Assembly (NCBI GenBank): GCA_030841035.1
Contig: JAVEDI010000020.1
Span: 1 to 35,753, forward strand
Direction of reading: 5' to 3'
Source of the DNA: Actinomycetota bacterium
GTDB taxonomy: Bacteria > Actinomycetota > Actinomycetes > JACCUZ01
DNA length: 35,753 bases
Shown here: positions 1 through 35,753 of the stretch, in pieces
Layout: each line of letters opens with the position of its first letter
Numbering within the stretch: position 1 is the stretch's first letter
Position numbers and translations under genes: made by a program
The notes under the pieces: model-generated
Database searches by the model: none
What the model was told of the DNA's origin: nothing
The model's input: the letters and a program-made list of their open reading frames with translations, nothing else

Positions 1-1072
1 AGAGCATCGGGGTCTCGAAGGTCAGCGACCCGCGCCACATCGTGCCGATCCAGTTGAAGAACTTCACACCGGTCGGCACAGCGATCAGGAACGTCATGAA
101 GCTGAAGAACGGCAGCAGCACCGCGCCCGTCGGGAACATGTGGTGGGCCCACACCGTCACCGAGAGGCCGGCGATCGCGATCGTCGCGAAGACCAGGCCC
201 TTGTAACCGAAGATCGGCTTGCGGCTGAAGACCGGCAGGACCTCCGACACGATGCCGAAGAACGGCAGCGCGATGATGTAGACCTCGGGATGGCCGAAGA
301 ACCAGAACAGGTGCTGCCACAGGATGGCCCCGTGGTTGCCGGGGTCGAAGATGTGCGCGCCGAACCGCCGGTCGGCCTCGAGCGCCAGCAGCGCCGCCGC
401 GAGCACCGGGAAGGCCATCAGCACCAGCACGCTGGTGAGCAGGATGTTCCAGGTGAAGATCGGCATCCGGAACATCGTCATCCCGGGGGCGCGCATGCAG
501 AAGATCGTGGTGATGAAGTTGACGCCACCGAGGATGGTGCCGAAGCCGCTCAGTGCGAGACCCATGACCCACAGGTCGCTGCCGACACCCGGCGAGAAGA
601 GCTCGGAGGACAGCGGTGCGTAGGCGAACCAGCCGAAGCTCGCCGCACCGCCCGGGGTCAGGAAGCCCAGCATCGCGATGGTCCCGCCGAACAGGAACAG
701 CCAGTAGCTGAGCATGTTCAGGCGCGGGAACGCCACGTCCGGGGACCCGATCTGCAACGGCATGATGACGTTGGCGAAGCCCACGAACAGTGGCGTCGCG
801 AACAGCAGCAGCATGATCGTGCCGTGCATGGTGAAGAGCTGGTTGTACTGCTCGCCGTTGAAGAACTGGGTTCCCGGCCTCGCCAGCTCGGCGCGCATCA
901 GCAGCGCCATCAGGCCACCGATGAGGAAGAAGACGAACGAGGTGATCAGGTAGAGCTGACCGATCACCTTGTGGTCGGTGCTGGTGGCCCAGCGGACGAC
1001 CGTGCTGCCCTTCTTCTTGACCGGGACGGTGGGGCTCAGGACAGCGCTGCGCGGTTCGGCAGTGAGGGTCAC
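1..1072 (-). CDS. ctaD: Cytochrome c oxidase subunit I (aa3 type), partial, N-terminal part
   Basis: Heme-copper oxidase subunit I, the catalytic membrane subunit of the aa3 terminal oxidase that reduces O2 and pumps protons. About 357 N-terminal residues are present; the gene runs off the left edge (family length is about 560-580). The start is GTG at 1072, sharing GTGA with the ctaC stop, so the two genes are translationally coupled. Visible landmarks: [14 protein letters not shown] with the low-spin heme a ligand His; [15 protein letters not shown] with the CuB His and the Tyr that forms the His-Tyr cross-link; and HHMFPTG with the paired CuB histidines, close to the window edge. Many hydrophobic helices lie between them. 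The frame is open throughout, with no sign of damage. The call is secure. Confidence 0.96.
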
Positions 1073-1884
1073 GGTGCGTTTTCCGCCTTCACCTGTGTGA
1101 CTCGGGCCTGGTAGTCCGCCGGACTGACGACCTTGACGTTGAACAGCATGCGGGCATGGTCCTGCCCGCACAGCTCAGCGCACCTGCCCTTGTACGTTCC
1201 GATCTTCTTGGGGACGATCTCGAACTTGTTCACCTGACCAGGGATGACGTCCATCTTGAACAGGAACGCAGGGACCCAGAACGAGTGGATGACGTCGTCG
1301 GACACGAGGCGGAACTGCACGCTCTCGCCCTGCGGCAACCACAGCGTCGGCGGCTGTCCGGGCGTGCCGGTCGTCGTCGCGTCCGGCCCGGCGTCGCTGT
1401 CGTAGGTGAACTGCCACGACCACTGGATGGCAGTGACGGTGATGCGGTGGTCGGGGTTGGCCGACGTCTTGAGGATGTCGGACTCGTCACGTGCGGTGAA
1501 GTAGAAGAAGACCGCGACGGCGATGAGCGGGATGACGGTGTAGAAGACCTCGATCGGCAGGTTGTAGCGCGTCTGCGCCGGCAGCCCCGTCTGGTTGCGC
1601 CGACGCCGGAAGAACACGACGGGCCACAGGATCAGCCCCCAGGTGATCGCACCGACCGCGAGCGCCGCGATCCACGAGCCCTGCCACAGCGACAGGATGC
1701 GCGGTGCGTGGTTGGTGACGTCCCGAGCCGGCATCGCGAACGTGGGCAGGTCCTCGGAGGCGCAGCCCGAAAGCAGCAGCGTGGACCCAACTATGACTGC
1801 CGCGACCAGAGGTGTCTTGCGACCCAACGTCTGCCTTCCCCGGGGTGTCGTCACGATGGTCGGACCCGGCCGCCGGGACAGCAC
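1069..1884 (-). CDS. ctaC: Cytochrome c oxidase subunit II
   Basis: CuA-bearing subunit II, 271 aa, which accepts electrons from cytochrome c and passes them to subunit I. Residues about 25-41 form a lipoprotein-type signal with lipobox LSGC, so the mature N-terminus is probably a lipidated Cys. Two transmembrane helices follow (around [20 protein letters not shown] and [17 protein letters not shown]). The periplasmic-side cupredoxin domain carries AIQWSWQF, the ligand His in [10 protein letters not shown], and the CuA motif [12 protein letters not shown]. The start is GTG 1884 with GGGA just upstream; an in-frame GTG at 1854 is a weaker alternative. It overlaps ctaD by GTGA. A -10-like TAGGGT (1917-1912, minus strand) lies 27 bases before the start. 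Confidence 0.96.
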
Positions 1885-1976
1885 GTCCCAGCGACCGCCA
1901 CAGCGAAAGTCACCCTACTCCAGGCACCGGACAGGACTGCGGAGAGGGCGCGTTGCTCCGGTGGCGCTCGGTGCGG

Positions 1977-2720
1977 CTACCCGTCGACCTGCGGCACCAG
2001 CGACGGCTGCGGCAGCGAGAGCGCGGCCGAGAGCCGGGCGAGGTACGCGGCACGCGGCACGGCGGTGGCGCCGAGCCGGCCGAGGTGGTCGGTCCTCCAC
2101 TGCACGTCGAGCAGCCGCTCCGGCGCGCGCCGCTCGGCAGCGCGGTCACGTTCGGTCGCCGCGCGCAGCATCGCCACCAGCCCGACGAGGGCGACCTTCG
2201 AAGCGTCGCGTTCGCGGTGGAACATCGACTCACCGGCGAACAGTCCTCCGACGCTCACCCCGTAGAGACCCCCGGCCAGCCGCGGGGGCCCGTCCTCGTC
2301 GGTCGACCACGCCTCGACGCTGTGCACCCAGCCGAGCTCGTGCAGCCGCCGGTACGCGGCGCGGATGTCCCGCCGGATCCAGCCGCCGGGCCGGCGGGGG
2401 TCCGCGCACGCGTCGACCACCTCGTCGTACGCCGTGTCGACCGTGATCCGAAACCGCCGGCACGACGCGCGCAGCGAGCGGGTGACGACCAGGTCGTCCA
2501 GCTCCAGGACGCCGCGAGGGTCCGGCGACCACCAGCCGATCGGGCCGCGGCGCGAGAGCGGCATCGGGAAGACACCGGAGCGGTAGGCCGCCAGCAACGT
2601 GGCGGGCTCGAGGTCGGCACCGACGCCGAGCAGGTCCTCGCCGGCTGGCGCCGCCGCCACCGAGAAGGCGTACGCCGACGGCGGCGGCTCGACGGGGCGG
2701 CCGCCCGGCGACGGGGTCAG
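1977..2720 (-). CDS. aat: Leucyl/phenylalanyl-tRNA--protein transferase
   Basis: Aat attaches Leu or Phe from aminoacyl-tRNA to proteins with N-terminal Arg or Lys, marking them for ClpS/ClpAP-type degradation (bacterial N-end rule). Family signatures are clear: LLGVGADLEPATLLAAYRSG, VFPMP, WWSPDPRG, HELGWVHSVEAW and GGLYGV...GESMF followed by DASK. The start is unusual. No in-frame ATG, GTG or TTG lies between the adoK end and GTG 2660, yet starting at 2660 removes the AYAF segment that aligns with the family N-terminus. A CTG at 2720 shares CTGA with the adoK stop and would give 247 aa, close to the E. coli length of 234. I use 2720; a 227-aa product from 2660 is the alternative. Confidence 0.9.
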   Translation of the reverse strand: MTPSPGGRPVEPPPSAYAFSVAAAPAGEDLLGVGADLEPATLLAAYRSGVFPMPLSRRGPIGWWSPDPRGVLELDDLVVTRSLRASCRRFRITVDTAYDEVVDACADPRRPGGWIRRDIRAAYRRLHELGWVHSVEAWSTDEDGPPRLAGGLYGVSVGGLFAGESMFHRERDASKVALVGLVAMLRAATERDRAAERRAPERLLDVQWRTDHLGRLGATAVPRAAYLARLSAALSLPQPSLVPQVDG

Positions 2721-3703
2721 GGTCGGGGGCAGCGCAGGTGTGGGGACACGTCGGCCACCGCGTCGGGCCCGTAGGCGTCGCCGAGCCGCTCGAGGAACCG
2801 CTGCTGACCCAGCTCGTACTCCTGCGTGCCGACCGTCTCGATGACGTGGGCGGCGAGCAGCGAGCCCACCTCGGCGCAGCGCTGCAGGGGCAGCCCCCAT
2901 GCGACGCCCGCCAGGAACCCGGACCGGAACGCGTCGCCGACGCCGGTCGGGTCGGCCTTGGTCTCCTCCTGCGCGCAGGCGACCTGCACCGGGGGCTCAC
3001 CGCGGCGCTCGATCACAGCGCCCTTGGGCCCGTGCGTCGTGACGCGCACGCCCACCCGCGTGAGGATCTCCTCGCCCGACCAGCCGGTCTTCTGCTCGGT
3101 GAGCCCGGCCTCGTACTCGTTGGTGAAGAGATAGGCGGCTCCGTCGACCAGCCGGCGGATCTCCTCCCCGCCCATGCGGGCCAGCTGCTGCGAGGGGTCG
3201 GCGGCGAACGGGATGCCGCGGCTGCGGCACTCGTCGGTGTGGCGAATCATCGCCTCGGGGTCGTTGGCGCCGATCACGACGAGGTCGAGCCCGCCCAGCC
3301 GCTGGACGACCGGGGCGATCTCGATGTCACGCGCCTCGCTCATCGCCCCGGGGTAGAAGGACGCGATCTGGTTGTGGTCGGCGTCGGTCGTGCACAGGAA
3401 CCGTGCCGTATGGCGCAGGTCCGACACGTGCACCGACGCCGTGTCGACCCCGTGGCGCTCCAGCCAGGACCGGTAGTCGGCGAAGTCCTGCCCCACGGCC
3501 CCCAGCAGCGCAGGGCGCAGCCCCAGCACGCCCATGCCGAAGCAGATGTTGGCGGCCACCCCTCCGCGGCGGATGTCGAGGTCCTCCACGAGGAAGGACA
3601 GCGACACCTTGTCGAGTCGGTCCGCGACGAGCGAGTCGGTGAAGTGACCCGGGAACGTCATCAGGTGGTCGGTCGCGATGGAACCGGTGACGGCGATGCG
3701 CAC
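2717..3703 (-). CDS. adoK: Adenosine kinase, PfkB/ribokinase family
   Basis: PfkB-family sugar kinase, 328 aa, phosphorylating adenosine to AMP in purine salvage. The match to mycobacterial AdoK (Rv2202c, from memory) is close from end to end: MRIAVTGSIATDHLM at the N-terminus, ASFYPGAMSEAR, VIGANDPEAM, FAADPSQQLAR, AYLFTNEYE and the C-terminal anion-hole/catalytic motif DPTGVGDAFRSGF, whose GVGD Asp is the catalytic base. The start is GTG 3703, preceded by CTGGAG at a workable distance. A -10-like TAGTCT lies at 3759-3754 on the minus strand. The gene sits just upstream of aat with stop-start overlap. Substrate is inferred from similarity to AdoK rather than to ribokinase. Confidence 0.92.
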   Translation of the reverse strand: MRIAVTGSIATDHLMTFPGHFTDSLVADRLDKVSLSFLVEDLDIRRGGVAANICFGMGVLGLRPALLGAVGQDFADYRSWLERHGVDTASVHVSDLRHTARFLCTTDADHNQIASFYPGAMSEARDIEIAPVVQRLGGLDLVVIGANDPEAMIRHTDECRSRGIPFAADPSQQLARMGGEEIRRLVDGAAYLFTNEYEAGLTEQKTGWSGEEILTRVGVRVTTHGPKGAVIERRGEPPVQVACAQEETKADPTGVGDAFRSGFLAGVAWGLPLQRCAEVGSLLAAHVIETVGTQEYELGQQRFLERLGDAYGPDAVADVSPHLRCPRP

Positions 3704-3796
3704 AGGTCAGCGCTCCAGGGTGTGGGAGAGAGGTGCCGGTCGTCGACGGCCAAAGACTACCGGTCGGTATGCATTCCTCAGCCCGCGGCACGGCCG

Positions 3797-3802
3797 TAAC
3801 GT
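3797..3802 (+). promoter_or_regulatory. -10 element TAACGT of a leaderless transcript
   Basis: TAACGT is followed by 7 bases and then the GTG at 3810. This spacing puts the transcription start on or next to the start codon, the usual layout of actinobacterial leaderless genes. The same layout recurs at several other starts in the window. No clear -35 is seen. Confidence 0.5.
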
Positions 3803-3809
3803 TGCGGCC

Positions 3810-4070
3810 GTGACAACCCCGCGAACGGGTCCGGTGCGCTCCTACGGTCCGGGAGACCAGCGGATGACGCCGGGTCGCGTCGGCACGCACGCCGAGGTGC
3901 CCTCCGAGGTCGAGCCGGCCTCCCTCGACGACCTGGTCGCCGACTGCGCGGCCGTCCGCGCGCTGCCCGGGGGGCCGGCGAGGTCCGGCGTTCCGGTCCA
4001 GGCTCGCCCGCTGGCGATCCCCGAGTCGGCGCTGGCCCTCGTCGCCGGCCTCGACACGTACGGCGACTGA
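3810..4070 (+). CDS. Small protein of unknown function (86 aa)
   Basis: I do not recognise this protein. It reads from GTG 3810 and has no signal peptide or membrane segment. It is rich in Pro, Ala, Gly and Val, with a mildly acidic middle (SEVEPASLDDLVADCAAV) and ends in LDTYGD. Support for it being real: a -10 hexamer sits exactly at leaderless distance, codon third positions are GC-rich like the neighbours, and it leads directly into the secreted-protein gene 78 bases downstream in the same direction. It diverges from adoK across about 106 bases. It might act with the downstream secreted protein, but nothing in the sequence shows this. Confidence 0.5.
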   Translation: MTTPRTGPVRSYGPGDQRMTPGRVGTHAEVPSEVEPASLDDLVADCAAVRALPGGPARSGVPVQARPLAIPESALALVAGLDTYGD

Positions 4071-4148
4071 GCAGCCGCGGGGCGCCCCCTCCCAGGCAAA
4101 CCCCGCCGGCCGGCGGAACCGGCGGCGCACCGGTCGCGTCGTAGCGCC

Positions 4149-5591
4149 ATGAGCACCTCGAGCACAGCGCGCCGGGCCGCGCCCCCGCTGGCCGCCCTCA
4201 CGGTGCTGCTGCTGCTCGCAGGAGTGCTCGGGGCGCTGCGGTCCGGCAGCCCCCCTTCCGGCCGGCCGGGTGCAGCCCTCGCGACACCTCCGGTGCTGCG
4301 GCTGAGCGACTACCGGGCGCCGGGGCGATCCGCCGAGGCCGCGCAGCAGCTTCGGCTCGGGGGTGCCCTGCCGGTGTCCACCCCGGATCCCGTCGCCCTC
4401 CGGGCGCTGCGCCCTCCGGCGCCCGCCGCCATGGCCGAGCTGGCCCGCAGCCTCGGGCTGTCGGGCACCGGTCGGTCGGAGGGCGCCGCCACGGTGTTCG
4501 GGTCGGGCACCAGGACGCTTGTGGTGCAGGAGGCCCCGGGTGGGCCGTGGCAGTACGCCGCGGGCGACGCGCAGGGTTGCCCGGCACGTCCGACGCTGCC
4601 GAGGACGCCGATGGGCAAGAACCACCCCGGCCTCGAGGTCCGCTGCGAGGCGGCACCGCAGCGCCTCGGCACGGGCTCGGCCGACGGTGCCGCCGACGGT
4701 GCCGCCGACGGTGTCGCTGCCGGTGCCGCTGCCGGTACCTCGGACCTCGACCTCGCCGCTGCCGTGCTGCGCGCGGCCGGCATCGATGCGGCGCAGCGCA
4801 GGACGCAGCTCAGCGGCAGCACCGCGACGGTCCTCGCGCGGCCCGCGGTCGCGGGTCTTCCCACAGCGGGCCTCACCACCTCGGTGCGGGTGGACGGGTC
4901 ACACGTCCTGGACGCGGGCGGCTGGCTGGTCGCGACGGAGCAGGGCCCGCGGTACCCGGTGATCAACGCGCGGCAGGCGTGGGACCGGTTGCGACGTACG
5001 CCGCTTGTGCGGACCTCGATCGGCTGCACCGAGTCGCTCGCTGCGCGCCGGGACCCGCTGCACTGCTGCGCACCGACGACTGTCACCGGCGCGCGTCTCG
5101 GACTGTCGCTCCAGCACGAGGGTGACCGCCCGGTCCTCGTGCCGGCGTGGCTGTTCCGGGTGCAGGGCTGCGACGAGGAGCTGCCCGTGGTCGCCGTGCC
5201 GCAGAGTCTGCTCGCCGACGACGCTTCGGGAGCCAGCGCCGAGCCGGGTTCCCCCGGTACGGGGACGGGGCGGGACCCCCGCGGGGCCGGGACCGACCCG
5301 GGCGCCACGCAACCGGCCACCGGGGCACGTCTCACGGTGCAGCGCGCCGGACGCGACGCGCTGACGGTGAGGTTCACCGGCGGTGTCGCGGCGTGCTGGA
5401 CCTACCGCGTCCTCGCCACCGAGCAGGACCAGCGGGTGCTGCTCACGCTGACCGAGAAGGTCGCGGCGGACAGGCGGTGCATCGAGCTGGCGCAGGAGCA
5501 TGTGCGGACCGTGCACCTGAACCGCCCCCTGGGCGACCGGCAGGTGCTCGACGCGCGGACCGGCGCGCTGCTGCTCGACCGGCCGCGGTGA
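4149..5591 (+). CDS. Secreted or membrane-anchored Cys-containing protein of unknown function
   Basis: 480 aa from ATG 4149. Residues about 12-31 form a hydrophobic signal peptide or signal anchor (LAALTVLLLLAGVLGAL), so the rest is probably outside the membrane. The extracellular part has several cysteines in short motifs (GCPARP, VRCEA, IGCTES, HCCAPT, QGCDEE, ACWTY, RCIEL), suggesting disulfides. Around residues 178-197 a degenerate repeat of Ala-Asp-Gly-Ala gives a flexible linker, and a second Gly/Pro/Thr-rich linker lies near residues 360-395. The last 80 residues read as a beta-rich module ending LDARTGALLLDRPR. No enzyme motif is visible. Mycobacteria have a membrane protein gene in the matching place (Rv2203), but I cannot assert orthology. 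Confidence 0.75.
   Translation: MSTSSTARRAAPPLAALTVLLLLAGVLGALRSGSPPSGRPGAALATPPVLRLSDYRAPGRSAEAAQQLRLGGALPVSTPDPVALRALRPPAPAAMAELARSLGLSGTGRSEGAATVFGSGTRTLVVQEAPGGPWQYAAGDAQGCPARPTLPRTPMGKNHPGLEVRCEAAPQRLGTGSADGAADGAADGVAAGAAAGTSDLDLAAAVLRAAGIDAAQRRTQLSGSTATVLARPAVAGLPTAGLTTSVRVDGSHVLDAGGWLVATEQGPRYPVINARQAWDRLRRTPLVRTSIGCTESLAARRDPLHCCAPTTVTGARLGLSLQHEGDRPVLVPAWLFRVQGCDEELPVVAVPQSLLADDASGASAEPGSPGTGTGRDPRGAGTDPGATQPATGARLTVQRAGRDALTVRFTGGVAACWTYRVLATEQDQRVLLTLTEKVAADRRCIELAQEHVRTVHLNRPLGDRQVLDARTGALLLDRPR
4678..4737 (+). repeat. Short in-frame tandem repeat (GCCGACGGT-like)
   Basis: Units of GCCGACGGTGCC and variants (GCTGCCGGT) repeat in frame and encode Ala-Asp-Gly-Ala / Ala-Ala-Gly runs inside the secreted protein. 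It is probably a linker that can vary in length by slippage. Confidence 0.6.
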
Positions 5592-5633
5592 CCGGCCGGC
5601 ACGGCTCCAGCGGGCCGGGAGGCCGGGCATGCG

Positions 5634-5669
5634 TCAGGGCGGGCACCCGACCACGGAGGCCCGCCCTGA
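5634..5669. terminator. Perfect 11-bp hairpin between convergent genes (bidirectional terminator)
   Basis: TCAGGGCGGGC (5634-5644) pairs perfectly with GCCCGCCCTGA (5659-5669) across a 14-base loop. It lies between the plus-strand secreted-protein gene and the minus-strand erpA stop. It has no U-tract, as is usual in very GC-rich actinobacteria, and could end both transcripts. Confidence 0.7.
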
Positions 5670-5684
5670 GCGCAGGTCGGCGCC

Positions 5685-6056
5685 CTAGTGGAACGAGTCA
5701 CCGCAGGCGCACGAGCCGCCGGCGTTGGGGTTGTCGATGGTGAATCCCTGCTTCTCGATGGTGTCGACGAAGTCGATCGTCGCGCCGGAGAGGTAGGGGG
5801 CGCTCATCCGGTCGACGACCACACCGACGCCGCCGAAGTCGGAGACGACGTCACCGTCGAGCGAACGCTCGTCGAAGAAAAGCTGGTAGCGAAGGCCCGA
5901 ACAGCCACCGGGCTGCACGGCGACACGCAGCTGGAGGTCGTCGCGACCCTCTTGCTCGAGCAGGCCCTTGACCTTGCCCGCAGCACCGTCGGTGAGCACG
6001 ATGCCCGCCGGACCGCCGTCGGCGACGTCCTGCGTGGTCTGCTCCTGAACCGTCAT
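5685..6056 (-). CDS. erpA: Iron-sulfur cluster insertion protein (A-type carrier, HesB/ErpA)
   Basis: A-type Fe-S carrier, 123 aa, delivering clusters to apo-proteins. The three conserved cysteines are present: one in PGGCSG around residue 52 and two in the C-terminal GSCACGDSFH. The family segments VDRMSAPYLSGATIDFVD and GFTIDNPNA match well. The start is ATG 6056 with AGGAG eight bases upstream. The 118 bases upstream to the glycerate kinase end hold its own promoter region; I could not pick a convincing -10. The position next to adoK and glycerate kinase matches mycobacterial Rv2204c. A likely local client is LipA (28788-29723), which needs two 4Fe-4S clusters. Confidence 0.94.
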   Translation of the reverse strand: MTVQEQTTQDVADGGPAGIVLTDGAAGKVKGLLEQEGRDDLQLRVAVQPGGCSGLRYQLFFDERSLDGDVVSDFGGVGVVVDRMSAPYLSGATIDFVDTIEKQGFTIDNPNAGGSCACGDSFH

Positions 6057-6174
6057 GTGTTGCTCCTGATCACGTTGACTGTGGTCGACCTGTCGGGCGG
6101 AACGTGACGTCCCCTCCGGTCATTCCTCCACCATGGTTACACAGGTACGGGCCGAGATCGCCCCCCTGCTCGGG

Positions 6175-7266
6175 TTATCTCGACCACGTCCGGGCCACCC
6201 TGGCCGCGAGAGCCTGCAGGTCTGCCGACGCAGTGTGACCTCGGTCACTGGCGGGCATGTCCTCGATCCCGTAGGCGGCGTCGATGCCCGACGCGGCCAG
6301 CTCGCGGCGCCCCACCTCCACGCGGCCGGCCAGCACGACGGTCGGACGTCCGGCGTCCTGGGCGCTTCGCGCCACCCCGGCGACGACCTTGCCCCGCAGC
6401 GACTGCCAGTCGAAGGCGCCCTCGCCGGTGATCAGCAGGTCCGCGCGCCTGGCTCGCTCCGGGAGGTGTACGGCGTCGAGCGCGAGCTGGGCGCCAGGGA
6501 CCCGGCTGGCACCGAGCAGCAGCAGCGCGAAACCGATCCCGCCGCCGGCGCCGGCCCCGCCGCGGACCGCCACGCCCCCGTCGGTGAGCGTCGCCCAGAC
6601 CCGCAGCCCGCGCTCGAGCTGCTCGCGCGCGTCGCGGCCGGCCCCCTTCTGCGCACCGAAACCGTGCGCGGCGCCGTCGTGCCCGAGCAGCGGTGCGTCC
6701 ACGTCGGTCGCAGCCACCAGCTCCAGCCCAGCCAGGCGCTCACGCGCCGCGACGAGGTCGACCGGTTGGTCCAGCGCGGCGAGAGCACCGCCGCCGCGTG
6801 CCAGCACCTGAGCCGGCCCGGCACCCAGGGCCGCGAGCAGCCCGGCTCCGCCGTCCGTGCTGGCCGTCCCCCCGACACCGACGACGACCCGGTGGACGCC
6901 GGCGTCGGCCGCCGCGGCCATCAGCTCGCCGACGCCGTACGACGACGCCGCCAGCGCGTCGCGCCGCTGCGGGTCCACCAGGTGCAGCCCGCACGCCTGG
7001 GAGACCTCGATGTATGCCGTGTCACCGACCCGCAGCAGCGGAGCCGGCGTCGGTATCCCCAGCGGACCACGAACCGTCTCGGCCAGCAGCTCACCGCCGA
7101 GCCCTGCGTGCAGCACCTCCAGGAACCCGGGACCGCCGTCGGACAGCGGGACCAGCTCCACCTCGTCCTCGGGGGCGGTGCGGGCCCAGCCGTCGCGGAT
7201 GGCCTCGGCCGCCTCGGTCGCGGTGAGCGTGCCGGCGAACTTGTCCGGAGCGACGAGGATGCGCAT
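6175..7266 (-). CDS. Glycerate kinase (type I)
   Basis: Glycerate 2-kinase family, phosphorylating D-glycerate with ATP. It starts MRILVAPDKFAGTLTATEAAEA, the typical N-terminus of the family, followed by VPLSDGGPGF, the Gly-rich GVGGTASTDGGAG segment, GAQKGAG and the ITGEGAFDWQSLRGKVVAGVA block near the C-terminus. I chose ATG 7266 because AGGA lies at a proper distance before it and the family begins at this Met; ATG 7275 (adding MTR) is also possible. The product is 363 aa, a normal length. The family usually has GDGGEGT where this protein has SDGGPGF, a small departure in the substrate region. The locus matches Rv2205c in mycobacteria. Confidence 0.9.
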   Translation of the reverse strand: MRILVAPDKFAGTLTATEAAEAIRDGWARTAPEDEVELVPLSDGGPGFLEVLHAGLGGELLAETVRGPLGIPTPAPLLRVGDTAYIEVSQACGLHLVDPQRRDALAASSYGVGELMAAAADAGVHRVVVGVGGTASTDGGAGLLAALGAGPAQVLARGGGALAALDQPVDLVAARERLAGLELVAATDVDAPLLGHDGAAHGFGAQKGAGRDAREQLERGLRVWATLTDGGVAVRGGAGAGGGIGFALLLLGASRVPGAQLALDAVHLPERARRADLLITGEGAFDWQSLRGKVVAGVARSAQDAGRPTVVLAGRVEVGRRELAASGIDAAYGIEDMPASDRGHTASADLQALAARVARTWSR

Positions 7267-7347
7267 GCGGGTCATCCTGCCGGACCCGCGAACCACCGGG
7301 CGCGGCATCGGGATCCGGTGCAGCGGTGGTCTTCGCCGGGGCCCTGG

Positions 7348-7917
7348 TCAGAGACCGGGAGCGCCCCACACCGGGAACCACCGCGACAGGTCGGGCTCGA
7401 TGGTGAGCTCGTGGGTCAGGGCCGTGCGCACCTGCAGCTCCAGGGCGTTGTCGCGGCGCTGCCCGTCAAGCGGTGCGAAGGGATAGAACGTCCCGCGCTT
7501 GTAGAGGTAGACCAGGGCCAGCCGGCGGCCCGCGTCGTCGGCGAAGGAGACCAGCGAGCACAGCAGCGACGAGCCGAAGCCGGCCGCCTGCAGCGTGTCG
7601 TTGACAGCATGCAGGTCGGTGACCAGCCCGGGCACGTCCGTGGGCTCGTGCCGTACCAACAGCCACGTGTAGCCGTAGGAGTCCACCGACCGCTGCACCG
7701 CGGGACCGGAGTCAGCGTCCAGCAGGGCCTGTACGTCGGTGGTGACTGCAGCGGACGCGCCACCTTCGACCTCGCGGAAGCTCACCGAGCCCAGCCCCGT
7801 CGGGCGCATCCCGATGGCCGACTCCAGCGTCAGCGCGGCGTCGGGGATGGCGAACAGCTGGTCGAGCTGCGGCCGGACCGGCGGGGTGCGGCCGAAGACC
7901 TTGTCGAGGAGTCCCAT
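7348..7917 (-). CDS. pspAB: PspA-associated protein PspAB
   Basis: 189-aa soluble protein that I recognise as the actinobacterial PspAB family: MGLLDKVFGR start, LFAIPDAALTLESA, DSYGYTWLLVR, DLHAVNDTLQAAGFG, LVYLYKRGTFYPFAPLDGQ and the C-terminal RWFPVWGAPGL. Its biochemical function is not known; the name rests on constant linkage to pspA. It is the last gene of pspA-pspAA-htpX-pspAB, and its ATG (7917) overlaps the htpX stop by one base, so it is translationally coupled. It probably takes part in sensing or repairing envelope stress at the inner face of the membrane. Confidence 0.85.
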   Translation of the reverse strand: MGLLDKVFGRTPPVRPQLDQLFAIPDAALTLESAIGMRPTGLGSVSFREVEGGASAAVTTDVQALLDADSGPAVQRSVDSYGYTWLLVRHEPTDVPGLVTDLHAVNDTLQAAGFGSSLLCSLVSFADDAGRRLALVYLYKRGTFYPFAPLDGQRRDNALELQVRTALTHELTIEPDLSRWFPVWGAPGL

Positions 7918-8813
7918 CAGGACGGTCGGTTGAGCTCGGTCGCGATGCGCCCGAGCTGGTCGAGGCGCTTGTTCAGCGGTGGGTGGGTGGAGAAGATCGA
8001 CGACAGGCTGAACCCCGGCGAGATCGCGGGTGTGAAGAAGAACGCGTTGAACGGCTCCACCTCGCGCAGGTCGCGCGCGGGGATACGGGCCATCTCGCCG
8101 CTGATCTTCACCAGCGCCGAGGCGAGGGTCGAGGGCTGGCCGGTCAGGAACGCGCCCGCCCGGTCGGCCGCCAGCTCGCGGTAGCGCGAGAGGGCGCGGG
8201 TCAGCAGGAAGCTCAGCGCGTAGACCACCACGCTCACCAGCAGGACGATCAACCAGACCGGAGGCCCGTTGTTGTTGTCGCGCCGGCGGCCCATGCCGCT
8301 CCACAGCACCATGCGGGTGAGGAAGCCGGCCAGCACGCCGACGAAGGACGCGATCGTCATGACCGTCACGTCGCGGTGCGCGACATGGGACAGCTCGTGC
8401 GACAGGACGCCTTCGAGCTCGCGCTCGTCGAGGCGACGCATGAGCCCGGTCGTGGCGCACACCACGGCCTTCTTGGCCGTGCGGCCCGTCGCGAACGCGT
8501 TGGGTACGTCGGTGTCGGCGATCGCCACCCGCGGCTTGGGCATGTCGGCGATCGCGCACAGCCGGTCGACGATGCCGTGCAGCTCGGGCGCCTCCTCGGG
8601 GGTGACGACGCGTCCACCCATGCCGTAGAGCGCGAGCCGGTCGCTGAAGAACCACTGCGCGACCAGGAATCCTGCGATGAGGATGAACCCCAGCGTGTGG
8701 AAGTAGTTGACCAGCACTACCCCGAGCACGACGAACAGCAGTCCCAGCAGGAACATCGTGAGGCCCATCCGGGCGGCGAGGCCCGGGTCGCTTCGGTAGC
8801 GGGACCGGCTCAT
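7917..8813 (-). CDS. htpX: Membrane zinc metalloprotease HtpX (M48 family)
   Basis: 298-aa membrane metallopeptidase that degrades misfolded membrane proteins. Two N-terminal helices (about residues 16-36 and 39-56) precede the catalytic domain. The zinc site is HELSH (about residue 139-143), with the third ligand Glu in RYRELAADR after two further hydrophobic helices. STHPPLNKRLDQL near the end is the usual family C-terminal motif. It lies between pspAA (10-base gap) and pspAB (1-base overlap) in a single operon, so a protease is built into the phage-shock response here. All catalytic residues are present. Confidence 0.94.
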   Translation of the reverse strand: MSRSRYRSDPGLAARMGLTMFLLGLLFVVLGVVLVNYFHTLGFILIAGFLVAQWFFSDRLALYGMGGRVVTPEEAPELHGIVDRLCAIADMPKPRVAIADTDVPNAFATGRTAKKAVVCATTGLMRRLDERELEGVLSHELSHVAHRDVTVMTIASFVGVLAGFLTRMVLWSGMGRRRDNNNGPPVWLIVLLVSVVVYALSFLLTRALSRYRELAADRAGAFLTGQPSTLASALVKISGEMARIPARDLREVEPFNAFFFTPAISPGFSLSSIFSTHPPLNKRLDQLGRIATELNRPS

Positions 8814-8823
8814 GGTCGGTGCG

Positions 8824-9108
8824 TCATCCCGGGATCAATCCCTCGTCCGACTCGGCAAGCATGCTGCGCACGTCCTCGATGTCGCTGTCCTGCGCCGGCA
8901 GCACGGCGTCGGACGGCTCGAGCACGTCGTCCGGCAGGGGCTCGCCGATCGCTCGCACCTTGGCGAGCAGGTCGGTGAGAGCGGCGTGGAAAGCCTCCTC
9001 GTCGCCCGCCTCGACCGTGGCCTCGAGACCGGCGTCCAGCGAGTTGAGCAGGTCGGCGTGCTGGTCGTCGAGAGCGAACTGGCCCTCCCCCAGGATGCGC
9101 ACGATCAC
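8824..9108 (-). CDS. pspAA: PspA-associated protein PspAA
   Basis: 94-aa protein matching the PspAA family: it starts MIVRILGEGQFALDD, has a helical middle (LNSLDAGLEATVEAGDEEAFH) and ends in SDEGLIPG. It is mostly acidic and soluble. The start is GTG 9108, sharing GTGA with the pspA stop, so it is made in step with PspA. PspAA is thought to partner PspA in actinobacteria and archaea; its mechanism is not established. Confidence 0.88.
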   Translation of the reverse strand: MIVRILGEGQFALDDQHADLLNSLDAGLEATVEAGDEEAFHAALTDLLAKVRAIGEPLPDDVLEPSDAVLPAQDSDIEDVRSMLAESDEGLIPG

Positions 9109-9899
9109 GACTGCTCCTTCCGCGGCTGCTGCTGCGGCGCGCTCTGCGCTGCCACACCCGCCGCTCCGCCGGCACCCTCGATCTGGCGCGGCGCCTCGCC
9201 CGCACCCAGCTCGCCCTTGAGGCGGGCCATCTCGAGCTCGACGTCGTTCTGGCTGGACATCCGGTCGAGCTCGACGGCGATGTCGTCCTTGGCCGTGCCG
9301 CTCGCGTCCTCGAGCGCGCCGCTCGCGAGCAGCTCGTCGATCGCACCGGCGCGCGCCTGCATGGCCTGCGTCTTGTCCTCCGCGCGCTGCACGGCGAGAC
9401 CGACGTCGCCCATCTCCTCCGAGATGCCGGAGAACGCCTCGCCGATCTTCGTCTGGGCCTCCGCCGCGGTGTACGTCGCCTTGATCGTCTCCTTGCGGGT
9501 ACGGAACGCGTCGACCTTGGCCTGCAGGCGCTGGGAGGCGAGGGTGAGCTTCTCCTCCTCGGCCTGCAGCTGGGCGTGCTGGGCGGCAAGATCGGTCTGC
9601 TGCGTCTGGACCGCGGAGCGGCGGGTCAGCGCCTCGCGCGCCAGGTCCTCCCGGCCGGCCGCGAGCGCCTGGCGGCCCTGGGCCTCCAGCTTGTCGGCCT
9701 GCTGCTGGAGCTGGTTGCCCTGCAGCTCGAGGCGCTTGCGCGACGTCGCGACGTCCGCCACGCCCCGGCGTACCTTCTGCAGCATCTCCAGCTGTCGCTC
9801 GTAGGAGTAGTCCAGCGTCTCCCGCGGGTCCTCGGCGCGGTCGAGCGCCTTGTTGGCCTTGGCCCGGAAGATCAGGGACAGCCGCTTCATCACGCTCAT
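9105..9899 (-). CDS. pspA: Phage shock protein A (PspA/IM30/Vipp1 family, ESCRT-III-like)
   Basis: 264-aa coiled-coil protein of the PspA/IM30 superfamily, which binds stressed membranes and forms ESCRT-III-like rods. It begins MSVMKRLSLIFRAKANKALD, the membrane-touching helix, followed by DPRETLDYSYERQLEMLQKVRRGVADV and long heptad-rich helices to about residue 215. The C-terminus (GEAPRQIEGAGGAAGVAAQ, then Gln/Pro) is a disordered tail. I chose ATG 9899 because GAGGA lies 7 bases upstream; ATG 9890 is the next option. A -10-like TAGTGT (9999-9994, minus strand) would give a leader of about 88 bases. No pspB/pspC or pspF is nearby, so regulation differs from the enterobacterial system. Confidence 0.93.
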   Translation of the reverse strand: MSVMKRLSLIFRAKANKALDRAEDPRETLDYSYERQLEMLQKVRRGVADVATSRKRLELQGNQLQQQADKLEAQGRQALAAGREDLAREALTRRSAVQTQQTDLAAQHAQLQAEEEKLTLASQRLQAKVDAFRTRKETIKATYTAAEAQTKIGEAFSGISEEMGDVGLAVQRAEDKTQAMQARAGAIDELLASGALEDASGTAKDDIAVELDRMSSQNDVELEMARLKGELGAGEAPRQIEGAGGAAGVAAQSAPQQQPRKEQS

Positions 9900-9993
9900 C
9901 GGTGGATCCTCATCCGGGTCGACCTCATGCGGACGGCCCCTCTCGCGACGGACACGGGTGGGCAGACGGTCTCGACCGGCCGCTCCGGTCCCC

Positions 9994-9999
9994 ACACTA
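9994..9999 (-). promoter_or_regulatory. Possible -10 (TAGTGT) of the psp operon
   Basis: TAGTGT on the minus strand, about 95 bases before the pspA start, is the best -10-like hexamer in the 176-base region shared with DUF3043. I found no clear -35 and no obvious SigE-type (GGAAC / CGTT) promoter. Confidence 0.3.
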
Positions 10000-10063
10000 G
10001 ATCGCCCGACGACCACGCCGCCCGGTTAGTTCCCGCGCGAACGACGTCCGGTCGCGTGCTCGG

Positions 10064-10069
10064 TAGTGT
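10064..10069 (+). promoter_or_regulatory. -10 element TAGTGT of a leaderless transcript
   Basis: TAGTGT ends 6 bases before the GTG at 10076, placing the expected transcription start at the start codon. There is no Shine-Dalgarno sequence in front of the gene, in keeping with leaderless translation. Confidence 0.5.
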
Positions 10070-10075
10070 TGGCGT

Positions 10076-10669
10076 GTGTTCGGACGCCAGAGAAGCCCAT
10101 CGCCCCCCACCGCCGCGGAGGCCGACGCCGACGCTGCGCTCGCCAAGGAGGGCCGCAAGGGGCGCCCGACGCCCAAGCGACGCGAGGTGGAACGCGGCCG
10201 ACGGCGCACGATCACCGCCCCGCGCGACCGCAAGGAGGCCGCCAAGCAGCTGCGCGAGCGACGGCGTGCCGAGCGGGTCCAGTCGATGCAAGCGCTCAAG
10301 TCCGGCGACCAGCGGCACCTGCCGGCCCGGGACCGCGGTCCGGTGCGCAAGTACGTGCGCGACGTGGTCGACGCCCGCCGCTCGGTCGCCGAGTTCTTCC
10401 TGCCGCTCGCGCTGGTGATCCTCGCGCTGACGTTCACCGGCAACTCGCGGCTGGCCTTCTACGCCAGCACGCTGTGGCTGGTGCTGGTGACGCTGATCAT
10501 CGTCGACTCGCTGCTGCTGGCCGTCCGGCTGCGCAGCGGCCTGCGCAGCAGCCTCCCCGACGAGAGCCACCGGGGTGCCCTGCCCTACGCCCTGATGCGA
10601 AGCATGCAGATCCGCCGCTTCCGGCTCCCGCCGCCCGGCCTGCGCGGCCGCCGGGCGCGGGCGAAGTAG
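10076..10669 (+). CDS. DUF3043 membrane protein
   Basis: 197-aa actinobacterial protein of the DUF3043 family; function unknown. The N-terminal half (residues about 1-95) is highly charged, with Lys/Arg-rich stretches (KGRPTPKRREVERGRR, KQLRERRRAERVQ) and the family block DQRHLPARDRGPVRKYVRDVVDARR. Two transmembrane helices follow (SVAEFFLPLALVILALTF and ASTLWLVLVTLIIVDSLLLA). The C-terminus is again basic and ends LPYALMRSMQIRRFRLP. It diverges from the psp operon and is probably an inner-membrane protein with both ends in the cytoplasm. Confidence 0.88.
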   Translation: MFGRQRSPSPPTAAEADADAALAKEGRKGRPTPKRREVERGRRRTITAPRDRKEAAKQLRERRRAERVQSMQALKSGDQRHLPARDRGPVRKYVRDVVDARRSVAEFFLPLALVILALTFTGNSRLAFYASTLWLVLVTLIIVDSLLLAVRLRSGLRSSLPDESHRGALPYALMRSMQIRRFRLPPPGLRGRRARAK

Positions 10670-10703
10670 CCGACCCCGCTCCGGGCGCGCCATGATCGCC
10701 ACA

Positions 10704-10709
10704 TAGGCT
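10704..10709 (+). promoter_or_regulatory. -10 element TAGGCT of a leaderless transcript
   Basis: TAGGCT is followed by 6 bases and then ATG 10716 of the aldo/keto reductase. No Shine-Dalgarno sequence is present. Confidence 0.5.
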
Positions 10710-10715
10710 CGATTC

Positions 10716-11711
10716 ATGGAGTTCCGTCATCTGGGCCGCAGCGGCCTCGTCGTCAGTGAGATCTCGTACGGCAACTGGCTCACCCACGGCAGCCAGGTCG
10801 AAGAGGAGCAGGCGACCCAGTGCGTGCGCGCCGCTCTCGAGAGCGGCATCACCACCTTCGACACCGCCGACGTGTACGCCGGCGGCCGGGCGGAGGAGGT
10901 GCTCGGGCGCGCGCTGAGGGGCGAGCGGCGCTCCGGCCTGGAGGTGTTCACCAAGGTCTACTGGCCGATGGGTGACCGCAAGAACGACCGGGGCCTGTCG
11001 CGCAAGCACATGATGGAGGGCATCGACGCCTCGCTCCGTCGGCTGCAGATGGACTACGTCGACCTCTACCAGGCGCACCGGTACGACACCGACACGCCGC
11101 TCGAGGAGACGATGCAGGCGTTCGCCGACATCGTGCGAGCCGGCAAGGCTCTCTACATCGGCGTCTCGGAGTGGACCGCCGACCAGATCCGCGAGGCCAA
11201 GACGATGGCCGACGAGCTGGGCATCAGCCTGGTCTCCAACCAGCCGCAGTACTCCGCGTTGTGGAGGGTCATCGAAGGCGAGGTCGTGCCGACGTGCGAG
11301 GCGCTCGGCATCGGCCAGATCGTGTGGTCACCGATCGCCGGCGGGGTGCTGACCGGCAAGTACAAGCCAGGGTCCGCGCCGCCGCAGGGATCGCGGGCCG
11401 CCGGAGACGACAGCGCCACGATGAGCTTCCTGCGCGAGGAGGTGCTCGAGCGCGTCGCTCTGCTCGAGCCGGTCGCCAAGGACGTCGGTCTGTCGATGGC
11501 GGCGCTCGCCGTCGCCTGGGTCCTGCAGAACTCCAACGTCTCCAGCGCCATCATCGGCGCCAGCCGACCGGAGCAGGTGCAGGACAACGTCGAGGCCGCC
11601 GGTGTGAAGCTCGACGGCTCCGTCATGGCGCGCATCGACGAGGCGCTGCTGCCGGTCGCGGTGACCGACCCGGGCGAGACCGCGCGCAAGGCACCGAAGC
11701 GGCGCCCCTGA
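10716..11711 (+). CDS. Aldo/keto reductase (potassium-channel beta-subunit-like)
   Basis: 331-aa NADPH-dependent oxidoreductase with a TIM-barrel fold. The catalytic tetrad can be seen: Asp and Tyr in FDTADVYAGGRAEE, Lys in VFTKVYW and His in DLYQAHRYD. The cofactor segments are also present: SNQPQYSALWR, IVWSPIAGGVLTGKY and AIIGASRPEQVQDNV near the C-terminus. The sequence is closest to the Kv-beta/YghZ branch (MEFRHLGRSGLVVSEISYGNW start, HMMEGIDASLRRLQMDYVDLYQ). The physiological substrate cannot be told. It is monocistronic as far as visible. Confidence 0.93.
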   Translation: MEFRHLGRSGLVVSEISYGNWLTHGSQVEEEQATQCVRAALESGITTFDTADVYAGGRAEEVLGRALRGERRSGLEVFTKVYWPMGDRKNDRGLSRKHMMEGIDASLRRLQMDYVDLYQAHRYDTDTPLEETMQAFADIVRAGKALYIGVSEWTADQIREAKTMADELGISLVSNQPQYSALWRVIEGEVVPTCEALGIGQIVWSPIAGGVLTGKYKPGSAPPQGSRAAGDDSATMSFLREEVLERVALLEPVAKDVGLSMAALAVAWVLQNSNVSSAIIGASRPEQVQDNVEAAGVKLDGSVMARIDEALLPVAVTDPGETARKAPKRRP

Positions 11712-11738
11712 CCTGACGGGCTCCCGGCCCGGGGTGCG

Positions 11739-11948
11739 CTACTCGGCCGGGTGCAGGCTCATCGGTCCGTAGACCTCTCTGTCGCCCTCGAGCAGTCGCA
11801 CCTGGTCGACACCCTGCCCGAGCAGGTCGCGCCACGCCTCGCCGATCCACGACTCGGCATCGGCCTGGGTCGGGAAGCGTTCCGAGGGCAGCTCGGCGTT
11901 GCTGACGGGCGACCCGTCGGTCTTCTCGAAGCGCCAGATGTAGGACAC
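11739..11948 (-). CDS. Small conserved protein of unknown function (69 aa)
   Basis: 69 aa from GTG 11948, beginning SYIWRFEKTDGSPV and ending VYGPMSLHPAE. It has aromatic and acidic residues typical of a small folded domain (AESWIGEAWRDLLGQGVDQVRLLEGDREVYG), with no signal or membrane helix. I believe short proteins like this recur in actinobacteria, but I cannot name a family. It lies tail-to-tail with the aldo/keto reductase (27-base gap) and diverges from the cobalamin riboswitch. Confidence 0.72.
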   Translation of the reverse strand: MSYIWRFEKTDGSPVSNAELPSERFPTQADAESWIGEAWRDLLGQGVDQVRLLEGDREVYGPMSLHPAE

Positions 11949-11993
11949 GGCGCCATGATCGCACCCGCACCCCGGTGCGTGCTGCCCGTCGGA

Positions 11994-12023
11994 TTGACTG
12001 TGACGGACCCCCCATGGTCTAGT
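11994..12023 (+). promoter_or_regulatory. Promoter of the cobalamin-uptake operon
   Basis: TTGACT (11994-11999) as -35 and TCTAGT (12018-12023) as -10 with an 18-base spacer. This is the only sigma-70-like pair seen here, and it places transcription start just before the riboswitch aptamer. Confidence 0.55.
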
Positions 12024-12027
12024 CCGG

Positions 12028-12175
12028 GAGGGTGCGGCCCGCACCCGCCACAACTCAACATGCGCCACAGCAGGGGAAGCCGGTCCGAGTCCGGCGCTGA
12101 CCCGCAACCGTAGGCCTCCCCCGGGATCTCCCGGGAGCGGCGAGCCGGAGCACCTGCGTGGCGCGAGCGGCTCCC
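12028..12175 (+). ncRNA. Cobalamin riboswitch aptamer
   Basis: The conserved core of the cobalamin (B12) riboswitch is plain: GCCACAGCAGGGGAAGCCGG followed by CCGAGTCCGGC (hairpin 12079-12095), the invariant GCTGACCCGCAACCGT (12096-12111), a variable hairpin with CCCGGGA/TCCCGGG arms (12120-12135) and the 3' segment GAGCCGGAGCACCTGC (12142-12157). The ends given are approximate. It lies between a promoter and a six-gene operon whose later genes are an ECF transporter and cobT, so adenosyl- or methylcobalamin should repress the operon. The next hairpin (12221-12267) is the likely expression platform. Confidence 0.93.
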
Positions 12176-12220
12176 TTCATTCCGTCGAGGCATGCGGGGC
12201 GGAGCCCGGACCTCCCGGTC

Positions 12221-12267
12221 CGACGTCACGCCCCCCACGCGCAGCACGCGCGTCGGGGGCGTCGTCG
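12221..12267 (+). promoter_or_regulatory. Large GC-rich hairpin, probable riboswitch expression platform
   Basis: Arm 12221-12242 (CGACGTCACGCC...ACGCGC) pairs with 12248-12267 (GCGCGTCGGGGGCGTCGTCG) around loop AGCAC, nearly 20 pairs with small bulges. It lies between the aptamer and the first start codon. With no U-tract it could act as a GC-type terminator, or in a translational switch. A competing antiterminator partner was not resolved by eye. Confidence 0.55.
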
Positions 12268-12323
12268 TCTGCCGGACGTTCAGGGGCCCGTCACGGATCG
12301 CTCCCCCTGAAAGGACATCACCG

Positions 12324-13418
12324 GTGACCCCGAACAGCTCTGTCCCCCGCGCACGCGGGGCCCTGCGCCGCGGCCTCGCAGCCAGCGCGGTCTTCCTCGT
12401 CGCGACCGCCCTCGTGCTGGCCGTGCCCGGCTCGGCGTCCGCGGCTCCCACCACCAGCCGCGCCGACGCCGCAGCCGGCTGGCTCGGCCGCCAGCTCACC
12501 GCCCAGCACCTGATCAGCGGCCAGTTCGGCGCCGACTACGGGCTGACCGCCGACGTCGTACTCGCCCTGGACTCCGCAGGGGTCGGCCGCAAGGCGGCTC
12601 GGCAGGCCACCGCCGCGCTGACGCGCCACGTGGTCGACTACACCGGCGGCGGTGACCCGACGGAGTTCTACGCCGGCTCCTTCGCCAAGCTGCTCAACGT
12701 GGCCGCGGCTGCGGGCACCCGGCCCAACGAGTTCGGTACGGCGCCACGCCACAAGCTCGCCTTCCAGCTGCTCCGTCTCGAGTGCGGGGGCACCCGGGCA
12801 CGCGTCTGCCCGACGGGCAACCGCGGCCGCTTCAGCGACGAGAGCAAGTTCGGCGACTTCAGCAACACGATCACCCAGTCGCTCGCGCTGACCGGCCTGC
12901 AGCGCACCACGAAGGCCGGGCCGTCGGCCGCCTCGGTCCGCTACCTGCGCAACCAGCAGTGCCGCAACGGCGCCTTCCCGCTCGAGATCAGCACCGCCGG
13001 CTGCGTCGCCTCGGTCGACGCCACCGCCTTCGCCGTGCAGGCACTGCTGGAGGTGGGGGGACGGAAGGCCACCGCCGCCGCTGCGCGCGCCGCGACCTGG
13101 CTGACACGCCAGCAGAACAAGAACGGTTCGTTCACCGGCAACGGCGTGCGCAACACCAACACCACCGGGCTGGCCGCACAGGCACTGGACGCAGCCGGCC
13201 GTGGGGCCGCGGCGGCGCGGGCCGTCCGGTTCATCACCGACCTGCAGGTCGGTTGCGGCGGCAAGCCGGCCAACCGCGGCAAGGTGCGTTACGACCGCAA
13301 GGGCAGCGGCGACGCGCTGCGGGCGACGGCGCAAGCGGTCCCGGCGATGGCGGGCACCGCGTTTGCCGACATCACCGCCGCGGGAGCCACGCGCACGCTG
13401 CCCAGGCTGGCCTGCTGA
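12324..13418 (+). CDS. Secreted alpha/alpha-barrel protein (prenyltransferase/squalene-oxidase repeats), transcobalamin-like N-terminal module
   Basis: 364 aa from GTG 12324, with AAGGA at 12311-12315. A Sec signal peptide (basic RARGALRRG, then hydrophobic to about residue 40, ending SASAAP) makes it extracellular. The mature part shows repeats of the squalene-cyclase/prenyltransferase type: AAGWLGRQL...GQFGADYGLTADVVLALDSAG, SVRYLRNQQCRNGAFPLE...DATAFAVQALLEVG and ATWLTRQQNKNGSFTG...NTTGLAAQALDAAG. The DXDD catalytic motif of class II cyclases is absent, so it is probably a binding protein, not a terpene cyclase. The same fold forms the N-terminal domain of transcobalamin and intrinsic factor. 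As first gene after a B12 riboswitch and upstream of a DUF4430 partner, it is inferred to capture cobalamin or cobinamide. Confidence 0.85.
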   Translation: MTPNSSVPRARGALRRGLAASAVFLVATALVLAVPGSASAAPTTSRADAAAGWLGRQLTAQHLISGQFGADYGLTADVVLALDSAGVGRKAARQATAALTRHVVDYTGGGDPTEFYAGSFAKLLNVAAAAGTRPNEFGTAPRHKLAFQLLRLECGGTRARVCPTGNRGRFSDESKFGDFSNTITQSLALTGLQRTTKAGPSAASVRYLRNQQCRNGAFPLEISTAGCVASVDATAFAVQALLEVGGRKATAAAARAATWLTRQQNKNGSFTGNGVRNTNTTGLAAQALDAAGRGAAAARAVRFITDLQVGCGGKPANRGKVRYDRKGSGDALRATAQAVPAMAGTAFADITAAGATRTLPRLAC

Positions 13419-13447
13419 GGGCGCTCGAAGAGTAGGTGGATGACCGA

Positions 13448-14317
13448 GTGAGGTGCGGCCCGACTGCCGGCACGGCGCTCCGGACGGTGGCGACGCTCGT
13501 CGTCACGACCGTAGCGGCGCTGGTCGGTCTGTCGATCGGCCCGGTACGGGCCGCACCTGCCTCGGCCGCCACCGACTGCGTCGGTGTGGTGGTCGACGCG
13601 CGTCAGATCGGTGGGACGCTGCGGACGGGCTGCGCGCTCGGCGACCCGCGTGACGGCTTCGCCGCCCTGACCAAGGCCGGCTTCCGCTACACGTTGCGCG
13701 CGCGCGACGGTCTGCTCTGCCAGCTCGACCAACAGCCCGCGTCCTGCACCGACACCACCGGCACCACGTACTGGTCGTACTGGTACCGCGCCCCCGGGTC
13801 GCGCACCTGGGTCTACGCCAACGAGGGGCCCGGCACGCACGACCCGAAGCCGCGCTCGACCGAGGCGTGGGTGTGGCAGGACGGCGGCAAGAAGCCGCCG
13901 CCCGACCTCGGCCTGGCAGCCATCTGCCCACAGGCCGCCTCCCCCGCGCCGCGACCCTCCGGGGCACCCACCACGGAGCCGGCGCCCGGGCCGAGCAGGA
14001 CGCAGGACGCAGCCACCAGGGCGGCGTCGGCTCCCGCTGCCCGGCCGAGCAGGACCGCCACGACCACTGCGGCGCCGCGGAGCGCGACCGCTGCGACCCG
14101 CGAGACGGCGCCGGTCCCGACCAGCTCCGCCGCAGGACCCACGACCGCGGTCCCCGCCGCGACTGCCCCCGACAGCAGCACGTCTCCCGTCACCGCCGCC
14201 GACTCCGCCGCGTCCGGGAGCTCGCTGCCGGGCACGGCCGGCGCCGCGGTCGGCGGCCTGGTCGCCGCCGGCATCGGCCTCGCGGCCTACCTGCGGTCCC
14301 GTCGAGGTGGGCCGTGA
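13448..14317 (+). CDS. Secreted, C-terminally anchored DUF4430 (transcobalamin C-terminal-like) protein
   Basis: 289 aa from GTG 13448, which has AGGTGG at correct spacing; GTG 13436 in frame is the alternative. A signal peptide ends near AAPASAA. The folded domain (about residues 40-150) has DCVGVVVDARQ, FAALTKAGFRYT, two Cys in LLCQLDQQPASC, then TYWSYWYRAPGSRTWVYA and STEAWVWQDGG. This YW...W pattern fits DUF4430, the domain at the C-terminus of transcobalamin and intrinsic factor. A Pro/Ala/Thr/Ser-rich stalk of about 100 residues follows, then SLPGTAG, a hydrophobic helix and a RSRRGG tail, resembling a sortase signal (LPxTA form) or a plain membrane anchor. The stop overlaps the next start (GTGA). 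Confidence 0.82.
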   Translation: MRCGPTAGTALRTVATLVVTTVAALVGLSIGPVRAAPASAATDCVGVVVDARQIGGTLRTGCALGDPRDGFAALTKAGFRYTLRARDGLLCQLDQQPASCTDTTGTTYWSYWYRAPGSRTWVYANEGPGTHDPKPRSTEAWVWQDGGKKPPPDLGLAAICPQAASPAPRPSGAPTTEPAPGPSRTQDAATRAASAPAARPSRTATTTAAPRSATAATRETAPVPTSSAAGPTTAVPAATAPDSSTSPVTAADSAASGSSLPGTAGAAVGGLVAAGIGLAAYLRSRRGGP

Positions 14318-15450
14318 CCGGCTGGCGGCTGCCCCGCTCGCTGCACCCCGGCGCCTGGTGGCTGTGGGCCATCGGGCTGGCCACCGCCGCCAGCCGCACC
14401 ACCAACCCGCTGCTGCTGGGGCTGGTCGTCGCCGTCGCCGGCTACGTGGTCGCGGCCCGGCGCACCGACGCCCCGTGGGCGCGCGCCTACGGCTTCTACC
14501 TGCGGATGGGCCTGGTGGTCCTCGCGATCCGGGTGGTCTTCGCCGCCCTGTTCGGCGCCCCCACCCCCGGCCACGTGCTGCTGCAGCTGCCCGAGGTGGC
14601 CCTGCCCGACTGGGCCGCCGGTGTGCGGCTCGGCGGCGACGTGACGCTGCCGGCGGTGGTCGCCGCGCTGTACGACGGCCTGCAGCTCGCCACCATGCTG
14701 GCGTGCGTGGGCGCCGCGAACGCGCTGGCCAGCCCCAAGCGGCTCCTGCAGTCGCTGCCCGGAGCGCTCTACGAGGTAGGCGTCGCCGTCGTCGTGGCGC
14801 TCAGCTTCTCCCCGCAGCTGGTCGAGGCGGTCACCCGGGTGCGAGCCGCGCGGCGGCTGCGCGGCCGGCCCGACCGCGGGCTGCGCGGTCTGCGCGGCGT
14901 GGCGATGCCGGTGCTGGAGTCGGCGCTGGAACGCTCCGTCGAGCTCGCCGCGGCCATGGACGCCCGCGGCTTCGGGCGGGCGGGCGCCGACCGTCGAGGA
15001 CGGCGGGTCACCGGCCTGCTGACCGGTGGCGGCCTGATCGGTGTCTGCATCGGCATCTACGGGCTGCTCGACGCCGGGTCGCCCACGGCCCTCGGTCTGC
15101 CGATGCTGCTCGCCGGCGCCGCGCTCGCCGTGGCGGGGCTGGCCGTCGGCGGCCGCCGGGCGACGCGCAGCCGCTACCGGCCCGACCCGTGGGACGCGCC
15201 GGAGTGGGCGGTGGCGGTGTCCGGCGCCGCGGCCGCGGTCGCTGTCCTGCTCGCCTCGGCCGGTCCCGGCATCCTCGCCCTGCGCCCCGACCCGACCACG
15301 GCGCCGCCGCTGCCGGCGCTGGCCGCCCTCGGTGTCCTGGTCGCGCTCCTGCCGGCCTGGCTCGCGCCGGTGCCCGCACCCGACGGGGAGGCCGAGGAGT
15401 CCCCCGGCGCCGGCGTACCCGCTCACGGGTCGAGAGCGACCGCGGCGTGA
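14314..15450 (+). CDS. ECF transporter T component (EcfT/CbiQ family)
   Basis: 378-aa membrane protein; the transmembrane coupling subunit of an energy-coupling-factor vitamin transporter. It starts at GTG 14314, overlapping the previous stop. Hydrophobic helices cover residues about 15-60, 70-95 and 130-150. The Ala-Arg-Gly type coupling motifs that touch the ATPases are seen in RVRAARRLRGRPDRG and AAAMDARGFGR. CbiQ/EcfT proteins are usually about 250-270 aa; here about 100 more residues follow the coupling region, with perhaps four extra helices (LLTGGGLIGVCIGIYGLLD, ALGLPMLLAGAALAVAGLAV, VAVSGAAAAVAVLLASAG, LAALGVLVALLPAWLAP). The role of this extension is unknown. Confidence 0.88.
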   Translation: MTGWRLPRSLHPGAWWLWAIGLATAASRTTNPLLLGLVVAVAGYVVAARRTDAPWARAYGFYLRMGLVVLAIRVVFAALFGAPTPGHVLLQLPEVALPDWAAGVRLGGDVTLPAVVAALYDGLQLATMLACVGAANALASPKRLLQSLPGALYEVGVAVVVALSFSPQLVEAVTRVRAARRLRGRPDRGLRGLRGVAMPVLESALERSVELAAAMDARGFGRAGADRRGRRVTGLLTGGGLIGVCIGIYGLLDAGSPTALGLPMLLAGAALAVAGLAVGGRRATRSRYRPDPWDAPEWAVAVSGAAAAVAVLLASAGPGILALRPDPTTAPPLPALAALGVLVALLPAWLAPVPAPDGEAEESPGAGVPAHGSRATAA

Positions 15451-17078
15451 GCATGATCCGCTTCGAGGACGTCTCGGTGCGCTACACCGGGCGCAGCCAC
15501 CCGGTGCTCTCCCACGTCGACCTCGACGTGGCGGAGGGCGAGCTGTGCCTCGTCGTCGGGCGCACCGGCTCGGGCAAGTCGACGCTCCTGCGTGCGGTCA
15601 ACGGCCTGGTGCCGCACTTCACCGGCGGCCTCCTGACCGGTCGGGTCACCGTCGACGGACGGGACACCCGCGACCACCCGCCCCGCGAGCTGGCCGACGT
15701 GGTGGGCTACGTCGGCCAGGACCCGCTCGCGACGTTCGTCACCGACGTGGTCGAGGAGGAGCTGGCCTACGGCATGGAGTCGCAGGGCGTCGCGCCCGAG
15801 GTCATGCGGCGGCGGGTCGAGGAGGTGCTCGACGTGCTCGGCATGGCCTCTGTGCGCCACCGGGCGCTGGCCGCCCTCTCCGCCGGGCAGCAGCAGCGCG
15901 TCGCGATCGGGTCGGTGCTGGCCGCGCACCCCAAGGTGCTGGTGCTCGACGAGCCGACCTCCGCGCTGGACCCCGCCGCGGCGGAGGAGGTGCTGGCCCT
16001 GCTCCAGCGGCTGGTGCACGACCTGGGCCTGACCGTGCTGCTGGCCGAGCACCGCCTCGAGCGGGTGGTGCAGTACGCCGACCGGGTCGTGCTGGTCCCG
16101 GGCGGCGGAGCGCCGCTCGTCATCGGCGAGCCGGGGGAGATCATGGCGACCGCACCGGTGGCGCCGCCGGTCGTCGAGCTCGGCCGGCTCGCCGGCTGGT
16201 CGCCGCTGCCGCTCTCGGTGCGCGATGCCCGGCGGCGGGCCGGTGACCTGCGCGACCGGCTCACGATCACGCAGGCCGGGCAGCCGCCGGCCGTGCCCCT
16301 CGCCACCCCCCCGGGTGCCCCGCTGGTGTCGGTCCGCGGGCTGGTCGTGCGCTACGGGTCGACGGTGGCGCTGCGCGGGGTCGACCTGGCCGTCGGCCAC
16401 GGTGAGGTGGTCGCGCTGATGGGCCGCAACGGCGCCGGCAAGTCCACGCTGCTCGCGTCGCTCGTCGGCATGGCGCGACCGGCCGCCGGCCGCGTGTCGG
16501 TCGACGGCGCGGTCCCGGCCGACCTGGCGCCGCGCGAGCTGGTGCGCCACGTCGGTCTGGTGCCGCAGGAGCCGGGCGACCTGCTGTACGCCGACACCGT
16601 GCGCGACGAGTGCGCGCAGGCCGACGCCGATGCGGCTGTCCCGGCGGGCACGGCCGCCGGGCTGCTCGCGCGGCTGGCGCCCGGCATCGACCCCGCCACC
16701 CATCCGCGCGACCTGTCCGAGGGCCAGCGGCTGTCGCTGGCCCTGGCCGTCGTGCTCGCCGGCCGCCCCCCGCTGGTCCTGCTCGACGAGCCGACCCGCG
16801 GCCTGGACTATCCCGGCAAGGCCGCCCTGGTCGTCACGCTCCGCGAGCTGGCCGCCGAGGGACACGCGGTCGTGCTGGCCACGCACGACGTCGAGCTGGC
16901 CGCCACGGTTGCCCACCGCACCGTCGTGCTCGCCGGGGGCGAGGTGGTGAGCGACGGGCCGACCCGCGAGGTGGTGATGTCCTCGCCCTCGTTCGCGCCA
17001 CAGGTGGCCAAGATCCTCGCGCCGGTCGGCATGCTCACCGTCGACGAGGTCGCCGACGCGCTGCGGGCGGCGGGATGA
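15447..17078 (+). CDS. ECF transporter fused double ATPase (EcfA-EcfA')
   Basis: 543-aa protein with two ABC ATPase domains in one chain, the power unit of the ECF transporter. Domain 1: Walker A GRTGSGKST (about 38-46), signature LSAGQQQR, Walker B VLVLDEPTSALD, switch His in LAEHRLE. Domain 2: Walker A GRNGAGKST (about 326-334), signature LSEGQRLSLAL, Walker B LVLLDEPTRGLD, switch His in ATHDVE. Both sites look intact. The signature of domain 2 is slightly divergent (SEGQ). The start is either GTG 15447, sharing GTGA with the T-subunit stop, or ATG 15453. It ends in ATGA overlap with the S subunit. It is flanked by its T and S partners, so it is probably dedicated to this transporter. Confidence 0.95.
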   Translation: MSMIRFEDVSVRYTGRSHPVLSHVDLDVAEGELCLVVGRTGSGKSTLLRAVNGLVPHFTGGLLTGRVTVDGRDTRDHPPRELADVVGYVGQDPLATFVTDVVEEELAYGMESQGVAPEVMRRRVEEVLDVLGMASVRHRALAALSAGQQQRVAIGSVLAAHPKVLVLDEPTSALDPAAAEEVLALLQRLVHDLGLTVLLAEHRLERVVQYADRVVLVPGGGAPLVIGEPGEIMATAPVAPPVVELGRLAGWSPLPLSVRDARRRAGDLRDRLTITQAGQPPAVPLATPPGAPLVSVRGLVVRYGSTVALRGVDLAVGHGEVVALMGRNGAGKSTLLASLVGMARPAAGRVSVDGAVPADLAPRELVRHVGLVPQEPGDLLYADTVRDECAQADADAAVPAGTAAGLLARLAPGIDPATHPRDLSEGQRLSLALAVVLAGRPPLVLLDEPTRGLDYPGKAALVVTLRELAAEGHAVVLATHDVELAATVAHRTVVLAGGEVVSDGPTREVVMSSPSFAPQVAKILAPVGMLTVDEVADALRAAG

Positions 17079-17923
17079 GCCTGCCCCCCGCCGCCGTCCA
17101 CGGCGCCACGCGCTGGCACGCCGTACGCATCCGGCCGCGCACGCTGCTCAGCCTCGCCCTGGTCAGCACCGTCGGCCTGCTGGCCTTCTGCTGGCCGCTG
17201 CTGGTGGACGCGGGGGCGTCACTGGCCGACCGGCACGACGCGCCGTGGCTGTTCGTGCTGCTGCTGCCACTGGTGCTCGCCGTCGTGCTGGCCGAGCTGG
17301 CCGAGGGCGCCATGGACGCGAAGGCGGTGGCGCTGCTCGGCGTGCTGGCCTCGGTCGGTGCGGCGCTGCGCCCGCTGGGCGGCGGGGCCGCCGGCTTCGA
17401 GACGGTCTTCTTCCTGCTGATCCTCTCGGGCCGGGTGCTCGGCCGGGGCTTCGGCTTCGTGCTGGGATCGGTCACGCTGTTCGCCAGCGCGCTGCTGACC
17501 GCGGGGGTCGGGCCGTGGCTGCCCTTCCAGATGCTGGCGGCCGGCTGGGTGGGCTTCTTCGCCGGGTGCCTGCCGCGGGCCCGGGGCTGGCGCGAGATCG
17601 CGCTGCTCTCGGCGTACGGCGGGGTCGCAGGCTTGGCGTACGGGGCGCTGATGAACCTGTGGATGTGGCCGTTCGTGACCGGTCTGGACAGCGGGCTGTC
17701 CTTCGTCGCGGGAGATGCGGTCCACGACAACCTCACGCGGTTCGCGGCCTACACGCTCGCCACGTCGCTGGGCTTCGACATCCCCCGCGCCGTCACCAAC
17801 GCGGTACTGGTCGCGCTGACCGGCCGTCCGGTGCTGCTGGCGTTGCGGCGGGTGGCGCGCCGCGCCGCCTTCGAGGCCACCCCACGGTTCGAACCGGCTA
17901 CCGTCGTCGCGCCGGAGAGTTGA
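17075..17923 (+). CDS. ECF transporter S component-like membrane protein, probably cobalamin-specific (CbrT-type)
   Basis: 282-aa integral membrane protein with about six to seven hydrophobic segments (e.g. LLSLALVSTVGLLAFCWPLL, LFVLLLPLVLAVVLAEL, GFVLGSVTLFASALLTAGVG, MLAAGWVGFFAGCLP, AYGGVAGLAYGALMNLWMWP). The pattern of a Gly/Ala-rich helix followed by PFQMLAAGWVGFFAG is typical of ECF S subunits. ATG 17075 overlaps the ATPase stop (ATGA). Substrate is inferred from the riboswitch upstream and cobT downstream: cobalamin or cobinamide. It is longer than many S components (about 180-220 aa), with a long N-terminal lead-in and a basic C-terminal tail. Confidence 0.82.
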   Translation: MSLPPAAVHGATRWHAVRIRPRTLLSLALVSTVGLLAFCWPLLVDAGASLADRHDAPWLFVLLLPLVLAVVLAELAEGAMDAKAVALLGVLASVGAALRPLGGGAAGFETVFFLLILSGRVLGRGFGFVLGSVTLFASALLTAGVGPWLPFQMLAAGWVGFFAGCLPRARGWREIALLSAYGGVAGLAYGALMNLWMWPFVTGLDSGLSFVAGDAVHDNLTRFAAYTLATSLGFDIPRAVTNAVLVALTGRPVLLALRRVARRAAFEATPRFEPATVVAPES

Positions 17924-17974
17924 CGCTCAGCGTGTACGCGAGGTGAAGCCTGTGTTGGCCCTGACGGGACGGTC

Positions 17975-19048
17975 ATGACCTCGGTCGACCTGACGGCGCT
18001 CGGCGAGCGCATCGAGCGCCCCGACGAGGTCGTCGGTCAGACCGCCCGTGCGCACCTCTCGCGGCTGACGCTGCCCGGCGACGGGCTCGGGCGGCTGGGC
18101 GACCTGGTGGTCTGGCTGGCGCGCACCCAGGGCCGGTCGGTCCCGCGGCCGCTGGAGCACGTGACGTTCGTCGTGTTCGCGGCCGACCACGGCGTGGCCG
18201 CGGCGCAGGTATCGGCGTGGCCGGCGGACGCGAGCCGGTGGATCGCCGACCGGTTCGTCGACGGTGTCGCCCCCGCGAGCTGCCAGGCCAGCCGGGCCGG
18301 GGTGCCGGTGCGGCTCGTCGACGTGGGCCTCGGCCGGCCGTCGGGGCGGATCGACCGCGAGGACGCGCTCAGCGCCGAGGCGGTGCAGCAGGCGCTCGCC
18401 GCAGGCATCGCGACGGCCGACCAGGAGATCGACGGTGGCGCGCAGCTGCTGGTGCTCGGCGACCTCGGCGTCGCGTCGACCACCCCCGCGGCAGCGGTGG
18501 TGGGGCTGCTCACCCGCAGCGACGCGGCCGCTGTGACCGGCCGCGGCTCGGGCATCGACGACGGCACGTGGATGCGCAAGGCCGCGGCGGTGCGTGACGC
18601 CATGCGCCGCGGCCGGCCGGTCCTCGCCGACCATCCGGCGCTGCTGGCCACCTCGGGCGGAGCCGACCTGGCGGCGATCACCGGCTTCCTGCTGCAGGCT
18701 GCTGCCCGCCGTACGCCGGTGGTACTCGACGGCCTGGTGTCCTCCGCGGCGGCACTGCTGGCGCACCGGGTCTCATTCCGGGCCGTGGACTGGTGGGTGG
18801 CGGCACACCGCAGCGCCGACCCCGCCCACACGATGGCCCTCGACCGGCTCTCGCTCGACCCGGTCCTGGACCTCCGGCTGTCCCTGGGGGAAGGCGTCGG
18901 CGCTCTCAGCGTCGTGCCCCTGCTGCAGGTCGCGTCGTCGCTGCTGTCCGACGTGCGGCCCTGGCAGCCGGCCCCCGACGGGCCCGCGTCCGACACCGGC
19001 GACGCGACCGTGACCGCCGGTCCCGGGGACGGCCGCGAGCCAGGCTGA
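17975..19048 (+). CDS. cobT: Nicotinate-nucleotide--dimethylbenzimidazole phosphoribosyltransferase
   Basis: CobT, 357 aa, makes alpha-ribazole phosphate, the activated lower ligand for cobalamin. Family blocks: FAADHGVAAAQVSAWP, VDVGLG, LLVLGDLGVASTTPAAAVV, TGRGSGIDD, VLDGLVSSAAALLA, AHRSADPAHTMALDRL and LRLSLGEGVGAL, which holds the catalytic Glu. The usual GxMGIGNTT loop reads GDLGVASTT here, so the Asn is replaced by Ser. The last 30 residues (PAPDGPASDTGDATVTAG...) are a disordered tail. It lies 51 bases after the S subunit, in the same direction and probably in the same riboswitch-controlled operon. That fits assembly of imported incomplete corrinoids. Confidence 0.93.
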   Translation: MTSVDLTALGERIERPDEVVGQTARAHLSRLTLPGDGLGRLGDLVVWLARTQGRSVPRPLEHVTFVVFAADHGVAAAQVSAWPADASRWIADRFVDGVAPASCQASRAGVPVRLVDVGLGRPSGRIDREDALSAEAVQQALAAGIATADQEIDGGAQLLVLGDLGVASTTPAAAVVGLLTRSDAAAVTGRGSGIDDGTWMRKAAAVRDAMRRGRPVLADHPALLATSGGADLAAITGFLLQAAARRTPVVLDGLVSSAAALLAHRVSFRAVDWWVAAHRSADPAHTMALDRLSLDPVLDLRLSLGEGVGALSVVPLLQVASSLLSDVRPWQPAPDGPASDTGDATVTAGPGDGREPG

Positions 19049-19070
19049 ACCCCTTCGCCGGGACTGCCGA

Positions 19071-20177
19071 TCAGCCGCTGGTCGTCGCCGACACGAACGG
19101 CGGCTTCACGACGCGGAACCGGGCCGGACGCCCCCGGACGTCCACGGCCACCTCGCCGCCCTCGGCCACCGACCGGTCGAGCAGGGCGAGCGCGATCCCG
19201 ACCTTGCGCGTGGGGGAGAAGGTGCCGCTGGTGACCTCACCGACCGGCGTGCCGTCGAGGGTCACTGCCATGTGCGGGCGAGGGATGGCGCGCTCGAGCC
19301 CCTCCAGCCCCCACAGCAGCCGCCGGGCCCCCGCCTCCTTCTCGGCGAGCAGCACGTCATGGCCCCAGAACTGCGGCTTCTTCCAGCCGACCGCCCAGCC
19401 GCAGCGCGCCTGGACCGGCGTGATGTCCAGCGAGAGGTCCTGGCCGTGCAGCGGATAGCCCATCTCGGTGCGCAGGGTGTCGCGCGCACCGAGGCCACAG
19501 GCCCGGATGCCGGCGCCCTCCCCCGCGCTCAGGATCGCGTCCCACAGCGCCGGTGCGTCGTCCCACCGAGGCACCAGCTCGTAGCCCCGCTCGCCGGTGT
19601 AGCCGGTGCGGCAGACGGTCAGCGGGGCGCCCTGCCACCGGGCGCGGGCGAACGACATGTACTCGAGCTCCTCGTGCGGCAGCCCGAGGGCCGTGAGCAC
19701 CTCACCGGCGCGCGGGCCTTGCACGGCGAGCACCCCGAAGTCCTCGTGCCGGTCGCGCACCGTCACCCCCTCGGGCGCCGCGGCGGCCAGCCGACGTACG
19801 ACCTCCGCCGTGTTCGCGGCGTTGGGGATCAGGAAGACCTCGTCCTCGCTCGCGTAGTAGGCGATCAGGTCGTCGACGACTCCGCCGCTCGCGTCGTCGC
19901 AGCACAGCGTGTACTGGGCCTTGCCCGGGCCGATGCGGGCGAGGTCGTTGGACAGCGTGCGGTTGACGAACTCGGCCGCCCCTGACCCCCTCACCTCCGC
20001 CTTGCCGAGGTGGCTGACGTCGAAGAGGCCGACCGCCTCGCGGACGGCGGTGTGCTCCTTGACCACGCCGCCACCGGGGTACTCGATCGGCATCTCCCAG
20101 CCGCCGAAGTCGGCCAGCTTCGCCCCCAGGGCGACGTGTCGCTCGTGCAGCGGGGATCGGCGCAGGTCGTCGGTCAT
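19071..20177 (-). CDS. gcvT: Glycine cleavage system T protein (aminomethyltransferase)
   Basis: 368 aa. It transfers the methylene carbon from the aminomethyl-lipoyl H protein to tetrahydrofolate, releasing ammonia. Clear family blocks: [116 protein letters not shown] and [18 protein letters not shown] near the end. The start ATG 20177 fits the family N-terminus. No gcvH or gcvP is in the window. The lipoyl group on its H-protein partner depends on lipB/lipA at 28112-29723. It is tail-to-tail with cobT (22-base gap) and divergent from pepA. Confidence 0.95.
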
Positions 20178-20185
20178 GAGCGCGG

Positions 20186-20195
20186 ACGCTAGCAT
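20186..20195. promoter_or_regulatory. Overlapping divergent -10 elements of gcvT and pepA
   Basis: The sequence ACGCTAGCAT reads TAGCAT (20190-20195) on the plus strand towards pepA and TAGCGT (20191-20186) on the minus strand towards gcvT; both share a central CTAG. The minus element is 8 bases from ATG 20177, near-leaderless. The plus one would give pepA a leader of about 45-50 bases. Confidence 0.45.
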
Positions 20196-20249
20196 CGCCC
20201 CAGTCCGTGACGGACCGCTCGTCACGAGTTCAAGATCGGGGCGTTCCGC

Positions 20250-21767
20250 GTGTCCACTGTGAGCCTCAGCAACGCCAAGCCGGCGGGCCTCAAGGTCGAG
20301 GCCCTCGTCATCGGGGTGACGAACGGCCCCAAGGGGCTCGTCCTCGCCCCGGGAGCCGAGGACGTCGACAAGGCGTTCAAGGGCAGGCTGGTCGCGACGG
20401 TGCAGGCACTGGGCGGGACGGGCAAGAAGAACGAGGTGGTCAAGCTGCCCTCGCTCGGCGCGACGGGGGCACCCGTGGTGGTGGCAGTCGGGCTCGGGCC
20501 GGCACCCCAGAGCAAGGGCGAGGCGACGTACGACGAGGAGACGCTGCGCCGCGCGGCCGGCACGGCGGCCCGTGCCCTGGCCGGGTCGGCCCGCGTCGGG
20601 CTGGCTCTGCCGGCCTCCACGGTCGGCGAGATCGCCGCCGTCGCCGAGGGCGCGCTGCTGGGCGCCTACGCCTACCGCTCCTACCGGGTGGCCTCGAAGG
20701 CCGACCACAAGGACCCGGTGGACGCGTTCACGCTGCTGACCGGCTCGGCGCGCGACCGCGCCGCGAAGAAGGCGGTCGACCGCGCGCACACCCTGGTGAG
20801 CGCCGTGCACCTCGCCCGGGACCTGGTCAACACCCCACCGTCGGACCTGCCGCCGGCGGTCTTCGCCGACGAGGCGTCGAAGGCCGCCAAGGACGCGGGG
20901 CTCTCCGTCGAGGTCCTCGACGAGAAGGCGCTGCGGAAGGCCGGGTACGGCGGCATCCTGGGCGTCGGACAGGGTTCCTCGCGGCCGCCGCGGCTGGTGA
21001 AGATCAGCTACCGGTCCGGCCGGGGCAAGAAGCACCTGGCGCTGGTCGGCAAGGGGATCACCTTCGACTCGGGCGGACTCTCGCTCAAGCCGTCCTCGGC
21101 GATGGAGTGGATGAAGGCCGACATGGGCGGCGCCGCCGCCGTCATCGCGGCGGTCACCGCCGTCGCCCGGCTCGGTCTCGACGTCAACGTGACGGCGTGG
21201 GCGCCGATGGCCGAGAACATGCCGTCCGGCACGGCCCAGCGGCCCTCCGACGTGCTGCGCATCTACGGAGGCAAGACCGTCGAGGTGCTCAACACCGACG
21301 CGGAGGGCCGCCTGATCCTCGCCGACGCGCTGGTGCGGGCGAGCGAGGACAGCCCGGACCTGATCGTCGACGTGGCGACGCTGACCGGCGCGCAGCTCGT
21401 CGCGCTCGGCTCGCGCACCAGCGCGATCATGGCCAACGACGACGACCTGCGCACCGCCGTCTACGAGGCGGCGAAGGGTGCCGGCGAGCAGATGTGGCCG
21501 ATGCCGTTGCCCGAGGAGCTGCGAGCGTCGATGGACTCCTCGGTCGCCGACATCGCGAACATGGGCGACAAGTACGGCGGCATGCTCGTCGCGGGCCTGT
21601 TCCTGCGCGACTTCGTCGGCGAGGGGCTGCGCTGGGCGCACCTGGACATCGCCGGACCGGCGTTCAACGATTCGCCTCCGCACGGCTACACGCCGAAGGG
21701 CGGCACCGGCGCCGCCGTACGCACCCTGGTGCGCCTCGCGGAGGAGGTCGCCGCCGGCGCGCTCTGA
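20250..21767 (+). CDS. pepA: Leucyl aminopeptidase (M17 family)
   Basis: 505-aa cytosolic aminopeptidase of the M17 family; a hexameric two-metal enzyme releasing N-terminal residues from peptides. The N-terminal macro-like domain spans about 1-165 and the catalytic domain the rest. Metal and catalytic residues are visible: Lys and Asp in [16 protein letters not shown], Asp in [11 protein letters not shown] and Asp/Glu/Arg in [36 protein letters not shown] and [10 protein letters not shown] also match the family. The start is GTG 20250, with no strong Shine-Dalgarno. It diverges from gcvT and converges on the small gene at 21793. Confidence 0.95.
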
Positions 21768-21792
21768 CCGGTGGAGGTGGCCGGCGGGCCGG

Positions 21793-22140
21793 TCAGGCCG
21801 GCGCCTCGCCCCCCTCGGTGGCGGGGTCGCCCGGCGCCCTGCGACGGCGCTGGTTCCAGTCGCGCATCCGCTGCGGGTAGCCCACGACGGCGGCGTCGTA
21901 GGACGGGATGCCCAGCTTGTTGGCCACCTCGTGGGCGGCCCGCGCGTCGCGGACCCGCCGCCGCGTCCACTCCCCGGTGCTCGCCACGAACACGACCGTC
22001 GTGGTGGAGACGGCGGTCGGCGGCTCGATGAAGGCCTCGACACCGGTGTGGTCGCGCGCGAACGCCTTGAGGTGGTCGACGTCAGCCGTGTCGGCCACGC
22101 GGACCGTGCCCCGGCGTTGGCGCCTGCGGAACAGCGGCAC
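21793..22140 (-). CDS. Conserved actinobacterial protein of unknown function (115 aa)
   Basis: 115 aa from GTG 22140, preceded by an excellent AGGAGG-type site (CAGGAGGAG, 3 bases before). It begins with a basic [10 protein letters not shown] and continues [34 protein letters not shown], then [39 protein letters not shown] and a charged tail. I recognise this as a short conserved family found beside pepA/lpd in other actinobacteria, sometimes labelled oxidoreductase without visible reason. It has no catalytic motif, signal or membrane helix. The alternating pattern suggests a small alpha/beta domain. Confidence 0.82.
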
Positions 22141-22325
22141 GAACTCCTCCTGGCCTACCGCCCGGGGTGCTGGGGGCACCCGCCTGTCGTTTTGCCAGAC
22201 CCACCGTAGGGCACGGCAGGCCGCCCCCCGCGGCGCGCTCACACCCGATTGCCCCGACACGCCCGCACGGTGGAAGGATGAGGCCGTTCCAGGTGCAGAT
22301 CACACCGATCCCAGGGGAGACAGCC

Positions 22326-23714
22326 GTGGCGGAGAGCGCCGGCACCGTGTACGACGTCGTCGTCCTCGGGGGAGGTAGCGGCGGCTACGCGTGCGCGCTG
22401 CGCGCCGCCCAGCTCGGAATGAGCGTCGCGCTGGTCGAGAAGGGCAAGCTCGGCGGCACCTGCCTGCACCAGGGCTGCATCCCCACCAAGGCGCTGCTGC
22501 ACGCCGCCGAGGTCGCCGACGCCGCGCGCGAGAGCGGGCAGTTCGGCGTGCGCAGCACGTTGGACGGCATCGACATGCCGGCCGTCAACGAGTACAAGGA
22601 CGGCGTGGTCACGCGGCTGTACAAGGGTCTGCAGGGCCTGGTCAAGAGCCGCAAGATCACCTACGTCGAGGGCATGGGGCGGCTGGTCTCGCCGACCGCG
22701 GTGGAGGTCGAGGGCCAACGGCTCGAGGGCCGCCACGTCGTGCTCGCGACCGGTTCGGTGCCCAAGTCGCTGCCCGGTCTGGAGCTCGACGGCCAGTACG
22801 TCATCAGCAGTGACCACGCCCTGCACCGCGAGACGGTTCCGGCGTCGGTCGTGGTGCTCGGTGGCGGCGTGATCGGCTGCGAGTTCGCCAGTGTCTGGCG
22901 CTCGTTCGGCGCCGAGGTGACGATCGTCGAGGCGCTGCCCCACCTCGTGCCCCTCGAGGACGAGCAGGCCTCCAAGGCGCTCGAGCGCGCCTTCCGCAAG
23001 CGGGGCATCCGCTACGAGCTCGGCGCCCGGTTCTCGGGGGTGGAGCGGACCGAGACCGGCGTGCGGGTGTCGCTGGAGAGCGGCAAGCAGCTCGACGCCG
23101 ACCTGCTGCTCGTGGCCGTCGGTCGCGGCCCCGTGTCGCAGGAGCTGGGCTACGAGCAGGTCGGCATCGAGATGGAACGCGGCTTCGTCAAGGTCGACGG
23201 CTACTGCCAGACCAGCGTCGCGACGGTCTCGGCGGTGGGTGACCTCATCCCGACGCTGCAGCTGGCGCACGTCGGCTTCGGCGAGGGGATCCTCGTCGCC
23301 GAGCGCCTTGCCGGGCTCGAGCCGACCCCGATCGACTACGACGGCGTGCCTCGCGTCACGTATTGCGAGCCCGAGGTGGCCTCGGTGGGCATCACCGAAG
23401 CCCGGGCCAAGGAGCGCTTCGGCGACGACGCGGTCGAGACGCTGATCTACGACCTGGCCGGCAACGGCAAGAGCCAGATCCTCAAGACCGCGGGTTTCGT
23501 GAAGCTGGTCCGCCAGAAGGACGGGCCGGTCGTGGGCATCCACATGGTGGGCAGCCGCGTCGGCGAGCTCGTCGCGGAGGCTCAGCTGATCTACAACTGG
23601 GAGGCCTTCCCCGACGACGTGGCCCAGCTGATCCACGCCCACCCCACCCAGACCGAGGCCCTCGGCGAGGCCCACCTCGCCCTGGCCGGCAAGCCCCTGC
23701 ACATGCACGGCTAG
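22326..23714 (+). CDS. lpdA: Dihydrolipoyl dehydrogenase (E3)
   Basis: 462-aa FAD enzyme that reoxidises dihydrolipoyl groups of 2-oxoacid dehydrogenases and the glycine cleavage system, with NAD+. It shows the FAD-binding VVLGGGSGGYACALRAAQLG; the redox-active disulfide GGTCLHQGCIPTKALLH (CxxxxC); the NAD-binding VVLGGGVIGCEFAS; the second FAD motif SAVGDL; and the C-terminal active-site HAHPTQTEALGEAH with the His-Glu pair. The start is GTG 22326, with GGGGAGA upstream; ATG 22278 in frame would add 16 residues not typical of the family. Only 59 bases separate it from the E2 gene, so the two are probably co-transcribed. Confidence 0.95.
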   Translation: MAESAGTVYDVVVLGGGSGGYACALRAAQLGMSVALVEKGKLGGTCLHQGCIPTKALLHAAEVADAARESGQFGVRSTLDGIDMPAVNEYKDGVVTRLYKGLQGLVKSRKITYVEGMGRLVSPTAVEVEGQRLEGRHVVLATGSVPKSLPGLELDGQYVISSDHALHRETVPASVVVLGGGVIGCEFASVWRSFGAEVTIVEALPHLVPLEDEQASKALERAFRKRGIRYELGARFSGVERTETGVRVSLESGKQLDADLLLVAVGRGPVSQELGYEQVGIEMERGFVKVDGYCQTSVATVSAVGDLIPTLQLAHVGFGEGILVAERLAGLEPTPIDYDGVPRVTYCEPEVASVGITEARAKERFGDDAVETLIYDLAGNGKSQILKTAGFVKLVRQKDGPVVGIHMVGSRVGELVAEAQLIYNWEAFPDDVAQLIHAHPTQTEALGEAHLALAGKPLHMHG

Positions 23715-23773
23715 TCCTCATGCTTGTATCGCGACCAGCGTTGCTGCGCTGACGAGAAGGAGATCGAGAAGAC

Positions 23774-25630
23774 ATGTCGACCTCGGTAACCATGCCGGCT
23801 CTCGGCGAGAGCGTGTCCGAAGGCACCGTGACCCGCTGGCTCAAGCACGAGGGCGATCAGGTCAACGCCGACGAGCCGCTGCTCGAGGTCTCCACCGACA
23901 AGGTCGACACCGAGATCCCCTCCCCCGCCACCGGCGTGCTGCAGAAGATCCTCGTCGGCGAGGACGAGACCGTCGACGTCGGCGCCGAGCTGGCGGTGAT
24001 CGGCGACGGCAGCGCCGGCGCGGAGGGCGGCGGTGAGCAGCAGGAGCAGGAGCAGGAGGCGTCCGAGCCGGGCGCGGCAGCGCAGCAGGCGGCACCCCAG
24101 CAGGAGCAGCAGGCGGCACCCCAGCAGGAGCAGAGGGCGCCGCAGCAGGAGCAGGAGGCGCCGCAGCAGTCGTCCGGCGGCGGTGGTACGTCGGTCACCA
24201 TGCCCGCGCTCGGGGAGAGCGTGACCGAGGGCACCGTCACCCGCTGGCTCAAGCAGGAGGGCGACCAGGTCGGCGTCGACGAGCCGCTGCTCGAGGTCTC
24301 GACCGACAAGGTCGACACCGAGATCCCCTCTCCGGCCGCGGGGGTTCTGCAGAAGATCCTGGTCGCCGAGGACGAGACCGTCGACGTCGGCGCCGAGCTG
24401 GCCGTGATCGGCGACGGCAGCGGCGGGCGCGAGCAGGCCGCACCGCAGGAGGACGAGGCCCCCCAGCAGCAGCAGCAGCAGCAGGAGGAGGAGGAGGAGG
24501 AGGAGAGCGGGCAGCAGGAACCGGCCGCAGAACCGGCGCAGGAGAGCGCTCCCTCGCTGGTGTCGGCGCCCGCCCAGCAGTCGGCCCCACCGCAGCAGTC
24601 GGCCCCACCGCAGCAGGCGGAGCAGACGCAGCCGGCGCAGCAGGAGCCCCCCGCCCGGACCGCGCCTGAACAAGCCCAGAGCGCCGGTGACTCGCAGGGC
24701 GGGGCCTACGTCACTCCCCTGGTCCGCAAGCTGGCCAGCGAGCACGGCGTCGACCTGTCGAGCCTGTCCGGCACCGGTGTCGGCGGTCGCATCCGCAAGC
24801 AGGACGTCCTGGAGGCCGCCCAGCGCAAGCAGCAGCAGCCGGCTGCCGCGGCGTCGGCGCCGTCCGCACCGGGCGGCGCGCCGAGCAGCAGCTCGGCGCC
24901 GTCCCCGTTGCGCGGCACGACCGAGGCGATGTCGCGGCTGCGCAAGACCATCGCCAAGCGGATGGTCGAGTCGCTGCAGGTCTCCGCCCAGCTCACCACC
25001 GTGGTCGAGGTCGACCTGACCCGTATCGCCCGGCTGCGGGCGCGCGCGAAGGACGACTTCGAGGCGCGCGAGGGGGTCAAGCTCTCCTACCTGCCGTTCC
25101 TCGCCAAGGCCACCGTCGAGGCCCTCAAGGTCCACCCGCGGGTCAACTCGACGATCGACACGGAGAAGGGCGAGATCACCTACTTCGACGTCGAGAACCT
25201 CGGCATCGCGGTGGACACCGAGAAGGGCCTGATCGTCCCGGTGGTCAAGGAGGCGGGCGATCTCAACATCGCGGGGCTGGCCCGCAAGATCGCCGACCTC
25301 GCGGCGCGCACGCGCAGCAACAAGATCGGCCCCGACGAGCTGGCCGGCGGCACCTTCACCCTGACCAACACCGGCAGTCGCGGCGCGCTGTTCGACACAC
25401 CGATCATCAACCAGCCACAGGTGGCGATCCTGGGCACCGGCGCGGTGGTCAAACGCCCGGTCGTCGTCGACGACGCCGACCTCGGCGAGACGATCGCGAT
25501 CCGCTCGATGTGCTACCTGGCGCTCTCCTACGACCACCGGATCGTCGACGGTGCCGACGCCGCGCGCTTCCTGAGCACGATGAAGGCACGCCTCGAGGAA
25601 GGTGCGTTCGAGGCGGACCTCGGCCTGTGA
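23774..25630 (+). CDS. sucB: Dihydrolipoamide acyltransferase E2 with two lipoyl domains (SucB/DlaT)
   Basis: 618-aa E2 core of a 2-oxoacid dehydrogenase complex. There are two nearly identical lipoyl domains (about 1-78 and 138-216), each with the lipoylated Lys in [13 protein letters not shown]. An E3-binding domain ([24 protein letters not shown]) lies near residue 315. The CAT domain starts about 385 and ends with the catalytic [12 protein letters not shown]. Long Gln/Glu/Pro/Ala linkers join the domains. In mycobacteria the homologue (DlaT, Rv2215) serves pyruvate dehydrogenase and peroxide defence, while oxoglutarate decarboxylation uses the fused Kgd protein, so the name sucB may not tell the substrate. 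The start ATG 23774 has AAGGAGA upstream. It lies behind lpdA; lipB and lipA are close. Confidence 0.94.
24464..24502 (+). repeat. In-frame trinucleotide runs (CAG)7(GAG)6 in the E2 linker
   Basis: Seven CAG codons followed directly by six GAG codons encode a Gln run and a Glu run in the second inter-domain linker. Such runs are prone to slippage; changes of whole units keep the frame. Confidence 0.85.
24575..24610 (+). repeat. 18-bp direct repeat in the E2 linker
   Basis: The unit CAGCAGTCGGCCCCACCG occurs twice in tandem, encoding QQSAPP twice. A third partial copy (CAGCAGGCG) follows. Confidence 0.85.
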
Positions 25631-25670
25631 CCGTGGTCGCACGCACGTGCCCGACGGTGCGGGTGCAGCG

Positions 25671-26591
25671 GTGAGGGCAGTCCTGACCGGCGCCTCCGGG
25701 CTGCTCGGCGGCGCGCTCACGACGGCGCTGCGCTCGGACGGCCACCAGGTGGTGCGGCTCGTGCGCCGCGAGCCGCGCGCGGCCGACGAGGCGCGGTGGG
25801 ACCCGACGTCGGGCTACGTCGACCCCGCCGCCCTCACCGGGACCGACGCCGTCGTGAACCTGGCCGGCCCCGGCCTCGGCGACCGGCCGTGGACGCCGGC
25901 CTACAAGCGCCAGGTGCTGACCACACGCATCGCCGCGACCACCACCATCGCCGCGGCCATGGCCGCTGCCGACCCTCGCCCGAGGGTGCTCGTCTCCTCC
26001 TCGGCGGTCGGCTACTACGGCAACCCCGGCGACGACGTCCTGACCGAGGACGCCCCCGCAGGCGACACCTACCTGGCGCGGGTCGCGCGGGAGTGGGAGG
26101 AGGCCACCGCCCCGGCCCGGGACGCGGGGATCCGGGTCGTGACGGCGCGTTCCGCGGTCGTCGTCGCCGCGCAGGGCGGCGCGTTCGGCCGCCGGCTGCT
26201 GCCGCTCTTCCGGGTCGGGCTCGGTGGCCGGCTCGGCTCGGGGCAGCAGTGGTGGAGCTGGGTGTCGCTCGAGGACTGGGTCCGGGCGATGCGCTTCCTC
26301 CTCGACCGCGACGACCTCGAGGGGCCGTTCAACATCAGCGCCCCGGAGCCGTTGCGCAACGCGGACCTGACGCGGGTCATGAGCCGGGTGCTGCACCGTC
26401 CGGCCGTGCTGCGCGTGCCCGGCCCGGCACTGGTCCTCCCCCTGGGCGACTTCGCCCGCGACCTGCTCGGTGGCCAGCGCGTGGTGCCGAAGCGCCTGGA
26501 GGCCGCCGGCTTCCAGTTCCGCCACCGCGACTTCGAGGCGGCCCTGCGTGACGTGCTGGCGCCGCCGGCTCAGCCCGAGACCACGTCGTAG
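25671..26591 (+). CDS. TIGR01777 family SDR protein (NAD-dependent epimerase-like)
   Basis: 306-aa short-chain dehydrogenase/reductase-like protein of the TIGR01777 group (E. coli YfcH type), exact substrate unknown. The N-terminal nucleotide-binding motif is [39 protein letters not shown] and [21 protein letters not shown] are diagnostic, as are [14 protein letters not shown] and [15 protein letters not shown]. The start is GTG 25671. The tail overlaps the 3' end of the minus-strand kinase gene by 22 bases. The position after the E2 gene matches the mycobacterial order (Rv2216). Confidence 0.92.
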
Positions 26592-28030
26592 AACCGCCAC
26601 CGACCCCTGTCGCGCACCAGGGTGACCCGCCACGCGCGCGCCCCGCGCCCGGGCTGTGGCGTGGCCCGGCCGCTGTCGAGCGAGCGCACCGTGTAGGGCG
26701 CGAGCACGTCGACGACGCGCAGCACCACCCGATCGGCATGTCGGTCCTGCTGGCTGACCTCGGTCGCGCGCAGCCGCAACCCTTCCGCGCGCTGGCCGCG
26801 GGTGACCAGCGCCGCGAGCCGGTCGCGGTCGCGCCGCAGTGCCGGTGCCGCCCGCGCGTAGACGGCCTCCAGCGCCGCCGGGTCGGCCCGCGCGAACGCC
26901 GCCGACCGGCGCGCGTCCAGCCGCTGGAGAACCGTCGCCCAGGCCAGGGTCGAGACCGTGGACGGCGCCCCCGAGGCGCCGCGTGCAGCCGGGGCCGAGG
27001 GCGCCCGGGTCACAGCCTGCGGGCCTCCCCGCGATCCGGCCGCCAGCACGGTCAGCACGGCGAGCAGCACCGAAGCGATCGCCAGCGCCGAACCGATCAG
27101 CCGGCGATGCGGGGGCACGGCACGGCGGCGGCGCGAGCCCGGCGCAGCGCCACGGCCGGCGGGAGGCCCGGCGGGAGGCCCGGCGGAGGCGCTGGCCGCG
27201 CGCACCCGGTAGGTGACCGCCTCGCCGTCGGGCGTAGACCGGGCGTCCAGCGGCAGGCCCGGCCGGTGCAGCGGAACGGCCTGGGCCGCCCGGAAGGCCG
27301 CGTCGGCCAGCGCGGCAGGGCCCGGCCGGTCGCCGGGCTCGGGCGCCATCGCCGCCTCCAGCAGGGCCACCAGCGGCCCGGCGGCCGGGTCGGCGAGCCA
27401 GGGGCGCCGGCGGGCCCCGACCTCGTCATAGGGCGGGCTGCCGGTCAGGGCCGCCCAGCAGGTGGCAGCGAGGCCGTGCACGTCGCTCTCCGGCCCCGGT
27501 CGGCTGCCGGCGCCCACTGCCGGGTCGAGGAAGCCGAGGGTTCCCCCGACGTCGCCGGGGGCGACACCGAAGAGCTGGCTGACGCCCAGGTCGGCCAGGA
27601 GCGGGCGGCCGTCGACCGAGAGCAGCACGTTGGCGGGTGTCACGTCACCGTGGACGACGCCGTGGCCGTGCACCGCGACGAGAGCCTGGGCCAGCGGCAC
27701 CAGCACCGTGACCACCTCGCCGGGCGCCAACCGGCCGCGCGCCGCCAGCAGCCGGCGCAGGCTGCCGCCGCCGGCGTGCTCCAGCACCAGCACGACGGAG
27801 CCCTCGAGGCAGAGCACCTCGAGCAGCCGCACGACGTGCGGGTGCTGGATGCGCGACAGCACGGCCGCCTCACGCAGCAACCGCTCCCGCGCCTCCTCGC
27901 CGGGCACCCGCACGCGCTTGAGCGCGACCGGCGCGTGAGTGACCCGGTCCCGGGCGGCCCAGACCTCGCCCGCCGCACCGAAGCCCAGCAGGTCACCGAC
28001 GTCGTACCCGGGCACATGCAGCTCGACCAT
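26570..28030 (-). CDS. Membrane-anchored atypical Ser/Thr protein kinase
   Basis: 486 aa. Kinase domain about 1-250: Gly loop [13 protein letters not shown]-binding Lys in VALKRVR, alpha-C Glu in LLREAAVL, catalytic loop [13 protein letters not shown] and metal loop LADLG. The loop departs from HRDxKPxN: Arg is Gly and the Lys is Thr. DFG reads DLG. The catalytic Asp and the Asn remain, so it may be a weak kinase or a pseudokinase. A basic Pro/Gly/Ala-rich juxtamembrane part follows, then one transmembrane helix ([21 protein letters not shown], about 320-340) and an extracellular domain of about 130 residues ending [20 protein letters not shown]. The start is ATG 28030. It diverges from lipB. 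The ligand and targets are unknown. Confidence 0.88.
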
Positions 28031-28099
28031 GACCTCAGCCTGCCGCGAACGGCCGTCCCGGCCGCGAGGTTGTCCCCAGGCCCGGCAGCGGCCCCGTCG

Positions 28100-28105
28100 T
28101 ACGCT
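28100..28105 (+). promoter_or_regulatory. -10 element TACGCT of leaderless lipB
   Basis: TACGCT is followed by 6 bases and then GTG 28112. No Shine-Dalgarno is present, so lipB (and, through it, lipA) is probably transcribed from a leaderless promoter in the 81-base divergent region. Confidence 0.5.
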
Positions 28106-28111
28106 GGGGGC

Positions 28112-28786
28112 GTGAGTGACCTCGCGTTCGACCACCTCGGGCTCGTCGACTACGAGCAGGCCTGGGAGTCCCAGCGGCAGCGGCACGCCGCCCGGCTCTC
28201 CGGAGAGGCACCCGACTCGGTCCTGCTGCTCGAGCACCCGCCGGTCTACACGGCCGGCAAGCGCACCTCGCCCTGGGAGCGCCCGGCGGACGGCACCCCG
28301 GTCATCGACGTGGACCGCGGCGGCAAGATCACGTGGCACGGCCCCGGCCAGCTGGTCGGTTACCCGATCGTGCTGCTGCCCCAGCCCGTCGACGTCGTGG
28401 CCCACGTACGCCGCGTGGAGGAGGCGCTGATCCTGGTCTGCGCCGACCTCGGCCTCGACGCGACCCGCGTCGAGGGGCGCTCGGGCGTCTGGGTGCCCGG
28501 TGGCGGGGCCCGGCCGGACCGCAAGGTCGCCGCCATCGGCATCCGCGTCTCGCAGGGCGTCACGATGCACGGCTTCGCGCTCAACTGCGACTGCGACCTG
28601 AGCTGGTTCGACCGCATCGTCCCGTGCGGGCTGCCCGACGCCGCGGTCACCTCGCTGAGCGCCGAGCTCGGTCGGCCTGTCACGGTCGCGGACGTGACGC
28701 CCTATGTCGAGAAACGACTGGCGGAGGTCCTGGTCGCGGGGCCGGGCCGACTGATCGACAGCACGCCCGGCGACGTACCCTCATGA
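28112..28786 (+). CDS. lipB: Lipoyl(octanoyl) transferase
   Basis: 224-aa LipB, moving octanoyl from acyl carrier protein to the lipoyl-domain Lys of E2 and GcvH proteins. Landmarks: [14 protein letters not shown], the [19 protein letters not shown] block, GRSGVWV, the catalytic Lys in [37 protein letters not shown] with the catalytic Cys, and [11 protein letters not shown]. The start is GTG 28112. One base separates its stop from the lipA start, so the two form an operon. Together with the E2 gene upstream they place lipoylation enzymes next to their substrate. Confidence 0.96.
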
Positions 28787-28787
28787 C

Positions 28788-29723
28788 GTGACGATCGCGC
28801 CCGAGGGACGGAAGCTGCTGCGTCTGGAGGTCCGCAACAGCGAGACCCCCATCGAGAAGAAGCCGAGCTGGATCAAGACCCGGGCCACGATGGGCCCGGA
28901 GTACACCGCACTCAAGGCGCTGGTCAAGCGCGAGGGCCTGCACACGGTGTGCGAGGCGGCCGGCTGCCCCAACATCTTCGAGTGTTGGGAGGACCGGGAG
29001 GCGACGTTCCTCATCGGCGGCGACCAGTGCACCCGGCGATGCGACTTCTGCCAGATCGACACCGGCAAGCCCGTGGCCCTCGACCGTGACGAGCCGCGCC
29101 GGGTCGCCGGGTCCGTGCAGGCGATGGGCCTGCGCTACGCCACGGTGACCGGTGTCGCCCGCGACGACCTGCCCGACGGTGGCGCCTGGCTGTACGCCGA
29201 GACGGTGCGGCAGATCAAGGCGCTCAACCCCGGCACCGGCGTGGAGCTGCTGATCCCCGACTTCGACGCCGATCCCGACCAGCTCGCCGAGGTGTTCGGC
29301 ACGCGACCGGAGGTGCTTGCGCACAACGTCGAGACGGTGCCGCGCATCTTCCGCCGCATCCGGCCCGGCTTCCGCTACGAGCGGTCGCTCGACGTCTTGC
29401 GCCGGTCGCGTGCCGCCGGCCTGGTCACCAAGTCCAACCTCATCCTGGGCATGGGCGAGGAGCGCAGCGAGGTGAGCGAGGCGCTGCGTGACCTGCACGC
29501 GGCCGGCTGCGAGCTGATCACGATCACCCAGTACCTCCGGCCGTCACCGCGCCACCACCCGGTGCTGCGCTGGGTGCACCCCGAGGAGTTCGTCGAGCTG
29601 CAGGCCGAGGCCGAGCAGATCGGTTTCGCCGCAGTGCTGAGCGGACCGCTGGTGCGCTCCTCCTACCGGGCCCGACGGCTCTACCAGCAGGCGATCACCG
29701 CACGCGCCGGCGCCACGGTCTGA
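28788..29723 (+). CDS. lipA: Lipoyl synthase (radical SAM)
   Basis: 311-aa radical SAM enzyme that inserts two sulfurs into the octanoyl chain. The auxiliary cluster motif is [12 protein letters not shown] and the SAM cluster motif [11 protein letters not shown]. The C-terminal RSSY Ser, the ligand of the auxiliary cluster, is in [48 protein letters not shown] and [13 protein letters not shown] also match. The start is GTG 28788. It depends on Fe-S supply, for which erpA is in the window. Confidence 0.97.
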
Positions 29724-29789
29724 TTTCGCTTCTCGAAGGTTTTGCCGGGCGGACACACGGGTGTAACGGGGCGGGGCTTGTGTGGACGC

Positions 29790-29996
29790 ATGACCACAGC
29801 GATGCCACCGATGGCTTCCTTCACTGAGCTGCTCCGCGCCGCTCTGCACACCAGCACGGCGGCGGTCACCGAGGGCTCCCGCCGCAACGCCCGCTCGGCG
29901 CTGGATGCGCGAGCCGCCGACACGCACGCCGCCGGCCTCCTGCTCGCGTCCCTCGCGCCGGCCCCCACTCCGGCCCCCCGGAGGCGCTCAGCCTGA
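29790..29996 (+). CDS. Small protein of unknown function (68 aa)
   Basis: A possible small gene from ATG 29790 in the 350-base interval between lipA and the glycosyltransferase. The product starts MTTAMPPMASFTELLRAALH, is Ala-rich with two helix-like segments, and ends in a Pro/Arg-rich tail. I do not recognise it. Codon third positions are GC-rich, and no convincing Shine-Dalgarno is seen. The rest of the interval (29724-29789 and 29997-30073) shows no clear terminator or RNA gene. Confidence 0.4.
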   Translation: MTTAMPPMASFTELLRAALHTSTAAVTEGSRRNARSALDARAADTHAAGLLLASLAPAPTPAPRRRSA

Positions 29997-30073
29997 CGCC
30001 GGGGCCCTAGGCTGCGCCGCATGGAGCAGACGAGGCTGTCCCTCCGTCCGGTCGCCCCTGCGGGACCGGCGCG

Positions 30074-32035
30074 ATGAGCGTGCGCGTGTCGGTGATCGTG
30101 CCGACCTACAACACGGGCGCCCCCCTGCAGCGGCTGGTCGACTCCCTGGACGCCCAGACCCTGCCCACCGGGCAGTTCGAGGCGATCTTCGTCGACGACG
30201 GGTCCAGCGACGACACCGCCACCCGCCTCGAACAGCTGTGCGCCGCCCGACCCAACTACCGCACCACCCGCATCCCCAACTCCGGCTGGCCCGGACGCCC
30301 GCGCAACGTCGGGCTCGACATGGCCACCGGCGAGTACGTCTTCTTCGCCGACCACGACGACCACCTCGCCCCGGACGCCCTGCAACGCATGCACGACTAC
30401 GCCAGCGCCAACAGCTCCGACATCGTCATCGGCCGCGAGGTCCGCGTCGGACGCCGGCCGCTGTCCAGCGCCATGTTCCTCAGCGACCAACCCAGCGTCG
30501 ACCTGTCCTGGCCGCTGCTGCTCAACCTGCTCACCCCGCACAAGATGTTCCGGCGCGACTTCCTCATCACCCACGACCTGCGCTTCCCCGAAGGCAAGCG
30601 CCGTCTGGAAGACCACGCCTTCGTCCTCCCGGCCTACTTCCGCGCCAAGACGATCTCCGTCCTGGGCGGACACCCCTGCTACTTCTGGGACATGCGAGCC
30701 GACGGGACCATGCACAGCTCCCAAGGCATCGACCCCGACACCTACTACCCCTACCTGACCGAGATCCTCGACATCGTCGAGGCCAACACCGAACCCGGAC
30801 CCGAACGCGACCGGATGCTCTCCCACTGGTACCGCGGCAAGGTCATGGACTTCATCGGACGCAGCATCCGCAACTGGGAACCCGAGCGACAGCAGTCCCT
30901 GCTGCGGGTCACCAGCGAGCTGGCCCGCACCCGCTTCGCCGGCGTCGACCCCTACATCACACCCGTCAAGCGGGTGCAATCGGCACTGCTACGCGCCGGG
31001 CACCTCGACCCACTCATGGCCGTCACCGAGACCATCGGGCACCTCAGCGCCACACCCGTGACCCGTTCCGTCACCTGGCACGACGGCCTACTGGTCCTCG
31101 AGGTGGGCACGACCCTGTGTCAGGCCGACGGGTCGCCCGTGCTGTTCCGACGCCGCGAGGACCGCGTGCTCTGGGTGCCACCCGAGCCGCTGGGCCCCGG
31201 CGTCGACGAAGGCCTGCTCGACCTGACGGACGCCGTCGCCGATCCACGGCTGCGGCTGTATCTGCGTGAGCCGAGCACCGGTGTCAACTACGAGGTCGCG
31301 GGGGACGTCGCCACGAAGCTCGTCCCCGTGTCAGGTGGGCTCTCGCTCACCACCGTCACGACGTTCCGACTCGACCCGCGCTCGGCCGCTCATGGCAGCC
31401 CCCTCGACCCCGGCGTCTGGCGCGCCCGGCTGGCGACCGGGGTGGGAGGACTGGACACGGCCGAGGACCTACCGCTGCCAGAGGTCATGCCGGGGGCGGC
31501 GCTGCTCGACGGGATGACCGTCGTCGCGTTCGCTCGCCGCTCACGAGCACTCGTGCTGGCGGTGTCCTCCCCGGAGCACCCCCTGGCCCGCGCCGTCCAC
31601 CCGCAGCCGCAGGACGTCAGCGTGCAGCACACGGTCTCCGGCTCCCGCCTGCGCATCGAGCTGCGAGACGTCCACGCCCGCGGCTCGGTCGAACGTGAGG
31701 GCGCCCTGCACATCGGCGGGCTCCCGGTCCCCGCGCGCCTGGTGGCCGACCCGGGAGGCGGCAGCGTGCGCCTCGAGTCCTGGCTCAGCGCGCTGCCCGG
31801 GACCCATCCGTTGCAGCTCGCCCTCGGCGGGAAGCCGGTCGGGCTCGGACTGGCCCTGCGGGTGGCCGGCGACGGGCAGGTGACGGCGCAGCGTCACCTG
31901 CCCCCCAAGGCACGCACCAAGGGCGGCCCACTGTCGCATCCCGCGCTGCGAGCCGCGGTCCGTCGGGTGCCCGGGCTCGCCCCCGCGCTGCGCCGGCTTC
32001 GACCGGTCGTACGCCGGCTGCGCGCCCGCCGTTAG
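30074..32035 (+). CDS. Family 2 glycosyltransferase with long C-terminal extension
   Basis: 653 aa. The N-terminal GT-A domain (about 1-230) has VSVIVPTYNTG, FVDDGSSDDT, the NVGLDMATGEYVFFADHDD acceptor/metal segment (HDD in place of the common SDD) and RRLEDHAF. About 230-340 is helical. The C-terminal 300 residues are beta-rich, of no family I can name, ending in a very basic RRLRPVVRRLRARR tail. No membrane helix is evident, so it probably acts on the cytoplasmic face. The first third uses GAA and CAA much more often than its neighbours. It ends in a 4-base overlap with the convergent methyltransferase. It and that gene interrupt the usual lipA-DUF4191 order, suggesting a cell-surface glycan insert. 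Confidence 0.85.
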   Translation: MSVRVSVIVPTYNTGAPLQRLVDSLDAQTLPTGQFEAIFVDDGSSDDTATRLEQLCAARPNYRTTRIPNSGWPGRPRNVGLDMATGEYVFFADHDDHLAPDALQRMHDYASANSSDIVIGREVRVGRRPLSSAMFLSDQPSVDLSWPLLLNLLTPHKMFRRDFLITHDLRFPEGKRRLEDHAFVLPAYFRAKTISVLGGHPCYFWDMRADGTMHSSQGIDPDTYYPYLTEILDIVEANTEPGPERDRMLSHWYRGKVMDFIGRSIRNWEPERQQSLLRVTSELARTRFAGVDPYITPVKRVQSALLRAGHLDPLMAVTETIGHLSATPVTRSVTWHDGLLVLEVGTTLCQADGSPVLFRRREDRVLWVPPEPLGPGVDEGLLDLTDAVADPRLRLYLREPSTGVNYEVAGDVATKLVPVSGGLSLTTVTTFRLDPRSAAHGSPLDPGVWRARLATGVGGLDTAEDLPLPEVMPGAALLDGMTVVAFARRSRALVLAVSSPEHPLARAVHPQPQDVSVQHTVSGSRLRIELRDVHARGSVEREGALHIGGLPVPARLVADPGGGSVRLESWLSALPGTHPLQLALGGKPVGLGLALRVAGDGQVTAQRHLPPKARTKGGPLSHPALRAAVRRVPGLAPALRRLRPVVRRLRARR

Positions 32036-32805
32036 CCTGCGGACGACGCGGCCGCCGCGCCGGTGGTCACGCCCAGCGACGTACGGACGATCTCGGCGAC
32101 CTCGCGGCGGAACCCCTCGCCGCTGCGGCCGGCGTCGCGGGCTGCGCGCAGCGCGGACCAGACCGGCGAGTCGAGCACTCGTGCCGGCGGCTGGGCGGCG
32201 ACCCGGGTGAGGATGTCGTCGGGGACGTCCTGGGGGTCGGCCCGGACGTACTCGGCGACGATCTCGTCGTAGCGCTCGGTCAGCACCGTCGAGCCCGGGT
32301 CGAGGCCCGTCACCAGCAGCAGTCCCGTCGGCTGGGTCCCGACGCGCAGACACAGCAGGTCGGGCCGGAAGCGCTGCAGCACCTGCAGCACCTTGAACAC
32401 GTCGCCGGTCCAGGCACGGGTGTGCCGGTCACGCGCCGCCTCGTCGACCGTGCGTGGGAAGACGTCGTCGAAGACGATCACTCCCGTCGGGGCGCAGTGG
32501 CGCTCGACGTAGATGAAGTCGCGCAGCGCGAACTCGAACAGGTGCAGCCCGTCGATGAACGCGAGGTCCACGTGCTTGCCACCGAAGGGGGCCAACGGCT
32601 CGGGGCGCGAGAAGTACTCGTCGCTGACCGTGCGGAACAGGGCCAGGTCGCAGTCGACCTCCGCGGTCAGGTGGTAGGCAGGGTCGATGCCGACCGAGCG
32701 GCAGCGCGCCAGGGCGAGGCTGTCGCCGTTGCGGATGCCGATCTCGAGGTACGTCGAGGGGGCCAGTGACTCATGGAGGGCCTGGAGGAAGGTGAGGTAA
32801 CGCAT
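32032..32805 (-). CDS. Class I SAM-dependent methyltransferase
   Basis: 257 aa from ATG 32805. It has the SAM-binding motif STYLEIGIRNGDSLALA and the acidic VDLAFIDGLHLFEFALRDF, the pattern of the Methyltransf_24 group that often modifies surface glycans. VIVFDDVFPRTVDEAARDRH and the FRPDLLCLRVGTQPTGLLLVTGL strand follow. The C-terminal about 60 residues are helical. It is convergent with the glycosyltransferase (stops overlap) and divergent from DUF4191. Its substrate is not visible; a sugar or glycolipid is an inference from the neighbour. Confidence 0.85.
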   Translation of the reverse strand: MRYLTFLQALHESLAPSTYLEIGIRNGDSLALARCRSVGIDPAYHLTAEVDCDLALFRTVSDEYFSRPEPLAPFGGKHVDLAFIDGLHLFEFALRDFIYVERHCAPTGVIVFDDVFPRTVDEAARDRHTRAWTGDVFKVLQVLQRFRPDLLCLRVGTQPTGLLLVTGLDPGSTVLTERYDEIVAEYVRADPQDVPDDILTRVAAQPPARVLDSPVWSALRAARDAGRSGEGFRREVAEIVRTSLGVTTGAAAASSAG

Positions 32806-32844
32806 CTGCTGCTTCCCGTCGCACGGCGCTGGACGGGAGCACCG

Positions 32845-32850
32845 TATCCT
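32845..32850 (+). promoter_or_regulatory. -10 element TATCCT of a leaderless transcript
   Basis: TATCCT is followed by 7 bases and then ATG 32858, again with no Shine-Dalgarno sequence. Confidence 0.5.
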
Positions 32851-32857
32851 GCGAGCC

Positions 32858-33553
32858 ATGGCCCGCAAGAAGGCGACCGGCACGGACGCCGCCCCCAAGC
32901 AAGGCCGCCTCGGCCAGATCCGCTCGGCGTACACCCTGACCCGCAAGGTCGACCCCCTGGTGGGGTGGGTCACGCTGGCCAGCCTGTTCGTGGTCTTCGC
33001 AGTGCTGCTGGCCGTCGGCTTCGTGATCGGGCACCCGGTCTACCTCGGCCTCATCGGCCTGATGCTGGGCGTGCTGGCGGCGACGATCATGTTCGGCCGC
33101 CGCGCGGAGAAGGCGGCCTTCGCCCAGGTCGAGGGCCAGCCCGGCGCCGCGGCGGCCGCGCTGAACATGCTGCGCCGCGGCTGGACCGTGACGCCGGCCG
33201 TGGCCGTCACACGCAGCCAGGACCTCGTGCACCGCGCCGTCGGACGCCCCGGCGTCGTGCTGATCGCGGAGGGCTCCCCGACGCGGCTGGGCCACCTGCT
33301 CGCGCAGGAGAAGAAGAAGGTCGCCCGGTTCGTGCCCGACGTGCCGATCTATGACCTGCAGGCCGGCAACGAGGACGGCCAGGTCCCGCTGCGCAAGCTC
33401 AACCGGCACCTGATGAAGTTGCCGCGCAACCTCAAGAACGACCAGGTCAGCGAGGTCAACCGGCGACTGAAGGCGGTCGGCACGATGAACCTGCCGATCC
33501 CCAAGGGCCCGATGCCCAAGAACATGCGGATGCCGCGCGGCCCCCGCAGCTGA
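32858..33553 (+). CDS. DUF4191 membrane protein
   Basis: 231-aa actinobacterial protein of the DUF4191 family, function unknown. It has a basic N-terminus (MARKKATGTDAAPKQGRLGQI), then two adjacent transmembrane helices (about 37-57, WVTLASLFVVFAVLLAVGFV, and 61-80, YLGLIGLMLGVLAATIMFG). A cytoplasmic domain follows with GRRAEKAAFAQVEGQPGAAAAALNMLRRGW, RPGVVLIAEG, EKKKVARFVPDVPI and LRKLNRHLMKLPRNL, ending in a Met/Pro/Lys-rich tail. It lies between lipA and glnA in other actinobacteria. It converges on the RDD gene with an 8-base gap. Confidence 0.9.
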   Translation: MARKKATGTDAAPKQGRLGQIRSAYTLTRKVDPLVGWVTLASLFVVFAVLLAVGFVIGHPVYLGLIGLMLGVLAATIMFGRRAEKAAFAQVEGQPGAAAAALNMLRRGWTVTPAVAVTRSQDLVHRAVGRPGVVLIAEGSPTRLGHLLAQEKKKVARFVPDVPIYDLQAGNEDGQVPLRKLNRHLMKLPRNLKNDQVSEVNRRLKAVGTMNLPIPKGPMPKNMRMPRGPRS

Positions 33554-33561
33554 GCCCGGCC

Positions 33562-34011
33562 TCAGCGGGCGTGGACGAGGACCGTCCCGGCGGCCCGGTC
33601 GTGCAGGCCGCGGCCGTCGCGGTCCCAGATCAGGGCCGGCACCAGCAGCAGAAGAAGCAGCGTCCGCAGCGCGGCGCGGGGCAGCCCCGCGGGGCGCCCG
33701 TCGAGGCGCACGACCGCCAGCCCGCGCACGGCCTGACCGGCCGAGGCGCCCAGGAACGCCGTCAGCACCAGCACCTCGATCCCGAACACCACCGTGGTCC
33801 ACGCCGTGTCGCGCCAGAACCCCCACGCGACCAGGGCGCACATGACGGTGTCGACGCCGAACGCCGCGAGCCGGGGCGCGAGACCGGCCACAGACCCGGG
33901 ACCCGACGCGGGACGGCCGAGGCGGGCTCCGGGGGCGTCGTCGTCGCCAGAGGCGCCGTATGCCGACCCGGGTCCTCCCAGCCAGCCGCCTAGGCTGCGT
34001 CTGTCCACCAC
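33562..34011 (-). CDS. RDD family membrane protein
   Basis: 149 aa from GTG 34011 (GTG 34008 is adjacent and equally possible). The N-terminal 40 residues are Gly/Pro-rich and unstructured. The RDD domain starts at GLAPRLAAFGVDTVMCALVAWGFW and contains TVVFGIEVLVLTAFLGASAGQAVRGLAVVRLDG and LLLLLLVPALIWDRDGRGLHDRAAGTVLV, giving about three membrane helices. The Arg-x-Asp signature that names the family is degenerate here (AFGVD). Function is unknown; transport has been suggested for some members. It diverges from glnA. Confidence 0.88.
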   Translation of the reverse strand: MVDRRSLGGWLGGPGSAYGASGDDDAPGARLGRPASGPGSVAGLAPRLAAFGVDTVMCALVAWGFWRDTAWTTVVFGIEVLVLTAFLGASAGQAVRGLAVVRLDGRPAGLPRAALRTLLLLLLVPALIWDRDGRGLHDRAAGTVLVHAR

Positions 34012-34017
34012 GTCCAG

Positions 34018-34023
34018 AGCCTA
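34018..34023 (-). promoter_or_regulatory. -10 element TAGGCT of the leaderless RDD gene
   Basis: On the minus strand TAGGCT is followed by 6 bases and GTG 34011. Confidence 0.45.
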
Positions 34024-34064
34024 GGCCAGGCCCTCGGACGCTTGTGTCCGACCGGCGCGGAGGC

Positions 34065-34102
34065 GTAACACGGTGGAAACAACCGGGTCACCGATGGGAA
34101 AC
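34065..34102 (+). promoter_or_regulatory. GlnR operator (two a/b site pairs) upstream of glnA
   Basis: GTAAC (34065-34069), 6 bases, GAAAC (34076-34080), 6 bases, GTCAC (34087-34091), 6 bases, GAAAC (34098-34102). This is an exact match, in sequence and spacing, to the GlnR consensus gTnAC-n6-GaAAC repeated twice, known from Streptomyces and mycobacterial nitrogen genes. The right pair covers the -35 region of the glnA promoter. Confidence 0.93.
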
Positions 34103-34112
34103 CGCGCACCCC

Positions 34113-34118
34113 TAGCGT
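34113..34118 (+). promoter_or_regulatory. -10 element TAGCGT of glnA
   Basis: TAGCGT lies 10 bases after the last GlnR half-site. No good -35 exists because its place is taken by GlnR half-sites, as expected of an activator-dependent promoter. The leader would be about 50 bases and includes the ribosome site GAGGAGG just before ATG 34176. Confidence 0.6.
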
Positions 34119-34175
34119 GCGTGGTCGAACGGTCAAGCACGGTGCGCGGCCTGCCCGCGCCCACGAGGAGGATGA

Positions 34176-35600
34176 ATGTTCAGCAACGCTGACGAGGTCC
34201 TGCGGTTCATCAAGGACGAGGACGTGAAGTTCGTCGACGTCCGATTCTGTGACCTCCCCGGGGTCATGCAGCACTTCAACGTGCCGGCGGAATCGGTCGA
34301 CGAGGACTTCTTCGTTGACGGCCAGATGTTCGACGGCTCCTCGATCCGGGGCTTCCAGGCCATCCACGAGTCGGACATGAAGCTGATCCCCGACCCGGCG
34401 ACGGCCTACCTCGACCCGTTCCGCACGGAGAAGACACTGGCGCTGAACTTCTCCATCGTCGACCCCTTCACCGACGAGCCCTACAGCCGTGACCCGCGCA
34501 ACATCGCGGCCAAGGCAGAGGCCTACCTGGCAGCGTCCGGCATCGCCGACACGGTCTACTTCGGTCCGGAGGCGGAGTTCTACGTCTTCGACGACGTGCG
34601 GTTCGAGACCAAGCAGAACGCCGGCTACTACTTCATCGACTCCATCGAGGGCGCCTGGAACTCCGGGCGGGTCGAGGAAGGCGGCAACCGCGGCTACAAG
34701 ACGCGCTACAAGGGGGGTTACTTCCCCGTGCCGCCGGTCGACCACTACGCCGACCTGCGGGACCGGATGAGCCTCGAGCTCAACGCCGCCGGCCTCGAGG
34801 TGGAGCGCGCGCACCACGAGGTGGGCACGGCAGGGCAGGCCGAGATCAACTACAAGTTCGACACCCTGCTGCACGCCGGCGACAAGCTGATGCTGTTCAA
34901 GTACATCATCAAGAACGTCGCCTGGGCCGCGGGCAAGACGGCGACGTTCATGCCCAAGCCGCTGTTCGGTGACAACGGCTCGGGCATGCACTGCCACCAG
35001 TCGCTGTGGAAGGACGGCACGCCGCTGTTCTACGACGAGTTGGGCTACGCCGGTCTCTCGGACATGGCCCGCCACTACATCGGCGGTCTGCTGCGTCACG
35101 CCCCGTCGCTGCTGGCCTTCACGAACCCGACCGTCAACAGCTACCACCGGCTGGTCCCCGGCTACGAGGCGCCGGTCAACCTGGTCTACTCGCAGCGCAA
35201 CCGCTCGGCCTGCATCCGCATCCCGATCACCGGCGCAAACCCGAAGGCCAAGCGCATCGAGTTCCGCGTTCCGGACCCGTCGTCCAACCCCTACCTGGCC
35301 TTCTCGGCGATGCTGATGGCCGGCATGGACGGCATCCGCAACAAGATCGAGCCGGAGCAGCCGGTCGACAAGGACCTCTACGAGCTGGCCCCCGACGAGC
35401 ACGCCGAGATCGCCCAGGTGCCCGCGTCCCTCGAGGCCGTGCTGGACTCGCTCGAGGAGGACCACGCCTACCTGCTGGAGGGCGGGGTGTTCACCCCCGA
35501 CCTGATAGAGACGTGGATCGACTGGAAGCGCACCAACGAGGTCGACCCGATCCGGCTGCGCCCCCACCCCCACGAGTTCGAGCTCTACTTCGACCTGTAA
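34176..35600 (+). CDS. glnA: Glutamine synthetase type I
   Basis: 474-aa GSI, forming glutamine from glutamate, ammonia and ATP; a dodecamer. The beta-grasp domain ends near [18 protein letters not shown]. Catalytic parts: [11 protein letters not shown] metal ligands, [17 protein letters not shown], the ATP/ammonia region [51 protein letters not shown] and [24 protein letters not shown]. The adenylylation Tyr is kept in [10 protein letters not shown] (about residue 400), so control by GlnE-type adenylylation is expected. Transcription is under GlnR by the operator at 34065-34102. It ends before a strong hairpin. This is the housekeeping GlnA1-type gene. Confidence 0.97.
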
Positions 35601-35641
35601 AGCAGACCGGGCCGCACCGGCCGGAGCACCGTCTGTGAGCC

Positions 35642-35668
35642 AGCCCGCCCGGTCGCGCCGGGCGGGCT
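35642..35668 (+). terminator. glnA terminator hairpin
   Basis: AGCCCGCCCGG (35642-35652) and CCGGGCGGGCT (35658-35668) form a perfect 11-bp stem with loop TCGCG, 41 bases after the glnA stop. It lacks a U-tract, as is common at this GC content. Confidence 0.85.
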
Positions 35669-35676
35669 ACTCGCTG

Positions 35677-35753
35677 ATGACCCGGAAGGATCATTGCCTC
35701 GGCCGGGGTGGCGCTTGCAATCTCTGCCTGTGGCAAGACTGCTGTGTCGAGTG
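35677..35753 (+). other. Window edge: possible start of a Cys-rich or lipoprotein gene
   Basis: Two open plus-strand readings reach the edge. From ATG 35677 a Cys-rich peptide starts MTRKDHCLGRGGACNLCL, followed by WQDCC. In another frame (35681 on) the reading ALAISACGK resembles a lipobox, but its only early start codons are ATC/ATT or GTG 35708. Too little is present to choose, and neither has a clear ribosome site. Confidence 0.2.

Follow-up and report, generated by a model that had tools for sequence, protein, structure and literature searches.

The DNA upstream of glnA in this actinobacterial genome raises the question of how transcription of the gene is initiated and what controls it. 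In the 35,753-nucleotide stretch analyzed here (the window), the open reading frame at 34176-35600 (+) encodes a type I glutamine synthetase (glutamate--ammonia ligase) of 474 residues (TIGR00653, 684.6 bits against a cut-off of 429.15). A run of four short repeats, GTAAC-n6-GAAAC-n6-GTCAC-n6-GAAAC, can be read directly 5' of the gene at 34065-34102 (+). We believe that the region is very probably a glnA promoter that lacks a -35 element and is activated by GlnR, a type of glnA promoter already known in actinobacteria.

The repeats alternate between two kinds of predicted GlnR half-site, all on the plus strand: an a-site, GTAAC (34065-34069), a b-site, GAAAC (34076-34080), a second a-site, GTCAC (34087-34091), and a second b-site, GAAAC (34098-34102). 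All four were read directly; the A at the fourth position of half-site 1, and the G and final C of half-site 2, are identical in all 78 relatives described below, and half-sites 3 and 4 are also supported by the relatives. A spacer of 10 nt (34103-34112) separates the operator from a putative -10 hexamer, TAGCGT (34113-34118), which conforms to TANNNT. The -10 is followed after 57 nt by the ATG at 34176, which is preceded by a presumed ribosome-binding site, AGGAGG (34166-34171). Transcription is presumed to start 7 nt 3' of the -10, at 34125 (+), which would put the centre of the operator at about -41.5. With spacers of 16-18 nt, a -35 would have to lie within 34089-34096; this place contains no -35-like hexamer and is overlapped by half-site 3. 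The coordinates, half-sites, 6-nt gaps and 10-nt distance to TAGCGT given in the original prediction are thus all exact, and its proposal that the right half of the operator stands in place of the -35 holds in that the second box overlaps that place and no -35 is detected.

An ordinary sigma-70 promoter for glnA was considered and rejected: a simple sigma-70 scan found no such promoter in 33600-35753, and there is no correctly spaced -35. Apart from TAGCGT, the interval 33991-34175 contains a single TANNNT, at 33991. A known RNA element was likewise rejected: across the whole window, every Rfam family stayed below its gathering score. An RDD-family reading frame (33562-34011, minus strand) diverges from glnA, and the operator, lying between the two, could affect that gene also.

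The arrangement was described as a complete match to the Streptomyces-type GlnR double site, and it does fit the S. coelicolor consensus, gTnAc-n6-GaAAc-n6-GtnAC-n6-GAAAc, as quoted in the review PMC10704036. The review also mentions that the glnA promoter of S. coelicolor has been footprinted. The likeness to the S. coelicolor double box (Tiffert et al. 2008, as cited there) extends to the a-b-a-b order of half-sites, the 6-nt gaps, the orientation, the position 5' of a type I glnA and the presence of the regulator. At many Streptomyces loci half-sites 1, 3 and 4 read TTAAC, GTCAT and GAAAT, whereas all four fit the consensus here.

A match of this kind arising by chance has a negligible probability. 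With up to 3 mismatches allowed, the four-half-site pattern matches once in the window and in none of 100 dinucleotide shuffles. The genome (3.95 Mb in 120 contigs, 99.76% complete) was scanned with the degenerate four-half-site consensus at a tolerance of 3 mismatches in 16 positions, with the reversed pattern as control. The scan returned 21 matches (17 forward, 4 reverse) against 11 (7 + 4) for the control; about half of the imperfect places are therefore expected by chance. Only at glnA is the match exact; three places have 2 mismatches and 17 have 3. Those with 2 mismatches are found 26 nt 5' of an ABC-transporter ATPase-like frame on contig C11, next to a GTPase TypA/BipA-like frame on C18 (both judged from the translations) and on C76. 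They were rejected as further GlnR sites, since none scores above 12 with the profile built from the glnA operators. What finally rules out a chance match is the conservation of the site, with fixed spacing, at related glnA loci (78 of 79).

These loci were found by scanning contigs with the present GlnA, and the best 80 of 583, all actinobacterial, were used; one with only 64 upstream bases was dropped, which left 79. Within 400 upstream bases, 78 of the 79 carry the operator with 0-4 of 16 mismatches (0, 1, 2, 3 and 4 mismatches in 1, 33, 22, 20 and 2 of these loci, respectively), while 4 or fewer mismatches occurred in 8 of 395 mononucleotide shuffles. The operators were placed without use of the -10. 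Nevertheless, in all 78 operators from these best 80 of 583 loci a TANNNT starts exactly 10 nt 3' of the last half-site, the intervening spacer being equal in length throughout, and the other offsets between 0 and 24 hold no TANNNT in any of the 78. When a -35 was sought at a spacing of 16-18 nt, with 4 or more of 6 matches required, 1 of 79 loci (window included) had one, against 9.6% expected by chance. The loci are related and were picked by GlnA similarity, and so are not independent events.

The distribution of operator and regulator was followed in 60 genomes, using a profile of 79 operators that included the window and the -10. Counting the present genome, the profile matches 51 of 60 at E <= 0.1; at the stricter limit of 1e-3 the number is 45 of 60. 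The N-terminal GlnR domain (Pfam GlnR_1st) matches 59 of 60 at E <= 0.001, 57 of them above the cut-off and 56 below 1e-30. The glnA regions of the 15 genomes with no profile match at 1e-3 were inspected. No GlnA at E <= 1e-150 was found in 7 of the 15, and the upstream DNA is missing in 2. In another four the operator is recognizable with TANNNT in register, as placed by the profile that contains the -10, with 1 mismatch in G010 and G023, 4 in G031 and 5 in G049. The last two, G043 and G057, have GlnR but a reduced glnA operator, in which the first box is retained and the whole arrangement is not (judged by eye for G057). The architecture is thus very common at glnA, but not universal.

The sole glnA without the operator among the 79 (from the best 80 of 583 loci) belongs to Janibacter corallicola NBRC 107790, where the glnA upstream region (L077, 1330-1500) fits the operator with 7 mismatches at best. 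In this genome GlnR_1st gives nothing above the cut-off (best E 4.7e-5), and the operator profile has no match at E <= 1 among the 150 of 441 candidates that were scored. J. indicus (L063), by contrast, carries GlnR (1.9e-44) as well as the operator (1.4e-12). The apparent absence of glnR in J. corallicola could possibly reflect a gap in the assembly; the loss of the operator was read directly. This single case suggests that loss of glnR accompanies loss of the operator. A further genome inspected for such joint loss, G048, has no glnA that could be found in its assembly.

The original prediction also required glnR to be present elsewhere in the genome, and it is. At E <= 0.001 the genome yields 16 matches to the family of the C-terminal DNA-binding domain (PF00486), of which 15 exceed the cut-off, and among the 16 is a 244-residue protein on contig C8. 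It combines the Pfam domain 'Transcription regulator GlnR, N-terminal domain' (GlnR_1st, 145.8 bits) with Trans_reg_C. Among PDB entries, it matches best with 8hih (298.8 bits, aligned over 228 residues) and 8hig (279.4 bits), which are labelled as transcriptional or OmpR-family regulators and nothing more specific. We take both to be structures of GlnR, 8hih presumably being the M. tuberculosis GlnR chain of the GlnR transcription activation complex (Shi et al. 2023). An entry that is labelled 'Transcription regulator GlnR', 4o1h, matches with 95.8 bits. No GlnR model is among the 25 NCBIfam families listed for the protein, all of which are under their cut-offs. Together, the two Pfam domains and the PDB matches establish that glnR is present. 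The operator profile has no match upstream of glnR itself.

Two other proteins related to GlnR are encoded on contig C16. One is a second full-length paralogue (L127:3797-4624, minus strand) with GlnR_1st and Trans_reg_C, 50% identical to GlnR; its neighbours are disA-like and radA-like frames, with no adjoining glutamine synthetase gene. In the other (L033:1003-1737, start codon uncertain), a rhodanese-like domain is fused to a winged-helix domain that shares about 49% identity with its counterpart in GlnR.

Additional targets of GlnR may exist in this genome. A check for further copies of the motif had been proposed, and the amtB promoter indeed carries one with equal spacing. The single amtB gene (PF00909) is followed by a P-II gene (glnK) and a GlnD-like gene (glnD), and is preceded by GTCAC-n6-GAAAC-n6-GCGTG-n6-GAAAC, 10 nt and TAGCGT, with an extra box, GTTAC-n6-GTAAC, upstream of the two boxes adjoining the -10. 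The site scores 19.0 with the profile, against 8.4 for the best score in three 8-Mb Markov sequences. The extra box recalls the three-box amtB promoter of S. coelicolor, as described in PMC5826061; unlike there, the third half-site here (GCGTG) is imperfect. On contig C91, a site scoring 18.4 (L126:1430-1483) carries an in-register TAGCGT; 8 nt further on comes the ATG of an operon for CP_ATPgrasp, Alpha-E and transglutaminase-like proteins, so that the transcript would be leaderless. We tentatively regard this operon as a candidate third GlnR target. In 17 of 22 corresponding loci that were scanned with the profile, the present one included, in-register partial sites lie just before the gene in G006 (10.8), G004 (0.8) and G021 (-3.7), the latter two below the best null score; scores in the remaining 13 do not exceed -6. 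No paper connecting GlnR with ATP-grasp, transglutaminase and nitrogen limitation came up in a literature search, a result that says little for or against this target. Contig C89 carries another glutamine synthetase gene, which was rejected as a full GlnR target, having a single GlnR-like box (GTAACCTGCCCGAAAC, L129:1223-1238; 18-24 nt before candidate start codons) and no profile match. A whole-genome profile search, in which 150 of 630 first-look candidates were scored, returned glnA at E 1.1e-11 and otherwise two weak places at 0.79 and 0.87; the amtB and C91 sites went unreported in it. A separate profile scan of this genome covered 44 loci.

How would GlnR act at the glnA promoter? Four GlnR DNA-binding domains are arranged head to tail in the activation complex (Shi et al. 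2023, as cited in the review PMC10704036). That complex, like the region here, involves a four-site promoter, and the GlnR encoded here shares with 8hih the 228-residue alignment noted above. By this scheme, GlnR would bind head to tail to four half-sites spaced 11 bp apart, occupy the place where sigma would contact the -35, and recruit RNA polymerase to the -10 starting 10 nt past the last half-site, so that glnA transcription would rise under nitrogen shortage. The proposed replacement of the -35 contacts draws on the anatomy described here and on what PMC10704036 says of the activation complex and of the S. coelicolor glnA footprint. We infer that GlnR binds at this site, that transcription starts near 34125, that activation prevails over repression and that nitrogen supply is the signal; any figure for the strength of the response would likewise be inferred. 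GlnR can also repress, as at ald of Amycolatopsis (PMC4140684). A similar design is seen in pho-box promoters, in which PhoB, an activator of the OmpR family, sits on direct repeats near the -10 and substitutes for the -35 (PMC4971064). Here too there is no -35, and the predicted activator site keeps a short, constant distance to the -10. The pho box differs in being 22 bp with two repeats, in contrast to the four half-sites at glnA, and in its regulator and signal.

The size of the response is where the original prediction went too far. It called for strong activation of glnA by GlnR, but response size is not readable from sequence, and published responses range from almost none to 20-fold. 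In these studies, glnA changes about 2-fold in S. coelicolor, from a double-box promoter (PMC5826061), by -1.2 in a glnR strain of S. venezuelae (PMC3087709), little or not at all in a glnR knockout of M. tuberculosis (PMC4950008) and 20-fold in M. smegmatis (PMC3662644). The weak responses in the two Streptomyces also lend weight to a somewhat unlikely but serious alternative, that GlnR does bind here while glnA is transcribed mainly from another or a constitutive start, the operator modulating transcription or switching the start site. M. tuberculosis provides a precedent: glnA1 has distal and proximal starts, with a GlnR site at -37 of the proximal one (PMC4950008), and changes little in the knockout, as just noted. 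Against such a second start stand the negative sigma-70 scan of 33600-35753 and the lone other TANNNT at 33991.

It is much less probable that an OmpR-family protein other than GlnR is the main reader of the boxes, whether alone or in competition with GlnR and possibly as a repressor. The candidates would be the L127 paralogue, in whose DNA-binding domain the run RTVDVHVRRLR is unchanged from GlnR, an MtrA-like protein encoded in this genome (L028, judged from its translation) or a PhoP-like protein. According to the review PMC10704036, Streptomyces nitrogen genes are subject to competition of GlnR with PhoP and MtrA, and at glnA itself the competitor is PhoP. Competition of this kind is, however, compatible with activation by GlnR. 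As to the paralogue, the present genome is the only one of the 60 searched with two GlnR_1st matches below 1e-30, while 58 of the 60 have exactly one or two matches, with no more than one of them strong. A paralogue that is a strong second match in one of these genomes only cannot be what maintains an operator present at 78 of 79 glnA loci.

Activation by GlnR from a -35-less promoter remains our preferred reading. Against it stand the repression by GlnR at ald, the weak response of glnA to GlnR in several species, the partial operator that G043 and G057 combine with GlnR, and the amtB site missing from the results of the whole-genome profile search; in addition, the second GlnR paralogue may share the site. 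A more far-reaching proposal, which we consider doubtful, is that glnA, lacking a -35 and with its operator always 10 nt from the -10, is tied so tightly to GlnR that glnR is lost together with the operator, as J. corallicola suggests, and that in addition the family regulon extends to the CP_ATPgrasp/Alpha-E/transglutaminase operon and the second GlnR paralogue reads the same boxes.

Nitrogen control of glutamine synthetase in this organism very probably follows the GlnR scheme. The promoter rule that emerges (four half-sites, 10 nt, TANNNT and no -35), for whose 10-nt distance we make no claim of novelty, predicts which genes would be activated by GlnR; in this genome, they would be amtB-glnK-glnD and the CP_ATPgrasp operon.
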